Below, in pieces: positions 1 to 63,041 of a stretch of 63,041 bases of DNA. The notes under the pieces are model-generated. The model had not been told where the DNA came from. It did no database searches and saw nothing but the letters and a program-made list of their open reading frames with translations. A program made the translations under genes and the position numbers. The stretch is from Oscillospiraceae bacterium. GTDB taxonomy: Bacteria > Bacillota > Clostridia > Oscillospirales > Oscillospiraceae. Positions within the stretch are counted from its first letter, which is position 1; every line of letters starts with the position of its first letter. Where the stretch lies: assembly GCA_017621795.1 (NCBI GenBank), contig JAGASJ010000012.1, positions 1-63,041 on the forward strand, written 5' to 3'.

Positions 1-1
1 G

Positions 2-532
2 CTGGACATTATGATGCCGGGAGATGACGGCATTACCATACTGAAAAAGCTGAGAGGAAATCCCACTACAAAGGATATCCCAATCATCATGGCAACTGCC
101 AAGGGTACCGAAATGGATATGATTACCGGTTTGGATACCGGCGCAGATGACTATCTGGTCAAGCCCTTTGGTATTATGACCTTGGTTTCCAAAATCAAGG
201 CTGTGCTGCGAAGATGCGGCAAACAGGATGATGGAAATCTCCTTTCCGCTCACGGTATTACCATGGATGTAGAAAACCACGAAGTCCGTGTATTCGACGA
301 GGATTTGGAACTGACGAAAAAGGAATTTGCCATCTTGCGGCTCTTCCTGCAAAATCCCGGAAAGGTTTTTAATCGGGAAACCCTGATGCATGAGGTATGG
401 GGTGAGGAATTCATCGGAGAAAGCCGTACCGTGGATATGCACATCAAGACCCTGCGCCAAAAGCTGGGGGATGCCGCCGGCTGCATTAAGACAGTGGTGG
501 GCATTGGCTACCGGATGGAGGTGGTCGGATGA
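2..532 (+). CDS. OmpR/PhoB-family response regulator (5' truncated)
   Basis: The start lies before the window; the frame is open from base 2. The visible part begins at the phosphoacceptor region LDIMMPGDDG, where the Asp at bases 5-7 is the likely phosphorylation site. The receiver domain continues through the conserved switch Thr (MATAKG) and Lys (YLVKPFG). A winged-helix DNA-binding domain fills the C-terminal half (LTKKEFAILRLF, RTVDMHIKTLRQKLG, VVGIGYRM). This is the layout of PhoB/OmpR transcription factors. Its stop overlaps the start of the sensor kinase by four bases (ATGA), so the two are translationally coupled and form one two-component system. The signal and target genes cannot be told from the sequence. 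Confidence 0.95.
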   Translation: MDIMMPGDDGITILKKLRGNPTTKDIPIIMATAKGTEMDMITGLDTGADDYLVKPFGIMTLVSKIKAVLRRCGKQDDGNLLSAHGITMDVENHEVRVFDEDLELTKKEFAILRLFLQNPGKVFNRETLMHEVWGEEFIGESRTVDMHIKTLRQKLGDAAGCIKTVVGIGYRMEVVG

Positions 533-2163
533 CCAAACGAATCTTTCGTTCCATTGTCATCGTGGCGACCCTGGTGCTGTTTGTCTGCTTCGGTGTTACG
601 CTGGGTGTCCTTTACAGCCACTATTCTGACCTGCAGTGGCAGCAGCTGGGTAACGAGCTGACCATTGCCCAGAATGGCTTGGAGCAATACGGTGAGGATT
701 ATCTGGATGCACTGTCTAAGGGAAATTTCCGGTTCACCTGGATCGAGAAATCCGGTACTGTACTCCATGATACCCAGACTTCCTACGAGACCATGGATAA
801 CCACGCAGACCGGGAAGAGATCAAGGAAGCCTTTGCCTACGGCACCGGCGAGAGCCAGCGTTATTCCAACACCTTGACTACCAAAATGCTGTACAAGGCG
901 GTAAAGCTCCAGGACGGGTCTGTTCTGAGAATTTCCGCAGCACAAGATTCTGTATTTGCACTGCTCTTGGAGATCCTGCTGCCTCTGATTTTGATCTATG
1001 TCATTGCTGTTGCAGCTTCTTTGATGCTCGCGCGGAGAATGGCCAAGCGGATCGTCAATCCCCTCAATGACCTGGATCTGGACAATCCTTTGTCCTGCAA
1101 TACATACGATGAGATCTCGCCGCTTCTGCACCGCATCGAAAAGCAGAACAAGCAGATCAGCTCTCAGGTTGCTCTTCTGAAGGAGAAGACTGACCAGTTT
1201 GAGCAGACCACCTCTTCCATGAGCGAAGGTCTTGTCTTGCTGGATAGCGAAGGCAAGATCCTGAGCATCAACCCGGCAGCTGCCAGACTGTTTGAAACCA
1301 GCAAGGCCTGTGTAGGATTGGACTTCCTGGTGGTAGACAGAAGCCAGGCAATGTCCAAGGGTGTCAAGCAGGCTCTTTCAAAAGAACACTGCGATTTCCG
1401 CATCACAAAGCACGGTTCTGAGTATCAGATCGGAATCAGCCCCATCGTATCCGGAAATCGGCTTTTGGGTGCTGTGGTACTGGCCTTTGATGTAACCGAG
1501 CAGGTCAACGCCCAGAGAAACCGGCAGGAATTCACCGCCAATGTGTCTCATGAGCTGAAAACTCCTTTGCAGTCCATTCTCAACAGCGCCCAGCTTCTGC
1601 AGTCCGGGTTGGTAAAGCCTGAGGATATGCAGAAATTTACCGGTTATATTTGCAGCGAAGCAGAGCGGCTTCTGCAGCTGATCAATGATATTATCCGCCT
1701 GTCCCAATTGGATGAAGGAGGGGAGTATCCCAAGGAAAATGTGGAGCTGTATCAGGTTTGCTCCCAGGTCCTGCAGACATTGCTCCCTGCGGCAGATCAG
1801 CGAAATATTACAGTGGAACTGCTTGGCGATGAAGTTGTGATCCCCGGCATTCGGCAACTGGCTTATGAACTGATCTATAACCTCTGCGACAATGCTATTC
1901 GGTACAACAAAGACAGTGGCAAGGTAACCGTGACCGTGAAGGGGCGCAGCGTCATTGTTCAGGATACTGGCATCGGAATTCCCAAGGAGCACCACGCAAG
2001 AATCTTTGAACGGTTCTACCGTGTGGACAAGAGCCATTCCCGGGAAACCGGCGGCACAGGGCTTGGCCTTTCCATTGTCAAACACGCCGCCCAGCAGCTG
2101 GGTGCCAAGATTCATTTGGACAGCACATCCGATGTAGGAACGACAATAACTATTTCTTTTTAA
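529..2163 (+). CDS. PhoR-like sensor histidine kinase
   Basis: This membrane kinase is the partner of the upstream response regulator. Two hydrophobic segments (about residues 9-29 and 147-167) flank an extracytoplasmic sensor region. A PAS-like domain follows (about 225-325, SEGLVLLDSEGKILSINPAA). The dimerisation box is NVSHELKTPLQ, with His341 as the autophosphorylation site. The ATPase domain shows the N box (YNLCDNAIRYN, near 451), G1 (DTGIGIP) and G2 (GGTGLGLSIVKH). At 544 residues it has the usual length for a kinase of this layout. It resembles the PhoR/ResE/WalK group, but the stimulus is not evident. A strong terminator follows at once, so the operon ends here. Confidence 0.95.
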   Translation: MTKRIFRSIVIVATLVLFVCFGVTLGVLYSHYSDLQWQQLGNELTIAQNGLEQYGEDYLDALSKGNFRFTWIEKSGTVLHDTQTSYETMDNHADREEIKEAFAYGTGESQRYSNTLTTKMLYKAVKLQDGSVLRISAAQDSVFALLLEILLPLILIYVIAVAASLMLARRMAKRIVNPLNDLDLDNPLSCNTYDEISPLLHRIEKQNKQISSQVALLKEKTDQFEQTTSSMSEGLVLLDSEGKILSINPAAARLFETSKACVGLDFLVVDRSQAMSKGVKQALSKEHCDFRITKHGSEYQIGISPIVSGNRLLGAVVLAFDVTEQVNAQRNRQEFTANVSHELKTPLQSILNSAQLLQSGLVKPEDMQKFTGYICSEAERLLQLINDIIRLSQLDEGGEYPKENVELYQVCSQVLQTLLPAADQRNITVELLGDEVVIPGIRQLAYELIYNLCDNAIRYNKDSGKVTVTVKGRSVIVQDTGIGIPKEHHARIFERFYRVDKSHSRETGGTGLGLSIVKHAAQQLGAKIHLDSTSDVGTTITISF

Positions 2164-2180
2164 AGCAAAGTAATTTTCTC

Positions 2181-2224
2181 AAAATCTGCCCACAGGCGTG
2201 AATGCCTGTGGGCAGATTTTTTTG
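2181..2224. terminator. Intrinsic terminator, bidirectional
   Basis: A perfect 17-bp stem (2181-2197 with 2204-2220) has a six-base loop, a T run on the plus strand and an A run on the left. It ends the two-component operon and can also serve the minus-strand HTH gene. Confidence 0.9.
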
Positions 2225-2227
2225 CAA

Positions 2228-2428
2228 TCATTTCTCAAAGAAACCCTTGCAGCCGTCATTAAACCATGCATCGAAAGAATCTTTCCGTACGTGCAGACTT
2301 TTGCCAATGCGCATCACCACAAACGGTTCACCCGTATCGGCGGCTCGGCTTAACAACTCATAGGTATTGGTTCTGCCAAGTTTGAGCATATCCATAACCT
2401 CTTTCGCTGTGTATACCCGTTGTTCCAT
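2228..2428 (-). CDS. Small excisionase-like helix-turn-helix protein
   Basis: This is a 66-residue protein with a MerR/excisionase-type HTH (VYTAKEVMDMLKLGRTNTYELL) followed by the short wing typical of helix-turn-helix domain 17 proteins (GEPFVVMRIGKSLHVRKDSFDAW). Such proteins act as recombination directionality factors or small repressors in integrative elements. It lies on the opposite strand from the broken excisionase and integrase immediately to the right, so it probably belongs to the same element. A ribosome site (AAAGGAG) precedes the ATG on the minus strand. No lesion is visible in this gene, unlike its two neighbours. Its target is unknown. Confidence 0.75.
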   Translation of the reverse strand: MEQRVYTAKEVMDMLKLGRTNTYELLSRAADTGEPFVVMRIGKSLHVRKDSFDAWFNDGCKGFFEK

Positions 2429-2502
2429 AGGGCAATTCTCCTTTCTTTTAATTTTGTATTTATAATTTAGGTAGACTCAAAATTGAGTTTCAAGAAATCA
2501 TC

Positions 2503-2697
2503 ATGAATCGCTGACGCATTCACCACAAGATCACACTAACGATTGAGGAGGCGGCTGATCTAAGCAACATCGGTATCAATAGAATCGATGCCATGCTGCG
2601 TAAGCCAAACTGCCCGTTTGTATTGTTCGTGGGTAAAAAGAAATTGGTAAAGCGTAAGGAGTTTGAAGAGTATATCAGCAAAAGCCTTTACATCTGA
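2503..2697 (+). pseudogene. Tn916-type excisionase remnant, in-frame TGA
   Basis: Reading from the ATG at 2503 gives MNR, then TGA (2512-2514), then an open frame to TGA at 2695-2697. The downstream part (LTIEEAADL, GINRIDAML, FVLFVGKKKLVKRKEFEEY) is the small-excisionase pattern of Tn916-like elements: an N-terminal LTIEEAA helix and a terminal KRKxFExY segment. No good ribosome site precedes 2503, and no ATG restores the N terminus after the stop. I read it as a decayed xis paired with the integrase 120 bases downstream. A start at a non-ATG codon after the stop is possible but unsupported. Confidence 0.6.
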
Positions 2698-2818
2698 TAG
2701 CACTTCGCAAAATCTTGCGGAAAAGTTTTCATTATTGTCTTGAGAAAAAGGGCGCACTGTGTTATTATTATAGTGTAGCTGTGTGCTCTTTTTCGCCAAG
2801 GCGGAAAGGAGTTCATCT

Positions 2819-3997
2819 ATGGGAAAGAATCTCAAAGGCAAAGAATGTGGTAAGGGTATCTACCAAAGAAAGGATGGTCGATACAGCGCAAGGTATATTG
2901 ATAAAGCAGCAAAGCGACACAAAAAATATTTCCAAGCACTTCCGGAAGCACGCAACTGGATGGAAGACGCAAAGTACGCGGAAAAGCACGAAGAAGTCTT
3001 TATAGCGACCGAAGCCACCGTTGACGAATGGTTTGAATTTTGGATCGAGAATATCGTTGGTGACTTAGCTCCCAACACGATTTGCAATTACCGAGAATGA
3101 TATATTCGGAATATCCAACCGGTGATTGGAAATATGTATCTGTCCAATGTCAAGCCGATGCACTGTAAAAAGGTGTTCATCCTGATGGATGCCGATTATG
3201 CCGGTTCTACCATCCGTCAAACCTACATCACCATGGGGACCATGTTCAAGGCAGCCAAAATGAATGACTTGATCAGAAAGCACCCTATGGACGGCGTTCG
3301 CTATACAAAGCCCGTCCGCGCAAAGGATGACATCAAATTCCTGACACGGGACGAGCAACGGATCTTCCTTGAGCAAGCGAAGCGTTCTCATAACTATAAC
3401 CAGTACGCTCTGATTCTTGAGACCGGTCTTCGGACCGGTGAACTGATCAGCCTGACCTGGGACGCGATCGATTTTGAAAAGCGTACGCTGACCGTTAACA
3501 AGACATTGGAGTTTCGGTACAAGAGCCAGATCTGGCGTGCAGGACCGCCTAAGACGCCCCAGAGCTATCGAACCATTCCGTTAACGGACAGGGCCTACGA
3601 AATTCTCAAAAGCGTCTGGGAGAGCCGTGAGGGTCGCAAGGAGTCCCCTATTCTATCGGAAGTCTTGGAATATATGGATCGTCGTACAGGACATACATCC
3701 AAACTTGTTATGTGTAATCTTGTCTTTATCAACTATCGCACTGGAGCACCGGCGAAAAACAGTTCTTATGATGCCCATCTGTACAAGCTCTGCGACGAAG
3801 CAGGGATCGAACGTTTTTGTATGCACGCGCTTCGTCACACCTACGCGACCCGTGCCATTGAAAGTGGTATGCAGCCAAAGGTGCTGCAGAAGTTATTAGG
3901 TCATGCAAGTATTAAGACCACAATGGATCGATATGTCCATGTGACAGACGATTCTATGAACTTGGCTGTACAGCAGTTTGAAAGACTGTTTGCATAA
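2819..3997 (+). pseudogene. Tyrosine site-specific integrase, broken by a nonsense codon
   Basis: The start ATG at 2819 follows AAAGGAG. The frame runs through an AP2-like arm-binding domain (KGIYQRKDGRYSARYID) and a SAM-like domain, then meets TGA at 3098-3100 (codon 94) within [18 protein letters not shown]. The same frame then continues to 3997. Catalytic residues remain: Arg in [11 protein letters not shown], the [10 protein letters not shown] box, [10 protein letters not shown] and the nucleophile Tyr in MDRYVHV. Related Tn916-type integrases normally carry Arg at the stop position, so one C-to-T change (CGA to TGA) would explain it. If intact it would encode about 392 residues. The catalytic domain could in principle restart internally near 3134, but no clear ribosome site is seen. 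Confidence 0.85.
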
Positions 3998-4072
3998 AAT
4001 GGTGTAAAAATGGTATAAAAGCCAACACCCTAAACGAAAAAACCATTGGAAATAAAGGAGATATGAGTATAT

Positions 4073-5170
4073 ATGAAATTAGGTATCGTTGGGCTTCCCA
4101 ATGTGGGCAAGTCTACTCTGTTTAATGCCATTACCAACGCAGGTGTTCCTGCAGACAACTATGCATTTTGCACCATTGACCCCAATGTGGGTGTTGTAAG
4201 TGTGCCCGATGAACGGCTGCAGTGGCTGTCTGATTTCCACAATCCCAAGAAGACCACCCCGGCGGTTATTGAATTCGTGGACATTGCAGGTCTTGTAAAG
4301 GGCGCTTCCAAGGGTGAAGGTCTGGGCAACAAATTCCTCAGCAACATTCGCACCACCGATGCCATCGTGCACGTTGTGCGCTGCTTTGAGGATTCCAATG
4401 TGACCCACGTAGAGGGCAACACCGATCCCCTGCGGGACATTGAGATCATCAACTTAGAGCTGGTTATGGCCGACATCGAAATGGTGGAACGCCGTATCGA
4501 CAAGGCGCAAAAGGCCGCTAAAGGCGGTGACAAGAAATTCCTGCGGGAAGCAGAGCTTTTCAGCGACCTGCTGAAGCATCTTAACGAAGGCAAGCTGGCA
4601 CGCACCTTTGACGGTGACGAAGAAGATATGGCGCTGATCGCCACCAGCGATCTGCTTACCCTGAAAAAGACCATTTATGTGGGCAACCTGGCAGAAAGCG
4701 AAATCAACGAGCCGGAGCAAAACCGTCATTATATGGCGGTGAAAGCCCTTGCTGACAATGAAGGCAGTCAGCTCATTCCCATCTGCGCAAAATTGGAAGC
4801 CGATATTGCAGAGCTGGACGATCCGGACGAGAAGGCCATGTTTATGGAAGAGCTGGGCGTCAACGAATCCGGTCTTGACAAGCTGATTCGCTCCTCTTAC
4901 GCACTGCTGGGTCTGATCTCCTTCCTGACTGCAGGTTCGGACGAATGCCGTGCCTGGACGATTAAGAAGGGCACAAAGGCGCCTCAGGCCGCCGGCAAGA
5001 TCCACACCGACTTTGAACGGGGCTTTATCCGTGCTGAGGTCATTGCCTTTGAGGATCTGAAGCAATGCGGCACAATGGCCAGTGCCAAGAGCCTGGGCAA
5101 GGTACGCAGTGAAGGCAAAGAATATGTGATGAAGGATGGCGACATCGTCAACTTCCTGTTTAATGTATAA
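4073..5170 (+). CDS. ychF: Redox-regulated ATPase YchF (Obg-family P-loop protein)
   Basis: At 365 residues this is full length for YchF/OLA1. The P-loop is GLPNVGKS (Lys13), followed by the family signature NAGVPADNYAFCTIDPN, the G3-type motif DIAGLVKGASKGEGLGNKFL and the C-terminal TGS domain (FLTAGSDECRAWTI to VNFLFNV). The family binds the ribosome, prefers ATP to GTP and affects translation and stress responses. The start follows AAAGGAG at 4054-4060. The gene stands alone between the integrase remnant and the convergent sigE operon. Confidence 0.97.
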   Translation: MKLGIVGLPNVGKSTLFNAITNAGVPADNYAFCTIDPNVGVVSVPDERLQWLSDFHNPKKTTPAVIEFVDIAGLVKGASKGEGLGNKFLSNIRTTDAIVHVVRCFEDSNVTHVEGNTDPLRDIEIINLELVMADIEMVERRIDKAQKAAKGGDKKFLREAELFSDLLKHLNEGKLARTFDGDEEDMALIATSDLLTLKKTIYVGNLAESEINEPEQNRHYMAVKALADNEGSQLIPICAKLEADIAELDDPDEKAMFMEELGVNESGLDKLIRSSYALLGLISFLTAGSDECRAWTIKKGTKAPQAAGKIHTDFERGFIRAEVIAFEDLKQCGTMASAKSLGKVRSEGKEYVMKDGDIVNFLFNV

Positions 5171-5177
5171 AAAGTAT

Positions 5178-5203
5178 CCCCCTCTGCCGGCAAGCAGAGG
5201 GGG
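5178..5203. terminator. Hairpin between convergent ychF and sigE
   Basis: A ten-base-pair GC-rich stem (5178-5187 with 5194-5203) has a six-base loop and AT-rich flanks. It sits just downstream of both converging stop codons. Confidence 0.75.
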
Positions 5204-5208
5204 AATTA

Positions 5209-5916
5209 TTATACATATCCTGTTTGCCGCAAAATTTCCTTTTTCAGCCGCAGCATTATTTTCTTCTCCAAACGGGAGATATAGGACTGAGAGATCTTCA
5301 TTTTTTGCGCCACCTCCTTTTGGGTCAGCTCCTGATGCCCCTCCAGTCCATAGCGCATTACAATGATCTCCTTCTCCCGTCCAGGCAGTTCCGCCACCGC
5401 ACGGCGAAGCAAATACAAATCCACCTCGTCCTCCAACGGGCGCATAATGGTATCCTCATCCGTACCTAAAATATCCGAGAGTAAAAGCTCATTGCCGTCA
5501 TAATCCATATTGATGGGCTCATCCAGCGACACCTCATTCTTCTGATTGGCGATCTTTCGGATATGCATTAGTATTTCGTTCTCAATACATCGGGATGCAT
5601 AAGTTGCCAGCTTTATATTCTTATCCCTTCGATATGTATTGATCGCCTTGATCAGTCCAATGGTACCGATGGAAATTAAATCTTCAATATAAACCCCTGT
5701 ATTCTCAAATCGACGGGCAATAAATACCACCAAGCGTAAATTCCGTTCAATCAGCAGTTTTTTGGCATCCTCACTGCCCTTTTCCAATTCCTCCAGCGCC
5801 TGCTGTTCCTGGGCGCCCTTTAAGGGAGCGGGCAACACATCTGTGCCACCGATATAATAGACTGCACATTCCGTACGCCCCAAAAGCATTGCGATCAATT
5901 TCTGCCACTTTTTCAT
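5209..5916 (-). CDS. sigE: Sporulation sigma factor SigE (mother cell)
   Basis: At 235 residues it matches sigma-E along its length: [33 protein letters not shown] and [16 protein letters not shown] in region 2, [14 protein letters not shown], and the region 4 HTH ([23 protein letters not shown]). Sigma-E directs early mother-cell transcription during sporulation. The family is made as an inactive precursor. Counted to the conserved VYYIGG, the pro-sequence here is about 20 residues, some seven shorter than in B. subtilis. Its start overlaps the stop of spoIIGA by four bases, which encodes the processing protease. A sigG gene, which often follows, is absent. Confidence 0.95.
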
Positions 5917-6668
5917 ACCATTCCTCCAATCAACGCCTGAAACAACCCTTTTTCGTCCAATTTTTCCGATGAAAAAGCCACTAAAAGCCGCTGTTTTCTG
6001 CCTCCTACAGTGGCTTTTGGAACTGAAACCGCCAGCATCATTTGTCCGCTGCCGGAAACGGTTTTATAGGGGATCAGCTGCAGTCCCTGGGTATGCCCGA
6101 TCGTCTCCACAGGTCTGCGCAGCTGCTGTGCGGTCAATCCCAAAAGCCGGCCGGCAATATCCGCATCCGCTACCAAAACGCCTCGACCGGTCATTGGGTC
6201 TCTCAGGGTGTTTCCGGTATCCCGCAATGCCACACACCGCACTGTTTTCCCGCCGTAGCACAGCTCTATCGGCACATAGCGTCCTTTATGCTGTCCATAA
6301 ACCGCGTACAAACACACGCCCATCAGAATGAGCGCCCATAGTGTTTGGGTAAACGCACCGTAATCTCCTGTCAGTGCGTCCATTGCCATACGCAAAAGCG
6401 CATAGAAAATCCCCGGACGTACAGCATCCGCGGTCAGGCCAAAGGTCGCAATCCCGGTTAAGGCTACAAATACCGTCCGCCACAGGGAATCGCTCAAAAA
6501 CCACAGCGACGGTACAAAGCAAAGCATCCCGTACACCGTACCCACCATACTGCCCAACGCACACCGCAGGAATCGGCAAAAACTACCGGACATTCGTGCC
6601 GATGCCAGCAACAGCAACAGATTTACCACGTAATCCAGCATCAGCGCCAACGCAATATAAGTTCTCAT
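5913..6668 (-). CDS. spoIIGA: Pro-sigma-E processing peptidase SpoIIGA
   Basis: The N-terminal half has about five hydrophobic segments (residues 3-125). The C-terminal half is a cytoplasmic aspartic-protease domain with the motif [11 protein letters not shown], Asp150 being the catalytic residue. SpoIIGA sits in the septal membrane and removes the pro-sequence of sigma-E. I chose the ATG at 6666-6668 because AAGGGGAGGGG lies directly upstream; an in-frame ATG 22 codons earlier has no such site. At 251 residues it is shorter than the roughly 309-residue Bacillus protein. It is coupled to sigE by an ATGA overlap. Confidence 0.92.
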
Positions 6669-6695
6669 CCTCGCACCCCTCCCCTTGATGGCTTT

Positions 6696-6730
6696 AGTAT
6701 AGAGGCTTGACCGAATAAAATTCGTCGCAA
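6696..6730 (-). promoter_or_regulatory. Candidate spoIIGA-sigE promoter with long spacer
   Basis: On the minus strand TTGCGA (6725-6730) and TATACT (6696-6701) are separated by 23 bases. The B. subtilis spoIIG promoter is known for an abnormally long spacer (22 bp) and dependence on Spo0A. A CGACGAA sequence overlapping the -35 is a weak 0A-box match. The assignment is inferred. Confidence 0.45.
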
Positions 6731-6796
6731 GCATGCCTTGTTTCTGCCCCCCTTTTCGTCTGCTCCCTACGCTCCTTCCACCGCAAAAGATTTGGA

Positions 6797-6833
6797 AACA
6801 AAAATTCCGGCAGCTGATTCACTCAGCTGCCGG
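6797..6833 (-). terminator. Terminator overlapping the end of the DUF951 gene
   Basis: An 11-bp stem (6807-6817 with 6823-6833) with a five-base loop is followed on the minus strand by a T-rich tract. The right arm overlaps the last codons and stop of the DUF951 gene, so coding and termination signals share bases. Confidence 0.85.
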
Positions 6834-7032
6834 ATGTATCTGTCGATATGTTTTCTTCTCGGATTATTTGGCGAATATTCTTTTCCGCCTTGTGCCGCGG
6901 GGTCATTACCTCGTGGCCGCAGCCTAAGCATTTTAGGCGGAAATCCGCACCGGTGCGTAAAACACGCCACCGTTTTTCGCCGCAGGGATGGGGCTTTTTC
7001 ATTGCCAGGATATCCCCTAAACGCACATCCAT
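6823..7032 (-). CDS. DUF951-family small protein
   Basis: This is a 69-residue protein beginning MDVRLGDILAMKKPHPCG and containing WRVLRTGADFRLKCLGCGHEVMTPR. This is the DUF951 pattern, in which conserved Cys residues (one after PHP, and CLGC) may bind zinc or nucleic acid. Its function is unknown. The ATG shares one base with the rarA stop (TAATG), so the gene is translationally coupled to rarA. A longer upstream frame exists, but it runs through rarA in another frame and has no support. Confidence 0.85.
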   Translation of the reverse strand: MDVRLGDILAMKKPHPCGEKRWRVLRTGADFRLKCLGCGHEVMTPRHKAEKNIRQIIREENISTDTSGS

Positions 7033-8300
7033 TACCCTTCCCCCTTCACCGCATCCCAATACTGCTTTGCCGCCTGCTCCACCTTGTTGGGACCGTAGGT
7101 ATAATAACGGGTATCCTTCAGCTCGTCGGGCAGATACTGCTGCTGCACCCAATGATTGGGGTAATCATGGGGATAAAGGTAGCCCTGCTCCCGTTCCATC
7201 GTATAGCTGTCGGCGTGGACATTTTGTAAGTGGCGGGGGAAATCACCGCTTTTTCCCTTGCGAATATCCGCAAGCGCCATATCCAGCGCAATATGCCCGG
7301 AATTGGATTTTGGCGAGGTCGCCATCAGCACTGCCGCATCACCCAGGGGGATCCGCGCCTCCGGCATACCCAGCATCAGCGCCATATCCACACAGGATTT
7401 GACGATGGGCAGAATCATCGGGTAAGCAAGCCCAATATCCTCTGCCGCAATCACCATCAGTCGGCGGCAAGCAGACTGCATCTGCCCCACTTCCAGCAAA
7501 CGGGCCAAATAATGGCACGCCGCATTCGGGTCAGAGCCGCGGATGGATTTTTGTAACGCCGAAAGCAGATCGTAATGATTGTCGCCGTCGCGATCCGCCC
7601 GCATGGCACTTTTTTGGGAGACCGTTTTCGCATCCTCCAAGGTAATGGTGACCACACCATCTACCGGGGGGCAAGCGGAAAACAGCACCTCGACCGCATT
7701 CATCGCCTTGCGCAGGTCACCACCGCAGGCACCGGCAATATATTCCAGCGCCCCTTCCTCGGGCCGTGCCTTCAACGCCGTACGCTTTTCCATAAATGCC
7801 ACAGCCCGCTTGATCGCTTTCAGTGCGGCTTCTGCGGAGATCTGCTTAAATTCAAACACTGTGGAGCGACTTAAAATGGCGTTGAATACATAAAAATACG
7901 GATTTTCGGTGGTAGAGGCGATCAGCGTGATCTTGCCGTTTTCAATATGCTCCAAAAGAGATTGCTGCTGCTTTTTATTAAAGGACTGAATTTCGTCCAA
8001 ATACAGCAAAATCCCGTTGGGTGCCATCAGTGTATCCAGCTGTGCTACGATATTTTTAATATCGGCAGTGGATGCGGTGGTGGCGTTCAGCTGATACAAG
8101 GTGCGGTTGGTCTGTTTGGCGATGATCTTGGCAACGGTAGTCTTTCCGGTGCCGCTGGGGCCGTAGAAAATCATATTGGGCACATTCCCGGAATCTACCA
8201 AACGGCGCAAAATGCCCTTCTCTCCTAAAATGTGCTCCTGACCGAAAACCTCATCCAAGGTTTCCGGACGAAGAATATCTGCCAATGGCTGATACATCAT
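7032..8300 (-). CDS. rarA: Replication-associated recombination ATPase RarA/MgsA
   Basis: This AAA+ ATPase is related to clamp-loader proteins and acts at stalled replication forks. The signature opening LADILRPETLDEVFGQEHIL is followed by Walker A GPSGTGKTT (Lys53), Walker B LLYLDEIQ, sensor TTENPYF, the arginine-finger region LSRSTVFEF and the C-terminal tetramerisation domain (LPIVKSCVDMALMLGMPEARIPL). The start is one of two adjacent ATGs (8298-8300 or 8295-8297) behind AAAGGAGGGG. A good promoter lies 26 bases upstream. DUF951 follows in the same transcript. Confidence 0.95.
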   Translation of the reverse strand: MMYQPLADILRPETLDEVFGQEHILGEKGILRRLVDSGNVPNMIFYGPSGTGKTTVAKIIAKQTNRTLYQLNATTASTADIKNIVAQLDTLMAPNGILLYLDEIQSFNKKQQQSLLEHIENGKITLIASTTENPYFYVFNAILSRSTVFEFKQISAEAALKAIKRAVAFMEKRTALKARPEEGALEYIAGACGGDLRKAMNAVEVLFSACPPVDGVVTITLEDAKTVSQKSAMRADRDGDNHYDLLSALQKSIRGSDPNAACHYLARLLEVGQMQSACRRLMVIAAEDIGLAYPMILPIVKSCVDMALMLGMPEARIPLGDAAVLMATSPKSNSGHIALDMALADIRKGKSGDFPRHLQNVHADSYTMEREQGYLYPHDYPNHWVQQQYLPDELKDTRYYTYGPNKVEQAAKQYWDAVKGEG

Positions 8301-8325
8301 TGCCCCTCCTTTCGCCGTTTTGCCT

Positions 8326-8354
8326 ATTATAGCACAGATGTTCTTAAATTGCAA
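8326..8354 (-). promoter_or_regulatory. Promoter of rarA
   Basis: On the minus strand TTGCAA (8349-8354) and TATAAT (8326-8331) are 17 bases apart. The -35 touches the terminator of the preceding gene. Confidence 0.75.
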
Positions 8355-8377
8355 CGGCGCAGCAATGCTGCGCCGTT
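8353..8377 (-). terminator. Hairpin after the acidic zinc-ribbon gene
   Basis: A perfect 11-bp stem (8353-8363 with 8367-8377) has a three-base loop. It lies just past the stop at 8386. The downstream T content on the minus strand is only moderate. Confidence 0.7.
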
Positions 8378-8385
8378 TTCGGTAA

Positions 8386-8901
8386 TCAGAAGCTCAGGCC
8401 ATCCTCGTCTTCGTCGTCCTCATCCTCGTCGTCATCCACGACGAACTCCAGAGTCTCGCCGCAGTTAGGGCAGGTCATAGAGCCGTTTTCCAGTGTCTCC
8501 TCGTCGAAGTCGATCACTTCGCCGCAAGCGCACTTTACTTCGTAAATGGTGGTCTCTTCGTCGCCGAAGTCGAAGCCTTCGTCCTCGAAGTCGTCATCAT
8601 CGAAATAATCCTCGTCGTCATCGTCGCAATCGCAATCACAGTCGCAGTCACAATCGCAGTCGCAATCATCATAGTCGTCCTCGTCCATGATGAAGTCTTC
8701 GATGGCGTCCAGATCCTCTTCAATTTCGTCCAGCTCGTCGGAGATGGCGATGGTGGTCTCCTCCACGTCGGTCAGGCGGCGGGTCACATCACCCAGCAAA
8801 TCCACGATTGCGGAAATCATCTGACCTTCGGGTTTTTCGGTGTCCAGCTTCAGGCCATCCATCAAGCCCTTCAGGTAGGCAGCCTTTTCGGAAATCGTCA
8901 T
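8386..8901 (-). CDS. CD1247-type acidic protein with (Cys-Asp)7 tract and zinc ribbon
   Basis: The 171-residue protein has four parts. Residues 1-40 resemble the CD1247 N-terminal domain (MTISEKAAYLKGLMDGL). Residues 41-72 form an acidic, probably helical segment. Residues 73-118 are strongly acidic and hold a (CD)7 tract, with Cys at every second position from 80 to 92. Residues 120-155 form a zinc ribbon with Cys124, 126, 144 and 147 (KCACGEV, MTCPNCGE), followed by an Asp/Glu tail. The repeat uses a mixture of Cys and Asp codons (TGC/TGT, GAC/GAT), so it is not a fresh slippage product. Metal binding is a reasonable inference; the function is unknown. It lies between efp and rarA, with AAGGAG before the ATG. 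Confidence 0.85.
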   Translation of the reverse strand: MTISEKAAYLKGLMDGLKLDTEKPEGQMISAIVDLLGDVTRRLTDVEETTIAISDELDEIEEDLDAIEDFIMDEDDYDDCDCDCDCDCDCDCDDDDEDYFDDDDFEDEGFDFGDEETTIYEVKCACGEVIDFDEETLENGSMTCPNCGETLEFVVDDDEDEDDEDEDGLSF

Positions 8902-8911
8902 ATCTTACTCC

Positions 8912-9472
8912 TTATTTTGCACGACCCAGATATTCACCGGTGGTGGTGTCGATCTGAATCTTCTCGCCTTCGTTGATGAACAGAGGCACCTTCACCTCTG
9001 CGCCGGTCTCAACAGTAGCGGGCTTCAGTGTGTTGGTAGCAGTGTTGCCTGCGAAGCCGGGCTCGGTAGCGGTAACGACCAGGTCTACAAAGCGGGGTGC
9101 TTCGATGCCGAACACCTTGCCCTTGTAGCTCATAATGGTGCAGGTGTCGTTTTCCTTAACGAAACGGAAGCTGTCGTCCAGAACGTCCTTCTCGATGGGC
9201 TCCATCTCGTAGGTCTCGTTGTCCATGAAGTAGTACAGGTCGCCATCGTTGTAGGAATACTCCATCTTGCGTCTTTCGATATATGCGGTGGGGTACTTGT
9301 CACTGGGGTTGAAGGTGGTTTCAGTCACGCCGCCGGTGATGACGTTCTTCATCTTTACACGGACGAATGCGGCACCCTTGCCGGGCTTAACGTGCTGGAA
9401 CTCGATAATCTGCATAACCTTACCGTCCATATCGAAGGTAATGCCATTTCTGAAATCGCTTACGGAAATCAT
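8912..9472 (-). CDS. efp: Translation elongation factor P
   Basis: The 186-residue protein has the three-domain EF-P sequence: the KOW-like domain with the loop VKPGKGAAFVR (Lys32 at the tip, the residue usually modified or interacting with the P-site tRNA), then two OB-fold domains ending TTTGEYLGRAK. It relieves ribosome stalling at proline runs. Relevant substrates are close by, such as the Pro-rich cell-wall proteins at 17003 and 21670. AGGAGG precedes the ATG. It lies in a minus-strand cluster with the M24 peptidase and yqeG. Confidence 0.98.
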   Translation of the reverse strand: MISVSDFRNGITFDMDGKVMQIIEFQHVKPGKGAAFVRVKMKNVITGGVTETTFNPSDKYPTAYIERRKMEYSYNDGDLYYFMDNETYEMEPIEKDVLDDSFRFVKENDTCTIMSYKGKVFGIEAPRFVDLVVTATEPGFAGNTATNTLKPATVETGAEVKVPLFINEGEKIQIDTTTGEYLGRAK

Positions 9473-9609
9473 ATTTTTATCCTCCTAAGAATATACCTTT
9501 TACAAGGTTTGTTTATATGCACAAAGTTCGCGCCAATATTTTAACCGATAAATTCGCAAAAAGCAATAGGAAAAATCGCTTTTTTACAGAAATATCCTGT
9601 TTATTCCCG

Positions 9610-10680
9610 TTATCCTTCCACGATGATGAGGTTTTTGGGACTATGGGTGATGTTTTCACAACCGGATTCGGTGAAAATCACCACATCTTCAATACGAACG
9701 CCGAACTTTCCGGGCAGGTAGATCCCCGGCTCTGCGGAGCAGATCATCCCCGCTTCCATGGGTACGGTGCCTGCTACGCTGCATCCGGGGGCTTCGTGCA
9801 CCTCCATACCCAGGCAGTGACCGTAGCTGTGTCCGAAATAAGGACCGTAACCGGCATCGGTGATCACCTGACGTGCCGCACCGTCCACATCCTTACCCAG
9901 CACACCTGCCTTGGATGCTGCGATGCCTGCCTGCTGTGCCTTCAGCACCGTGTCGTATACCTTCTGCATTTCCTCGGTGGCATAGCCCACTGCCACGGTA
10001 CGGGTCATATCGGCACAATAGCCGTTATACAGCGCGCCAAAGTCCATAGTAATAAAGTCACCGGCTTGGATCTTGCGGTCACCGGGAACACCGTGGGGCA
10101 TAGAGGAATTGGGACCGGATACCACGATGGGATCGAAGGACATATTGTCTGCGCCGTTTTTGTACAGGCAGTAGATCAGCTCAGCGGCCAATTCCTTTTC
10201 GGTCATACCGATCTTGATACGGGGCAAGACCTCTGCAAATGCCTTGTCGGTGATCTCCTGCGCTTTGCGCATAATATCCAGCTCCCAGGGCTCTTTTACA
10301 GAACGGAAGCCGTAGATCTTGCTGTTATAAGGCACAAGCTTTGCATTGAGCTTTTCTTCATAGGACCGCAGCTCCCGGACGGTGAGATAATCCTCTTCAT
10401 AGCCCAAAGTGTGCACACCGAAGTCGGCAATGGCATCATTGAGCCGCTTTGCGAAGGGAAACTCCCGATTGACTTCCAGCACGTGAAAGCCCTGAATGCC
10501 GTTTTCTGCAGATTCGATATAGCGGCTGTCGGTAAAGTAGCGGCAGCCCTTCTTTGTGACGATGGCAACACCCTCGGCAATGTCAAACTCCGCACCGTAC
10601 ATACGGCTGTAGCGGCTGGTCAGCAGCAGACCGTCTACCTCATCGGTCAGCACGCTTAAATACTTTTCAATATTTTTCAT
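9610..10680 (-). CDS. Xaa-Pro aminopeptidase/dipeptidase, M24B family
   Basis: The 356-residue protein has a creatinase-like N-terminal domain and a pita-bread peptidase domain. Metal-site motifs are MDFGALYNGYCADMTRT (two Asp), GHSYGHCLGMEVHEAPG (His), CSAEPGIYLPG (Glu) and VRIEDVVIF (Glu), the Asp-Asp-His-Glu-Glu set for two divalent metals. It cleaves peptides at an X-Pro bond in the cytoplasm. AGGAGG precedes the start, which overlaps the yqeG stop by four bases (ATGA). M24B-efp adjacency is common in Firmicutes. A choice between pepP, pepQ and ypdF is not possible from sequence alone. Confidence 0.93.
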   Translation of the reverse strand: MKNIEKYLSVLTDEVDGLLLTSRYSRMYGAEFDIAEGVAIVTKKGCRYFTDSRYIESAENGIQGFHVLEVNREFPFAKRLNDAIADFGVHTLGYEEDYLTVRELRSYEEKLNAKLVPYNSKIYGFRSVKEPWELDIMRKAQEITDKAFAEVLPRIKIGMTEKELAAELIYCLYKNGADNMSFDPIVVSGPNSSMPHGVPGDRKIQAGDFITMDFGALYNGYCADMTRTVAVGYATEEMQKVYDTVLKAQQAGIAASKAGVLGKDVDGAARQVITDAGYGPYFGHSYGHCLGMEVHEAPGCSVAGTVPMEAGMICSAEPGIYLPGKFGVRIEDVVIFTESGCENITHSPKNLIIVEG

Positions 10681-11180
10681 TTTGTGATCCTCCTGTTTCT
10701 GGAAATAAAACGCATCGGCAGCTCCAGTACATAACGGGCCTTCAGGGGCAGGTTGTGGTTATGGATGGGCTGCACCAAAATAGACGTTACCTTACAGCCG
10801 TTGCCGCCTAAAGTGTCGGTAAAGATCTGGTCACCCACAATGGCGGCGTTTTTGGGGTCGATGTTATATTTTTGCAGGCACTGCCGTATTCCCTTGGGAA
10901 AGGGCTTTTTGGAGTGGGTAATGCAGTCCAGCCCGTTTTCTTTGCAAAATGTGGGTACTCTCTGCTTTTTACTGTTGGATACCACGCAAAGCTGCACCCC
11001 GGCATCCTTCAGATCCTTTAGCCACTGCATCACCTCTTGGGTGGGGGTATTGGTGGTGTAGGGCACGATGGTATTGTCAAAATCCATCATTAAAAGCGCA
11101 ATATTCTGACTTTTCAAAAAGGCGGGCGTGATCTCCAAAACCGTCTTGGCGCGCCATTTTGGCAATAAGGATAAAGACAT
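10677..11180 (-). CDS. yqeG: YqeG-family HAD IIIA phosphatase
   Basis: This 167-residue HAD-superfamily protein has motif I MMDFDNTIVPY (nucleophile and acid Asp), motif II VVSNSKK, the Lys region FPKGIRQCL and motif III AAIVGDQIFTDTLGG. The family resembles YqeG of B. subtilis and phosphatidylglycerolphosphate phosphatases of plants and yeast. The bacterial substrate is not settled. It heads the minus-strand group yqeG-M24-efp-CD1247-like and diverges from the unknown gene and spoIVA. Confidence 0.92.
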   Translation of the reverse strand: MSLSLLPKWRAKTVLEITPAFLKSQNIALLMMDFDNTIVPYTTNTPTQEVMQWLKDLKDAGVQLCVVSNSKKQRVPTFCKENGLDCITHSKKPFPKGIRQCLQKYNIDPKNAAIVGDQIFTDTLGGNGCKVTSILVQPIHNHNLPLKARYVLELPMRFISRNRRITK

Positions 11181-11244
11181 ATTATTCTTCCTCTTTCATA
11201 GCATACATACATAGCAACTATACCACACAAGGGAGCATTTGTCT

Positions 11245-11958
11245 ATGGTTTTTCCCATTTATCTTGCCATGACGGTGGCAGAGCTTTCTGCCGTATCCGA
11301 CAATCCATACGGCTGCGGAATAATGGCCCAATGTTTTTCTTCTCAGGGCAGTGGGCCGGGGTATCTGCCGGAAGCCGTGCCTGAGGATTTTGTGCTTCTG
11401 CTCAACGACCACGTTCCCTTTGACGGACACGATATTTTTCGGATCGGCAGTCACCTTGCGCAGTACTGTCGGCAGAAAAAACCACGGGCAGTGATTTTGG
11501 ATTTTCAGCGGCCCTTCACACCCAGTCTGCAGGAGCTGACGGTCCATTTAAGCGCCTGCCTGTCTGTGCCGGTGATTCCTCCCCCGGCCTACTGCAACGA
11601 CGGTCCGGTTTTTCTTCCCCCTGTGCCCACAAACAAGAGCCCCCAAAAGGTTTTAGCCCCCTGGAAGGGGCGGGAGATCTGGCTGGAGATCGCGTTTTTA
11701 GGGCAGGAGTTTTCCGTGACTGAAAAAGGGTGCAGCATCACTTCCCTATCCTATCCCCTCAGGGACACGCCGCTTTATGACGGGCAGGCCTTCTGCCACT
11801 ACCGCATCGAGGAGACAGATGATGCGGTGCTTTTTCGGTTGCACAGGACCCGGGACGATCACACCCTTTTTCTGCAGGAGGCGGCTAAAATGGGTGTTTG
11901 CGGCGCAATCGGCCTATTTCAGGAATACAGCTTGTGCCGCGCGCATACATTCAAGTAG
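11245..11958 (+). CDS. Unrecognised protein upstream of spoIVA
   Basis: I do not recognise this 237-residue protein. It starts at an ATG nine bases after GGGAG; a TTG two codons earlier is too close to that site. It has no signal peptide or membrane segment. It has the feel of a soluble alpha/beta protein with the strand-like segment PRAVILDFQRP and a C-terminal GVCGAIGLFQEY, which could suit a TIM-barrel fold, but this is weak. It ends 20 bases before the spoIVA start, so the two are probably co-transcribed and it may be expressed during sporulation. Confidence 0.7.
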   Translation: MVFPIYLAMTVAELSAVSDNPYGCGIMAQCFSSQGSGPGYLPEAVPEDFVLLLNDHVPFDGHDIFRIGSHLAQYCRQKKPRAVILDFQRPFTPSLQELTVHLSACLSVPVIPPPAYCNDGPVFLPPVPTNKSPQKVLAPWKGREIWLEIAFLGQEFSVTEKGCSITSLSYPLRDTPLYDGQAFCHYRIEETDDAVLFRLHRTRDDHTLFLQEAAKMGVCGAIGLFQEYSLCRAHTFK

Positions 11959-11978
11959 ACCAATCAAGGAGGCAGGCT

Positions 11979-13442
11979 ATGGAACATATTTACAAGGATA
12001 TTGCCGCCCGTACACAGGGCAATATTTATATCGGTGTTGTCGGCCCCGTCAGGACCGGTAAATCCACTTTTATCAAGCGGGTCATGGAGGAAATGGTGAT
12101 CCCCAACATTGACGAGCCATACCGTCGGGAACGGGCAAAGGATGAGCTTCCTCAGAGCGGCTCGGGGAAAACCATTATGACCAGCGAACCAAAATTCATC
12201 CCCGAGGAGGCTGTGGAGATCTCCCCGGACGGCACCGCCACAATGCGGGTACGGATGATCGATTCTGTGGGATATATGGTAGATGGGGCTGTGGGTGCTG
12301 AGGAGGACGGCGTGCCGCGGATGGTGGCGACGCCCTGGTATGACCACGAAATCCCCATGCCGGAGGCGGCGGAAATCGGCACCCGAAAGGTGATGCAGGA
12401 GCACTGCTCCATCGGCCTCGTCATCACCACAGACGGCAGTATTACAGACATCCCCCGCAAGGATTATTTGGATGCGGAAAGGCGCGCCATTACGGATATG
12501 AAGGCTACAGGAAAGCCCTTTTTGGTGATCATCAACAGCCGCGATCCCAATTCCGATGAGGCCCTTTCGGTGCAGAAGTATATTCGGGAGCATTTTGATG
12601 TGGAGCCTGCCGTTGCAGACTGTCAGGCGCTCAGCAGCGAGGGCATCAATGGGCTTCTGAAGTCCCTTTTGTACGCCTTCCCCATGACACAGCTGCAGGT
12701 GCATCTCCCCCGATGGATGGATGCTTTGGAGTGCTCTCACCCCATCAAGGCCTCCCTGTGCGAAGCACTGATCACAAGAGTTCAGCAAATCGAAACCCTG
12801 GCACAGGCCGCCCCTACCCTGCAGAAGCTTCGGGAGCTGGAGGATGTTTTAGACTTTTCCATTCAGAACGTGGACCTGGCAACCGGTACTGTTTGCTGCA
12901 CCATCACCTTCCCGGAAAAGCTGTTTTATGAGATCTTAAGCAAGCGTACCGGTATGGACATTGGCAGTGACGGCGAGCTGATGCAGATTCTGACCCAGCT
13001 GGCGCAAATCAAAAAGGAATACGATAAGATCTCCGATGCGATGGCACAGGTGCAGGCTACCGGCTATGGCGTTGTGATGCCCACTGCCCAGGAAATGAAG
13101 CTGGAAAAGCCGGAATTGGTGCGCAAAAACGGCAGCTTCGGTGTGAAATTAAAGGCCGGTGCGCCCTCCATTCACATGATCCGCGTGGATGTGGACACGG
13201 AGATCAGCCCCATGGTGGGTGACGAGAAGCAATCCAAGGATTTGGTGGACTTTTTGACCGGTGAAGAGCCTGAAAAGCTTTGGGAGAGCAATATTTTTGG
13301 AAAATCGGTGGGCTCTATGATCCAGGAGGGGCTGACCTCCAAGCTGCTGCGCACGCCGGATGAAGTGCGTGGGCGCTTCCGTGGTACGCTTTCAAGAGTG
13401 GTCAACGAAGGGGCAAACGGCCTGATCTGTTTGATCTTGTAG
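11979..13442 (+). CDS. spoIVA: Stage IV sporulation ATPase SpoIVA
   Basis: The 487-residue protein (about 492 in B. subtilis) has the N-terminal translation-factor-like ATPase with Walker A GPVRTGKST (Lys28), the SpoIVA signatures TIMTSEPKFIPEEAVEI and RMIDSVGYMVDGA, and the SpoIVA middle and C-terminal domains ending FRGTLSRVVNEGANGLICLIL. It polymerises on the forespore surface as the base of the spore coat. The start at 11979 follows AAGGAGG; the longer frame reading into it from 11898 lies in the upstream gene. Together with sigE/spoIIGA it shows the organism has the endospore programme. Confidence 0.97.
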   Translation: MEHIYKDIAARTQGNIYIGVVGPVRTGKSTFIKRVMEEMVIPNIDEPYRRERAKDELPQSGSGKTIMTSEPKFIPEEAVEISPDGTATMRVRMIDSVGYMVDGAVGAEEDGVPRMVATPWYDHEIPMPEAAEIGTRKVMQEHCSIGLVITTDGSITDIPRKDYLDAERRAITDMKATGKPFLVIINSRDPNSDEALSVQKYIREHFDVEPAVADCQALSSEGINGLLKSLLYAFPMTQLQVHLPRWMDALECSHPIKASLCEALITRVQQIETLAQAAPTLQKLRELEDVLDFSIQNVDLATGTVCCTITFPEKLFYEILSKRTGMDIGSDGELMQILTQLAQIKKEYDKISDAMAQVQATGYGVVMPTAQEMKLEKPELVRKNGSFGVKLKAGAPSIHMIRVDVDTEISPMVGDEKQSKDLVDFLTGEEPEKLWESNIFGKSVGSMIQEGLTSKLLRTPDEVRGRFRGTLSRVVNEGANGLICLIL

Positions 13443-13477
13443 CCTGTAACGCAGTACAAAATCTATTTGGGGAGCAA

Positions 13478-13521
13478 AACCACCGCCTACAAATACAAGA
13501 GCCTTTTGGAAGCATAAAAAC
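13478..13521 (+). repeat. 44-base dispersed repeat, copy 1
   Basis: Bases 13478-13521 match 15853-15896 without gaps at 39 of 44 positions (five mismatches). Both copies are intergenic and in the same orientation. Copy 1 runs into the terminator of spoIVA. No open frame of its own is seen. Confidence 0.8.
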
Positions 13522-13556
13522 ACATCCACCGGCCTAGGCAGGTGGATGTGTTTTTT
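13516..13556. terminator. Bidirectional terminator between spoIVA and the ASKHA gene
   Basis: A ten-base-pair stem (13521-13530 with 13541-13550) is extended by an A5/T6 pair. Its right T run overlaps the stop codon of the convergent gene. Confidence 0.9.
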
Positions 13557-15081
13557 ACAGTTTGACAGATGGGAAGCGTTTCATATCCGTATGGGGAATG
13601 AATTTTGCCGCCTGCATCCGGATGAGAAAGTCCGGGACGGATGCAAACTGCACGCAATAAATGTTTTCTGCCAATTCTTTAGCTTCTTTCAGCTTGGAAT
13701 GGTCTAAAAGCATGGTCCTTGCGCCGTCCAAAGAGCTGTTTTTCAGAAGCGAAAATTTTTCCCGCGGCAAATCCGGGAATATGCCGATGGTGATGGCAGA
13801 TTCCAGGTCAGAATGGGCGGGAAACGCACCGGATAAGTATAGGTGGGCAATATCCTCCGTGGTCACCCCTGCCGTTTCCAAAATGCAGTCTACCATGGTA
13901 TAGGCCGCCGCCTTGGTATCCAGATATTGGTTGATGTCCGTTTGGGAAAAATACAGGGGCACACCGGTGGCAGATTCCTCTGCGGTGGCATATACGGCGG
14001 CATACTCATTTTCTTCCTGCAGGAACACGATCCGATGGGATGTGGCAGGCTCCAAAATGCCTGCGATATTGATCCAGCCGTTTTGCCGCATTTGCGCCAG
14101 CAGGTCGATGATGCCGCTGCCACAGATGCCCACAGGCTTTTGACTGCCGATGGTGGTAAAGGTCAGATCCTTTCCACAGATCTTGACAGCATCAATGGCA
14201 CCGGGTGCGGCGCGCATACCGTATTTACTGATGTAGCCCTCTAATGCAGGTCCTGCCGCACCGGCACCGGCGATCATCCAGTCCCGATTGCCGATGACCA
14301 GCTCGCCGTTGGTGCCGATATCAAAGAACATATTGGTCTGCTCTTTTTTATGGATATCCAGCACCAAAAGACCGCTGACGATGTCACCGCCCACATAATT
14401 GGAGGCAGCGGGAATGATGTATATAAGTCCGTCAAAATCCATCCCCAGCTCCCTGCCCCACAGAAAGCCCGGCGCGGTAGAGACCGGGGCATAGGGAGAT
14501 GCAAATACCGTCCACCCATCCAGCCCCAGCAGAAAGTGGATCATGGTGGTGTTGCCGGAGAGGATCATAATAGGGCACTTTTCGGCGTGTATGCCTGTGC
14601 TGTCTGTCAGCTTTTCAAAAAGCAGACGGAAGGTATCATTGGTGGCTTTCTGCAGGTCTTTTCTGTGGTTGCGGTCTTCCATGGCGTAGGTAATGCGGGT
14701 GAGGATATCCGTGCCATGGGCCGTCTGCCCGTTTACGGCGGTTTCCTCCCCAATGACTGCACCGGAATGCAGGTCTACCAGCTGCGCCACAATGGTCGTA
14801 GAGCCGTAATCCACTGCAAGGCCGTAGTGGTGGGCTGTGGTGTCGCCGGGCTCTATGTCGGTAACGACCCAGTCGTATTCCCGATGCACCAACGTGACCG
14901 TAATGTCAAAGCCTGCGTCACGGCACATCGGATATAATTTCTCAATGACCTTCAGGGGGAAGACGATGTGCTCGTAGCCCAAGGTATTCAGCGCCAATTC
15001 AATACGACGATGATCGCTGACAGCCACTTCTTCTGTGGGCATTTTCAAGCTTAAATATTCTTTTTTACTGAAACAGCTCAT
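13555..15081 (-). CDS. ASKHA-domain protein related to corrinoid activators (RACo-like)
   Basis: The 508-residue protein has the actin-like ATPase core of DUF4445/RACo proteins: GLAVDYGSTTIVAQLVDL (phosphate 1), NGQTAHGTDILTRI, ILSGNTTMIHFLLGL, FFDIGTNGELVIGN (phosphate 2), GAGAAGPALEG, KPVGICGSGIID and LYLSGAFP. RACo proteins reduce the inactive Co(II) state of corrinoid proteins using an N-terminal 2Fe-2S domain. That domain is absent; the N terminus is a short region with no ferredoxin Cys set. No corrinoid protein or methyltransferase is nearby. The start at 15081 follows GAGGAGG. Its partner is unknown. Confidence 0.85.
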   Translation of the reverse strand: MSCFSKKEYLSLKMPTEEVAVSDHRRIELALNTLGYEHIVFPLKVIEKLYPMCRDAGFDITVTLVHREYDWVVTDIEPGDTTAHHYGLAVDYGSTTIVAQLVDLHSGAVIGEETAVNGQTAHGTDILTRITYAMEDRNHRKDLQKATNDTFRLLFEKLTDSTGIHAEKCPIMILSGNTTMIHFLLGLDGWTVFASPYAPVSTAPGFLWGRELGMDFDGLIYIIPAASNYVGGDIVSGLLVLDIHKKEQTNMFFDIGTNGELVIGNRDWMIAGAGAAGPALEGYISKYGMRAAPGAIDAVKICGKDLTFTTIGSQKPVGICGSGIIDLLAQMRQNGWINIAGILEPATSHRIVFLQEENEYAAVYATAEESATGVPLYFSQTDINQYLDTKAAAYTMVDCILETAGVTTEDIAHLYLSGAFPAHSDLESAITIGIFPDLPREKFSLLKNSSLDGARTMLLDHSKLKEAKELAENIYCVQFASVPDFLIRMQAAKFIPHTDMKRFPSVKL

Positions 15082-15109
15082 AAATGCCTCCTCTTGCTTT
15101 TGCATAAAT

Positions 15110-15134
15110 GCGGTACAGCAAAAGACTGTACCGC
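15110..15134 (-). terminator. Hairpin between ferritin and the ASKHA gene
   Basis: A nine-base-pair stem (15110-15118 with 15126-15134) has a seven-base loop. T runs are better on the plus strand than on the minus strand, so it may only attenuate read-through from ferritin. Confidence 0.55.
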
Positions 15135-15168
15135 TTTTATTGTGCTGTTTAAAAATCCTTTTAGGTGC

Positions 15169-15681
15169 TTAAAGCACCAGAGACGGTGCGGTGTAAACTC
15201 TTGCCGCCAGCTCCTGATTGAGCATATAAAGACTCTTGGGATCAGAGCCAAACAGCTCCATCTTTGTGATCAGATCGTGGGCGTTGGTTTCCTCTTCGCC
15301 TTGCTCCTTCACAAACCAGTCGAGAAACTGCATTGTACGGAAGTCCTTTACCTCGTATGCAGCGGCATAAATCTCGTTAATCAGAGCGGTCACATATTCC
15401 TCGTGCTCAAGGCCGGCTTTGAGCACATCCAGATGGCAGGTAAAAACCTTATCCGGCTTCGGGATGGCCTCCAGTGTCACCTTCTGATTTTCATTCTGGA
15501 GGTACTGATAAAACAGCATTGCGTGGTCCCGCTCCTCCTGCGCCTGAATCTTATACCAGTTGGCAAAACCGTCCAGCCCGGCATCCTCAAAATAGTTGGA
15601 AAAATCCAAATAAAGATAAGCAGAATAAAACTCTTTGTTGATCTGCTGATTTAAAAGCTTATGCACATTTGCCTGCATCAT
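15169..15681 (-). CDS. Ferritin (iron storage)
   Basis: The 170-residue protein has the four-helix ferritin fold of the bacterial non-heme type. Ferroxidase ligands appear as Glu in NKEFYSAYLYLD, the AQEERDHAMLFYQYL helix (Glu and His) and KEQGEEETNAHDL. It oxidises Fe(II) and stores it as a mineral in a 24-mer shell. The start is one of two adjacent ATGs after AAGGGAG. A consensus-like promoter lies 60 bases upstream. No Fur box is obvious. Confidence 0.96.
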   Translation of the reverse strand: MMQANVHKLLNQQINKEFYSAYLYLDFSNYFEDAGLDGFANWYKIQAQEERDHAMLFYQYLQNENQKVTLEAIPKPDKVFTCHLDVLKAGLEHEEYVTALINEIYAAAYEVKDFRTMQFLDWFVKEQGEEETNAHDLITKMELFGSDPKSLYMLNQELAARVYTAPSLVL

Positions 15682-15739
15682 TATTCTCCCTTATTCCAAA
15701 TATCCATTTTCCGTAAGCCACGGAAATTTTGGTGTTCTT

Positions 15740-15768
15740 ATTATACCATCCATTTGTGAACATTTCAA
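15740..15768 (-). promoter_or_regulatory. Promoter of ferritin
   Basis: On the minus strand TTGAAA (15763-15768) and TATAAT (15740-15745) are separated by 17 bases. Confidence 0.8.
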
Positions 15769-15852
15769 GAGATTTGACCCGGTTGTTTCAAAATGCGAAC
15801 ATAATGGGAGACTGCGCATCAGGCAATTGGCAAGGGTCTGCCACATCAGCAG

Positions 15853-15896
15853 AACCACAGCCTACAAATACATTGGACTTTTGGAAGCATAAAAAC
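15853..15896 (+). repeat. 44-base dispersed repeat, copy 2
   Basis: This is the second copy of the repeat at 13478-13521 (39 of 44 identical). It abuts the long inverted repeat at 15907-15957. It lies in the 469-base non-coding stretch 15682-16150, which otherwise holds only the ferritin promoter and hairpins. Confidence 0.8.
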
Positions 15897-15906
15897 AGGG
15901 AGCCAC

Positions 15907-15998
15907 GTTTGAATTGCCCCAGTTTGTGCTGTCCGCACAAACTGGGGCAGTTCAAACCCGTCCCCTACAAAAAACGGGACGGGAAGCCCGTCCCCTAC
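15907..15998. repeat. Long inverted repeat plus direct repeats of CCCGTCCCCTAC
   Basis: Bases 15907-15929 pair with 15935-15957: 23 positions, of which 22 are Watson-Crick and one is a G-T wobble, around a five-base loop. The 12-base word CCCGTCCCCTAC follows at 15957-15968 and again at 15987-15998, with its partner GGGACGGG at 15976-15983 between them, so either copy can form a hairpin. No coding frame is evident. It resembles repetitive intergenic elements of gut Firmicutes. Confidence 0.7.
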
Positions 15999-16150
15999 GC
16001 AGAAAACCGCAAAGGATGGGGATGGAGCGATGTTCAGAAAGGTAGAATTTTGAATGCGAAAACAGACCGCATTCTTTCGCGAAAATGGTGCAAAAGGATG
16101 CGGTCCGTTTATTATAAGGTGGCTGCCAATGGCTGAAAAAACTGGCAGGA

Positions 16151-16501
16151 TTATTTGTTGTTCTTAGCGGTTTTAATGGAGGCGATTAAAAGAATACGAA
16201 TTGTACTGCAAGTCTTGTCCAATGCTTTATACATAGGTTGATCAATATATCCTGTTTTTAAAAGCATTTCAAGCCATTTCCCTGTTTCGCTCGCCTCTTT
16301 TAAGGCTATTTCAAGTTTAGCAATGAAATCTGCTCGGCTATGACCATATTTACTTTCCGCAATATTAGCGCAAATGCTGGTCGCACTTCTTCCAATTTGA
16401 TTGGAAATAATTGTTTCGCGCTTGCTGTGCAGTTCTTTTACCAAAGCAAGGATATCCACAGATAGCTGCATAGAAAGTGTTCCAAGCTTATCTTCCTTCA
16501 T
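16151..16501 (-). CDS. Four-helix-bundle protein (S23/Avd-like, TIGR02436 type)
   Basis: The 116-residue, mostly helical protein carries the family pattern of 23S-rRNA intervening-sequence and Avd-like proteins: QLSVDILALVKEL, SNQIGRSATSICANIAESKYG, FIAKLEIALKEASETGKWLEML and a last helix with STIRILLIASIKT. Avd relatives form pentameric barrels that bind nucleic acid and assist reverse transcriptases in diversity-generating retroelements. No reverse transcriptase or variable repeat is seen here. The start at 16501 follows AGAGGTGA; an ATG 17 codons upstream would run into the first hairpin of the array at 16535. The gene sits directly downstream, on the minus strand, of that eight-hairpin array. 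Confidence 0.85.
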   Translation of the reverse strand: MKEDKLGTLSMQLSVDILALVKELHSKRETIISNQIGRSATSICANIAESKYGHSRADFIAKLEIALKEASETGKWLEMLLKTGYIDQPMYKALDKTCSTIRILLIASIKTAKNNK

Positions 16502-16534
16502 TAAAATCACCTCTGTGCCGATATTAGCATAAAT

Positions 16535-16713
16535 TTGCGTAAAGCGCAACATCGTTTACACCGCAAGGTGTAACATCGTTGATGCGAAGCATTATATCGT
16601 TTTTGACAAAGTCAAAACATCGTTTTGTGTCCGCTTTCGCGGAATGATGTTATCCTTCGAATAAATGATGTTGACCGTAAACGTTCAAACGATGTTGTGT
16701 CCTTGCGGACACA
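16535..16713. repeat. Eight-hairpin array with ACATCGTT linkers in two convergent halves
   Basis: Eight short hairpins occur in a row at 16535-16549, 16557-16572, 16582-16592, 16602-16616, 16630-16643, 16650-16664, 16671-16688 and 16696-16713. The stems differ in sequence but keep pairing. Linkers 1, 2 and 4 are ACATCGTT and linker 3 is ATATCGTT. On the right side the linkers are the reverse complement (AATGATGT, AATGATGT, AACGATGT). Loops such as GCAA fall on the plus strand in the left half, and GAAA or GCAA on the minus strand in the right half. The array is thus two oppositely oriented tandem sets meeting at the centre. It lies immediately 5' of the four-helix-bundle gene. Confidence 0.85.
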
Positions 16714-16718
16714 AACAC

Positions 16719-16751
16719 AAAAAAATTCCAAGTCTTACGACTTGGATTTTT
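16719..16751 (-). terminator. Terminator of tRNA-Thr
   Basis: A seven-base-pair stem (16728-16734 with 16739-16745) and TTAC loop is followed on the minus strand by a run of T. It begins directly after the encoded CCA end. Confidence 0.85.
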
Positions 16752-16827
<76 letters not shown>

Positions 16828-16850
16828 GTATGCAGTTAAACAGCTTCGCT

Positions 16851-16879
16851 ATTATACCGCACACAGCAGAAATTGTCAA
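16851..16879 (-). promoter_or_regulatory. Promoter of tRNA-Thr
   Basis: On the minus strand TTGACA (16874-16879) and TATAAT (16851-16856), both exact consensus, are separated by 17 bases. Confidence 0.92.
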
Positions 16880-16944
16880 GAGGTTTTTGTTAAAAACAAA
16901 AATATTTATTTTTCCCCTTTATCTGCATATTTCTTCCTGATTCC

Positions 16945-16973
16945 TTGCTTTTTTCATTCATATATGTTATGCT
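16945..16973 (+). promoter_or_regulatory. Promoter of the L,D-transpeptidase gene
   Basis: TTGCTT (16945-16950) and TATGCT (16968-16973) are 17 bases apart and 30 bases before the GTG start. Confidence 0.6.
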
Positions 16974-17002
16974 ATTTTATATTTTGTAAAGAGGTGACCA
17001 TT

Positions 17003-18886
17003 GTGCGTAAAAGCCTGATTATACTGCTTTGCATTTTGCTTGGCCTGCTGGCCGTCGGCTGCAACAGCAAGGGCAGCGATACACCCCAAACCACTGCGAT
17101 CCCCACGACCGAACCGACCACTATACCTGATACAACACAGGCACCTACGACCCCTCCCGGCACCATTCCTGCCGGCACTACGTTGGCCGGTGTACAGCTG
17201 GACGGTATGACCGCCGAGGAAGCTTTGGATGCTGTGAAGGCAGCTATGGAAAGCTACGCCATCCGGGTGTATGCGCTGGATAGCTATGTGGACATTCCTG
17301 CCGCTTCCCTTTCTGTAACCTTAAATGAGGAACAGCTTTTTACCTATCTTTCGGCGCTGACAAACGGTGAGGCGCTTCCCGAAGTGCCCCTGGCGCAGTG
17401 CAATACCTCCGCTGTGAAGAAGCTCTTGGAAGAAGGCCTCAACCGCTCGCCAAAAAATCCCGTCGTAAAGTACAGCTCCGACAAGAAGCAATTTGTCGTT
17501 TCAGATGCTGTTCGTGGGGTCAAAATTGACGCCACCGGTGCAAATACCGCTTTGGAAAACCCCGTTTCTATGCTCCAAAGCACCGCCACCGTACAGGTAA
17601 GTGCCACCTACACCTACCCCCAATTCACCCCCGAAGAGCCCGGTATCGTTGCCGCCGCACAGGAGGCAAACAAGTATTTGACCCCCGAAATTACCCTGAA
17701 GTTTATGCGCGCCACGGTGAAACTCTCCCCTGCCGAGCTTTCCAAATTTGTAAAGATCGGTGAGGATTACGCCGTCAGTGTGGACGAAGAAGCCATCTCT
17801 GAGTATGTACGCAACGCCACCTCCAAATACTCCGGCAAGAGAATGAAGGGACAATTCGTCACCACCTACGGCACCACCCTTTCCGGCTCCCGCTATGAGG
17901 TGGATTACTACGGCTCAGACCTGGATTCTGCCGCCCTGAAGGCAGAGCTTATAGACCGTGTAACCAACCTGCGCTCCGGTACATACGCCGCGGTTTATGA
18001 CGAAGAGGCCGATCCCCTGCCCTTTGGCGGAAATTACGTAGAGATCAATTTGACCAGCCAATGCCTGTGGGTCTACAGAGACGGCGTGGCGGTGACCCAG
18101 ACGGATATCGTCTCCGGCAGTGTTGCCGCCTTCTGTCACACTGATCCCGGCGTGTTTAAGATCTTCGGAAAGGTGCGCAAATGCTACCTGACCGGTCCTA
18201 CCTGGAGCAGCTACGTGGAATACTGGGTCCCCTTTAACGGCGGCGAGGGTATTCACGATGCGTCCTGGAGAGAGGATGATGAATTTGGCGGGGAGACTTA
18301 TCTGTATGGGGGCTCTCACGGCTGTGTCAACATCCCACCTGCAAATATGCCTGCCATCTACGACAATGTGTCCGTCGGTACGGCGGTGATCGTATACGGC
18401 GGCTGTTATTCCATCTCGCCTCTGCAACAGGTGATCACCGGAACAGACAGCTACTCCTGCACTACCGCGGACGACCCCTTTAAGCTGGATGTGACCATCA
18501 AGTACGATTACGGCGATCCGCTGGTTTACACCTCCTCCAATACCGATGTTGTTACAGTGGACGAAAACGGTAATGTGACCATTGTGGGCGCCGGTGACGC
18601 GGAAATTACCGTGCTTTCTCCCAAGTGTGACTTACTTTTGGAGTCCTCCTTCATCGTGACCATCCACGTGGAGGATGCAGAGGATGTGACCGAGCCGGAA
18701 ACCACCGTACCGGAGACGACTGTGCCGGAAACCACCGTACCGGAGACGACCGTACCGGAGACCACTGTACCGGAGACCACTGTACCGGAGACCACTGTAC
18801 CGGAGACCACTGTACCGGAGACCACTGTACCGGAGACCACTGTGCCGGAGACGACCGTGCCGGAAACGACCGTGCCGGAAACTTAA
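17003..18886 (+). CDS. L,D-transpeptidase (YkuD) lipoprotein with Thr/Pro-rich tail
   Basis: The protein has 627 residues. The GTG start follows AGAGGTGA; the N terminus is a lipoprotein signal with lipobox LAVG-Cys20. A Thr/Pro linker (about 26-55) leads to a PG_binding_4-like region, then the YkuD domain with GGSHGCVNIPP, Cys441 being the catalytic nucleophile. Such enzymes make 3-3 or lipoprotein links in peptidoglycan outside the membrane. A Big2-like Ig domain (about 492-557) follows. The end is a tandem VPETT tail of about 12 units, likely a flexible wall-spanning spacer. No LPXTG motif is present. The longer frame from 16964 lacks a ribosome site. Confidence 0.92.
   Translation: MRKSLIILLCILLGLLAVGCNSKGSDTPQTTAIPTTEPTTIPDTTQAPTTPPGTIPAGTTLAGVQLDGMTAEEALDAVKAAMESYAIRVYALDSYVDIPAASLSVTLNEEQLFTYLSALTNGEALPEVPLAQCNTSAVKKLLEEGLNRSPKNPVVKYSSDKKQFVVSDAVRGVKIDATGANTALENPVSMLQSTATVQVSATYTYPQFTPEEPGIVAAAQEANKYLTPEITLKFMRATVKLSPAELSKFVKIGEDYAVSVDEEAISEYVRNATSKYSGKRMKGQFVTTYGTTLSGSRYEVDYYGSDLDSAALKAELIDRVTNLRSGTYAAVYDEEADPLPFGGNYVEINLTSQCLWVYRDGVAVTQTDIVSGSVAAFCHTDPGVFKIFGKVRKCYLTGPTWSSYVEYWVPFNGGEGIHDASWREDDEFGGETYLYGGSHGCVNIPPANMPAIYDNVSVGTAVIVYGGCYSISPLQQVITGTDSYSCTTADDPFKLDVTIKYDYGDPLVYTSSNTDVVTVDENGNVTIVGAGDAEITVLSPKCDLLLESSFIVTIHVEDAEDVTEPETTVPETTVPETTVPETTVPETTVPETTVPETTVPETTVPETTVPETTVPETTVPETTVPET
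18691..18884 (+). repeat. 15-base coding tandem repeat (VPETT units)
   Basis: Twelve degenerate 15-base units encode PETTV. Six consecutive copies are identical (GTACCGGAGACCACT), pointing to recent expansion. The outer copies differ at synonymous positions. Confidence 0.95.
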
Positions 18887-18961
18887 TGCTGAAGTACAGC
18901 AAAAAAGCGGGCAAATGATATCTGCCCCTACGGCGCTGTACATACCAATCATAATTTATAG

Positions 18962-18983
18962 GGTTGCCTCCCCTGAGGCAACC
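18962..18983 (+). other. Perfect 9-bp hairpin downstream of the L,D-transpeptidase
   Basis: GGTTGCCTC (18962-18970) pairs with GAGGCAACC (18975-18983) around CCCT. It has no T run, so it is more likely an RNA-stabilising hairpin or a repeat remnant than a terminator. Confidence 0.5.
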
Positions 18984-18996
18984 ACAGGTAATACAT

Positions 18997-19045
18997 AAAA
19001 ACAGTACAAAACCTGCGCAAATCGCATAGGTTTTGTACTGTTTTT
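18997..19045. terminator. Strong bidirectional terminator
   Basis: An 18-bp perfect stem (18997-19014 with 19028-19045) begins with A5 and ends with T5. It lies between the L,D-transpeptidase gene and the convergent dehydrogenase gene. Confidence 0.92.
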
Positions 19046-19092
19046 GTATCCAGGGCACCCGAGGACGGCAATGTCACTTCGTTAAGCCTTAT

Positions 19093-19195
19093 TGTCATTC
19101 CGAGCCAGTGCGCACACTGGCGTGGGAATCTCAAAGTATAGCGTTGTACACTGAGATTGCCACACCAGTGACACGGTCACTGGTTCGCAATGACA
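19093..19195. repeat. MITE-like imperfect inverted repeat element
   Basis: Arms at 19093-19133 and 19152-19195 are imperfect inverted repeats with ends TGTCATTCCGAGCC and GGTTCGCAATGACA, and inner parts GTGGGAATCTCA and TGAGATTGCCAC. Each arm also holds its own small hairpin (CCAGTG with CACTGG). It carries no coding frame. This lies in the 390-base gap 18887-19276, which otherwise holds the two hairpins upstream. Confidence 0.65.
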
Positions 19196-19276
19196 CAAAC
19201 TTAATGGCATTGCTCGAGGACGGGTGCCCCTACAGTTTAAGATCAAGAGTTTCGCCTTTGTATGACCGTTTCATTT

Positions 19277-20584
19277 TTAAATTTGAATTTCGTTTAAAAT
19301 GCCCAAGTCCCAGCACAGGCGGGACAGCACATACTTATCCCGGATGTCCTTGGTGGCTTGAAAGGTCGGCAGCAGAATATCTGCCTTTAGTCCGATCTCC
19401 TCCACGCTGCAGGGCGCACCGATGGTCTTGAGCAGCTTTTCAAGCTCCGCCGCTGCAGGCAGCTCCTCATCCATAATTTGCAAAAGCTCCTGCCAATGGG
19501 CCGCAATATGGGCAATGCGGGCGCGGTGCTTAGCAGGGTCGTACTTTTGCTCCTTTTCTTCCAGCAGCAGCATACTTTCCGCACTGCGTCCCAAAAAATC
19601 CGTAAGGAATCGTTCATACGCTTTGCGGTCAAAATCAGAAACCTTTTTCTCTGCCAGCGCCACATCAGGCGTGTATTTTTTTACCTGTTCATAAATCCGC
19701 AGAGCATACAGTGTACCCAGGGCGCACTGGATGCCATGGGTGGATGCAGGCGTTCCAAATTCCAGCGCCCGCATATCCCACACATGGGAAAAATAGTGCT
19801 CTACCCCGGAGGCCGGCCTGGAAAGTCCTGCGTAGTTCATAGCCACACCGCCGATGATCAGCCCTTCAAACACTGCGCGGACCGCCTCTTCCTCCCGATC
19901 CAGCAAGCCTTCGGCGTGGTCTACGCACTTTTTCAGCGCCTTGCGAATATACTCCGCCACCGTGGGACAATAATACTCCCCGGTAATCAGATGCGAGATC
20001 CGCCACTCGCAAATGCTGACGTATTTGGCCAGCATATCCCCCAATCCGGAGATCAGCATTTGCACCGGTGCTTCCCGAAGCACCTCCAGATCGCCCACGA
20101 TCACATTGGCGCATCGGCTGGGCACAGAGGTTTTTAAACCGTCCACATCCATCGACGAGGTCGCGGAAGCATAGCCATCCATAGAGGGGGCTGTGGCTAC
20201 GATGATATAAGGCGTCTTTGTCAGTTTTGCCACCAGTTTGCCGATATCGTTGATCACACCTGAGCCGATGCCGATCACCATATCACAGTCGGCAGTGCAG
20301 TGTATTGCCGCACTGCCCAAGGCTTCCTCGTTGGGGTGGATCACCTGCTGAGAAAACACATACAGGCTATAGGCAATACCGTGCGCCTGCAAAACCTTGC
20401 AGACCCGCTCCCCTGCCGCCTGATAGGTATTGCGATCTGCGATCAGGTAGGGCTTTTTCGCCCCGTAACGGGTAACCAGTGATGCAATTTTTTCAATCGC
20501 TCCTCTCCCGACAATATAGTCATCCAGCAGCGCATCGTGCACTTTACCGCAGGTACAGGTAAATTTTTTCTGAAATTGCCCCAT
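19277..20584 (-). CDS. sn-Glycerol-1-phosphate dehydrogenase (AraM/EgsA type)
   Basis: The 435-residue protein is in the iron-type alcohol dehydrogenase/dehydroquinate synthase superfamily. Signatures are the nucleotide-binding GIGSGVINDIGK (about 105-116), APSMDGYASATSSMDVDG, and metal-binding residues in GLGDMLAKY and SGVEHYFSHVWDM with a following STHG. It reduces dihydroxyacetone phosphate to sn-glycerol 1-phosphate, the archaeal lipid stereoisomer; in Bacillus this feeds heptaprenylglyceryl phosphate. The start at 20584 follows GGAGG; a longer frame to 21004 runs into the divergent gene and has no support. The divergent neighbour is a diacylglycerol-kinase-like lipid kinase, which fits a glycerolipid role. 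Confidence 0.9.
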   Translation of the reverse strand: MGQFQKKFTCTCGKVHDALLDDYIVGRGAIEKIASLVTRYGAKKPYLIADRNTYQAAGERVCKVLQAHGIAYSLYVFSQQVIHPNEEALGSAAIHCTADCDMVIGIGSGVINDIGKLVAKLTKTPYIIVATAPSMDGYASATSSMDVDGLKTSVPSRCANVIVGDLEVLREAPVQMLISGLGDMLAKYVSICEWRISHLITGEYYCPTVAEYIRKALKKCVDHAEGLLDREEEAVRAVFEGLIIGGVAMNYAGLSRPASGVEHYFSHVWDMRALEFGTPASTHGIQCALGTLYALRIYEQVKKYTPDVALAEKKVSDFDRKAYERFLTDFLGRSAESMLLLEEKEQKYDPAKHRARIAHIAAHWQELLQIMDEELPAAAELEKLLKTIGAPCSVEEIGLKADILLPTFQATKDIRDKYVLSRLCWDLGILNEIQI

Positions 20585-20627
20585 TTTTTTGCCTCCAACG
20601 GTTGTAAAACAAATATTTTGTGATATG

Positions 20628-20656
20628 ATTATAGGAGCTTTTGAATCATCCGTCAA
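20628..20656 (-). promoter_or_regulatory. Promoter of the glycerol-1-phosphate dehydrogenase gene
   Basis: On the minus strand TTGACG (20651-20656) and TATAAT (20628-20633) are 17 bases apart, in the intergenic region shared with the divergent lipid kinase. Confidence 0.85.
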
Positions 20657-20695
20657 GCAAAAATCATTTGGGCAGCTGCCCATCGTGAGGTAATT

Positions 20696-21601
20696 ATGGT
20701 AGAGAAAAAAATGTTGCTTGTAATCAATCCCTGCGCGGGAAAAAAGAAAATTCAAGGCAAGCTTACACAAGTTATTGATCGGTTTAACCGTGCCGGCTAT
20801 TTGGTCACCACCTATATCACCGCCGCCCCCGGAGACGGCCTGGAAGCGGTCGCAAGTCTTGCGAAGGATATGGATCTGGTGGTCTGCTGCGGCGGCGACG
20901 GCACGTTTAACGAGACCCTCTCCGGTGTGCTCAAAAGCGGTGCATCCGTTCCTGTGGGCTATATACCTGCAGGCTCCACCAATGATTTCGCGTCCAGCCT
21001 GCATTTAAGCAGCGATATTATGGAGGCTGTACAGGACATCATTGACGGCACACCTGTCAAAATGGATGCCGGTGCTTTTAATGACCAATTCTACTCTTAT
21101 ATCGCGTCCTTCGGCGCGTTCACCAGAACCAGCTACGCCACCTCCCAGGCCCTTAAAAACACCTTGGGACACGCCGCCTATCTGCTCAGCGGTATAAAGG
21201 AAGTTGCCCACATCAAACCTTATGCGCTAAAGCTTACCCTTCCTGAGGGCGAGATCGTGGAGGGTAACTTCATTTTCGGTGCAATCAGCAATTCCACCAG
21301 TGTTGGTGGTATTTTAACCCTGGATGAGAAGCTTGTCAGTCTCAGTGACGGCCAATTTGAGCTGCTTTTGATTCGCAAGCCTAAAAATATGCTCCAGCTG
21401 ACCGGATGCATCCGTGCCCTGAAAAAGAAAAAATACGACCACCCCCTGATCGTATTTCACAATATTCAAAGCGTCAGTATTGATGCGCCGAAGGATATGT
21501 GCTGGACCCTGGACGGAGAAAACGGCGGTGCCCATGAGCATTTACAGGTGCAATGCCTGCATCACGGTATCCAGGTTATCCAAAATCTCAACAAAGAATA
21601 A
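20696..21601 (+). CDS. Diacylglycerol kinase-family lipid kinase (YegS/DgkB-like)
   Basis: The 301-residue protein starts with the N-terminal motif VINPCAGKKK and has the catalytic GGDGTFNE (about 66-73), then IPAGSTNDFASSL and ISNSTSVGGILTLDEK. The family phosphorylates diacylglycerol or related lipids at the membrane face using ATP. GAGGT precedes the ATG. It is divergent from a glycerol-1-phosphate dehydrogenase gene across 111 bases. The pair may share a lipid pathway, but that is inferred only from position. A strong terminator follows. Confidence 0.93.
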   Translation: MVEKKMLLVINPCAGKKKIQGKLTQVIDRFNRAGYLVTTYITAAPGDGLEAVASLAKDMDLVVCCGGDGTFNETLSGVLKSGASVPVGYIPAGSTNDFASSLHLSSDIMEAVQDIIDGTPVKMDAGAFNDQFYSYIASFGAFTRTSYATSQALKNTLGHAAYLLSGIKEVAHIKPYALKLTLPEGEIVEGNFIFGAISNSTSVGGILTLDEKLVSLSDGQFELLLIRKPKNMLQLTGCIRALKKKKYDHPLIVFHNIQSVSIDAPKDMCWTLDGENGGAHEHLQVQCLHHGIQVIQNLNKE

Positions 21602-21604
21602 ACT

Positions 21605-21641
21605 GAAAGCCCCTGTGCAGAATTGTTGCACAGGGGCTTTC
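21605..21641. terminator. Terminator after the lipid kinase
   Basis: A 15-bp stem (21605-21619 with 21627-21641) starts with GAAAG and ends with CTTTC. It separates the kinase from the convergent lysozyme gene. Confidence 0.88.
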
Positions 21642-21669
21642 TATATTAGAGGAGTGATTACCCCCCTGT

Positions 21670-23889
21670 TTACTTCAGGTAGTCCATACAGACCCAGCCG
21701 TTGGAGATCTTACCCCACTGCAGACCGCCTTCTGTTTTGGTCTCGGTCACAGTTACCTTCGCACCTCTGTACAAATAGCCCACTAAGCTATAGGTCGTTC
21801 CGGCGCCGCTACGGACGCACAGGCAGCTGCAATCCACCGTTTTGGTGACTGCTGTTGGTGTTTCAGTCTCACCGGGCTTTTCGGCTGTACCGTTGCTGTC
21901 CAGCTTTACGTAATCCAAACTGATCCAGCCCTGGGCGATCTTGCCCCAGGTAGTGCCGCCAATTACCTTTTCTTCCAAAATCGTCACCTTGTCCCCGTTG
22001 GACAGGAAGCCCACAATGCTGTAGGATGTGCCTGCACCGCTGCGGATCCGCAGATCATCATTACTGATCACAGTGCCGGTAATCTCATCCGGTTCAGGGG
22101 AAACAGGAGGTGTATCGTTCTCGGGGGGTGTTACAGGATCATTGGGGACAGAGGGTGCTTCCTCTACCTTTTCAAAGGCCACATAGTCCATACTGATCCA
22201 GCCCTTGGAGGTCTTGCCCCAAACGGTGGTATCCACCTTTTTCTCTTCCAAAATGGTGACCTTATCGCCCTTGTAATACCATCCTGCCACGCCGTAGTTG
22301 ATGCCTGCACCACTGCGGATACGCAGCTCAGAGCAGGTAACTGTGCCTACCTTGGAGGTGCCTTCTTCAGGCTTGGTATCAGGCTTTTCAGCAGGCTTCT
22401 CGGGTTCAGGCTCTTCCAAAATGCGAACGTAGCTCATACTGATCCAGCCGTTGGAGATCTTGCCCCAAACCATAGAGCCTACGTTCTTTTGCTCTGTAAT
22501 GGTCACCTTTGCTCCGGTCACCAAAGTGTCTACCGTGGCGTAGCCTGTACCGGGGCCCTGACGTACACACAGATAGGGATCTGCATTGACATAGCCCTCT
22601 ATAGCGGCAGGCTTCTCCGGCTCGGTTGTTTCCGGTTCGGTGGTCTCCGGTTCGGTGGTCTCCGGCTCGGTGGTCTCCGGTTCGGTGACTTCCGGTTCTG
22701 TTTCCTCCGGTTCAGTCACTTCCGGTTCGGTTACATTGGGATCATCGGGCAGTTCTTCCTTTACGACCTGGTCGTAGTTGGTATACTGCAGCACCATCCA
22801 GCCGCCGCTGAACTGACCCCACAGGAAACCGCCGTTTTCTACTACATTATAGATCGTATAGGTCTGACCGTAACGGGCACTGCCCACAATGGCATAATTC
22901 GTGCCGGGGCCCTTGCGAAGGTTTACAACATCGCTTTTTAAGGTGATGGTAACCGTTACGCCCTCTTCGTTTGTAACATCGTCACCGCCGCCCAGCTCTG
23001 CCCAGTGGGCATAGAGCACCTTGCCGTGGTGCTCCGCAGTCAGCTTTTCCACTTTTGTTCCGCCCACCTGCGCTGTATACCAGCCGGCAAAGGTATAATT
23101 GCCGTTGGAAGCCGTTACTGCGGGTATTGCTTCAAAATTGCAATCATAGCCCTGGGCACGATGGCTGATAGAGCCGCCGTTTCCATTGTATGTAACATAG
23201 CAGTAGTGATCCGGTTTAGAATGCTCATAGATTCCGTTAAGGTACATATTGGCCTCAGACAGACGACGACGCAAAAGCACATAGTTGACTACGCCGCCTG
23301 CATTACACCAACGGGCAAATGCATCGATCAGATCATTGCCGGTCGCGCCGTTTACCACCTTCAGGAAAATATTGCTGGTCGTATCGCTCATCCAGCCGGT
23401 GCCCAAGTTATAAGAGAACGAAACCAGGGCATCGAACTGATTCTGATTCAGATTCACATCATACTTTTCGATGAGATTTCTGCGAATCGCATTTTCAGTA
23501 TTATTAAGGTAGTTGCGCAGAAGAAGCTCTGCTTCGGATTCTGTAATGCCGTGGGTCTTATAATAGTCCACCATATCGGAGGGACAGCGGGTGCCATATC
23601 CGACGGTGTACTGACTGTAGTCCCACACAGGATACTTTACAAAGCCTTCCTCGTATTTCAGCAGTTTGATCAGCGCATCGCTGGACTTCAGCTGTGCAGG
23701 ATCAACCGGCTCTGCCGGCTCTGCAGGTTCTGACGGCTCTTCCGGTTCTGCAGGTTCTGCCGGGGTTTCCGTCTGCGTGCCTTGGGCAGGATCTGCCGCT
23801 TCACCCGTAGCAACTACTGTTTGAACATTGGGAAAAACGACACCAAGCAATAGCACAAAAAACAGTGCCAAAGAGATAATCCGTTTCAT
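21670..23889 (-). CDS. Secreted GH24-type lysozyme with five SH3 domains
   Basis: The 739-residue protein opens with a signal peptide (MKRIISLALFFVLLLGVVF) and a Pro/Glu-rich linker. A phage-type lysozyme domain (about 65-215) follows, with catalytic Glu in LLKYEEGF and the motif YTVGYGT, and NQNQFDALVSFSYNLG. Next come a Listeria-Bacteroides repeat (YVTYNGNGG to YAHW) and five bacterial SH3 domains, each with an RxGxGxxY turn and a WGK-GWI ending. A TEPET-repeat linker separates the first and second SH3 domains. It probably remodels or degrades peptidoglycan outside the cell. I prefer the second ATG (23889), because the only good ribosome site (AAAGGAG) lies inside the first eight codons of the longer form starting at 23913. 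Confidence 0.92.
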   Translation of the reverse strand: MKRIISLALFFVLLLGVVFPNVQTVVATGEAADPAQGTQTETPAEPAEPEEPSEPAEPAEPVDPAQLKSSDALIKLLKYEEGFVKYPVWDYSQYTVGYGTRCPSDMVDYYKTHGITESEAELLLRNYLNNTENAIRRNLIEKYDVNLNQNQFDALVSFSYNLGTGWMSDTTSNIFLKVVNGATGNDLIDAFARWCNAGGVVNYVLLRRRLSEANMYLNGIYEHSKPDHYCYVTYNGNGGSISHRAQGYDCNFEAIPAVTASNGNYTFAGWYTAQVGGTKVEKLTAEHHGKVLYAHWAELGGGDDVTNEEGVTVTITLKSDVVNLRKGPGTNYAIVGSARYGQTYTIYNVVENGGFLWGQFSGGWMVLQYTNYDQVVKEELPDDPNVTEPEVTEPEETEPEVTEPETTEPETTEPETTEPETTEPEKPAAIEGYVNADPYLCVRQGPGTGYATVDTLVTGAKVTITEQKNVGSMVWGKISNGWISMSYVRILEEPEPEKPAEKPDTKPEEGTSKVGTVTCSELRIRSGAGINYGVAGWYYKGDKVTILEEKKVDTTVWGKTSKGWISMDYVAFEKVEEAPSVPNDPVTPPENDTPPVSPEPDEITGTVISNDDLRIRSGAGTSYSIVGFLSNGDKVTILEEKVIGGTTWGKIAQGWISLDYVKLDSNGTAEKPGETETPTAVTKTVDCSCLCVRSGAGTTYSLVGYLYRGAKVTVTETKTEGGLQWGKISNGWVCMDYLK

Positions 23890-23933
23890 TTGTGGCTTCT
23901 TGCTCCTTTCCATTTATTCCATATTTCTCGGCC

Positions 23934-23962
23934 ATTATAACAGATGGAAACAGAAAATGCAA
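23934..23962 (-). promoter_or_regulatory. Promoter of the lysozyme gene
   Basis: On the minus strand TTGCAT (23957-23962) and TATAAT (23934-23939) are separated by 17 bases. Confidence 0.78.
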
Positions 23963-24122
23963 GCCCCAAAAGCAATTTTATTACACTTTTGTTACTTTTT
24001 TCGACAAGAAATTTCGATTTTATTGTTTGTGTTTTTCTTATTTTTGGTCGTTTTTCTAACTTTTTCCATTTTTTAGAGTTTACATAATAACAAATTTGTG
24101 ACACTTTTGTAAGCAAATTCCG

Positions 24123-24151
24123 TTGCTTTTTTTCACCGTATATGATAGGAT
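24123..24151 (+). promoter_or_regulatory. Possible promoter of mnmA
   Basis: TTGCTT (24123-24128) and TAGGAT (24146-24151) are 17 bases apart and 32 bases before the start. The -10 is a poor match. Confidence 0.35.
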
Positions 24152-24183
24152 ATTTTCACAATTTTGAAGGGAGGCTTCCGCTG

Positions 24184-25221
24184 ATGAAAAAAGCGCTAAT
24201 CGCAATGAGTGGTGGTGTGGACAGCTCTGTAGCGGCATATATTGCGGTAGAGCAGGGTTATCTCTGCGGCGGCGCAATGATGCACCTGTGGAGCGAAAAC
24301 GGTGTTTTGGACTGCCGGGACGCCGCATCTGTTGCCAAAAAGCTGAATATCCCTTTTCATATTTTTGAGGCAAAAAACGTTTTTTGCGAAAATGTGATCG
24401 AACCCTTTATTTCTGACTACGAAAATGGCCTTACACCCAACCCCTGTATCCGCTGTAACCGCACTATAAAGTTCGGTTTCTTTGCAGATGAGGGAAAAAA
24501 ATTAGGCTACGACTACACCGTAACCGGGCACTACGCCCGCATTCGTTTTGATGAAGCATCCGGCAGATACCTTTTATACAAGGCATTGGACAGCAGCAAG
24601 GACCAAAGCTATTTTTTGGCCTTTATGACACAGCAGCAGCTCGCCTCCACCTTATTCCCCTTGGGAGAGCTTAGCAAAGAGCAGGTGCGGCAAATCGCCG
24701 AAGAACAGGGCTTTATTAACGCACACAAGAAGGATTCTCAGGATATTTGCTTTGTGCCTGACGGAGATTATAAGTCTTTTATGGAGCGATACACCGGCAA
24801 GCATTACCCCTGCGGAAGCTTTTTGGATATGGACGGCGCCACTGTGGGCACCCATCACGGTGCCGTGGGCTATACCTTAGGGCAGCGCAAAGGGTTAGGT
24901 CTTGCACTGGGTGAGCCTGTGTATGTTTGCGGCAAAGATATGCAGGCCAACACGGTCACTGTTGGCAAAGAATCCAATCTTTTTACCTCCACCTTGTACG
25001 CCCGCGATTGCGTTTTTATTCCCTTTGAACAGCCGGATGGACCTATGGAGGTTACGGTAAAGGCGCGTTCACGCCACAAAGAGCAGCCTGCCATCCTTTA
25101 TCCCCCGGAAAACGGGGTAATCAAGGTGGTATTTCAGCAGCCGCAACGGGCCATTACCCCCGGTCAGGCAGTGGTGCTGTATCAGGGTGATCTGGTGATC
25201 GGTGCGGGAATCATTGAATAA
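24184..25221 (+). CDS. mnmA: tRNA-specific 2-thiouridylase MnmA
   Basis: The 345-residue protein has the PP-loop AMSGGVDSSVAAYI, the catalytic Cys88 in TPNPCIRCNRTIKFG, Cys189 in DSQDICFVPDGDY, and the family motifs DQSYFLAF and GYTLGQRKGLG. It activates U34 of Lys, Glu and Gln tRNAs with ATP and inserts sulfur. The start at 24184 follows GGGAGG; an ATG 14 codons earlier would place that site inside the gene. A cysteine desulfurase is not adjacent. Confidence 0.96.
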   Translation: MKKALIAMSGGVDSSVAAYIAVEQGYLCGGAMMHLWSENGVLDCRDAASVAKKLNIPFHIFEAKNVFCENVIEPFISDYENGLTPNPCIRCNRTIKFGFFADEGKKLGYDYTVTGHYARIRFDEASGRYLLYKALDSSKDQSYFLAFMTQQQLASTLFPLGELSKEQVRQIAEEQGFINAHKKDSQDICFVPDGDYKSFMERYTGKHYPCGSFLDMDGATVGTHHGAVGYTLGQRKGLGLALGEPVYVCGKDMQANTVTVGKESNLFTSTLYARDCVFIPFEQPDGPMEVTVKARSRHKEQPAILYPPENGVIKVVFQQPQRAITPGQAVVLYQGDLVIGAGIIE

Positions 25222-25223
25222 CG

Positions 25224-25253
25224 GAAGTCCGGAGGAAACATCCTCCGGACTTC
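25224..25253. terminator. Terminator between convergent mnmA and the RluA-family gene
   Basis: A 13-bp GC-rich stem (25224-25236 with 25241-25253) and AACA loop sits between the two convergent stop codons. Confidence 0.82.
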
Positions 25254-25258
25254 TTGCA

Positions 25259-26221
25259 TTATTTATAATTGGGAAAATACTCCCCCACAAAGTCCACCTG
25301 CTCTACCTGAAAGGTTTTGCCGTTCAAATAGGAAAGCCCTTCCCCATCGGTGGTGAAGGTAAAGGTCAGCTTATAAGAATACAGTGCTTGGTAATTGCGC
25401 CCATAATTCTTATTCAGCTTTCCGTATTTGCCGTCTCCCAACAGCGGGTGACCTGCGTGGGCAAACTGGGCACGGATCTGATGGGTGCGCCCTGTGATCA
25501 GCTTGCATTCCACAAGGGACAGCCCCTTTTCCGTTGCCAAAACCTTGTAGTCCGTTTGACAGGACTTGGCGCCTGTTTGCGGCGTGTCGGTAACAAAAAC
25601 CCGATTCTTTTTGGCATCCTTGAACAGGTAACCCTTCAGGCTTCCCGCTTTTACCTTCGGTACGCCCTCCACGATGGCCAAATACCGCTTGTCCAGCTCC
25701 CGATCCTTGATCTTCTGATTCATCACACGCAAAGCCTCCGCCGTCTTTGCCGCAATTACGATACCGCCGGTATTGCGGTCGATGCGGTTGCACAGCGCAG
25801 GTGTGAAGGAATGCTCCTCCCGCGGACGCCACTCCCGCTTTTGATACAGATAAGCCTGAATGTGGTCGATCAAGGTTCTGCCGTACTCCGCGCCATCGTG
25901 AGGATGCACTGCCAAACCGGGGCGCTTATCCACAAGCAGAATGTTCTCATCCTCATATACAATGTGCAGCTTTGGTACTGCCACTGTCAAAAACCCATTA
26001 TCCTCCCGGGGTGCTTCAAAAAACTCGTCATTTATATATAATTGTAATACGTCCCCTTTTTGCAAACGGCTGTCCCGTTCCGCGCGCCCCCCGTTGAGCT
26101 TGATGCGCTTGATGCGGATATACTTCTGCGCCAGCGACGCGGGAAGCAGTGGGACACTTTTGGCTAAAAAACGGTCCAGCCGCTGACCGGCATCATTTTG
26201 ACCGATTACAAACTCTTTCAT
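25259..26221 (-). CDS. RluA-family 23S rRNA pseudouridine synthase
   Basis: The 320-residue protein has an N-terminal S4 RNA-binding domain (AGQRLDRFLAKSVP to GDVLQLYI). The synthase domain has the motif CNRIDRNTGGIVIAAKT, where Asp148 is the catalytic residue, and the C-terminal GRTHQIRAQFAHAGHPLLGDGKYG. RluC and RluD share this layout; RluC fits slightly better, but the target uridines are not certain. Its start overlaps the hprK stop by four bases (ATGA), and it has no strong ribosome site, so it likely depends on hprK translation. Confidence 0.92.
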   Translation of the reverse strand: MKEFVIGQNDAGQRLDRFLAKSVPLLPASLAQKYIRIKRIKLNGGRAERDSRLQKGDVLQLYINDEFFEAPREDNGFLTVAVPKLHIVYEDENILLVDKRPGLAVHPHDGAEYGRTLIDHIQAYLYQKREWRPREEHSFTPALCNRIDRNTGGIVIAAKTAEALRVMNQKIKDRELDKRYLAIVEGVPKVKAGSLKGYLFKDAKKNRVFVTDTPQTGAKSCQTDYKVLATEKGLSLVECKLITGRTHQIRAQFAHAGHPLLGDGKYGKLNKNYGRNYQALYSYKLTFTFTTDGEGLSYLNGKTFQVEQVDFVGEYFPNYK

Positions 26222-27162
26222 TTTTTACCTACTGTTTCTTCAAAATGGCGGTCGATCTGCTGGGTAAATTCCAAAGCGGGGTTATAGCCCATCTTCCGCT
26301 GACGGTTATTCATAGCCGCGACCTCCAAAATCACAGCAAGGTTACGGCCCGGGGTAATGGGAATGGTGTTCATGGGGACCTTTACGCCTAAAATCTCCAT
26401 ATACTGATCTTCCAGACCCAAGCGGTCATAGACCTCCTGATTGTTCCAAGGTACGATATTGACCACCAGGTCAATGTTATTTTCCGAACGAATAGCACTC
26501 ATACCGTAGAGCTTTGCCACGTTGATAATGCCAATGCCACGCAATTCCACGTAGTTGCGAATCAGGTTCGGTGCAGTACCGACCAAAATATTTTCCGCGA
26601 TCTTGCGGATATCCACAGCATCGTCGGCGATCAGTCGGTGACCGCGCTTGAGCAGCTCCACAGCGGCTTCACTTTTACCGATGCCGCTTTCACCAATAAG
26701 CAGCAAGCCCTCGCCGTAAATCTCCATCAGCACGCCGTGACGGGTGATAGAGGGTGCCAGCGCGATCTTTAAAAAGGCGGTGACCTCCGTAACGATCTGA
26801 CCGGTGGCGGTATCGGTGCGCAGTATGCTGACATCGTATTTTTTCGCCACTGCCAGGCACTCATCATCCACAGGCAAATTACGGGCCACCAGCATCGCAG
26901 GAAATCTTTGGGCAAATATGCGGCTATAGCTTTCGATGCGTTCTTCCGGTGTCAGATTGGCAACATAGCAGGATTCTGCATTACCGATCACCTGCAGACG
27001 CAGAGGCTCAAAGTGCTCCATAAAGCCGGCAAGCTGCAGACCGGGACGGGAAATATCCGCAACAGTCAGATGAACACGCTCATAATCCGTCGCCTGATAT
27101 GCGATCTCCAAATGCAGGTGCTCTACCAGTGTTTTCAGTAAAATACCCTCGTGCTCTGGCAT
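26218..27162 (-). CDS. hprK: HPr kinase/phosphorylase
   Basis: The 314-residue protein has the P-loop GESGIGKSEAAVELL, then HRLIADDAVDI, the family signature RNYVELRGIGIINV and the C-terminal NTIPITPGRNLAVILEVAAMN. It phosphorylates and dephosphorylates Ser46 of HPr and so controls carbon catabolite repression in low-GC Gram-positives. I place the start at the ATG at 27160-27162, five bases after GAGGTGG; a GTG three codons earlier overlaps that site. It is followed by the RluA-family gene in one transcript. Confidence 0.96.
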   Translation of the reverse strand: MPEHEGILLKTLVEHLHLEIAYQATDYERVHLTVADISRPGLQLAGFMEHFEPLRLQVIGNAESCYVANLTPEERIESYSRIFAQRFPAMLVARNLPVDDECLAVAKKYDVSILRTDTATGQIVTEVTAFLKIALAPSITRHGVLMEIYGEGLLLIGESGIGKSEAAVELLKRGHRLIADDAVDIRKIAENILVGTAPNLIRNYVELRGIGIINVAKLYGMSAIRSENNIDLVVNIVPWNNQEVYDRLGLEDQYMEILGVKVPMNTIPITPGRNLAVILEVAAMNNRQRKMGYNPALEFTQQIDRHFEETVGKK

Positions 27163-27194
27163 ATATGCCACCTCTTTCTTACGATTTTATATGT

Positions 27195-27223
27195 ATTATA
27201 GCGGTCAGCGCCCGGAATATCAA
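27195..27223 (-). promoter_or_regulatory. Promoter of hprK
   Basis: On the minus strand TTGATA (27218-27223) and TATAAT (27195-27200) are separated by 17 bases. Confidence 0.82.
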
Positions 27224-27262
27224 TAATATTTTCAAAAATCTAAAAAAATCATAAAAAAACAC

Positions 27263-27291
27263 TTGCTTTTTTTCAAATTCTCTGCTATCAT
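27263..27291 (+). promoter_or_regulatory. Promoter of rpmB
   Basis: TTGCTT (27263-27268) and TATCAT (27286-27291) are 17 bases apart, 62 bases before the start codon. Confidence 0.65.
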
Positions 27292-27353
27292 ATCAAAGCG
27301 TCTTGTAAAAGGCGTGATTTAGTGAGCCATCTACGGATAGGAGGTGCAGAGAA

Positions 27354-27542
27354 ATGGCGAAGTGTGATTACTGCGGTAAGGGCGTTACCTTTGGTATTAA
27401 GGTTTCCCACTCCCACAGACGTTCCAATCGGACATGGAAGCCCAACGTGAAGCGAGTGAAGGCCATTGTGAACGGTACGCCGTGCCACGTGTATGCCTGT
27501 ACCAGATGCCTGCGTTCCAACAAGGTCGAACGGGCTGTCTGA
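27354..27542 (+). CDS. rpmB: Ribosomal protein bL28
   Basis: The 62-residue protein begins MAKCDYCGKGVTFGIKVSHSHRRSNRTWKPNV, the bL28 signature. It is of the C+ type: two CxxC motifs (CDYC and CTRC) probably bind one zinc. AGGAGGT precedes the ATG. It is a single-gene unit between its own promoter and terminator. Confidence 0.98.
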   Translation: MAKCDYCGKGVTFGIKVSHSHRRSNRTWKPNVKRVKAIVNGTPCHVYACTRCLRSNKVERAV

Positions 27543-27560
27543 TTTATCCGCGTCATATTG

Positions 27561-27596
27561 AAGGAGAGTTGCATTGCAGCTCTCCTTTTATTTTTT
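27561..27596 (+). terminator. Terminator of rpmB
   Basis: A 12-bp stem with one wobble (27561-27572 with 27576-27587) is followed by a T-rich tract. Confidence 0.88.
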
Positions 27597-27614
27597 ATGC
27601 ACCATATCTTTTCT

Positions 27615-27642
27615 TTGCCTTTTGGAAAATATGTGGTATAAT
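27615..27642 (+). promoter_or_regulatory. Promoter of the YfhO-family gene
   Basis: TTGCCT (27615-27620) and TATAAT (27637-27642) are 16 bases apart, 30 bases before the start. Confidence 0.7.
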
Positions 27643-27672
27643 AAGTTCAATTAAAATGTAGGAGTGTTTGCT

Positions 27673-30534
27673 TTGAATATCTCTTCTTTCTTTTCCAAAT
27701 TAAAACCACGGCGGCTGACCTGTAAATCCCGGCAGCAGGAGACGAATTTTGCTCTGATCGCCTTTTTGATCACTTTTTTGGGAATGGGTACCGTGATGCT
27801 GGTCAAAGCATCGGTGATGCGAGCGCAGGATCCCAATTTTGTATACTCCACAATGAAATCCGATGCCTATCACCAGTACTTTCCCTTTTTTAAGGCCTAC
27901 AGAAAAGCCCTTTTAAGCGGTGACAGCCTGCTGTTTTCCTGGAATGTGGGTATGGGGCTGGATTACCTGGGGCTGATCGCCTACTATTTAGGCTCACCGC
28001 TGAATCTGCTCAGCGTACTCGTCCCCGAAGGCTGGCTTACCACCTACTTTACTATACTCAACCCCCTGCGTATGGGCTTGGCCGCGATGTTCTTTACCAT
28101 GTTCCTGAAAAAGGTATTCGGGCACAGCGATTTTACCGCTGCCCTGTTTGGCTGTTTCTATGCCACCTGCGCCTGGATGATGGGCTATCTGTGGAACTCC
28201 ATGTGGGTGGATACCTTCGCACTTCTGCCTTTGGTAATGATTGGTATGGTCAGTCTGCTCCGGGACAGGAATTTCGCCCTTTACACCGTTTCTCTGTTTT
28301 TGTCCGTCTTCATCAATTACTATATCGGTCTGTTTACCTGCATCTTTACACTGCTGGCTTTTATCCTTTATCAGGTATGCCATTTTACGACCTTCAAGCG
28401 TTTTTGGGAAGATCTGGGCCTTATGGCGCTTTTCACCATCCTGGCCATCGGTATGACTGCCATTTTGTCCCTGCCCACCCTGGCATCCCTGCAGACCACC
28501 TCCTCCAGCAACAACGTCTTCCCCAAAAAATTCGAGCTGAACATCGTGGATAAAGACAATTTCCTCGGCCTTTTGGAGGGTATGAAGCAGGTTGCCACCA
28601 ATACCTTTTGTATGGTAGAGCCCAATTATGTGGCCACGGAAGGTCTTCCCAATATTTACTGCGGTGTGTTTGCCAACATTTTTATTGTGCTGTTTCTCAC
28701 CACCAAGGATGTCCATTGGAGAGATCGGATCGGCAGTGTGCTTCTGCTGCTGTTCGTCAACGCCAGCTTCGTGATCCGTCAGCTGGATTATATTTGGCAC
28801 GGCTTCCACTTCACCAATATGATCCCCTATCGCTTCAGCTTTGTTTACAGCTTCATTATGCTGTATGTGGCCTACCGTGCCTGGCACCTGCGGGACAAGC
28901 TGCGCTTTTGGCAGATCCCCGCTGCTGTGGCGTTTACTGTGCTGATGTATTTTGCCTCCAACGCCCACAAGGATGCCGTGGTCGCCTTTAAAAGCATTTC
29001 CACGGCGAAGGACTTTAAAATTGACACGATCATTCCCTTTATAAATCTTCTGCTCATCGCCCTTTATTGCACCGCGCTTACACTGTATACCCTGCAATCA
29101 AGATCCAAAAATGATCCCCAAAAACACTCTGAAAAAAAGATCCTCCTGCAGCAGCAGAAATTCCAAAAAAGAAAGGCCTTTGCCGCGATCGCTATGACGG
29201 TGATCATTGCCGCGGAATTGGCACTGAATTTCATATCCTTCGGCCTGTTTTACGGCCCTACAAACCTGAACGGCTACCCCCGCGGCGGTGACGATGCCGC
29301 ACTGGTCTTCTCCATGATGAAGGAATTGGAGGATGATAACCTTTTCTACCGCACCGAAGTAACCTCCACCCAAACATTCAACGACGGCGCACTGAATGAC
29401 TATAACGGTATTACCACCTTCACCAGTTCCGCCAACACCAATATGGCCACCTTTATGAGTGCCTTGGGATACGGCGGCGCCCCCACCTGGAACAGATATG
29501 CCTTTAAAAACAGCTCCCCTGTCTGTAATCTGTTTTTCAATCTGAAATATATGGTTGAACGAAACGGAAAAGTGGCAGATAACCCCTACTTTGAGGATAT
29601 CTACCACTCCGGTGCGGTGCATCTGCTGAAAAACAACTATTATCTGCCGTTGGGATTTATGACCGATGAAGCGCTGTCGAAGGTGGACTTTGCAAACGCC
29701 GATACAGGCAATAAATTCGGTTTTCAAAACGATCTGATGTCTGCCGCATTGGGAGAACCAATAGATCCCTGGAATATCCTCACCGGCGAGCACATTGCCA
29801 TCACCACCTCCGGCGGAGCTACGGAAGCAGGATTAAACTATTCCACCATCTCCTCCTATTTAGGCTATGACTATTTTATGGGCAGTGCTACAGGCGGCAC
29901 AGCCATTTATGAATTTACCGCCCCCAGTGACGGCCTGTCCTGCCTGTACTTCTACACTTATCCCAACAAGGCCTCCATCACCATCAGCTACAGCTCCGAC
30001 GGTGAAAACTTCACAACCATCGGCACCGAACGGGAATCTCTGGCTTTTTCCCGTTCCGTATGCGATGTTCAGGCCGGTGACATCATCAAGGTGAGCGTAT
30101 CCTGCACCGCCAACAAGAAGAATTATTTGCGGATACAGTGCGCCATATTGGACCGGGACAAAATGGATTACGCCTTCAGCCGGCTCAGCCAGTCCACATT
30201 GCAGCTGACCACCTTCAAAAACACCTTTATTGAAGGCACTGTAGATTGCAAGCAGGACGGTCTTCTGTATACCTCCATCCCTCAGGCCGGCACCAACTGG
30301 CACGTTTATGTAGACGGCAAGGAAGAAGATGTGTCGCTGATCGGCAATGCCATGGTGGGCGTAAAGCTGTCCGAAGGCATACACACGGTCACCTTCCGCT
30401 ACAAAAACAGCGCCTACGAAACAGGACGCATTATTACACTTCTTTCGCTCCTTGTTTTTGCCGCACTGATCGGACTGCAATACTACTATAACAAAAAACG
30501 TCCTCAAGATCAAAAGGACGTCCACCGGATGTAA
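27673..30534 (+). CDS. YfhO-family multi-pass membrane protein (GT-C-like)
   Basis: The 953-residue protein carries the YfhO opening: a membrane helix, then the extracytoplasmic SDAYHQYFPFFKAYRKALLSG and GMGLDYLGLIAYYLGSPLNLL. About a dozen transmembrane segments follow to residue 530, then a long extracellular domain (about 540-920) and a last helix near the C terminus. YfhO of B. subtilis glycosylates lipoteichoic acid; the fold is that of GT-C enzymes using lipid-linked sugars. I prefer the TTG at 27673, eight bases after GGAG, over the GTG at 27664 that overlaps it. It is monocistronic. Confidence 0.88.
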   Translation: MNISSFFSKLKPRRLTCKSRQQETNFALIAFLITFLGMGTVMLVKASVMRAQDPNFVYSTMKSDAYHQYFPFFKAYRKALLSGDSLLFSWNVGMGLDYLGLIAYYLGSPLNLLSVLVPEGWLTTYFTILNPLRMGLAAMFFTMFLKKVFGHSDFTAALFGCFYATCAWMMGYLWNSMWVDTFALLPLVMIGMVSLLRDRNFALYTVSLFLSVFINYYIGLFTCIFTLLAFILYQVCHFTTFKRFWEDLGLMALFTILAIGMTAILSLPTLASLQTTSSSNNVFPKKFELNIVDKDNFLGLLEGMKQVATNTFCMVEPNYVATEGLPNIYCGVFANIFIVLFLTTKDVHWRDRIGSVLLLLFVNASFVIRQLDYIWHGFHFTNMIPYRFSFVYSFIMLYVAYRAWHLRDKLRFWQIPAAVAFTVLMYFASNAHKDAVVAFKSISTAKDFKIDTIIPFINLLLIALYCTALTLYTLQSRSKNDPQKHSEKKILLQQQKFQKRKAFAAIAMTVIIAAELALNFISFGLFYGPTNLNGYPRGGDDAALVFSMMKELEDDNLFYRTEVTSTQTFNDGALNDYNGITTFTSSANTNMATFMSALGYGGAPTWNRYAFKNSSPVCNLFFNLKYMVERNGKVADNPYFEDIYHSGAVHLLKNNYYLPLGFMTDEALSKVDFANADTGNKFGFQNDLMSAALGEPIDPWNILTGEHIAITTSGGATEAGLNYSTISSYLGYDYFMGSATGGTAIYEFTAPSDGLSCLYFYTYPNKASITISYSSDGENFTTIGTERESLAFSRSVCDVQAGDIIKVSVSCTANKKNYLRIQCAILDRDKMDYAFSRLSQSTLQLTTFKNTFIEGTVDCKQDGLLYTSIPQAGTNWHVYVDGKEEDVSLIGNAMVGVKLSEGIHTVTFRYKNSAYETGRIITLLSLLVFAALIGLQYYYNKKRPQDQKDVHRM

Positions 30535-30545
30535 TACGAATATGC

Positions 30546-30588
30546 AAAAAAGGTAGACAATGGAAACCACCATGTGTCTACCTTTTTT
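30546..30588. terminator. Bidirectional terminator after the YfhO-family gene
   Basis: The stem 30546-30559 with 30575-30588 begins with A6 and ends with T6, between convergent genes. Confidence 0.92.
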
Positions 30589-30618
30589 GACTTACGGGGA
30601 TATAGTCGTTTGACACAT

Positions 30619-31608
30619 TTATGTGCCAAACGGTGTACCAAAGATTGCAATCATAAGGGTGTACAGCAAAGGGATCGAAATAACGCAAAGGGTATGTGAG
30701 ATCAGCGCCATACTTGCGCCAGTCTCTGCATTTCCTCCGTACGCTTCCGGGAAAATCACGGTGTTTAGTCCAAGGGGTGCCGCAGTGGCAAAGAAACACA
30801 GGAAAAGCACATCGTTGCCGATCGAGATATCTAAAACAGAATTGGCAAGGGTCTTCACCCCAAAAAGGAACGCAATGAGTACGGCAGGAATAAAAACAAG
30901 ACGCAGAATCGTTGCAATGTAGACCTTCTTGTTTTTAAGCATACCAATAAAGTCGAATTTGGCGATCGTAACACCGGCAAGGAGCATTGCAACAGGTCCC
31001 ATACAAGCCTTCAGGGAATCCAGTGCGGATGTTAGAAACTTCGGAAGATATGCCCCCAGTCCCGACAGCCCCATCGCAATTCCCATAAGCATTGAAATGG
31101 TGTTTATGTTAAACAGACGTCTCATAAATGAGCCGTTTTCCTTATTTTGGGGTATTAAAACACCAATGCCCCACGTGTAGATCACCATGAGCAGCGGCAA
31201 GCAGAAAAGCTTGTAATAGGCCAGTATCTCCTCGCCAAAGAGGGCAAGCACGATCGGGTCGCCAATGTAACTGCAATTGGCAAAGGTAAGCGCATAGCTG
31301 TATACCCCTCGCTCAGCATTTTTTTCCTTGATAAATAAGCCTGAAAGTGGGATCGCAATGGCCATAGAAATGGCTACCGAAATGCCGGCCATGATCATAT
31401 TGATGCCGTGCGTCGAGAGGGATTCGGCGGTGCAATGCCGAAGCATGGTCATAAAGCTTAACGCCGGACAAAAGATCCAGGTTTCCATTTTTGCCATCGT
31501 ATTGCCGGCGGACGATGGCAGAATTTTTGTTTTTGACAATACAAAACCGGTGGCAATACAGAAAAAGAGTGTCAGCATCGGTGTGAGCGTTGCAAGAAAT
31601 GTTGCCAT
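30619..31608 (-). CDS. AEC-family transporter (auxin efflux carrier/malate permease type)
   Basis: The 329-residue membrane protein has about ten transmembrane segments in two repeats of five, the AEC arrangement (GFVLSKTKILP early, ANCSYIGDPIVLALFGEE in the middle, APLGLNTVIFPEAYGG late). Relatives export or import auxin-like and dicarboxylic acids; the substrate here is unknown. The start at 31608 follows AAGAGGT; the frame to 31653 runs into the promoter and was rejected. It is monocistronic with its own promoter. Confidence 0.9.
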   Translation of the reverse strand: MATFLATLTPMLTLFFCIATGFVLSKTKILPSSAGNTMAKMETWIFCPALSFMTMLRHCTAESLSTHGINMIMAGISVAISMAIAIPLSGLFIKEKNAERGVYSYALTFANCSYIGDPIVLALFGEEILAYYKLFCLPLLMVIYTWGIGVLIPQNKENGSFMRRLFNINTISMLMGIAMGLSGLGAYLPKFLTSALDSLKACMGPVAMLLAGVTIAKFDFIGMLKNKKVYIATILRLVFIPAVLIAFLFGVKTLANSVLDISIGNDVLFLCFFATAAPLGLNTVIFPEAYGGNAETGASMALISHTLCVISIPLLYTLMIAIFGTPFGT

Positions 31609-31638
31609 AATATTACCTCTTATAAATTTTTCACGGTT

Positions 31639-31667
31639 ATTATATGCCCGCATTATTGTCCCGTCAA
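31639..31667 (-). promoter_or_regulatory. Promoter of the AEC transporter gene
   Basis: On the minus strand TTGACG (31662-31667) and TATAAT (31639-31644) are separated by 17 bases. Confidence 0.85.
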
Positions 31668-31728
31668 GGATTATGACATTTTTTCAGAAAAAAGTGTAAT
31701 CATGATTGGGGTATAGCACTTTGCACTG

Positions 31729-31767
31729 TAATAGCCCAGTTCAGCACAAGACCGAACTGGGCTATTA
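31729..31767 (-). terminator. Hairpin at the end of the lysine transporter operon
   Basis: A 14-bp perfect stem (31729-31742 with 31754-31767) lies 26 bases past the last stop codon. The T run is weak on both strands, so termination strength is uncertain. Confidence 0.7.
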
Positions 31768-31793
31768 AAACTATAGCTTTTTAATGTCTGCTT

Positions 31794-32525
31794 TTATGTG
31801 TTGATGAAGCGGGACAGGAAATCCTTGGTCTCCTGCTTTTGGGGATTGCCGAAAATTTCCTCCGGTGTGCCCTGCTCACAAATCACGCCTTCATTCATAT
31901 AGACAACGCGGTTACTGACCTCCCGTGCAAAGCTCATTTCGTGGGTCACCACCAGCATGGTCATTCCCTCGGTGGCAAGCTGCTTCATAACCGCAAGCAC
32001 TTCGCCTACCATTTCCGGATCCAACGCAGAGGTAGGTTCGTCAAAAAGCAACACCTCCGGATTCATGGAAAGGGCTCGGGCAATAGCCACACGCTGCTTC
32101 TGACCACCGGAAAGCTGACGGGGTCGGGCGTTAATATAGGGCGTCATTCCAACCTTTTCCAGATAGAACATCGCCGTCTCCGCCGCTTCCGCTTTGGAAC
32201 GCTTAAGCACGTCTGTCTGACCGACAATGCAATTTTGCAAAACGGTCATATTGTTGAACAAATTGAAGTTCTGAAATACCATACCGACCTTTGCCCGATA
32301 CTTGGGCGCATTGACACCCCGGGAAAGGATATTCTCCTGCCGATAGTATATCTCGCCGGAGGTAGGCATTTCCAACAAATTCAGGCACCGAAGCAGTGTG
32401 GACTTCCCGGAGCCGGAGGCGCCGATCACAGAGATCACGTCCCCTGTATGTACCGCAAAGTCGATGTCCTTGAGCACTTCGTGGTTACCGAAGCTCTTGG
32501 AGAGATGTTTGATATCAATAATCAT
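31794..32525 (-). CDS. Amino-acid ABC transporter ATPase (lysine, by riboswitch)
   Basis: The 243-residue protein is a polar amino-acid type ABC ATPase: Walker [15 protein letters not shown] loop VFQNFNLF, signature [15 protein letters not shown], Walker [14 protein letters not shown] and the switch His in VVTHEMSF. It powers uptake with the permease and binding protein directly upstream in the operon (spacing one base to the permease stop). The family alone would not tell the amino acid; the lysine riboswitch upstream of the operon points to lysine. Confidence 0.96.
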
Positions 32526-32526
32526 A

Positions 32527-33366
32527 TTACTTCCCTCCCTTTTTCAGCTTGCCGGCATATTCCTTGCTTTGCTCATCGTAGTTACTGCCTCTTTTGGGGT
32601 GGCTGTAAGTACCGGCTGTCATTGTAAGACTGTCATCCTGCACCAATTCATAGTTTGCATTGCCGTCCAGCTTCCGTTCAACAAAACGAAGCAGGAAGGA
32701 AAACAGCAGCGTCAGGGTGAGATAGCCTACCATTTCGATCACGGCAGAGGGGAAATACTTGCTGTTCAGACCCACAATATTCCGATGGGTGGCAAAGAAA
32801 TCCACAAAGCCGATGACAAACATCACGGAAGTGTCCTTAATGTTGATAATCAAATTGTTACCGATTTGGGGAATGATGTTGCGCAGTACCTGGGGCATAA
32901 TCACCCGCCGCATAGTTTGCACGTGGGTCATACCGATGGCCTTGGCGCCTTCCGTCTGCCCGGGGTCAATGGAGATGATACCGCCACGCACTGATTCGGC
33001 CATATACGCGCCGGTATTGATGGATACGACGATGATCGCCGCAGTCCAAATATCCGCTACGCTGTAGGTAAAACCACAACCGTAGAAGATCAGCACCGCC
33101 TGCAGCACCATCGGCGTGCCGCGGAACACTTCCACATAAATGCGGACAATTACCCTGATCGCCTTCAGGATCACGCGCTTGAACACACTGTCGCTTTTAG
33201 TGCTGGGTATGGTATTGAGCACACCGCACACAAGGCCGATCACACAGCCGGCAACGGTGGCGACCACCGCCAAGATCAGGGTGTTCATCACGCCCCGCAG
33301 GTAGGCTTCGCCGTATACAGACCAAAGCCGACCTACATCGTCAAACAACTTGCTAAAACCGGTCAT
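32527..33366 (-). CDS. Amino-acid ABC transporter permease (lysine, by riboswitch)
   Basis: The 279-residue protein has the HEQRo/PAAT permease pattern: an N-terminal [15 protein letters not shown] segment, [19 protein letters not shown], the EAA loop [23 protein letters not shown] and [13 protein letters not shown]. About five membrane helices are visible. The C-terminal 45 residues are polar and longer than in most family members. It works as a dimer with the ATPase encoded next. The start follows GAGGA at moderate distance. Confidence 0.95.
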
Positions 33367-33384
33367 AAATTCAACTATCCTCTA

Positions 33385-34245
33385 TTAAATCTCGGGCTGA
33401 ACGGCAATGGCGTCGTTCATCAGGTCGTTGAAGTCCTCAACGGTCATATCCTTCAGGACCTCATCCATCATATCCTTCAGCGCGGTATTGCCCAGCTTGA
33501 CGGAAATGCCGATGTTGATATCGCCTTCGCTGGCTGCAAAATCGTCATCTGTGCCGCTGAAGTCCAAAATCATCAGGTTGTCATAAGTAGCGCAGGCGCC
33601 CATTGCGGTGGGCATATCGGTGCAGATGAAGTCCACACGGCTCTCTGCTACTGCCATCACCATGGCATTGGCTGTTTCTGCAGCGCTGGTCTTGGTTGCG
33701 CCGGGGATCTGATCAATAAAATCGTTGTACCATACAGTACCGGTCTGTGCGGTGCAGGTACCGGTGAGGTTGGAAATACCGGTGGCTGCGGCCTGGGGTG
33801 TGTCCTTACGGGCTACACACACGATGTTTGCATAGAAATAGGGGCCTGCCATTTCCACTTCTTCCAGACGCTCCTCAGTCATAGACTGACCGGCAATAAC
33901 TGCATCCAGCTTGCCCTCATCCAGCGCAGGATTCAGACCGTCCCAGCCGATGGCCATTACTTCCAGAGTGACGTCGTAGTACTCTGCGATCTTCTTTGCG
34001 ATCATTACGTCATAACCGTTGGCGTAGGTGCCGGGGTTGTTGGCAATGGGCACAGCACCGTTGGAATCGTCCATCTGGGTCCAGTTGTAGGGAGCGTATG
34101 CACACTCCATACCAACCGTCAGAATGCCGTCTTCCAAACCGGGAACATCCGCATAGGTCTTACCGGATTCGGTCTTGCTTTCACCACAGGCGCACAGACC
34201 TACGGCAAGCATCAGGGACAATACAATTGCTACAAACTTCTTCAT
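33385..34245 (-). CDS. Amino-acid ABC transporter substrate-binding lipoprotein (lysine)
   Basis: The 286-residue lipoprotein has the signal MKKFVAIVLSLMLAVGLCAC, with the lipid-bearing Cys in the lipobox near residue 18-20. The family-3 binding fold shows ILTVGMECAYAPYNW, YANGYDVMIAKKIAEYY, KLDAVIAGQSMTEER and the closing ISVKLGNTALKDMMDEVL. It captures the amino acid outside the membrane for the permease pair. It is the first gene after the lysine riboswitch terminator, with GCGAGGT before its ATG. Confidence 0.95.
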   Translation of the reverse strand: MKKFVAIVLSLMLAVGLCACGESKTESGKTYADVPGLEDGILTVGMECAYAPYNWTQMDDSNGAVPIANNPGTYANGYDVMIAKKIAEYYDVTLEVMAIGWDGLNPALDEGKLDAVIAGQSMTEERLEEVEMAGPYFYANIVCVARKDTPQAAATGISNLTGTCTAQTGTVWYNDFIDQIPGATKTSAAETANAMVMAVAESRVDFICTDMPTAMGACATYDNLMILDFSGTDDDFAASEGDINIGISVKLGNTALKDMMDEVLKDMTVEDFNDLMNDAIAVQPEI

Positions 34246-34272
34246 TTTCTTTTACCTCGCTTTTTTGTTTTT

Positions 34273-34305
34273 AAAATAAAAAACGGATCGCCTGCAAAGC
34301 GATCC
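34273..34305 (-). terminator. Riboswitch-controlled terminator before the lysine transporter
   Basis: On the minus strand a GGATCGC/GCGATCC stem (34299-34305 with 34285-34291), seven-base loop and a T-rich tract lie between the aptamer and the first gene. This fits lysine-induced premature termination. Confidence 0.88.
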
Positions 34306-34361
34306 AACAGCAGTTACAAAATAATACATCTGCAACAATACTGCTTCGATAGCGCTTCACA

Positions 34362-34520
34362 AAGTTCTTTGTGACAGTCCGGCAGATATTCTCTGACGAC
34401 CCAGCACCGCACATCCAGGCATCTGCGGCACTTCGGCGGTATTCCCTTTCCTCTTCTGCAGTTGCCTGACTATACAGAAGGATACTGATGAATCCCGCGC
34501 CTCTATCAAGGCGATTAGTT
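34362..34520 (-). promoter_or_regulatory. Lysine riboswitch (L box)
   Basis: The minus-strand leader carries the L-box core in order: GATAGAGGCGCG, CAGTATC, GGGAATACCGCCGAAG, GCTGGGTC and GGACTGTCAC, with the hairpins of the five-way junction between. These match the conserved bases of known lysine aptamers such as the B. subtilis lysC leader. It starts just past the promoter and ends before an intrinsic terminator, so excess lysine should shut off the downstream transporter. An 88-codon open frame across it is a shadow. Confidence 0.93.
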
Positions 34521-34527
34521 TTTCCAT

Positions 34528-34556
34528 ATACTAACACGCATCCGTTTGTCTGTCAA
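34528..34556 (-). promoter_or_regulatory. Promoter of the lysine transporter operon
   Basis: On the minus strand TTGACA (34551-34556) and TAGTAT (34528-34533) are 17 bases apart. This places the transcript start at the 5' edge of the riboswitch. The stretch 34557-34747 holds nothing else I can recognise. Confidence 0.82.
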
Positions 34557-34747
34557 CCGATTTTTGTACTTTTTAGCGCATTTTACAGGTTTCTGCCCAT
34601 TTGACCCCACTTTTTACAGCAAATGACACAATAATCCGAGGACATTTGTACTTCCTTCAAAAACACATCTTTTGGGGTGTGTACATTTTGCACAATTGTG
34701 TTGCTTAATTTTTGTATGTTTTCTCATACTATTTGTGCACTTTTACC

Positions 34748-34775
34748 TTGACGATTAAAAAAACTGTGTTATAAT
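34748..34775 (+). promoter_or_regulatory. Promoter of the class II aldolase gene
   Basis: TTGACG (34748-34753) and TATAAT (34770-34775) are 16 bases apart, 43 bases before the start codon. Confidence 0.82.
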
Positions 34776-34818
34776 GATCGTAGAGTAGATATTAAAATTA
34801 TAAAAGGAGACATCATTT

Positions 34819-36111
34819 ATGAATATTCAGTACATTCATCCCGCAGACCAACTGGTTATGTTTATGCATCGTATTTATGATAAAGGTCTGACCACCACCT
34901 CCGGTGGCAACCTGTCGATTCTGGATAATGACGGCAACGTGTGGATCACCCCCGCCGGCGTGGATAAGGGCACTCTGACCCGCAACGATATTGTATGTGT
35001 AAAGCCTGACGGCACTACCGTCGGCCCCCACAAGCCCTCCTCCGAGCTTCCTTTCCATCAATCTGTTTACAAGATGCGCCCGGACCTAAAGGCCGTGCTT
35101 CACGCCCATCCCCCCGCACTGGTTGCGTTTTCCATCGTCCGCCGCTGTCCCAATCTGGATCTGGTGCCTTCTGTGCGGAAGGTCTGCTCCAATGTGCAGA
35201 TCGCAAAATACGATGTTCCCGGCAGCGATGCTTTGGGCGAGAAAATCGGTCGGGTCTTTGCTGACGGCTGCGATATTGCCATTTTGGAAAACCACGGTGT
35301 ATGTATCGGCGCACCGGATATGTTTACCGCATTCCAGCGCTTTGAGACCCTGAACTACACCGCCCAGCTGGAAGGACTTGCCAAAAAGGTCGGCAAAATT
35401 CACGCCCTTGCGCCTGAGGCTTACCGCATCAGCCAAACCCAATTCCACACCAAGATGGACGACTTTATTCCCCACAGCCGTTCCTCCGAGGAGCTGGCGG
35501 CCCGCCGCGATATGATCACGCTTATCAAGCGCTCTTACAAAATGGACCTGTTTACAGCCACCCACGGCACATACTCCGTGCGTTTGGCCGACGGCAGCTT
35601 CCTGATCACCCCCTACAACTTCGACCGCGCATACCTGCAGGAGGATGACCTGGTGCGGGTGAAGAGCGGAATGAAGGAACAGGGCAAGGTCCCCTCCCGC
35701 GCCGTACTGTTCCACGAAAAGATTTATCAGAAGCATCCCGAAATCAAGGCCATTTTGCAGGCACATCCTGTAAACGCTATGGCTTTTGCTGTCACCGATG
35801 CAGACTTTGACCCCCGCACCATTCCCGAAAGCTACATCCTTCTGCGGGACATCAAGACGCTCCCCTACGAATCTATTTACGAGAAGCCTGATGAGGTTGC
35901 CGCAGAGTTTGCCCCCAACTGCCCCGCACTGATGATCGAAAACAGCTGTGTGGTGCTTACCGGCGAAAGCCTGCTGAAGGCCTTTGACCGTCTGGAAGTT
36001 ATGGAATCCACTGCCCATTCCATTATTCTTTCCAAGGAAGTGGGCGACATCGTGCACATCACCGACCAGGAAGTAGAGGACCTGAAGGTCGCCTTTAACC
36101 TGGAGGGCTAA
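34819..36111 (+). CDS. Tandem class II aldolase/adducin-domain protein
   Basis: The 430-residue protein contains two class II aldolase domains (about 8-205 and 225-420). The first has an intact zinc site: HAHP (His95, His97), His159 in ENHG, and the catalytic-type Glu76 in PSSELPFH. It also keeps TTTSGGNLSI and ITPAGVDKGTL. The second domain has lost these: QAHP replaces HAHP, ENSC replaces ENHG, and PSRAVLFH lacks the Glu. Family members cleave sugar phosphates such as fuculose 1-phosphate. The substrate is not evident, and no sugar pathway genes adjoin. AAAGGAG precedes the ATG; it is monocistronic. Confidence 0.88.
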   Translation: MNIQYIHPADQLVMFMHRIYDKGLTTTSGGNLSILDNDGNVWITPAGVDKGTLTRNDIVCVKPDGTTVGPHKPSSELPFHQSVYKMRPDLKAVLHAHPPALVAFSIVRRCPNLDLVPSVRKVCSNVQIAKYDVPGSDALGEKIGRVFADGCDIAILENHGVCIGAPDMFTAFQRFETLNYTAQLEGLAKKVGKIHALAPEAYRISQTQFHTKMDDFIPHSRSSEELAARRDMITLIKRSYKMDLFTATHGTYSVRLADGSFLITPYNFDRAYLQEDDLVRVKSGMKEQGKVPSRAVLFHEKIYQKHPEIKAILQAHPVNAMAFAVTDADFDPRTIPESYILLRDIKTLPYESIYEKPDEVAAEFAPNCPALMIENSCVVLTGESLLKAFDRLEVMESTAHSIILSKEVGDIVHITDQEVEDLKVAFNLEG

Positions 36112-36120
36112 TATCTATAC

Positions 36121-36154
36121 AGCATCCTGTCGTATTACGGCAGGATGCTTTTTT
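36121..36154 (+). terminator. Terminator of the aldolase gene
   Basis: The stem AGCATCCTGTCG with CGGCAGGATGCT (one wobble) is followed by T6. Confidence 0.92.
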
Positions 36155-36195
36155 GCGGTTTTTTGAAGTTTTATGGACTTCACCGCATTTTCCTC

Positions 36196-36224
36196 TTGTA
36201 ACAGGTGGATTTTTGTGGTAAACT
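36196..36224 (+). promoter_or_regulatory. Probable promoter of prfC
   Basis: TTGTAA (36196-36201) and TAAACT (36219-36224) are 17 bases apart. Confidence 0.5.
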
Positions 36225-36288
36225 AAATTGAATTTTTATGGCTATTGAGAAATCTTTTCGCTACCCCTGCGATAATAGGAGGAACGCA

Positions 36289-37881
36289 ATGTCTACATTA
36301 CAAGAAGAAATCAGCCGCCGTCGAACATTCGCCATTATCTCCCACCCCGACGCCGGTAAAACCACCTTAACCGAAAAATTCCTGCTGTACGGCGGTGCTA
36401 TTGCCCAGGCCGGCGTGGTCAAGGGAAAGAAAAATTCCCGTTCTGCCACCTCCGACTGGATGGAAATTGAAAAGCAGCGCGGTATCTCCGTCACGTCCTC
36501 TGTTATGCAGTTCCAGTATAACGGCTTTTGCATCAACATTTTGGACACCCCGGGACACCAGGACTTCTCCGAGGATACCTACCGCACCCTGATGGCCGCC
36601 GACTCCGCGGTGATGGTCATTGACGGTGCAAAGGGCGTTGAGCCCCAGACCCGGAAGCTTTTTAAGGTCTGTGCTATGCGCCATATCCCCATCTTTACCT
36701 TTATCAATAAAATGGACCGGGAAACCCGGGACCCCTTTGACCTTTTGGATGAGGTAGAACGGGAGCTGGGCATCGAGACATACGCAATGAACTGGCCCAT
36801 CGGCTCCGGCAAGGATTTTCAGGGCGTTTATGATCGGGAAAAGAGCCAGCTGCTCTTCTTCTCCGGCCACGGTGGAAAATCCAAGGCTGAAACCCAGGCC
36901 ATCGACCTGTACGACAGTCAGGTTGCCACCCTTTTGGACAGCGAGCAAAAGCATCAGCAGTTGATCGACGATGTGGAGCTGCTTTCTGCAGGACGGGAGA
37001 TGGATCTGCAGGCCGTTCAGCACGGTCAGCTCTCCCCTGTATTCTTTGGCTCCGCGCTGACCAATTTCGGCATTGAGCCCTTCCTGGAAAACTTCCTGAA
37101 GCTGACGCCTCCCCCTCTGCCCCGTGTTGCAGATTGCGGCGAGATCGACACCTTCTCTCCGGATTTTTCCGCATTCGTCTTTAAAATCCAGGCCAATATG
37201 AATAAGGCGCACCGCGACCGACTGGCCTTTATGCGCATCTGCTCCGGCAAATTCCAGCGTGACACCGAGTATTACCACATGCAGGGCGGGCGTAAAATGC
37301 GTCTTTCCCAGCCCCAGCAATTGATGGCTGCTGAACGTGAGATCGTAGAGGAGGCTTACGCAGGGGACGTTATCGGCGTATTTGACCCCGGCATTTTCTC
37401 CATCGGCGACACCATTACCGTACCTTCAAAGAAGTTTTTATATTCCGGGATCCCCACCTTCGCCCCTGAACATTTTTGCCGCGTTTCTGCCAAGGACTCT
37501 ATGAAACGCAAGCAGTTTGTCAAAGGTACCGAGCAGATCGCCCAGGAAGGCGCGATCCAGATCTTCAAGGTGCCTAATTCCGGTATGGAAGAAGTTATTG
37601 TAGGCGTTGTGGGTACACTGCAGCTGGATGTATTCCAGTACCGTATGAAAAACGAATACGGCGTAGAGCTGCGAATGGAAATGCTCCCCTATGAGGAGAT
37701 CCGTCTGATCGAATCTGCCTCCTGCGCCCTGTCGGACCTGAATTTAGGCTCGGATGCTGAGCTTTTAGAGGATTATCGGGGCAGAAACCTGCTGGTGTTC
37801 TCCAGCTATTGGGCCATCGACTTTACTGTTCGCCGCAACCCCGGATTGGTGGTTAAGGAAATTGTTGTAAACGAAGGATAA
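36289..37881 (+). CDS. prfC: Peptide chain release factor 3
   Basis: The 530-residue translational GTPase has G1 ISHPDAGKTTLTEK (Lys24), the RF3-type switch region SATSDWMEIEKQRGISVTSSVMQF, G3 DTPGHQDFSEDTYR, G4 FINKMDRE, then the EF-G-like domain II and the RF3 C-terminal domain (GVVGTLQLDVFQYRMKNEYGVEL). It recycles RF1/RF2 from ribosomes after peptide release. The start at 36289 follows TAGGAGG; the longer frame from 36238 has no ribosome site. It is monocistronic. Confidence 0.97.
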   Translation: MSTLQEEISRRRTFAIISHPDAGKTTLTEKFLLYGGAIAQAGVVKGKKNSRSATSDWMEIEKQRGISVTSSVMQFQYNGFCINILDTPGHQDFSEDTYRTLMAADSAVMVIDGAKGVEPQTRKLFKVCAMRHIPIFTFINKMDRETRDPFDLLDEVERELGIETYAMNWPIGSGKDFQGVYDREKSQLLFFSGHGGKSKAETQAIDLYDSQVATLLDSEQKHQQLIDDVELLSAGREMDLQAVQHGQLSPVFFGSALTNFGIEPFLENFLKLTPPPLPRVADCGEIDTFSPDFSAFVFKIQANMNKAHRDRLAFMRICSGKFQRDTEYYHMQGGRKMRLSQPQQLMAAEREIVEEAYAGDVIGVFDPGIFSIGDTITVPSKKFLYSGIPTFAPEHFCRVSAKDSMKRKQFVKGTEQIAQEGAIQIFKVPNSGMEEVIVGVVGTLQLDVFQYRMKNEYGVELRMEMLPYEEIRLIESASCALSDLNLGSDAELLEDYRGRNLLVFSSYWAIDFTVRRNPGLVVKEIVVNEG

Positions 37882-37885
37882 AAGC

Positions 37886-37927
37886 ATATTGCTCCGGCGG
37901 AAAAACACCTGCCGGAGCAATATTTTT
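37886..37927 (+). terminator. Terminator of prfC
   Basis: A 13-bp stem (37886-37898 with 37911-37923) is followed by a T run. Confidence 0.9.
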
Positions 37928-37964
37928 ACCCATCAAAATTGTACAAAAAAACGGCTCAATTTTG

Positions 37965-37993
37965 TTGACAAGCAATGTGCTCTATGGTATAAT
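37965..37993 (+). promoter_or_regulatory. Promoter of the pyrimidine operon
   Basis: TTGACA (37965-37970) and TATAAT (37988-37993) are exact consensus with a 17-base spacer. The start codon is only 31 bases past the -10, so there is no room for a PyrR-type attenuator. Confidence 0.93.
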
Positions 37994-38024
37994 TGCGAGG
38001 ATCATGATACAGGAGGGATGAACA

Positions 38025-39245
38025 ATGACGGATCACAGATTCAGCTATGTTGGTTGTTCCCGTGAGGATGTGCATTGTCCCAGTGTTCCCGTTTCTGCCG
38101 TCTTATCTGATCTTGTTTCTGATGAACATCATTATTTCATTTTTCCTGGCTTTTGTGACGTGCATGTGCACTTCCGAGAGCCGGGATTTTCTTATAAAGA
38201 GACCATTTTAACCGGATGCCGTGCTGCGGCTGCCGGCGGCTACACCGCCGTCTGCACTATGCCGAATCTGAATCCTGTCCCGGACAGCCTGGCGCATTTG
38301 AATGTTCAGCTTCAGCTCATCCGGGAACAGGCCACTGTAAACGTATATCCATACGGAGCAATTACCGTCAGCCAGCAAGGGCAGGCGCTTGCCGCAATGC
38401 CTGAGATGGCACCAAGTGTAGTCGGTTTTTCCGATGACGGCAGGGGCGTTCAACAGGAACAAATGATGCGTCAGGCGATGGAAATGTCCAAAAAACTGGG
38501 TAAAATCATTGTAGCCCACTGTGAGAACAACCGGCTTCTCTTCGGCGGCTATATCCATGCGGGAATGTATGCAAAGGCCCACGGGCACAAGGGAATTTGC
38601 TCTGCCAGTGAATACAGCCAGATTCAGCGGGATCTACGCCTTGTAGAACAGATCGGCTGCAGCTATCACATTTGCCACATCTCCACCAAAGAAAGCGTGG
38701 AGATGATCCGGCAGGCAAAAGCCAAGGGCTTAGACGTCACATGTGAGACCGCGCCACACTATTTAGTGCTGACAGACGAGGATCTGCAGGAGGATGGACG
38801 CTTCAAGATGAATCCGCCTTTGCGCAGTGCGTCGGACCGCGAGGCGCTGATCGAAGGCCTGCTGGACGGTACGATCGATATGATCGCCACCGACCACGCC
38901 CCCCACAGCGATGAAGAAAAAAGCAAAGGATTATCAGGAAGCGCTTTTGGGATCGTGGGGCTGGAGACCGCTTTCCCGGTGCTGTACACCCACCTGGTAA
39001 AGCCCGGCATTCTCAGTCTTGAGCAGCTTGTTCGGTTCCTTTCGGAAAATCCGCGGAAGCGGTTTAAGATCCCAATGCAGCAGGAGTACACTGTGTGGGA
39101 TTTAGATGCGGTGCAAACCATCCGTCCGGAGACTTTTCTCTCCAAGGGCAGAGCTACCCCCTTTGCAGGGCACACTGTTAACGGAAAATGCATCGCAACA
39201 ATATGTAACGGAAAAATTGTGTATCAATCAGCGCATCAGCAGTAA
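38025..39245 (+). CDS. pyrC: Dihydroorotase
   Basis: The 406-residue amidohydrolase is of the type I class. The metal motif DVHVHFREPG is followed by the substrate loop AAGGYTAVCTMPNLNP, His in IVAHCEN and in YHICHISTKES, and catalytic Asp in IATDHAPHSDEE. It converts carbamoyl aspartate to dihydroorotate. It heads the pyr operon, with AGGAGGG before the ATG. Its N-terminal 40 residues, before the beta-barrel core, are shorter than in many DHOases. carB follows after 11 bases. Confidence 0.95.
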   Translation: MTDHRFSYVGCSREDVHCPSVPVSAVLSDLVSDEHHYFIFPGFCDVHVHFREPGFSYKETILTGCRAAAAGGYTAVCTMPNLNPVPDSLAHLNVQLQLIREQATVNVYPYGAITVSQQGQALAAMPEMAPSVVGFSDDGRGVQQEQMMRQAMEMSKKLGKIIVAHCENNRLLFGGYIHAGMYAKAHGHKGICSASEYSQIQRDLRLVEQIGCSYHICHISTKESVEMIRQAKAKGLDVTCETAPHYLVLTDEDLQEDGRFKMNPPLRSASDREALIEGLLDGTIDMIATDHAPHSDEEKSKGLSGSAFGIVGLETAFPVLYTHLVKPGILSLEQLVRFLSENPRKRFKIPMQQEYTVWDLDAVQTIRPETFLSKGRATPFAGHTVNGKCIATICNGKIVYQSAHQQ

Positions 39246-39256
39246 TGGAGGACTAT

Positions 39257-42200
39257 ATGGCAAAGCGTAAGGACATCAAAAAAATACTGATCTTAGGTTC
39301 CGGTCCCATTGTGATCGGTCAGGCCGCAGAATTTGACTATGCAGGCACGCAGGCCTGCCTGGCTTTGAAAGAGGAAGGATACGAGGTCGTGCTGTGTAAT
39401 TCAAACCCGGCAACCATTATGACCGACACGTCCATTGCAGACAAGGTCTATATGGAGCCTCTGACCCTGGAATATATTGCCAAGATCCTGCGCTATGAAC
39501 GACCGGATGCAATTCTGCCCGGCATTGGCGGTCAGACCGGTCTGAATCTGGCAATGCAATTGGAGAAAAAAGGCGTACTGAAGGAATGTAATGTACAGCT
39601 GTTGGGTACGAGCAGTGCCTCTATTGAACGGGCAGAGGACCGTGAGCTTTTTAAGAAGCTGTGTCAATCCATTGGTGAGCCCACCATCCCCTCCGAAATT
39701 GCCTACAGCTTAGAAGAAGCAAAGCAGGCCGCCAAGCGGATCGGCTACCCTGTTGTTTTGCGCCCCGCCTTTACCTTGGGCGGTACCGGCGGCGGTTTTG
39801 CAGACAGCGAGGAGGATTTGACGGAGCTGGGCGCAAACGCCTTTAAGCTATCCCCCGTACACCAAGTGCTGATCGAAAAAAGCGTCAAAGGCTATAAGGA
39901 GATCGAATTTGAAGTAATGCGGGATTCTACCGATCACGCCATCACCATCTGCGGTATGGAAAACATCGACCCGGTAGGCGTTCACACCGGCGACTCTATG
40001 GTGGTTGCCCCCATTATGACCCTCAGCAAGGAAGAGGAAAAGAAGCTCAACGACAGCGCCATCAAAATCATCCGTGAGCTGAAAATCGAAGGCGGCTGTA
40101 ATGTACAGTTCGCCTTGAATCCCGAAAACGGCGACTATTATCTCATTGAGGTCAATCCCCGTGTTTCCCGTTCCTCCGCACTGGCATCCAAAGCCAGCGG
40201 CTATCCCATCGCCCGGGTAACTGCAAAAATCGCAGTGGGAATGAAGCTGGAGGAAATTGCCATTGCGAACACAAACGCAGCCTTTGAACCGAAGCTTGAC
40301 TATGTGATCGCCAAGCTGCCCCGCTTCCCCTTCGACAAATTCACATCTGCCGCCAACACCCTGGGCACACAGATGAAGGCCACCGGTGAGGTTATGGGCA
40401 TCGGCTCCAGTCTGGAAGAATGCTTACTCAAGGCTGTTCGCTCCCTGGAAATCGGCGTTTGTCACCTCTATATGCCCAAATTTGACATTTGGGAAAGTGA
40501 CCGCCTGCTTTCCTACATTGAGGCCTTCCAGGATGACAATATTTTCGCCATTGCGGAATTGATGCGCAGAGGATACGGTGTGCAGCAGCTTCACGAAATC
40601 ACCAAGATCACCGCCCATTTCCTGGAAGCCGTGCAAAACATCGTGGCAATGGAAGCGGTTATAAAGGCCGATCCCCTTTGCCCGGATACCCTGAAAAATG
40701 CAAAGAAGATGGGCTTTAGCGATGCTTATATCGCCAAGCTTTGGGGTAAATCCGAATTGGACGTTTACAACCTGCGGAAGGAGCAGGGCATATTCCCCGC
40801 ATTTCGGATGGTGGACACCTGTCATACAGGTGCTTATATCCCCTATTTCTACTCCTCCTACACCGGTCAGAATATGTCCAAGCTGACAGATAAGAAAAAA
40901 ATCGTTGTTTTGGGTGCCGGTCCGATCCGCATCGGTCAGGGTGTGGAATTTGACTACTCCACCGTACACGCTGTCACAACCATTAAAAACGCCGGCTATG
41001 AAGCCATTATCATCAACAATAACCCCGAGACGGTTTCCACAGACTACACTACCGCCGACAAGCTTTATTTTGAGCCTCTGACTACCGAGGATGTGATGAA
41101 CATCATCACATACGAAAATCCTGAAGGTGTGATCGCCTCCCTGGGCGGTCAGACTGCCATCAATCTGGCACAGCCGCTGATGGAGCGCGGTGTCAAAATC
41201 ATCGGTACCGATTGCGCCGCTATCGAAAAAGCGGAAAATCGGGATTCCTTTGAAAAGATTTTGGAGCAGCTTCAGATCCCTCAGCCCAAGGGCAAGGCGG
41301 TTACAAAGATTCAGGACGGCATTGACGCCGCCAACGATATCGGGTACCCGGTTTTGGTACGTCCCAGCTTTGTGCTTGGCGGACGGGCTATGCAGATCGT
41401 TGCCAACGAAACACAGCTGCGTCACTACCTGAAAACCGCCGTGGAAATTGACGAGGACAAGCCCGTTCTGGTAGATAAGTATATTGAAGGACGGGAGGTA
41501 GAGGTGGACGCCATCTGTGACGGCACCAATGTGTTTATCCCCGGTATTATGGAGCTTGTAGAGCGTACCGGTGTGCACAGCGGCGACTCCATCAGTGTTT
41601 ACCCCTCCTTCAGTATTTCCGACAAGGTTAAAGGCACGATCCTGCAGTATGCGAAAAAGCTGGGCTTGGGTATTGGTATTGTAGGCCTTTACAACATTCA
41701 GTTCATTGTGGACAACAACGACAATGTGTATATCATCGAGGTCAATCCCCGTTCCTCCCGTACCGTTCCCTTCCTGAGCAAGGCCACCGGCTTCAGCCTG
41801 GCAGATATCGCAACCGAGGTCATTTTGGGAAAATCTTTGAAGGAACAGGGCATCTTCGACATTTATCCGGAGGAACGAAAGCGCTGGTATGTAAAGGTCC
41901 CGGTATTCTCCTTCAACAAGATCCGGGGTCTGGATGCTTACCTCTCCCCTGAAATGAAGTCCACCGGTGAGGCCATCGGCTATGACGACAAGCTGAACCG
42001 CGCCTTGTATAAGGCACTTCAGGCTTCCGGTATGCACCTGCAAAACTACGGCACCGTATTTGCCACTATTGCAGATAAGGACAAGGAAGAAGCACTGCCC
42101 CTGATTCGCCGCTTCTATAATTTAGGCTTTAACATTCAGGCTACCTACGGTACAGCAATGTATTTAAAACGCAACGGTATCCGCACCCATATTTTGGAAA

Positions 42201-42430
42201 AAATCAGCACCGGCAGTCAGGAAATTCCCGACGCCCTGCGGCAAGGTCATATTGCATACGTCATCAACACCAAGGAACCCGGTTCTGACGGCTCCAACAA
42301 CGACGGGCACCAGATCCGCAAGGTGGCCACAGAGAACAACGTGACCATTTTTACCGCACTGGACACGGTACGTGTGCTTTTGGACGTTTTGGAAGAAACC
42401 ACACTGACCATTTCCACCATTGACGCCTGA
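39257..42430 (+). CDS. carB: Carbamoyl-phosphate synthase large subunit
   Basis: The 1057-residue protein is full length, with two homologous halves, each with an ATP-grasp domain. Motifs: GSGPIVIGQAAEFDYAG and its second-half counterpart GAGPIRIGQGVEFDYS, PAFTLGGTGGGFA, EVNPRVSRSSALASKA and EVNPRSSRTVPFLSKA. The C-terminal MGS-like domain (about 935-1057) is where allosteric effectors bind in the family. It makes carbamoyl phosphate from bicarbonate, ammonia and two ATP. I chose the ATG at 39257, preceded by GGAGG; one at 39245 puts that site in the gene. The glutaminase subunit gene carA is not in this operon. Confidence 0.97.
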   Translation: MAKRKDIKKILILGSGPIVIGQAAEFDYAGTQACLALKEEGYEVVLCNSNPATIMTDTSIADKVYMEPLTLEYIAKILRYERPDAILPGIGGQTGLNLAMQLEKKGVLKECNVQLLGTSSASIERAEDRELFKKLCQSIGEPTIPSEIAYSLEEAKQAAKRIGYPVVLRPAFTLGGTGGGFADSEEDLTELGANAFKLSPVHQVLIEKSVKGYKEIEFEVMRDSTDHAITICGMENIDPVGVHTGDSMVVAPIMTLSKEEEKKLNDSAIKIIRELKIEGGCNVQFALNPENGDYYLIEVNPRVSRSSALASKASGYPIARVTAKIAVGMKLEEIAIANTNAAFEPKLDYVIAKLPRFPFDKFTSAANTLGTQMKATGEVMGIGSSLEECLLKAVRSLEIGVCHLYMPKFDIWESDRLLSYIEAFQDDNIFAIAELMRRGYGVQQLHEITKITAHFLEAVQNIVAMEAVIKADPLCPDTLKNAKKMGFSDAYIAKLWGKSELDVYNLRKEQGIFPAFRMVDTCHTGAYIPYFYSSYTGQNMSKLTDKKKIVVLGAGPIRIGQGVEFDYSTVHAVTTIKNAGYEAIIINNNPETVSTDYTTADKLYFEPLTTEDVMNIITYENPEGVIASLGGQTAINLAQPLMERGVKIIGTDCAAIEKAENRDSFEKILEQLQIPQPKGKAVTKIQDGIDAANDIGYPVLVRPSFVLGGRAMQIVANETQLRHYLKTAVEIDEDKPVLVDKYIEGREVEVDAICDGTNVFIPGIMELVERTGVHSGDSISVYPSFSISDKVKGTILQYAKKLGLGIGIVGLYNIQFIVDNNDNVYIIEVNPRSSRTVPFLSKATGFSLADIATEVILGKSLKEQGIFDIYPEERKRWYVKVPVFSFNKIRGLDAYLSPEMKSTGEAIGYDDKLNRALYKALQASGMHLQNYGTVFATIADKDKEEALPLIRRFYNLGFNIQATYGTAMYLKRNGIRTHILEKISTGSQEIPDALRQGHIAYVINTKEPGSDGSNNDGHQIRKVATENNVTIFTALDTVRVLLDVLEETTLTISTIDA

Positions 42431-42441
42431 CGGAGATGAAG

Positions 42442-43176
42442 ATGAAACAAGGGATATTTGAAATCGTCCACAACACCCCCCTTACGGATAATGTTTATAA
42501 AATGACCCTTCGGGGGGATACCTCTGCCATTACTGCACCGGGACAGTTTGTAAACATCAAGCTGGATGGACTGTACCTGCGGCGCCCGATCTCTGTTTGC
42601 GATTTGCAGGCAGATCTGCTGACCATCATTTATAAGGTGGTGGGAAAAGGAACACAGCAGCTTTCTGAAATGAAGGCAGGAACACTGCATCTGCTTACGG
42701 GCTTGGGAAACGGCTACGACCTCACAAAATCCGGCGAAGCCCCTGTTTTGCTGGGAGGCGGTGTCGGCGTTCCGCCCATGTATCTATTGTGCAAAAAACT
42801 TCTTGAACAGGGGAAATCCGTACAGGTCATTTTGGGCTTTAATACCAAAAATGAGGTGTTTTTTGAACAGGAATTTAAAAGCTTAGGTGCGCAGGTGACT
42901 GTAACCACTGTTGACGGCACTTTTGGTCAAAAAGGCTTTGTAACCGACGCGCTTAAAAGCTGCACCTACAGCTACTTTTACACCTGCGGCCCTGAGCCTA
43001 TGCTCAAAGCCGTGTACCGTGCAGCCCGCACCTCCGGTCAGCTCAGCTTTGAAAAGCGGATGGGCTGCGGTTTTGGTGCCTGTATGGGCTGCTCCTGTAA
43101 AACCATTACCGGCTACAAAAGAATCTGCAAGGAAGGTCCTGTGCTGGAAAAGGAGGAGATTCTATGGGAAAGCTAA
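42442..43176 (+). CDS. pyrK: Dihydroorotate dehydrogenase electron-transfer subunit
   Basis: The 244-residue ferredoxin-reductase-like protein has the FAD motif YLRRPISVCD, the nucleotide-binding LGGGVGVPPMYLL and a 2Fe-2S ligand set near the C terminus (RMGCGFGACMGCSCK and CKEGP). It passes electrons from PyrD to NAD+. The start at 42442 is six bases after GGAG; an ATG two codons earlier is less likely. It overlaps pyrD by 13 bases, fitting a stoichiometric PyrK-PyrD complex. Confidence 0.95.
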   Translation: MKQGIFEIVHNTPLTDNVYKMTLRGDTSAITAPGQFVNIKLDGLYLRRPISVCDLQADLLTIIYKVVGKGTQQLSEMKAGTLHLLTGLGNGYDLTKSGEAPVLLGGGVGVPPMYLLCKKLLEQGKSVQVILGFNTKNEVFFEQEFKSLGAQVTVTTVDGTFGQKGFVTDALKSCTYSYFYTCGPEPMLKAVYRAARTSGQLSFEKRMGCGFGACMGCSCKTITGYKRICKEGPVLEKEEILWES

Positions 43177-44075
43177 GCGTAAACTTATGCGGAATTGAGC
43201 TGGACAATCCCATCATCCCCGCCTCCGGCACCTTTGGCTACGGATATGAATATGCAGAGCTTTTTGATATCAACTGCCTGGGCACCTTTTCCTTTAAGGG
43301 TACAACCAAAGATCCCCGCTTCGGCAATCCGACCCCGAGAATCGCAGAATGTACCGCCGGAATGATCAACGCCGTCGGCCTGCAAAATCCCGGCGTGGAG
43401 CAAGTGATCCAAACAGAGCTTCCCAAGCTGAAAAGCTGCTTTCATAAGCCTGTAATGGCAAACGTCAGCGGTTTTTCCGTGGAGGATTACGCATACACCT
43501 GCCGAAAGTTAGACGAGCAGGAGCAGGTAGGGTGGCTTGAAGTCAATATCAGCTGTCCCAACGTCCACGGGGGCGGAATGAGCTTTGGCACAGACCCCAA
43601 GGCTGCCGCGGAAGTGACCAAGGCGGTGAAGGCCGTTACCACAAAGCCTGTGATCATGAAGCTGACCCCCAACGTAACAGACATTGTCTGCATTGCAAAA
43701 GCCTGTGTAGATGCAGGCGCAGATGGCATCAGTCTGATCAACACGATGCTGGGTATGCGGATGGATCTGCGCACCAAAAAGCCGGTCATCGCCAACAAAA
43801 TGGGCGGCTTTTCCGGACCTGCTATTTTTCCTGTTGCACTGCGGATGGTGTATCAGGTGGCACAGGCGGTTGATGTGCCCATTATCGGTATGGGCGGTGT
43901 CAGCAGTGCGGAGGATGTTTTGGAAATGATGCTTGCAGGCGCTACTGCCGTGGAAGTGGGTGCCGCCAATTTGGTGGATCCCTTTATTTGTCCTCAAATT
44001 ATCGAGGATCTACCCACCGTTATGAAAAAATACAATATACAAACTTTAAAAGAGATTATTGGAGGGGCAAAATAA
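43164..44075 (+). CDS. pyrD: Dihydroorotate dehydrogenase, class 1B catalytic subunit
   Basis: The 303-residue FMN barrel has [59 protein letters not shown] (Cys as active base in class 1), [10 protein letters not shown] and [28 protein letters not shown]. It oxidises dihydroorotate to orotate and, with pyrK overlapping upstream, should use NAD+. AAAGGAGG lies before the start, inside pyrK. Its stop shares a base with the pyrF start. Confidence 0.97.
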
Positions 44076-44776
44076 TGGGCAAGGACGTGATCATTGCCTG
44101 CGATTTTTCAGACGCAGAGCAGGCATTGGCTTTTCTGGACAAATTCACAGATCGGAAGCCTTTTGTCAAAATCGGTATGGAGCTGTTCTACGGTGCAGGT
44201 CCTGAAATTGTAAGACAGGTGAAGGCCCGTGGACACAAAATCTTCCTGGACCTGAAGCTGCACGATATCCCCAACACCGTAAAAAAAGCAATGCGTGTGC
44301 TGTCTGATTTAGATGTGGATATCTGCAATCTCCACGCCGCAGGTACCACCGCAATGATGGAAGCGGCTTTAGAGGGGTTAACAAGACCCGACGGCACAAG
44401 ACCCTTGCTGATCGCGGTCACACAGCTGACCTCCACCGATCAAACGGCTATGGAGCGCGACCTGCTGATCGAAAAACCCATCGACCAGGTGGTAATGCAC
44501 TACGCCCAAACTGCCAAGAACGCAGGTCTGGACGGCATCGTCTGCTCTCCCCTGGAGGCAGGTAAGGTGCATAGCGTCTGCGGTGCGGACTTTTTGACTG
44601 TTACGCCCGGTGTTCGTTTCGCCGACGGCGAAAAGGGTGACCAAAAGCGGGTTATGACACCTGCTCAGGCAAAGGAAATCGGCTCGGATTACATTGTGGT
44701 GGGCCGCCCCATTACTGCCGCTGCTGACCCTGTGGCTGCCTATATGCGCTGCGTCAGCGAATTTGTGGAGGAATAA
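44075..44776 (+). CDS. pyrF: Orotidine 5'-phosphate decarboxylase
   Basis: The 233-residue barrel protein has the catalytic motif [16 protein letters not shown] (Asp-x-Lys-x-x-Asp network), KIGMELFY, and the phosphate-binding VTPGVRF and [13 protein letters not shown]. It makes UMP from OMP. The start at 44075 follows GGAGGGG and overlaps the pyrD stop (TAATG). The longer upstream frame lies within pyrD. Confidence 0.97.
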
Positions 44777-44778
44777 AA

Positions 44779-45435
44779 ATGGAGCAGTACAAAAGAGAAT
44801 TTATCTCCTTCCTGCAGGAGGCAGGGGTTTTAAAGTTCGGTGATTTTACCGCAAAAAGCGGGCGGAAGATCCCCTATTTCATCAACGCCGGAGAGATCAA
44901 AACCGGTGCGCAGATCGCGAAGCTGGGTAAATTCTATGCCAAGGCTTACACAGAAAAGATCGGGCATAAAGGAACCGTGCTCTACGGACCTGCCTATAAG
45001 GGCATTTCCATTGCGGTGTCTGCCGCCGTTGCCCTAACCGAAGAGGGCTTGGATGTTCCCTTCTTCTTCAACCGCAAGGAAGCCAAGGACCACGGCGAAG
45101 GCGGCGTATTTGTGGGCTATGTGCCCAAGGCCGGTGAGGAAATCGTGATCGTGGAGGACGTGATCACCGCAGGCACTGCGATCCGTGAGAGTATGTCGAT
45201 CCTCTCCGGCTTGCAGGACACAAAGGTCGTTGCCACCTTCGTAATGGTCGACCGCAAGGAAAAAGGTCAGACGGAAAAGTCTGCCATGGCAGAGGTCGGT
45301 GAGGAATTCGGCTTCCCTGTATATTCCGTGGTAGACGTATACGATATTATCGAATACCTGGAGGAAGACCCCTCCAACAAAGAAAATGTGGAGCGTATTA
45401 AAGCTTATCTGAAGGTAAACGGTGCCGCGCAATGA
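44779..45435 (+). CDS. pyrE: Orotate phosphoribosyltransferase
   Basis: The 218-residue type I phosphoribosyltransferase has the PRPP-binding motif [17 protein letters not shown], the substrate region [14 protein letters not shown] and the flexible loop around [14 protein letters not shown]. It links orotate and PRPP to form OMP, just before PyrF. It begins two bases after pyrF and overlaps pyrB by four bases (ATGA). Confidence 0.97.
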
Positions 45436-46520
45436 GAAGTCTGATTGATATTACCGATTTTTCCCCCGAAGAATTGCAGGAGCTGATGGATACTGCCTGC
45501 GATATCATCGCCAACCCCGAAAAATATCAGGATAGCTGTCGCCGCAAAAAGCTGGCAACCTTATTCTTTGAGCCCTCTACCCGCACACGGCTCAGCTTCG
45601 AGGCCGCTATGCTGGAATTGGGCGGCAATGTGCTGGGCTTCAGTGAAGCCTCTTCTTCCTCTGTTTCCAAGGGCGAAAGCATGGCAGATACCTCTAAGAT
45701 CCTCTCCTGTTATGCAGACATTATGGCTATTCGCCATCCCAAGGAAGGCGCACCCTATGTAGCCGCCTGCAACGCCTCCATCCCGGTGATCAATGCCGGT
45801 GACGGCGGCCACTGTCACCCCACGCAGACAATGGCTGATATGCTGACCATCTACAGAGAATGCGGTCGGATCGAGCATCTGACTGTTGGCTGCTGCGGCG
45901 ACCTGAAATATGGCAGGACCGTCCACTCTCTGCTGTCTGCACTGACCCGTTATGAAGGCATTAAGGTCATTTTGATCTCCCCCAAGGAATTGCAGCTGCC
46001 GGAGTATATGAAGCAGGACGTATTGGACAAAAACCACGTCGACTATGTAGAAATTACTTCCCTGGAGGAGGCACTTCCGCAGCTGGATGTGCTTTATATG
46101 ACCCGCATCCAACGGGAGCGTTTTGACGATGCCACGGTATATGAACGACTGAAGGACAGCTACATCCTCACCCCCGAAAAGCTGGAATCCGCCAAAGAAA
46201 CCATGCGGATCTTACATCCCCTTCCCCGGGTAAACGAAATCAGTGTGAAGGTGGATGATGATCCTCGGGCGGCCTATTTCCGTCAGGCTCTAAACGGGAA
46301 ATATATGCGTATGGCGCTGATTTTAAAGCTTCTGCGGGAAGCAGAGGCAGGTTTGCAGATGCCCCGGGAGGATACGCTGGATAACGTTTTATACTGCGAT
46401 AACCCCAACTGCATCTCTTCCGTGGAACAGGAATTACCCCATCGGTTCCGGCCCACAAACCCCGCTACCGGTGAATACCGCTGTATTTACTGCGAAACAA
46501 AGAAACATAAAAAGAATTAA
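45432..46520 (+). CDS. pyrB: Aspartate carbamoyltransferase with PyrI-type zinc tail
   Basis: Residues 1-310 are a normal catalytic chain: carbamoyl-phosphate loop [40 protein letters not shown] and the closing loop region [11 protein letters not shown]. The last 45 residues form a Cys4 zinc site (Cys322, 327, 351, 354; CDNPNCIS and CIYCE) with the CxxxxC and CxxC spacing of the zinc domain of the PyrI regulatory chain. The nucleotide-binding allosteric domain of PyrI is missing. It forms carbamoyl aspartate and ends the pyr operon, so pathway order and gene order differ. Confidence 0.95.
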
Positions 46521-46541
46521 GCTTTTCTATAGTAAAAACTG

Positions 46542-46584
46542 AAAAACCCGACTCGATTGGCCCATGCCCCCGAGTCGGGTTTTT
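46542..46584. terminator. Shared terminator of the pyr and pur operons
   Basis: A 14-bp stem (46542-46555 with 46571-46584), with A5 on the left and T5 on the right, lies between the convergent pyrB and purL ends. Confidence 0.93.
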
Positions 46585-46587
46585 GCA

Positions 46588-49500
46588 TTATTTAAAGTAT
46601 TTTACCGCGGCTTCAAACATTCGAATATCATAATTGCCCGGTACGTTTTTATACAGGCCCCGGCCAATGCGCTCACTATGACCCATTTTGCCGAATACCC
46701 GTCCGTCAGGAGAGGTAATGCCCTCAATGGCATAAAGGCTGTTGTTGGGATTACAGCTCACTTCCGCGGTAGCCTGTCCGTCCATATCTACATACTGTGT
46801 AGCGATCTGTCCGTTGGCCGCCAGCTGGCGGATCAGTGCCTCATCCGCCAGGAACCGTCCTTCACCGTGGGAAATGGGGACATTGTAAATATCCCCAACA
46901 TTGGTCAGTGCCAACCAGGGAGATTTATTGGATGCCACTCTTGTACGCACAATTCTGGACTGGTGGCGTGCAATGGTATTGTAGGTCAGCGTGGGACAGC
47001 CGGCATCGGTGTCAATAATTTTACCGTAGGGTACCAGTCCCAGCTTGATCAGCGCCTGGAAGCCGTTGCAAATACCGCACATCAGACCGTCCCGCTGCTC
47101 CAACAGCGCTGTAACGCCTTCCTTCACCGCACTGTTGCGGAAAAACGCAGTAATGAATTTACCGGAGCCATCGGGCTCGTCACCGCCGGAGAAGCCACCG
47201 GGAATAAATACCATCTGACTTTCCTGCAGCAGTCTTGCAAATTCATCCACACTGCGGCGAATGCCGTCGGCAGAGCGATTGTTGATGACCAAGATCTCCG
47301 CCTTTGCGCCGGCTTCCTCCACCGCACGGGCAGAGTCATATTCACAGTTGGTGCCGGGGAATGCGGGGATCAGTACCTGCGGCTTGGCCACACGAATGGC
47401 AGGGGCAGGCATCGTCCCCTGATGAGTATAGGAGAAGGTCTCCATTTTCTGCTCTTGTACAGGAATATTACAGCTGTAAACCGGCTCCAGCTTTTCTTCA
47501 TACACCTTTTGCAGGTGCTGAAGCTCCAGCTGCTCCTGTCCCTTTTTCAGCAGCTCCGCTTGCGTGGTAACACCCACGGGGATGCCCACCTCAACAGCCT
47601 CTGTCAGCTCCACCAGGAAGCTGCCATAGCCGTACTCAAAAAGCTGCGCGTCCGAAATTTGATCATCAAACATAAAGCCGATGCGGTTGCCGATGGCCAT
47701 TTTCAGCACTGCCTCCGCAATGCCCCCCATACCCAGGGTATAGCAGCTTACTGCTTTTCCTGTATGCAGTAATTGGGCAACCGTCTCAAAGACCTGCAGC
47801 AGTGAAGCGGTCTTCGGTAAACCGTTTTGGTCCTGTTCGGGAGCGATCAGCACCACCGGATGCCCCGTTGCTTTAAATTCCGGAGAAACCACCTGCTGTG
47901 TTTTGCCCGTTGTTACCGCAAAGCTTACCAAGGTGGGCGGCACATCCAGGTTTTCAAAAGAGCCGGACATAGAGTCCTTGCCACCGATGGCACCGATTCC
48001 CAATTCCATTTGTGCCTTAAAAGCGCCCAGCAAAGCCGCCATGGGCTTTCCCCAACGGCTTGCGTCCTTGCCGGGTTTTTCAAAATACTCCTGGAAGGTC
48101 AGATATACATCCCGGAAGGATGCGCCGGAGGCAATGAGCTTACTGACAGACCCCACCACTGCCAAATAAGCGCCGTGGTAGGGGCTCTGCTCAGTGATGA
48201 AGGGATTATAGCCCCAGGCCATAAAGGAGCAATCGTCGGTATGTCCCTTTTCCAGGGAGATCTTTTGCACCATTGCCTGTACCGGTGTTTGCTGATATTT
48301 CCCGCCAAAGGGCATCAGCACGGTACCGGCACCAATTGTAGAGTCAAAGCGTTCGGAAAGTCCCCGTTTGGAACAAATATTCAGATCCTCTGCCAGTGCC
48401 TTATAGTTTTCCGCAAAGCTTCCGCCATAAGGCTTTTGCGTATACACCGCGGCGGCAGGAGCCACCTGAATGTGCTTTTCAGCACCGTTGGAATTTAAAA
48501 ATTCACGGCTGATATCCACGATCGTATTGCCGTTCCACTTCATCACCAAACGGGGCTCGGCGGTAACGGTTGCTACAGGGCATGCCTGCAGATTTTCCCC
48601 ATCGGCCAGCTTCAAAAAGCGCTCAACATCCTTACTTTCCACCACAACGGCCATTCGCTCCTGAGATTCGCTGATGGCCAGCTCTGTACCGTCCAGTCCC
48701 TCATACTTTTTGGGCACGGCATTTAAGTCGATCATCAGACCGTCTGCCAGCTCGCCGATGGCCACACTGACACCGCCGGCGCCAAAGTCGTTACAGCGCT
48801 TGATCATTTGGGTGGCTTCCCTGTTGCGGAACAGACGCTGCAGCTTCCGTTCCTCTGGCGCATTTCCCTTTTGCACCTGTGCACCGCAGGTTTCCACAGA
48901 CTGCATATCGTGGGCCTTGGAAGAGCCGGTAGCACCGCCGATGCCGTCACGGCCTGTAGAGCCGCCCAGCAAAATCACCACGTCTCCCTCCGCAGGCACT
49001 TCCCGACGGACATTCTGCGCAGGCGTTGCGGCAATTACCGCACCGATCTCCATACGCTTTGCGGCATAACCGGGATGATAAAGCTCATCTACAATACCGG
49101 TTGCCAAACCGATCTGATTTCCGTAGGAGGAATAGCCTGCGGCCGCAGTGGTAACGATCTTTCGCTGAGGCAGCTTGCCCGGAATGGTCTGGCTGACCGG
49201 TTTCAGCGGGTCTGCCGCACCGGTAACACGCATTGCGCCGTACACATAGGAACGACCTGAAAGAGGATCCCGAATCGCACCGCCGATACAGGTTGCCGCA
49301 CCGCCGAAGGGTTCAATCTCTGTGGGGTGATTGTGGGTCTCATTTTTAAACAGCAAAAGCCAGGGCTGTGCCTCGCCGTCTACCTCTACTGTAATTTTTA
49401 CAGTGCAGGCGTTGATCTCCTCAGATTCATCCAGTTTATCCAGCATACCGTTCTTCCGCAGATGCTTAACAGCAATGGTCGCCAGGTCCATTAAGCAAAT

Positions 49501-50280
49501 GGGTTTTGTGCGTCCCAAATCCCGACGCACCTGCAAATACTGTTCGTAGGTATCCTGCAACAGTCGATCAGAAAAGGTCACCTGATCAATGATGGTACCA
49601 AATGTGGTATGACGGCAGTGGTCAGACCAGTAGGTATCGATCATTCGGATCTCGGTAATGGTGGGCTCACGTCCCTCCCCTTTAAAATAATTCTGACAGA
49701 AGGCAATATCATCCTCGTCCATTGCCAAACCGTACTGCTTTACAAATTGTTTTAGGCCCTCCCGGTCCAGTGCAGTAAAGCCTTTTAGTGTTTCCACCGT
49801 GGTGGGAATATCGTATGCCATCTCCAGGGTTTCCGGCATTTCAAGGGCAGCCTCTCTGGATTCCACAGGGTTGATTACATATTTTTTGATCTCCGCAATT
49901 TGCTCCTGCGTCAGTGCGCCGTACAAGCCGTAGACTTTGGCTGTGCGAATCACAGGGCGCTCCCCCTGAGAGATGATCTGAATACACTGGGCAGCTGAGT
50001 CGGCACGCTGGTCAAACTGACCGGGCAAATACTCTACCGCAAACACCTGAGCGCCTTCCAGCTCTGCCTGCGCAGTTGCAATATCCAGCTGCGGCTCGGA
50101 AAACACGGTTTTCACCGCATAATCAAACAACTCACGGGATATGTTCTGCGCATCATAACGGTTCAGTACCCGCACCTGCTCCAACTCGGAGATGCCCAGC
50201 AAATTCCGCGCATCATTGAGCAGTGCCCGGGCCTCATTATCCAGTCCCGGCTTTTTTTCTACATATACACGGTAAACCAT
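46588..50280 (-). CDS. purL: Phosphoribosylformylglycinamidine synthase, single-chain
   Basis: The 1230-residue protein fuses synthetase and glutaminase parts. It shows the synthetase signatures DTYWSDHCRHTTFGT, ETHNHPTEIEPFGGAATCIGG and LGGSTGRDGIGGATGSS, then a class I glutaminase (about 990-1230) with LIPAFPGTNCEYD, PGGFSGGDEP, the nucleophile Cys near 1071 in CGICNGFQ, and the His/Glu region ISHGEGRF. It converts FGAR to FGAM in purine synthesis. It is the last gene of the pur operon, four bases after purD, with AAGGAGG at the start. It is the one amidotransferase here with an intact glutaminase. Confidence 0.96.
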   Translation of the reverse strand: MVYRVYVEKKPGLDNEARALLNDARNLLGISELEQVRVLNRYDAQNISRELFDYAVKTVFSEPQLDIATAQAELEGAQVFAVEYLPGQFDQRADSAAQCIQIISQGERPVIRTAKVYGLYGALTQEQIAEIKKYVINPVESREAALEMPETLEMAYDIPTTVETLKGFTALDREGLKQFVKQYGLAMDEDDIAFCQNYFKGEGREPTITEIRMIDTYWSDHCRHTTFGTIIDQVTFSDRLLQDTYEQYLQVRRDLGRTKPICLMDLATIAVKHLRKNGMLDKLDESEEINACTVKITVEVDGEAQPWLLLFKNETHNHPTEIEPFGGAATCIGGAIRDPLSGRSYVYGAMRVTGAADPLKPVSQTIPGKLPQRKIVTTAAAGYSSYGNQIGLATGIVDELYHPGYAAKRMEIGAVIAATPAQNVRREVPAEGDVVILLGGSTGRDGIGGATGSSKAHDMQSVETCGAQVQKGNAPEERKLQRLFRNREATQMIKRCNDFGAGGVSVAIGELADGLMIDLNAVPKKYEGLDGTELAISESQERMAVVVESKDVERFLKLADGENLQACPVATVTAEPRLVMKWNGNTIVDISREFLNSNGAEKHIQVAPAAAVYTQKPYGGSFAENYKALAEDLNICSKRGLSERFDSTIGAGTVLMPFGGKYQQTPVQAMVQKISLEKGHTDDCSFMAWGYNPFITEQSPYHGAYLAVVGSVSKLIASGASFRDVYLTFQEYFEKPGKDASRWGKPMAALLGAFKAQMELGIGAIGGKDSMSGSFENLDVPPTLVSFAVTTGKTQQVVSPEFKATGHPVVLIAPEQDQNGLPKTASLLQVFETVAQLLHTGKAVSCYTLGMGGIAEAVLKMAIGNRIGFMFDDQISDAQLFEYGYGSFLVELTEAVEVGIPVGVTTQAELLKKGQEQLELQHLQKVYEEKLEPVYSCNIPVQEQKMETFSYTHQGTMPAPAIRVAKPQVLIPAFPGTNCEYDSARAVEEAGAKAEILVINNRSADGIRRSVDEFARLLQESQMVFIPGGFSGGDEPDGSGKFITAFFRNSAVKEGVTALLEQRDGLMCGICNGFQALIKLGLVPYGKIIDTDAGCPTLTYNTIARHQSRIVRTRVASNKSPWLALTNVGDIYNVPISHGEGRFLADEALIRQLAANGQIATQYVDMDGQATAEVSCNPNNSLYAIEGITSPDGRVFGKMGHSERIGRGLYKNVPGNYDIRMFEAAVKYFK

Positions 50281-50283
50281 CTG

Positions 50284-51552
50284 TTAAACCTCCTTCGCCG
50301 CCAGAGCCTTCGCTCCGATATCCCGACGGTAAAATGCGTTTTCAAAGGTAATTTGCTCTACCATATCATAGGCACTCTGTACAGCCTCCTGCAGGCTGTC
50401 TGCCACTGCGGTAACACCCAATACTCTGCCGCCGGCAGTCACCAATGCGCCATCCTTCACACAGGCCCCTGCCACATATACATTTTGAAAAACAGCTTGT
50501 GGTATATGCATTGGAAAGCCTTTTTCATAATGAGACGGATATCCACCCGATGCCATAATGACACAGCAGGCGTTTGCATCGCGAAAGCTTACCGGGGTCT
50601 GCGCCAGTGTGCCGTTGGTGGTTGCCTGCATCACAGTCAGTAAATCGCTTTCCAGCAGGGGCAGAACCACCTGGGTCTCCGGATCACCGAAACGGCAGTT
50701 GTATTCAATCACCTTGGGACCCTGGGGCGTCAGCATCAGTCCAAAGTACAAGCAGCCCTTAAAAGGACGCCCCTCTGCTTCCATCGCGCGGATGGTCGGC
50801 AGAAAGATCTCCTGCATACACTGCCGGGCAATGGCCGGCGTGTAATAGGGATTGGGCGCTACTGTGCCCATACCGCCGGTGTTGAGCCCCTGATCGCCGT
50901 CCAGGGCGCGCTTGTGGTCCATAGAAGACACCATTGGCTTCAGGGTTTTGCCGTCGGTAAATGCCAGCACAGACACCTCCGGGCCGGTGAGAAATTCCTC
51001 GATCACGATCTGCTCGCCGCTTTTGCCGAACTGCTTGTCCTGCATCATTGCAACCACAGCATTTTTGGCTTCCTGGCGGGTCTGCGCAATGATCACGCCT
51101 TTGCCCAATGCTAAGCCATCCGCCTTTACCACCGTGGGGATCGGTGCGCTGTCCAAATACTCCAGCGCCGCCTGCATTTGATCAAAGACCTCATAACGGG
51201 CAGTGGGGATGCCGTATTTTTTCATCAGATTTTTAGAAAAAACCTTACTGCCCTCAATGATTGCCGCATCGGCATTAGGTCCAAAGCAGGCGATCCCCTT
51301 TTCATTCAGCGCATCCACACAGCCCAGCACCAACGGATCATCCGGGGCAACCACCGCATAGTCGATATGCTGCTGCACCGCAAATTCCACAATGGCAGGA
51401 ATATCCTTGGCACCGATGGGTACACATACCGCATCCGCGGCAATGCCGCCATTGCCGGGCAGTGCGTAGATCACTTCAATCTTTGGGTTTTCTTTCAGCT
51501 TTTTGATGATGGCGTGCTCTCTGCCGCCACCGCCTACAACCATTATTTTCAT
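50284..51552 (-). CDS. purD: Phosphoribosylamine-glycine ligase
   Basis: The 422-residue ATP-grasp enzyme begins MKIMVVGGGGREHAI, with the grasp core KADGLALGKGVIIAQ, EFLTGPEVSVLAF, the family signature EYNCRFGDPETQVVLPLL and a C-terminal ARS-like domain. It joins phosphoribosylamine and glycine. It lies between the AICAR transformylase gene and purL. Confidence 0.97.
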   Translation of the reverse strand: MKIMVVGGGGREHAIIKKLKENPKIEVIYALPGNGGIAADAVCVPIGAKDIPAIVEFAVQQHIDYAVVAPDDPLVLGCVDALNEKGIACFGPNADAAIIEGSKVFSKNLMKKYGIPTARYEVFDQMQAALEYLDSAPIPTVVKADGLALGKGVIIAQTRQEAKNAVVAMMQDKQFGKSGEQIVIEEFLTGPEVSVLAFTDGKTLKPMVSSMDHKRALDGDQGLNTGGMGTVAPNPYYTPAIARQCMQEIFLPTIRAMEAEGRPFKGCLYFGLMLTPQGPKVIEYNCRFGDPETQVVLPLLESDLLTVMQATTNGTLAQTPVSFRDANACCVIMASGGYPSHYEKGFPMHIPQAVFQNVYVAGACVKDGALVTAGGRVLGVTAVADSLQEAVQSAYDMVEQITFENAFYRRDIGAKALAAKEV

Positions 51553-51566
51553 ACGGTCCTCACTTT

Positions 51567-52751
51567 TTAATGGTGGAACAACCGCATTCCGGTAAATGCC
51601 ATCACCATATTCTTTTCATCGCACTGGGCGATCACCTGATCATCGCGGATAGAGCCGCCCGGCTCTGCCACATAGCTGACACCGGATGCGGCAGCACGCT
51701 TAATGCTGTCGGCAAAGGGGAAGAATGCATCAGAGCCCAGGGATACGCCCTTTTTGCTGTCTAAGAAGGCCCGCTTTTCCGCGCTTGTCAAGGGCTCGGG
51801 ACGGCAGGTGAAGTAGTTTTGCCAAATTCCTTCGGCGCAAACATCCTCCTCATTGCCGTTAATATAGCCGTCGATCACATTGTCACGCCCCGGACGCCCC
51901 AGATCCTCACGGAACGGCAATGCCAATGTCTTGGGATGCTGGCGCAAGAACCAGGTATCTGCCTTCGAGCCCGCCAAACGGGTACAATGCACCCGACTCT
52001 GCTGACCTGCACCTACACCGATGGCCTGCCCGTCATAGGCAAAGCACACGGAGTTGGATTGGGTATATTTTAAAGTAATCAGGGAGATGATCAGGTCTGT
52101 TTTTGCATCCTGGGGCAGATCCTTATTGGCAGTGACGATATTTTCCAATAAGTGCGCGCCGATTTTAAAGTTGTTTCTCCCCTGCTGGAAGGTAATGCCG
52201 AAAACCTGCTTGATCTCCTGTTCCTGGGGTACGAAGTCGGGATCGATTTGCACTACATTATAGCCGCCCTTACGCTTGGTCTTCAGAATCTCCAATGCCT
52301 TTTCCGTATAGCCGGGCGCAATCACACCGTCGGAAACTTCCCGTGCGATCAGTGTTGCGGTCAGCTCATCACATACATCGGACAATGCGACCCAGTCTCC
52401 AAAGGAACACAGACGGTCTGCACCGCGGGCGCGGGTATAGGCACATGCCAAAGGATTTTCGTCCAAGCCCTCAACATCCTCCACAAAGCAGGCCTTCTTC
52501 AGCTCCAAAGGAAGCTTCTTACCTACAGCGGCAGAGGTGGGAGAGACGTGCTTAAAGGAAGTAGCGGCGCACAGTCCGGTGGCCTCCTTCAGCTCCTTTA
52601 CCAGCTGCCAGGCGTTGAAAGCATCCAAAAAATTGATATAACCGGGCCGTCCGTTCAAGACGGTAATGGGCAATTCACTGCCGTCTGCCATAAAGATCCG
52701 GGAAGGCTTTTGGTTCGGATTACAGCCGTATTTCAATTCCAACTGATTCAT
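51567..52751 (-). CDS. Stand-alone AICAR transformylase (PurH C-terminal domain)
   Basis: The 394-residue protein corresponds only to the formyltransferase half of PurH: LELKYGCNPNQKPSRIF at the start, TSFKHVSPTSAAVG (catalytic Lys-His), LKYTQSNSVCFAYDGQAIGVGAGQQSRVHCTRLAG, SDAFFPFADSI and a C-terminal EPGGSIRDDQVI. The N-terminal IMP cyclohydrolase half (MGS fold) is absent. It formylates AICAR from 10-formyl-tetrahydrofolate to FAICAR. The cyclisation is supplied by the PurO-type gene just upstream in the operon. The start at 52751 is eight bases after AAGGAG; a GTG three codons earlier is less likely. Confidence 0.93.
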   Translation of the reverse strand: MNQLELKYGCNPNQKPSRIFMADGSELPITVLNGRPGYINFLDAFNAWQLVKELKEATGLCAATSFKHVSPTSAAVGKKLPLELKKACFVEDVEGLDENPLACAYTRARGADRLCSFGDWVALSDVCDELTATLIAREVSDGVIAPGYTEKALEILKTKRKGGYNVVQIDPDFVPQEQEIKQVFGITFQQGRNNFKIGAHLLENIVTANKDLPQDAKTDLIISLITLKYTQSNSVCFAYDGQAIGVGAGQQSRVHCTRLAGSKADTWFLRQHPKTLALPFREDLGRPGRDNVIDGYINGNEEDVCAEGIWQNYFTCRPEPLTSAEKRAFLDSKKGVSLGSDAFFPFADSIKRAAASGVSYVAEPGGSIRDDQVIAQCDEKNMVMAFTGMRLFHH

Positions 52752-52763
52752 TTGCGCCACTCC

Positions 52764-53483
52764 TTAAACATTCTTATTGATGATGATTTGGGTAGGTGCA
52801 CTGCCATCTAAAGGCACACACCGCACAAAAAGAGATACCTTATTGTGCTCGTTCAGATTCTCCCACACCAGATCTGCCAGCTCCTGTGCCGTATTGGGCA
52901 GGGCTACCTCTTCCGGTTCTCCGTAGAAGGAAGGGATGGGATCTCCGTCACACTTATAGGTGTGGATAAAGTGACCAACGCCTGCCAAGGCTGCATACTC
53001 ATAGAAAAAGCGCTGACAGCCCCGGGGGTCTCCGCCTGTACTTTTCAAAATGGAAAGCTTATAGGTAAAATCCTGCTGTGCAAAATCATAGCAGAGCACG
53101 CCGGAAATGCGGGGTGTATAGTTGGGCTCATCCGGCTCGAAGCAACGGGTGCGCAGGGCGCTTTCAAAGCTGCCGCCGGCTACAAGATGATCATAGACCG
53201 TATTGGTCTGATCGCCGTTTGTAATGATGTCCGTTTTGTTTTCCACCGCAAGATAAGGATTATAAATGATCAGGCTGGGATCGGACAGCTTGCTCTCATC
53301 AAACGCCTTTGTGCGCATACCGCCCGGAAATGCCTCAAAAACGCGGTTGCGGCTGTTGACGCTGCGGCCCATAATAAAATAGGCGATCATCGCGCACTTG
53401 CCGTCTGCAGATCGACCGACCACAATGCCCCGTCCGGGATATGTATTTTCAGATAGCAATGTTTTTAAATCAAACAAGGCCAT
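52764..53483 (-). CDS. purO: Archaeal-type IMP cyclohydrolase (PurO family)
   Basis: The 239-residue protein matches the IMP cyclohydrolase family first known from archaea: NTYPGRGIVVGRSADGK at the start, MGRSVNSRNRVF, SLIIYNPYL, TNGDQTNTVYDHL, EPDEPNYTPRISGV. It closes the ring of FAICAR to make IMP. Its place directly next to the stand-alone AICAR transformylase supports the function, as together they replace bifunctional PurH. AAGGAGG precedes the ATG. The two-base gap to purN indicates one transcript. Confidence 0.9.
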   Translation of the reverse strand: MALFDLKTLLSENTYPGRGIVVGRSADGKCAMIAYFIMGRSVNSRNRVFEAFPGGMRTKAFDESKLSDPSLIIYNPYLAVENKTDIITNGDQTNTVYDHLVAGGSFESALRTRCFEPDEPNYTPRISGVLCYDFAQQDFTYKLSILKSTGGDPRGCQRFFYEYAALAGVGHFIHTYKCDGDPIPSFYGEPEEVALPNTAQELADLVWENLNEHNKVSLFVRCVPLDGSAPTQIIINKNV

Positions 53484-53484
53484 T

Positions 53485-54096
53485 TCAGATTCCCTCCTTA
53501 TATAATTTTTCCGCTACCAATTCCGCAGCCTTGGGAAGCAAGCTCCATTCTGCCTGCTCCATTACCCGCTTCTGCAGCTGCTCCGGCGTATCACCCGGGA
53601 GAACGTTCACTGCCTGCTGCATCAGGATCTCACCACCGTCGGGAATCTCGTTGACATAGTGCACCGTTGCACCGGTCACCTTTACACCCTTTTCCAGCGC
53701 CGCCTGATGGACCTTCAGTCCGTAATAACCGGCACCGCAAAAAGAGGGGATCAGCGAGGGGTGGATATTGATAATCCGATTGGGGAATTTATCTGTAAAA
53801 TTCTTACTTAAAATTGCCATAAATCCGGCTAAAACCACCATATCTATGCCATAAAGGCACAGTCTGTGCGCAATCGCTTCCTCAAATGCCTGCTGGCTCC
53901 CCTGTGCCTTTTTGGTCACCACCGTGGCAGGAATACCGGCCTTTTTCGCCCGTGTCAGAGCGTATGCGTCCTCTCTGTTGGACAGCACCAGCGCAATTTC
54001 TCCGTGGGGAAGCTCTCCACGGTTTTGGGCATCGATCAACGCCTGCAGGTTGGTGCCGCCACCGGAAACGAGAACGCCGATTCTGATCTTGTTCAC
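53485..54096 (-). CDS. purN: Phosphoribosylglycinamide formyltransferase
   Basis: The 203-residue protein has the PurN pattern: IGVLVSGGGTNLQALIDA, VLSNREDAYAL, VLAGFMAILS, the catalytic Asn-His-Asp set in RIINIHPSLIPSF and GATVHYVNEIPDGG. It uses 10-formyl-tetrahydrofolate. The start is GTG, overlapping the purM stop (GTGA), with AGAAGGTGA upstream. Confidence 0.96.
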   Translation of the reverse strand: MNKIRIGVLVSGGGTNLQALIDAQNRGELPHGEIALVLSNREDAYALTRAKKAGIPATVVTKKAQGSQQAFEEAIAHRLCLYGIDMVVLAGFMAILSKNFTDKFPNRIINIHPSLIPSFCGAGYYGLKVHQAALEKGVKVTGATVHYVNEIPDGGEILMQQAVNVLPGDTPEQLQKRVMEQAEWSLLPKAAELVAEKLYKEGI

Positions 54097-55142
54097 AAAA
54101 TCACCTTCTCTTCCGACGGAATGATCCGGCCGATCACATAAGCATCTTCCCCGTGGGCCTTCAGAATTTCCAGCGCCTGCGCTGTCTGCTCCTTCGGCAC
54201 CACAACAGACATTCCCACGCCCATATTAAAGGTATTGAACATATCACGCTCAGGAATATTGCCCCAGGAGGCGATCAAATCAAAAATGGGCAAAACCCGC
54301 ACCGCCGCACGGTCAATTTGCGCACCCAGGCCGTCGGGAATACTGCGGGGAATGTTTTCATAGAAGCCGCCGCCGGTAATATGGCTGATGCCCTTTACAT
54401 CCACCTGCTCCAACAGCGCCAGGATCGCCTTGACGTAGATGCGGGTGGGTGTCAGCAACGCCTGGGCTATGGTTTGTCCGTCCAGCTCCTGCCGCGGTAC
54501 GTAAAGCTCCGGATTATTGCGGTCGATATCAAAAACCTTGCGGCACAGGGAAAAACCGTTGGAGTGGATCCCCGTAGAGGGTAATGCGATCACCACGTCT
54601 CCGGCCTGCATTCTTTTGTTGTCAATGATCCGCTTTTTATCCACAATGCCCACGGCAAAGCCTGCCAGGTCATAATCCTCCAGGGGCATCAGTCCCGGAT
54701 GCTCTGCAGTTTCACCGCCAATCAGGGCAGCGCCGGATTGCACGCATCCCTCTGCAACGCCGCTGACAATGGAAGCGATCTTCTCCGGATAATTCTTGCC
54801 GCAGGCAATATAGTCCAGGAAAAACAGCGGTCTTGCGCCGCAGCAGATAATATCGTTGACGCACATCGCCACCGCATCAATACCGATGGTATCGTGTTTG
54901 TCCATCAGCACTGCCAGCTTGACCTTTGTGCCGCAGCCGTCTGTTCCGGAGATCAGTACCGGCTCTTCCATTCCGGCAATGGGAAGGCCAAAACAACCGC
55001 CAAAACCGCCCACATCATCCAGGCACAGGCTGTTTTTGGTCCGCGCAATGTGCTTTTTCATCAGCTCTACCGCCTGATAGCCGGCTGTAATGTCCACACC
55101 GGCGGCAGCATAGCTGGCAGATCGAGAATTTTTATGTTCCAT
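54093..55142 (-). CDS. purM: Phosphoribosylformylglycinamidine cyclo-ligase (AIR synthetase)
   Basis: The 349-residue protein has SYAAAGVDITAGYQAVELMK, GTDGCGTKVKLA, DAVAMCVNDIICCGARPLFFLDYIACG, IGGETAEHPG, PSTGIHSNGFSL and ITGGGFYENIPRSIP. It makes AIR from FGAM with ATP. Its stop overlaps the GTG of purN. AAGGAGAC precedes the start. Confidence 0.97.
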   Translation of the reverse strand: MEHKNSRSASYAAAGVDITAGYQAVELMKKHIARTKNSLCLDDVGGFGGCFGLPIAGMEEPVLISGTDGCGTKVKLAVLMDKHDTIGIDAVAMCVNDIICCGARPLFFLDYIACGKNYPEKIASIVSGVAEGCVQSGAALIGGETAEHPGLMPLEDYDLAGFAVGIVDKKRIIDNKRMQAGDVVIALPSTGIHSNGFSLCRKVFDIDRNNPELYVPRQELDGQTIAQALLTPTRIYVKAILALLEQVDVKGISHITGGGFYENIPRSIPDGLGAQIDRAAVRVLPIFDLIASWGNIPERDMFNTFNMGVGMSVVVPKEQTAQALEILKAHGEDAYVIGRIIPSEEKVIL

Positions 55143-55152
55143 ATTTGTCTCC

Positions 55153-56577
55153 TTATTCCTTGCCGTTCCAGCAGTAGGTACACAGCTTACAGGGATCTAT
55201 GCCGATGGCGCGGATGACCCCCTCCAGGGACTGAAATTCCAGTGACGCAAAATTGAATTTCTCACAAATGGCCTGACGCAGCTTCTGCCCCCGCTGGGTA
55301 TTGGAGTCGGCATACTCTTCAATATGGTTGAAGCTCTCCTCCCCCTCCAGCTCCAGCATCACCCTCCGCGCGATCAGGTCCAAATCGCTTGTTGCTCTGG
55401 AGAAGTTTAAATACTTGCATCCGTACATAATGGGCGGACAGGCTGAACGCATGTGCACCGCCTTCGCCCCGTTTTCATAAAGGAAGTCTACCGTTTCCTT
55501 TAACTGTGTTCCCCGTACAATAGAATCATCCACAAACAACAGATTCTTGTCGTGAATCAGATCCACAACGGGAATTTGCTTCATTTTTGCCACCCGCTTG
55601 GAGTCGCTTTGCCTGGGAGCAGTAAAGCTTCTTGCCCAAGTGGGAGTGTATTTGATAAAGGCGCGGGCAAAGGGAATGCCACTTTCGTTGGCATAGCCGA
55701 TGGCGTGGGGTGTACCGGAATCCGGTACGCCGCCAATATAATCAATATCCTGCGCAATGTTTTTCTTTTTGTCTGCCTCTGCCAGTATTGCGCCATTGCG
55801 GTAACGCATCATCTCCACATTCACACCTTCATAGGTGGATGTGGGATAGCCGTAGTAGCTCCACAAAAACGCACACATACGCATCTGCTCTCTGGGAGGT
55901 GCCAGTTGACGGATCGTGCTGTCTGTCAGCTCTACGATCTCGCCGGGTCCCAGCTCCTTCTCATGCTCAAAGCCCAGCTTGGTATAGGCAAACGCCTCAA
56001 ATGAGGCACAATAGCCATCCTCTCGTCTGCCGATTTGCATTGGCAGGCGTCCCACCTTGTCCCGTGCGGCGATCAGTGCGCCATTGTCCCGCAAAATCAA
56101 GATGGAAGCTGTCCCCTCCACCGCGTCCTGCGCAAACCGGATCCCACTGACAAAATCCTCCTTCAGGTCGATCAGTGCCGCAACCAGCTCCGTGGTGTTG
56201 ACCCGTCCGCCGGTCATGGCATCAAAGTGACCGCCACTGTGCTGAAAATACTGCTCGATCAGGCTGCCGGCGTTGTTCACCACACCGGTGGTGCAAATAG
56301 CATACGTGCCCAAGTGCGAACGGATCAGCATAGGCTGGGGGTCTGTGTCACTGATGCAGCCAATGGCAGAGGTGCCCTTCATTTCCTCAAAAATTGTGGC
56401 AAATTTGGTGCGAAAAGGGCTGTTTTCTATATTGTGTATTTTGCGCTGTAAGCCTATTTCAGGGTCGTAAGCGGCCAATCCGCCCCGACGCGCACTCAGG
56501 TGCGTATGGTAATCCACGCCGAAAAATACATCCTCCAGACATTCCTGCCGGGAGACAATGCCAAAAAATCCTCCCAT
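55153..56577 (-). CDS. purF: PurF-like amidophosphoribosyltransferase lacking the catalytic Cys
   Basis: The 474-residue protein aligns with PurF end to end but begins MGGFFGIV where active enzymes have MCG-x-x-GI, so the N-terminal nucleophile Cys is Gly. Other glutaminase residues also differ: the oxyanion motif HNGN is TTGV (about 96-99), and the Asp of the SDTE motif is Asn (VNTTE). The phosphoribosyltransferase half is intact (PRPP loop LLFVDDSIVRGTQ, near 350-363), as are late Cys residues of the iron-sulfur site (Cys463, 466, 469). It should make phosphoribosylamine from ammonia, or need another ammonia source. The ATG has AAAGGAG six bases upstream, so misplacement of the start is unlikely. 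Confidence 0.88.
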   Translation of the reverse strand: MGGFFGIVSRQECLEDVFFGVDYHTHLSARRGGLAAYDPEIGLQRKIHNIENSPFRTKFATIFEEMKGTSAIGCISDTDPQPMLIRSHLGTYAICTTGVVNNAGSLIEQYFQHSGGHFDAMTGGRVNTTELVAALIDLKEDFVSGIRFAQDAVEGTASILILRDNGALIAARDKVGRLPMQIGRREDGYCASFEAFAYTKLGFEHEKELGPGEIVELTDSTIRQLAPPREQMRMCAFLWSYYGYPTSTYEGVNVEMMRYRNGAILAEADKKKNIAQDIDYIGGVPDSGTPHAIGYANESGIPFARAFIKYTPTWARSFTAPRQSDSKRVAKMKQIPVVDLIHDKNLLFVDDSIVRGTQLKETVDFLYENGAKAVHMRSACPPIMYGCKYLNFSRATSDLDLIARRVMLELEGEESFNHIEEYADSNTQRGQKLRQAICEKFNFASLEFQSLEGVIRAIGIDPCKLCTYCWNGKE

Positions 56578-56588
56578 AAAAGGCTCCT

Positions 56589-57275
56589 TTATGCAAAGAA
56601 CAGCTTGTTCAGGGTCATGGGATCCACATAAACCCCATCCTTATAAACACGCATATTGCCGGATGCGATCTCATCGATCAGCATCACATTCCCCTCCGGG
56701 TCATAGCCAAATTCAAATTTGATATCATACATATCCAGGCCCTTTTCCTTCAAATCGTCTGCAACGATTTTGGTGATGGCCTGTGTCATAGCCTTCAGGT
56801 CGTCGTACTGCTTGCCGGTCATCACGCCCAGGTCCACCAGGCCGTCCTTAGTCACCAGCGGGTCACCCTTTTCGTCATTTTTAAAGGTGGTCTCCACATA
56901 AGCAGGCAGGTCCTGACCTTCTGTGCAGTAATCGCTGTAGCGGCGGTAGAAGGATCCCACTGCCTTATAACGGCAAATCACCTCAAGGCCCTTTCCGAAC
57001 ACCTTGGCGGGAAGCACCTCCATAGTGGTATTCTCTAAATCCGCAGAAACATAGTGGGTACGAATGCCTGCAGCGTTGATCTTTTCAAAAAAGTAAATGG
57101 ACATCCGCAGGTTTACGTCACCCACGCCGTCGATCGTCAGTCCAACAGCATTTTCGCCGGGGTCAAACACGCCGTCCTTGCCGGTGCAATCATCCTTGAA
57201 CTTCAGCAGGAAATTGCCGTTCTCCAGTGCAAATACGTCCTTGGTTTTTCCGGTGTAAACAAGTTTCTTTTCCAT
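56589..57275 (-). CDS. purC: SAICAR synthetase
   Basis: The 228-residue protein has [56 protein letters not shown] and [13 protein letters not shown], the PurC pattern. The substrate-binding segments vary somewhat from Bacillus PurC, but the length and motif order fit. It joins CAIR and aspartate. AGGAGG precedes the start; it lies between purE and purF. Confidence 0.92.
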
Positions 57276-57300
57276 TTTATAGTCCTCCTATAATGTTTTA

Positions 57301-57798
57301 TCAATTCTGATTTAACTGTTGGGCGATCTCCCAATCCTTTTTGAGCACATCTGCTTCGTCCATTTTCCGTTTGGCATCCAGCTTCTCCGCCAAGGCGGTG
57401 TCTTCTACTGCCAAAATCTGTGCCGCCAGCAATGCGGCATTGGCTCCGCCGTTAATGGCAACCGTAGCAACCGGTATGCCTGTAGGCATTTGCACCGTAG
57501 AAAGCAGAGCATCCATTCCCTCCAGCATCGGTCCCTTACAGGGGATCCCGATCACAGGCAGTGTGGTATTGGCGGCAATCGCGCCTGCCAGGTGCGCCGC
57601 CATACCGGCCGCGGCAATCAAAACACCATAGCCTTTTTTCCGGGCGTTCACCGCAAACTCTCTGGCCTGCTCCGGCGTACGGTGCGCAGAGTATATATGC
57701 ACCTCATAGGGGATATCAAAGCGTCCTAAAACATCCACAGCCTTTTGAACCACGGGCAGATCGCTGGCGCTGCCCATAACGATACCTACTTTTTTCAT
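57301..57798 (-). CDS. purE: N5-CAIR mutase PurE, class I
   Basis: The 165-residue protein has [47 protein letters not shown] and [24 protein letters not shown], the class I PurE pattern. Class I enzymes normally act after PurK, which is absent from this operon and would be elsewhere, or bicarbonate-driven chemistry may be used. It is the first gene after the ZTP riboswitch, with AAAGGAGAG before the ATG. Confidence 0.97.
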
Positions 57799-57815
57799 AT
57801 TCTCTCTCCTTTTTT

Positions 57816-57857
57816 AAGTAAAACAGGCACACCAAGCTCACAGGAGTTCAGTGTGCC
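57816..57857 (-). terminator. Riboswitch-controlled terminator before purE
   Basis: On the minus strand GGCACAC (57857-57851) pairs with GTGTGCC (57832-57826), followed by TGTTTTACTT. Its 5' arm overlaps the GGGCA end of the ZTP aptamer, so ligand binding and termination should exclude each other. Confidence 0.88.
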
Positions 57858-57940
57858 CAGACGGTCGGCGTAAATCAGCTTTTTGCCATTCCCTGTTCCT
57901 CTGTGGTGCTCCACATCTTTCGATTTCCGTCAGTAGCAGG
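57854..57940 (-). promoter_or_regulatory. ZTP riboswitch (pfl motif)
   Basis: The minus-strand sequence between guaB and purE carries the ZTP aptamer core: ACTGACGGAA, a GTGG/CCAC hairpin, GGGAATG and the 3' half GCCGACCGTCTGGGCA, which pairs back to the CTGACGG strand. This matches known aptamers closely in both halves. ZTP and ZMP build up when 10-formyl-tetrahydrofolate is short; ligand binding should block the terminator and turn on purE to purL, which include two formyl-THF-dependent enzymes (PurN and the AICAR transformylase). Confidence 0.93.
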
Positions 57941-57969
57941 AAATGCTGTTGCAAAAAACGTTATAGATT

Positions 57970-59475
57970 TTACTTGATGGACAGACTCTTCTCTTTTTGA
58001 ATCACATCGTGGGCGCCGCCTTCTGTAATACTGGTGGCGGAAACCAGGGTGATTTTTGCCTTCTGCTGCAGTTCGGGAATGGTCAACGCGCCGCAATTAC
58101 ACATGGTAGAACGCACCTTACTCAGAGAAAGCTCCACGTTGTCCTTCAGCGAGCCTGCATAGGGCACGTAGGAATCCACGCCCTCCTCGAAGGACAGCTT
58201 CTTATCGCCGCCCAAATCATACCGCATCCAATTTCGGGCACGGTTGGAGCCTTCGCCCCAATATTCCTTATAATAAGTGCCGCCGATATTGACCTTGTTG
58301 GTGGGGCTTTCGTCAAAGCGGGCAAAATAACGGCCCAGCATTACAAAATCCGCACCCATCGCCAGCGCCAGGGTGATGTGGTGATCGTACACAATGCCGC
58401 CATCGGAGCAGACCGGCACATATATGCCCGTTTCCGCAAAGTACTCATCCCGTGCCTTGCACACCTCGATCAGTGCGGTGGCCTGACCGCGGCCAATGCC
58501 CTTTGTCTCCCGGGTGATGCAGATCGAACCGCCGCCAATGCCCACCTTCACAAAGTCTGCGCCGCATTCTGCCAGGAAGCGGAAGCCATCTGCATCCACC
58601 ACATTGCCGGCACCCACCTTTACACTGTCACCATAATGACTGCGAATCCACTCAAGGGTCAGCTTCTGCCACTCGGAGAAGCCCTCAGAAGAGTCAATGC
58701 ACAGTACATCCGCGCCGGCTTCCAGCAATGCAGGGACCCGCTGTGCATAATCGCGGGTATTGATGCCCGCGCCCACAACGTAGCGCTTGGATTTGTCCAG
58801 CAGCTCGTTGGGATTGGACTTGTGCATATCGTAGTCCTTGCGGAAAACAAAATAACGCAGGCGACCCTTGTCATCCAAAATCGGCAGTGAGTTGAGCTTG
58901 TTATCCCAAATAATATCGTTGGCTTCCTTCAGGGTAATGCCCTCTTTGGCAGTGATCAGCTTTTCCCTGGGGGTCATAAACAACTTGATCTTTGTGGCAG
59001 GATCCATACGGGAAACACGGTAATCCCTGCCGGTGACAATGCCTACCAGCTCCCCTTCGGCGGTGCCGTCGGAGGTAATTGCGACCGTGGAATGGCCTGT
59101 GGCATTTTTCAGGGCTACCACATCTGCCATCGTATGCTCCGGAGAAAGGTTTGAATCACTGGGCACGAAGCCTGCCTTAAAGTCCTTGGTGCGCTTGACC
59201 ATGGCAGCCTCATCCTCAATGGACTGGGAACCGTAAATAAAGGACACGCCGCCCTCCTTCGCCAGGGCTACTGCCAGCCGATCACCGGATACGGACTGCA
59301 TAATGGCCGATACCATCGGGATGTGCATCGTAATGGCAGGCTTTTCCCCCTTTCTGAAACGCACAAGGGGTGTATCCAAAGACACATTGGCCGGGATACA
59401 TTGGCTGGATGAGTATCCGGGAATCAGCAGATACTCATTAAAGGTGTGGGAGGGTTCCTGAATGAAGGTTGCCAT
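57970..59475 (-). CDS. guaB: IMP dehydrogenase
   Basis: The 501-residue barrel with an inserted CBS pair (about 110-230) has [24 protein letters not shown], the active loop [24 protein letters not shown] (Cys as nucleophile), [25 protein letters not shown] and SYVPYAGSL. It oxidises IMP to XMP with NAD+. Its motif wording differs from the B. subtilis type (e.g. ICITRETKG), as in a separate bacterial subgroup. The start at 59475 has AAAGGA upstream; a longer frame to 59610 runs through the leader. A consensus promoter and a structured leader with a terminator precede it. Confidence 0.93.
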
Positions 59476-59665
59476 AGTAATTATTCCTTTCCATGCTGTT
59501 ATTAAACAAAAAACCCGACCTATGCGACCGCTTTTGCAGTCACACAGTCGGGAGATAGGCGCAACGCAATGCACCGTCAAAAAACGGCGCACCGGTCTGA
59601 GAGAAGGCATTCGTCACTGATTTCCGGCGCATACCGCTCCCCCCTCAGACAAAAGTTTCATTGGT
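59476..59665 (-). promoter_or_regulatory. Unassigned structured leader of guaB
   Basis: About 190 bases of leader RNA lie between the guaB promoter and start. On the minus strand they form a closed arm (59644-59650 with 59595-59601), a hairpin near 59571-59590, and the terminator at 59508-59552. A GGGAG stretch (59641-59637) can instead pair with CTCCC (59554-59550), which would open the terminator base. The layout is that of a riboswitch or attenuator, but I do not recognise the aptamer as purine, PRPP, ZTP, THF or glycine class. Confidence 0.65.
59508..59552 (-). terminator. Terminator inside the guaB leader
   Basis: On the minus strand the stem 59552-59536 with 59531-59514 (a few mismatches) and AAAA loop is followed by T6. 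It lies 33 bases before the guaB start, so it must be bypassed for expression. Confidence 0.88.
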
Positions 59666-59672
59666 TACAAAA

Positions 59673-59701
59673 ATTATAACATTGGGAAATTTCTTTGTCA
59701 A
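59673..59701 (-). promoter_or_regulatory. Promoter of guaB
   Basis: On the minus strand TTGACA (59696-59701) and TATAAT (59673-59678), both exact consensus, are separated by 17 bases. Confidence 0.92.
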
Positions 59702-59807
59702 CGAAAAGCCTCTTGGCTCTGTGTATAAGAATTTCGTCAAAATACGCGGTCTTTCTATGCAAAATAGTAAAAATCTTTCTGACGGCAGTTTTTTGCGAAA
59801 AAAATTG

Positions 59808-59836
59808 TTGTATCAAAAAATACGTTATGCTAAAAT
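59808..59836 (+). promoter_or_regulatory. Probable promoter of the cofE-like/guaA pair
   Basis: TTGTAT (59808-59813) and TAAAAT (59831-59836) are 17 bases apart, 48 bases before the start codon. Confidence 0.55.
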
Positions 59837-59884
59837 AAACGCAACTATGACGCAGATGTACTGCGCAGAAAGGGTCGATCAGTT

Positions 59885-61087
59885 ATGTCAGAAAACGTCC
59901 GTCTTGTAGGCACCGTATCCCGTGGTATCCGCTGCCCCATCATCCGTCAGGGAGACGATTTAGCCTCTATTGTATCGGAAAGTGTTTTGGCTGCAGCAAG
60001 CTCTGAAGGCTTTTCCCTTCGCGATCGGGATGTAATTGCCATTACCGAGTCCGTGGTTGCCCGTGCCCAGGGTAACTATGCCTCCATCGATGCTATTGCC
60101 GCAGATGTGCAGGCAAAGTTGGGAAGCGAAACATTGGGTGTGATTTTCCCCATTCTCTCCCGTAACCGCTTCTCCATCTGTCTAAAGGGCATCGCCAAGG
60201 CTGTCAAAAAGGTCGTGCTGATGCTCAGCTATCCCTCCGACGAGGTAGGTAATGAGCTGATCAGTCTGGACAAGGTGGAGGAAGCCGGCATTAACCCCTA
60301 CTCCGATGTGCTCACCCTTGCGCAGTACCGGGATCTGTTCGGCGAAAACAAGCATACCTTCACCGGCGTGGACTATGTGGCCTACTACGGAGAACTGATC
60401 CGGCAAATGGGTGCCGAGGTTGAAATCATTTTCGCCAACAATCCCAAGACCATCCTCCAATATACGGATACGGTTTTAACCTGTGATATTCACAGCCGCA
60501 GCCGCTCCAAGCGCATCTTGAAAGCCGCGGGTGCAAAAGTCGTATGCGGTTTGGATGATATTCTTACCGCCTCTGTAAACGGCAGCGGCTACAATGAGCG
60601 TTACGGCCTGCTGGGCTCCAACAAGGCCACCGAGGAAAGCATCAAGCTGTTTCCCAACACCTGCAAGGAGCTGGTATTGGATATCCAGCAGCGTATGCTG
60701 AAAGCAACCGGCAAAAAGGTAGAGGTAATGGTATACGGAGACGGTGCCTTTAAGGATCCCCGCGGCAAAATTTGGGAGCTGGCAGATCCGGTGGTCTCCC
60801 CTGCTTACACCGACGGTTTGGAGGGCACCCCCAACGAGCTGAAGCTCAAATATTTGGCAGACAACGACTTTAAGGATCTAAGCGGCGAAGCACTGAAAAA
60901 AGCCATTTCCGACTCCATTCGTCAAAAAGACGGCAGTAGTCTTGTGGGTAATATGGCCGCCCAGGGTACCACCCCCCGTCAGCTGACAGATCTGATCGGC
61001 TCTTTATGCGATCTGACCAGCGGCTCCGGCGATAAGGGTACACCCATCGTTTTGGTACAGGGCTATTTCGATAATTACACAAACTGA
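59885..61087 (+). CDS. CofE-like gamma-glutamyl ligase family protein
   Basis: The 400-residue protein resembles the F420-0:gamma-glutamyl ligase family: RGIRCPIIRQGDDLASIV, a DRDVIAITESVVARAQGN segment, then ITDxH-like and metal-site regions (TCDIHSRSRSKR, VYGDGAFKDPRGKIWELADPVV). CofE adds glutamates to coenzyme F420. No other F420 gene is in the window, and most gut Clostridia are not known to make F420, so the true substrate may differ. It is divergent from guaB and is followed after 14 bases by the GMP synthetase ATPase gene, suggesting a tie to guanine nucleotide metabolism. The function is inferred from family only. Confidence 0.8.
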   Translation: MSENVRLVGTVSRGIRCPIIRQGDDLASIVSESVLAAASSEGFSLRDRDVIAITESVVARAQGNYASIDAIAADVQAKLGSETLGVIFPILSRNRFSICLKGIAKAVKKVVLMLSYPSDEVGNELISLDKVEEAGINPYSDVLTLAQYRDLFGENKHTFTGVDYVAYYGELIRQMGAEVEIIFANNPKTILQYTDTVLTCDIHSRSRSKRILKAAGAKVVCGLDDILTASVNGSGYNERYGLLGSNKATEESIKLFPNTCKELVLDIQQRMLKATGKKVEVMVYGDGAFKDPRGKIWELADPVVSPAYTDGLEGTPNELKLKYLADNDFKDLSGEALKKAISDSIRQKDGSSLVGNMAAQGTTPRQLTDLIGSLCDLTSGSGDKGTPIVLVQGYFDNYTN

Positions 61088-61101
61088 CGGAGGGCTTTAA
61101 A

Positions 61102-62082
<981 letters not shown>

Positions 62083-62180
62083 TACCAAAAACGCTGAAAA
62101 CCCGCATAAACACTGGGCTTTTGAGGTTTGAAAAAGCCTCGTGACAACGTTTTGACAACAATTTCAGATTATTCATAAAT

Positions 62181-62224
62181 AAAGAGCTAACAGATTTTTG
62201 TTACAAAGTCTGTTAGCTCTTTTT
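62181..62224. terminator. Terminator after guaA
   Basis: A 14-bp stem (62181-62194 with 62209-62222 approximately) is followed by T runs. It lies between guaA and the convergent unknown gene. Confidence 0.9.
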
Positions 62225-62229
62225 GTTTT

Positions 62230-62745
62230 TTATAAGTCAATATTAATTGCAAAAACACCCAAATTCAACGAAAAACTTAATCCTTTAATAATTTTATGAT
62301 GTGCTTTTATTTTAGATATCAAATTTTCATTTTCATTTTTTGCGAAGGAAACAAGATCAAGCAATAATTCAGTACTATTAGTGTAGGTTTCATCAAGAAC
62401 TTGGAACGGTATGTGAACGATAGCATCTCTATTCGTTAACCGCTTGGGGTGTTTCCACATAATGAGCAATCCCGGAACCCGTGATTCGAACTCTCTTATA
62501 TAGTCTGCCAACTCTGATTTGGATGTAACTACATCGTGGAGCGCTTTTGCTAAATCCCACTCTAAATGCCCTTTTTCTGTATTTTGGATGACAGCATTAT
62601 TTTGTCCTAATCTGTCAGCAATTATATTAAACCCCTCTCTAAATAAATCATTAACCATACTACTGTTCCTGTAATCACCAACAAGAAAGAAGTAACAGCC
62701 AAGATTTTCAGGAAGGTTATTAATAGTGCTTATTCTGTATCCCAT
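62230..62745 (-). CDS. Unrecognised protein
   Basis: I do not recognise this 171-residue protein. It is soluble by composition, with no signal peptide or membrane segment. The N-terminal part (GCYFFLVGDYRNSSMVNDLF, FNIIADRLGQNNAVI) looks like an alpha/beta fold; a middle segment holds WKHPKRLTNRDAIVHIPF. The ATG at 62743-62745 is 11 bases after AAGGAG; a GTG four codons earlier overlaps that site. It follows the truncated gene at the right edge by one base, so they form one operon. Base composition is more A+T-rich than the nucleotide genes to its left, which may indicate acquired DNA. Confidence 0.6.
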   Translation of the reverse strand: MGYRISTINNLPENLGCYFFLVGDYRNSSMVNDLFREGFNIIADRLGQNNAVIQNTEKGHLEWDLAKALHDVVTSKSELADYIREFESRVPGLLIMWKHPKRLTNRDAIVHIPFQVLDETYTNSTELLLDLVSFAKNENENLISKIKAHHKIIKGLSFSLNLGVFAINIDL

Positions 62746-62746
62746 A

Positions 62747-63041
62747 TTATTTTTCACTCCTTAACGAATCAAGAGTTTCCCTTGTACGCTGTACCTCTAC
62801 TTCGGGATATGTATAACGCCAATGATCATATTCCTCTTTGCTGATTTCTCCGTTGCGATACTTATCTGCTTCTTTCTGCCAAGCGGTAAAACGCTCAAGT
62901 AAAGAAATGTAAGATGTGCCTCTGTTCTTATCAAGGCGGATACAAACCTCGTCATCGAGCTTGTCAATCTTCAAGCCGTAAATATCCTCTAATGCAAAGA
63001 GGGTATGCATAAAGCCGAGATCCGTATCAATATCAGGAACA
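62747..63041 (-). CDS. C-terminal part of a probable XRE-family regulator (truncated by window)
   Basis: The frame is open to the window edge, so the start lies outside. The visible 98 residues (VPDIDTDLGFMHTLFALEDIYGLKI to TRETLDSLRSEK) contain LDDEVCIRLDKNRG and ISKEEYDHWRYTYPE. Similar C-terminal regions occur in clostridial HTH (XRE) regulators of mobile or accessory regions; the HTH itself is not visible, so the call is tentative. It is one base upstream of the unknown gene at 62745. Confidence 0.45.
   Translation of the reverse strand, partial: VPDIDTDLGFMHTLFALEDIYGLKIDKLDDEVCIRLDKNRGTSYISLLERFTAWQKEADKYRNGEISKEEYDHWRYTYPEVEVQRTRETLDSLRSEK

Follow-up and report, generated by a model that had tools for sequence, protein, structure and literature searches.

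REP sequences are thought to be moved in trans by RAYT proteins, which are transposases of the Y1 type. These REP/BIME elements consist of convergent hairpin units with a short constant tag, occur in gene-less copies and take their place behind transcription units. Integron gene cassettes, in turn, bring together single exchangeable passengers, hairpin sites and tandem units. S23/IVP proteins belong to the intervening sequences of 23S rRNA, and Avd is a protein of DGRs. Gut-1 RNA (Rfam RF01706) is classed, in the portion of the source used here, as a non-coding RNA known only from human gut environmental sequence (PMC2864571). Non-CRISPR repeat arrays linked to genes have also been described and, in the portion of Altae-Tran et al. 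2023 used here (PMC10910872), carry hypervariable spacers and are accompanied by proteins other than the one considered below.

We analysed a 63,041-nt stretch of DNA (the window) from an Oscillospiraceae bacterium (contig JAGASJ010000012.1, assembly GCA_017621795.1), in which an array of eight hairpins and seven linkers (four forward, three reversed) lies between the terminator of a tRNA-Thr and an intact TIGR02436 gene (Table 1). On the gene strand the order is tRNA-Thr, terminator, array and gene, with the array starting right behind the terminator, and the unit sits between the tRNA-Thr and a ferritin-like gene. Judging from sequence comparisons, this locus probably represents a single copy of a family of mobile elements that carry passengers, in which the protein would recognize the hairpin-linker units.

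Table 1. Features of the array locus; positions are those of the window
Feature	Position	Strand	Details
Four-helix-bundle (S23/IVP-type, TIGR02436) gene	16151..16501	-	about 116 aa from the ATG at 16501, presumed start; ends in TAA
Presumed promoter of the TIGR02436 gene	16521..16549	-	TTGCGC ... TAATAT, as read from the sequence; abuts the last linker
Second half-array	16535..16624	-	hairpins 16602-16616, 16581-16593, 16557-16572, 16535-16549; linkers on the gene strand, reversed: AACGATGT, one AACGATAT; limits by eye
First half-array	16624..16715	-	hairpins 16695-16714, 16671-16688, 16651-16663, 16631-16642; linkers on the gene strand: ACATCGTT, ACATCATT, ACATCATT; limits by eye
Linker	16549, 16573, 16617	+	ACATCGTT
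Linker, variant	16594	+	ATATCGTT
Linker, reverse complement	16643, 16664	+	AATGATGT
Linker, reverse complement	16688	+	AACGATGT
11-nt end-to-centre inverted repeat	16624-16634 / 16705-16715		TTTGTGTCCGC; bounds the first half-array
Intrinsic terminator hairpin and T-tract behind tRNA-Thr	16721..16752	-	14-nt inverted repeat, 93% complementary, 4 nt between arms
tRNA-Thr (GGT)	16752..16827	-	ARAGORN; Rfam tRNA 74.1 bits

Hairpins of differing sequence occupy all linker intervals and both ends of the array; that at 16671-16688 contains an internal mismatch, and the gene-proximal one overlaps the presumed promoter. An array detector requiring at least three forward and at least three reversed 7-mers (one mismatch allowed) with hairpins between them gave this array a score of 7, matched by 0 of 2000 dinucleotide shuffles, with thresholds that were set after the array had been seen; two stricter earlier detectors, calling for exact linkers and uninterrupted stems, respectively, had scored the window 0. 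Across the rest of the window, none of 1030 tiles (515 places, both strands) scored at all with the detector. The description in the initial annotation, eight hairpins with one conserved 8-base linker that is reversed in the other half and a loop type that switches strand at the array centre, is thus confirmed. The tRNA-Thr and its terminator directly upstream on the gene strand and the 11-nt inverted repeat are additional to it.

The window protein matches TIGR02436 with an E value of 4.1e-28 (97.8 bits; curated cut-off 24) and is hence a member of this family, in agreement with the earlier assignment of the adjoining gene to an S23/Avd-like four-helix-bundle group. An AlphaFold2 model (pLDDT 94) contains four helices. 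Foldseek with this model returned 2rld as the best hit (TM 0.86-0.90), followed by 2gsc (TM 0.80-0.84), while DGR Avd chains were weaker (TM 0.53-0.75, E 0.2 or worse); a PDB sequence search with the window protein returned 2rld and 2gsc too. Both are solved S23-type members with five chains in each, which we take to be pentamers. With the window protein as query, relatives turned up in 2 records among 50,697 from phages and in 28 among 72,556 from plasmids.

Neither of the two enzymes whose profiles were searched (RVT_1 and Y1) is supported as a mover of the unit. The initial annotation had linked the protein to reverse transcriptases; this link found no support, as RVT_1 is absent from two genomes with four and seven gene matches (G027 and G038, respectively), and the window's genome holds a single partial RVT_1 match, on contig C23 and not beside the gene (all genomes being drafts). 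The Y1 transposase profile PF01797 had 0 matches in the window's genome, which is 89% complete, and was present in 17 of 40 genomes searched. A reverse transcriptase or Y1 transposase as the mover is therefore unsupported by its presence in copy-rich genomes, and, with RVT_1 and Y1 as the profiles searched, no nuclease or recombinase was found.

Compared with the systems introduced above, the unit shares with REP/BIME elements the convergent palindromic units, the constant tag, many copies per genome, the existence of copies that lack the gene and a position behind transcription units; REP/RAYT is the nearest working analogy. In contrast to REP/RAYT, and to IS200/IS605 elements with their Y1 HUH transposase, the window's genome lacks a Y1 match; a four-helix-bundle protein is found instead, and the stems vary from unit to unit. 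With integron cassettes the unit has in common single exchangeable passengers of similar kinds, hairpin sites and tandem arrangement; unlike them, it carries its own protein gene and a long array. The window protein shares family and fold with the S23/IVP proteins, but 23S rRNA intervening sequences sit inside the 23S rRNA gene, whereas the window unit does not. Its fold resembles that of Avd, yet no reverse transcriptase of the kind expected in a DGR neighbours the gene. A half-array shares hairpins and linker with Gut-1 in one linker class, but, unlike Rfam's Gut-1, it is here part of a convergent array associated with a gene and with tRNAs. None of the known families tested agrees with the unit in all defining features, and we therefore regard it as a new kind of unit, though not yet as a new mechanism. 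None of the papers listed in the literature searches describes such a unit, as judged from titles and abstract openings, with most subscription journals and bioRxiv preprints outside this scope.

The array and the gene recur together. In the window's genome TIGR02436 had 10 matches, including two fragments of a single broken copy, and several loci of this genome show the same design with other linkers (AATGATG, ATGAAAT, GCGATAT, AGTTATA). The family was found in 24 of 40 genomes in a relatives search and in 82 of 121 in a genus search, the window's own included. A scan of named genomes gave at least 546 relatives, mostly titled Clostridia, Oscillospiraceae or Ruminococcus MAGs and many from ruminant guts; named relatives of the host bacterium also come mostly from animal guts. 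We compared 141 loci, comprising the window, the rest of its genome, relatives and 80 named loci (the best 80 of at least 546). Of these 141 loci, 81 scored as having a convergent hairpin array on the upstream side of the gene, against 2 of 1410 shuffled controls; since the named loci were picked by similarity to array-type proteins, this and other fractions of the set are not population estimates. The counts were made with a detector variant with wider hairpin segments: 53 loci scored in the original setting, and with the variant 69 for the first upstream stretch and 81 once the stretch was shifted to correct for gene starts placed too far upstream. Array and gene thus constitute a recurring unit, as had been proposed. 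The initial annotation had named wide occurrence of the array without the gene, or of the gene without the array, as evidence against its reading, and this is seen in part: arrays without the gene are widespread (see below), and 60 of 141 gene loci lack a detected array. Some of these are detector misses with arrays visible by eye (for example L021 and L061), others belong to separate protein clades with simple tandem repeats.

Among the latter, two separate clades (L023, L024, L026, L027 and L040; L048, L054, L056 and L065), mostly behind tRNAs, have pyrimidine/purine tandem repeats in place of hairpins. A further group, consisting of a clade (L011, L012, L014, L016, L017, L018, L037 and L063) and L039, lies away from tRNA 3' ends, its genes being flanked by simple tandem repeats such as GGAATTA, which are reversed on the other side at L037, L039 and L063. 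At L036 and L043, part of an array can be discerned by eye on the far side of the gene as well, and L029 (identical to L292), L050 and L294 have two tandem arrays behind a tRNA.

Linker and protein agree. In a tree built from 133 of the 141 proteins, the other 8 being too short (among them that of L068, with the AGTTATA type), the seven linker classes require 9 changes, the minimum possible being 6. When unlabelled rows were treated as an eighth group, 30 changes were needed, compared to 70.6 for shuffled labels, none of 200 shuffles being as low. Starred branches of the tree hold 9 of 9 TGAAA rows (plus one unlabelled), 27 of 27 TGATG rows (plus 16 unlabelled), 4 of 5 TGATA rows and 6 of the 7 rows of the window's inverted CATC class (plus five unlabelled), and 23 of 26 TGAAG rows share one branch with a support of 90. 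Outside neat clades remain CGATA (3 rows), the AGTTATA/AGCTAAA type (2 rows), L043, L055, L059, L111 and L112. Because the proteins of the window's genome alone fall in different clades, the linker is carried by element lineages and not by host lineages. Linker class follows protein clade, with several lineages in one genome, although co-inheritance alone, in the place of recognition, would also produce such agreement.

Half-arrays with one type of linker correspond to a known Rfam family, Gut-1, whose matches often lack the gene. The 77-nt model of Gut-1 comprises three hairpins joined by GUGAAAU, and thus corresponds to half of one linker class. At its curated threshold it recognizes 7 of 20 fetched loci, where half-arrays match, on opposite strands for the two halves. 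The window array gives no match up to E 10, against a cut-off of 50 bits, and is thus not a member. Elsewhere in the window's genome there are 33 Gut-1 matches, 14 of them over the cut-off; an E. coli control genome gave one sub-threshold match. Gut-1 arrays occur in 67 of 121 genus genomes and in 49 of 291 class genomes. They co-occur with the gene by genome: 61 of the 67 genomes that have Gut-1 also have the gene, compared to 21 of the 54 that lack Gut-1 (n = 121: both 61, array only 6, gene only 21, neither 33; p 8e-10). Their numbers correlate as well (rho 0.65), a value to which the completeness of draft genomes may contribute. Of 22 Gut-1-like places in the window's genome, 20 have no TIGR02436 gene directly behind them, and we infer that the gene-less arrays are non-autonomous derivatives.

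With respect to host genes, the unit is found right after intrinsic terminators, often of tRNAs. A same-strand tRNA lies just upstream at 81 of 141 loci, or at 73 of the 117 for which 400 nt or more of upstream sequence was available. Array and tRNA are found together at 52 loci, covering 15 isotypes; the 29 arrays without a tRNA in this position lack one partly for want of upstream DNA. In 49 of these 52 cases, 16-70 nt separate the tRNA end from the first linker, a distance that roughly corresponds to one terminator; in the other three it is 194-222 nt. In the window's class, read by eye at the window locus, L101, L103 and L284, the shared sequence begins after the T-tract (TGTGTTTGTGTCCGC) at different tRNAs whose terminator stems differ; the 5' edge rests on this reading, an ungapped profile anchored on the first linker showing no sharp edge of homology. 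The gene-less arrays of the window's genome also mostly start, by eye, behind a hairpin resembling a terminator, whether or not a tRNA is present: at the 22 Gut-1-like places (30 of the 33 matches had loci), a tRNA on the right strand lies upstream at 10, within 60 nt at 9. Three gene-less copies of one subfamily were seen by eye inside the loops of three different host terminators at unrelated loci.

Moreover, the same tRNA holds different elements in different species. At the tRNA-Cys 3' site, 28 readable flanks from 28 genomes contain either no element or one of differing types: a hairpin array at L255, L270, L280 and L284 (detector) and at L279 (by eye), the pyrimidine-repeat type at L260, L262, L263, L271 and L278 (by eye), and another element at others. 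The terminators themselves differ, the median palindrome being 17 bp at 88 tRNA flanks with an array and 12 bp at 133 without (p 1.8e-7), or 14 bp for the 96 array-less flanks that have a hairpin of 8 or more. A TTGTCTA-like terminator loop is found at 23 of 52 array loci, and at 27 of 76 tRNA flanks with a detected array compared to 9 of 146 without; as it is absent from the window's class, it was not counted as a part of the element.

As separate observations, at L068, L243, L244 and L245 in the window's genome the terminator palindrome is prolonged in the direction of a copy of the tRNA 3' end, inverted and immediately preceding the array, or reaches into this copy, a pattern resembling hairpin-primed copying of the strand itself. 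Other small repeats behind terminators, seen by eye at L074, L075, L076, L082, L090 and L095 (tRNA-Thr) and at L261, L276 and L277 (tRNA-Cys), consist of inverted and direct copies of the tRNA 3' part around a hairpin, with no gene seen.

The longer terminator palindromes, the perfect palindromes and the fact that most arrays have no gene would suit passive, REP-like 3' extragenic palindromes that spread through replication slippage and gene conversion behind tRNA terminators, with the gene as a hitch-hiker. We consider this quite unlikely, given that linker class and protein clade agree even between hosts from different families and that Gut-1 arrays track the gene in both presence and number.

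Many units carry a further gene. Of the 80 array loci at which the stop of the TIGR02436 gene could be read, 35 have ATGA or GTGA; 23 of the 35 show an overlapping passenger ORF of at least 40 aa, where 3.6 were expected (0 of 20,000 simulations). In four classes, ungapped identity between loci drops from 0.42-0.51 in the final 15 nt of the gene to 0.24-0.32 by 15 nt past the stop. Array and non-array loci together hold 30 passengers of at least 60 aa with such a stop; of 28 scanned, 8 exceed a Pfam cut-off (two GNAT proteins, a methyltransferase, a NUDIX protein, a nucleotidyltransferase, an AAA domain of kinase type, a WapI-like immunity protein and DUF5381), the remainder comprising two sub-cut-off matches and 18 with none. 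Related genes carry different passengers, and related passengers are found across linker classes, such as the methyltransferase of L064, L045, L165 and L172 (27-49% identity). Behind one tRNA-Leu (L285), units of different linker class stand in tandem. A 52-nt 3' motif had 13 matches, 8 of them 222-621 nt behind the gene on its strand and one upstream; the other 4 belong to loci that the script left unplaced, and three of these 4 stand just before an array terminator. A first pattern for this motif was discarded, as 4 of its 10 matches looked unrelated by eye. The window's copy, whose gene ends in TAA, has neither a passenger nor the 3' motif.

Small single exchangeable genes downstream, one with a WapI-like immunity domain, together with tRNA hotspots and several units per genome, bring to mind a retron-like defence or conflict island, in which a nucleic-acid-binding sensor and a hairpin array would be combined with an exchangeable effector. 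GNAT, NUDIX and methyltransferase passengers are of a general kind, though, and many arrays have neither gene, which makes such an island improbable to us.

The composition of the hairpins points to DNA. Array stems comprise 1312 Watson-Crick, 15 G-U, 7 A-C and 26 other pairs (G-U 15 of 1360), compared to 1475, 70, 1 and 1 in acceptor stems of tRNAs at the fetched loci (p 1.2e-4 by Fisher's test on G-U versus A-C), with all mismatch types in the arrays lowered by a hairpin finder that permits one mismatch per stem. Within the arrays, the ratio of 15 to 7 leans to G-U but is not significantly off 1:1 (p 0.13). In addition, GNA or GNNA loops closed by C-G are found, each half on its own strand, in at least 129 of 267 distinct hairpins, as counted from the 25 commonest loops listed per half. 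Loops of this type make unusually stable DNA mini-hairpins, according to the part of the source used here (PMC4686876). Because the stems are nearly all Watson-Crick paired and GNA/GNNA loops are numerous, we favour DNA over RNA. Before the linker edges were removed, G-U outnumbered A-C 39 to 5 in left halves, against 15 to 34 in right halves. We attribute this strand bias to a pair that is constant at the edge of the linker, and rejected it, since it is gone when the linkers are left out; the left/right difference is a strand-dependent signal that was explained away in this manner.

A structured non-coding RNA, produced by read-through of the tRNA terminator or from a promoter of its own and bound by the protein as DGR RNA is by Avd, has several points to commend it. 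Rfam models half-arrays as RNA, the S23-type fold resembles Avd, and RNAalifold yields a nested rod of paired linkers from which hairpins branch off. In the 18 (of 28) TGATG arrays aligned, two-sided changes affect 5 of 40 predicted pairs, and the covariation term of the rod is -0.09, which is next to no support. Linkers in nested positions show no higher complementarity than the remaining linker pairs (p 0.56, 20 of 81 arrays usable), and linker-to-linker pairing is thus unsupported. The scarcity of G-U in the stems, barely above A-C where the tRNA control has 70 to 1, Gut-1 matches on both strands of one array and the reversal of the array relative to the gene in the window's class also speak against an RNA. 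We therefore judge it unlikely, and the regulatory RNA contemplated in the initial annotation becomes doubtful, whereas its other suggestion, a small element, fits best. One long-range feature is nonetheless real: the end-to-centre inverted repeat of the arrays averages 10.4 nt, compared to 8.5 nt with the centre of another array of the same class and 6.1 nt with shuffled ends, and in 72 of 80 arrays it is longer than after the exchange of centres (p 1e-11).

For the mobile element that we favour, the complete unit, on the gene strand, would consist of a host terminator, a convergent DNA hairpin array with a lineage-specific linker, a promoter, the gene, often a passenger and sometimes the 3' motif of about 52 nt. 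We suppose that such units are mobile and that hairpin-plus-linker sites, in single-stranded or cruciform DNA, are bound by the protein, with a host nuclease or polymerase doing the cutting and joining. Gene-less arrays might be moved in trans, as proposed for REP with RAYT, and the last linker, beside the promoter, may let the protein repress itself. Among the loci compared, we saw no movement event, excision product or target duplication. The fullest version of this model, to which we hold tentatively and at somewhat less than even odds, is a new mobile gene cassette in which a four-helix-bundle pentamer would recognize its own DNA mini-hairpins and linker word and direct the insertion of hairpin-array units with exchangeable passengers at the 3' ends of intrinsic terminators behind tRNA genes, with tandem stacking and no encoded nuclease, Gut-1 being half of its recognition site. 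If true, it would provide a role for two orphans, namely S23/IVP four-helix-bundle proteins and the "RNA" Gut-1 from gut metagenomes, and a common route for gut Clostridia to swap small genes behind tRNA genes.

Three further features of the window were noted. Downstream of the gene, at 16060-16110, a hairpin is formed around GACCGCATCC; a similar hairpin lies behind tRNA-Thr in L087, L091 and L096, followed in L087 and L091 by an integrase-like reading frame (by eye). At 15907-15998, a 23-nt inverted repeat (96%, 15907-15957) adjoins a twice-repeated CCCGTCCCCTAC sequence. Lastly, the C-terminal end of the protein encoded by the ORF at 16964-18886 is a long run of ETTVP repeats.
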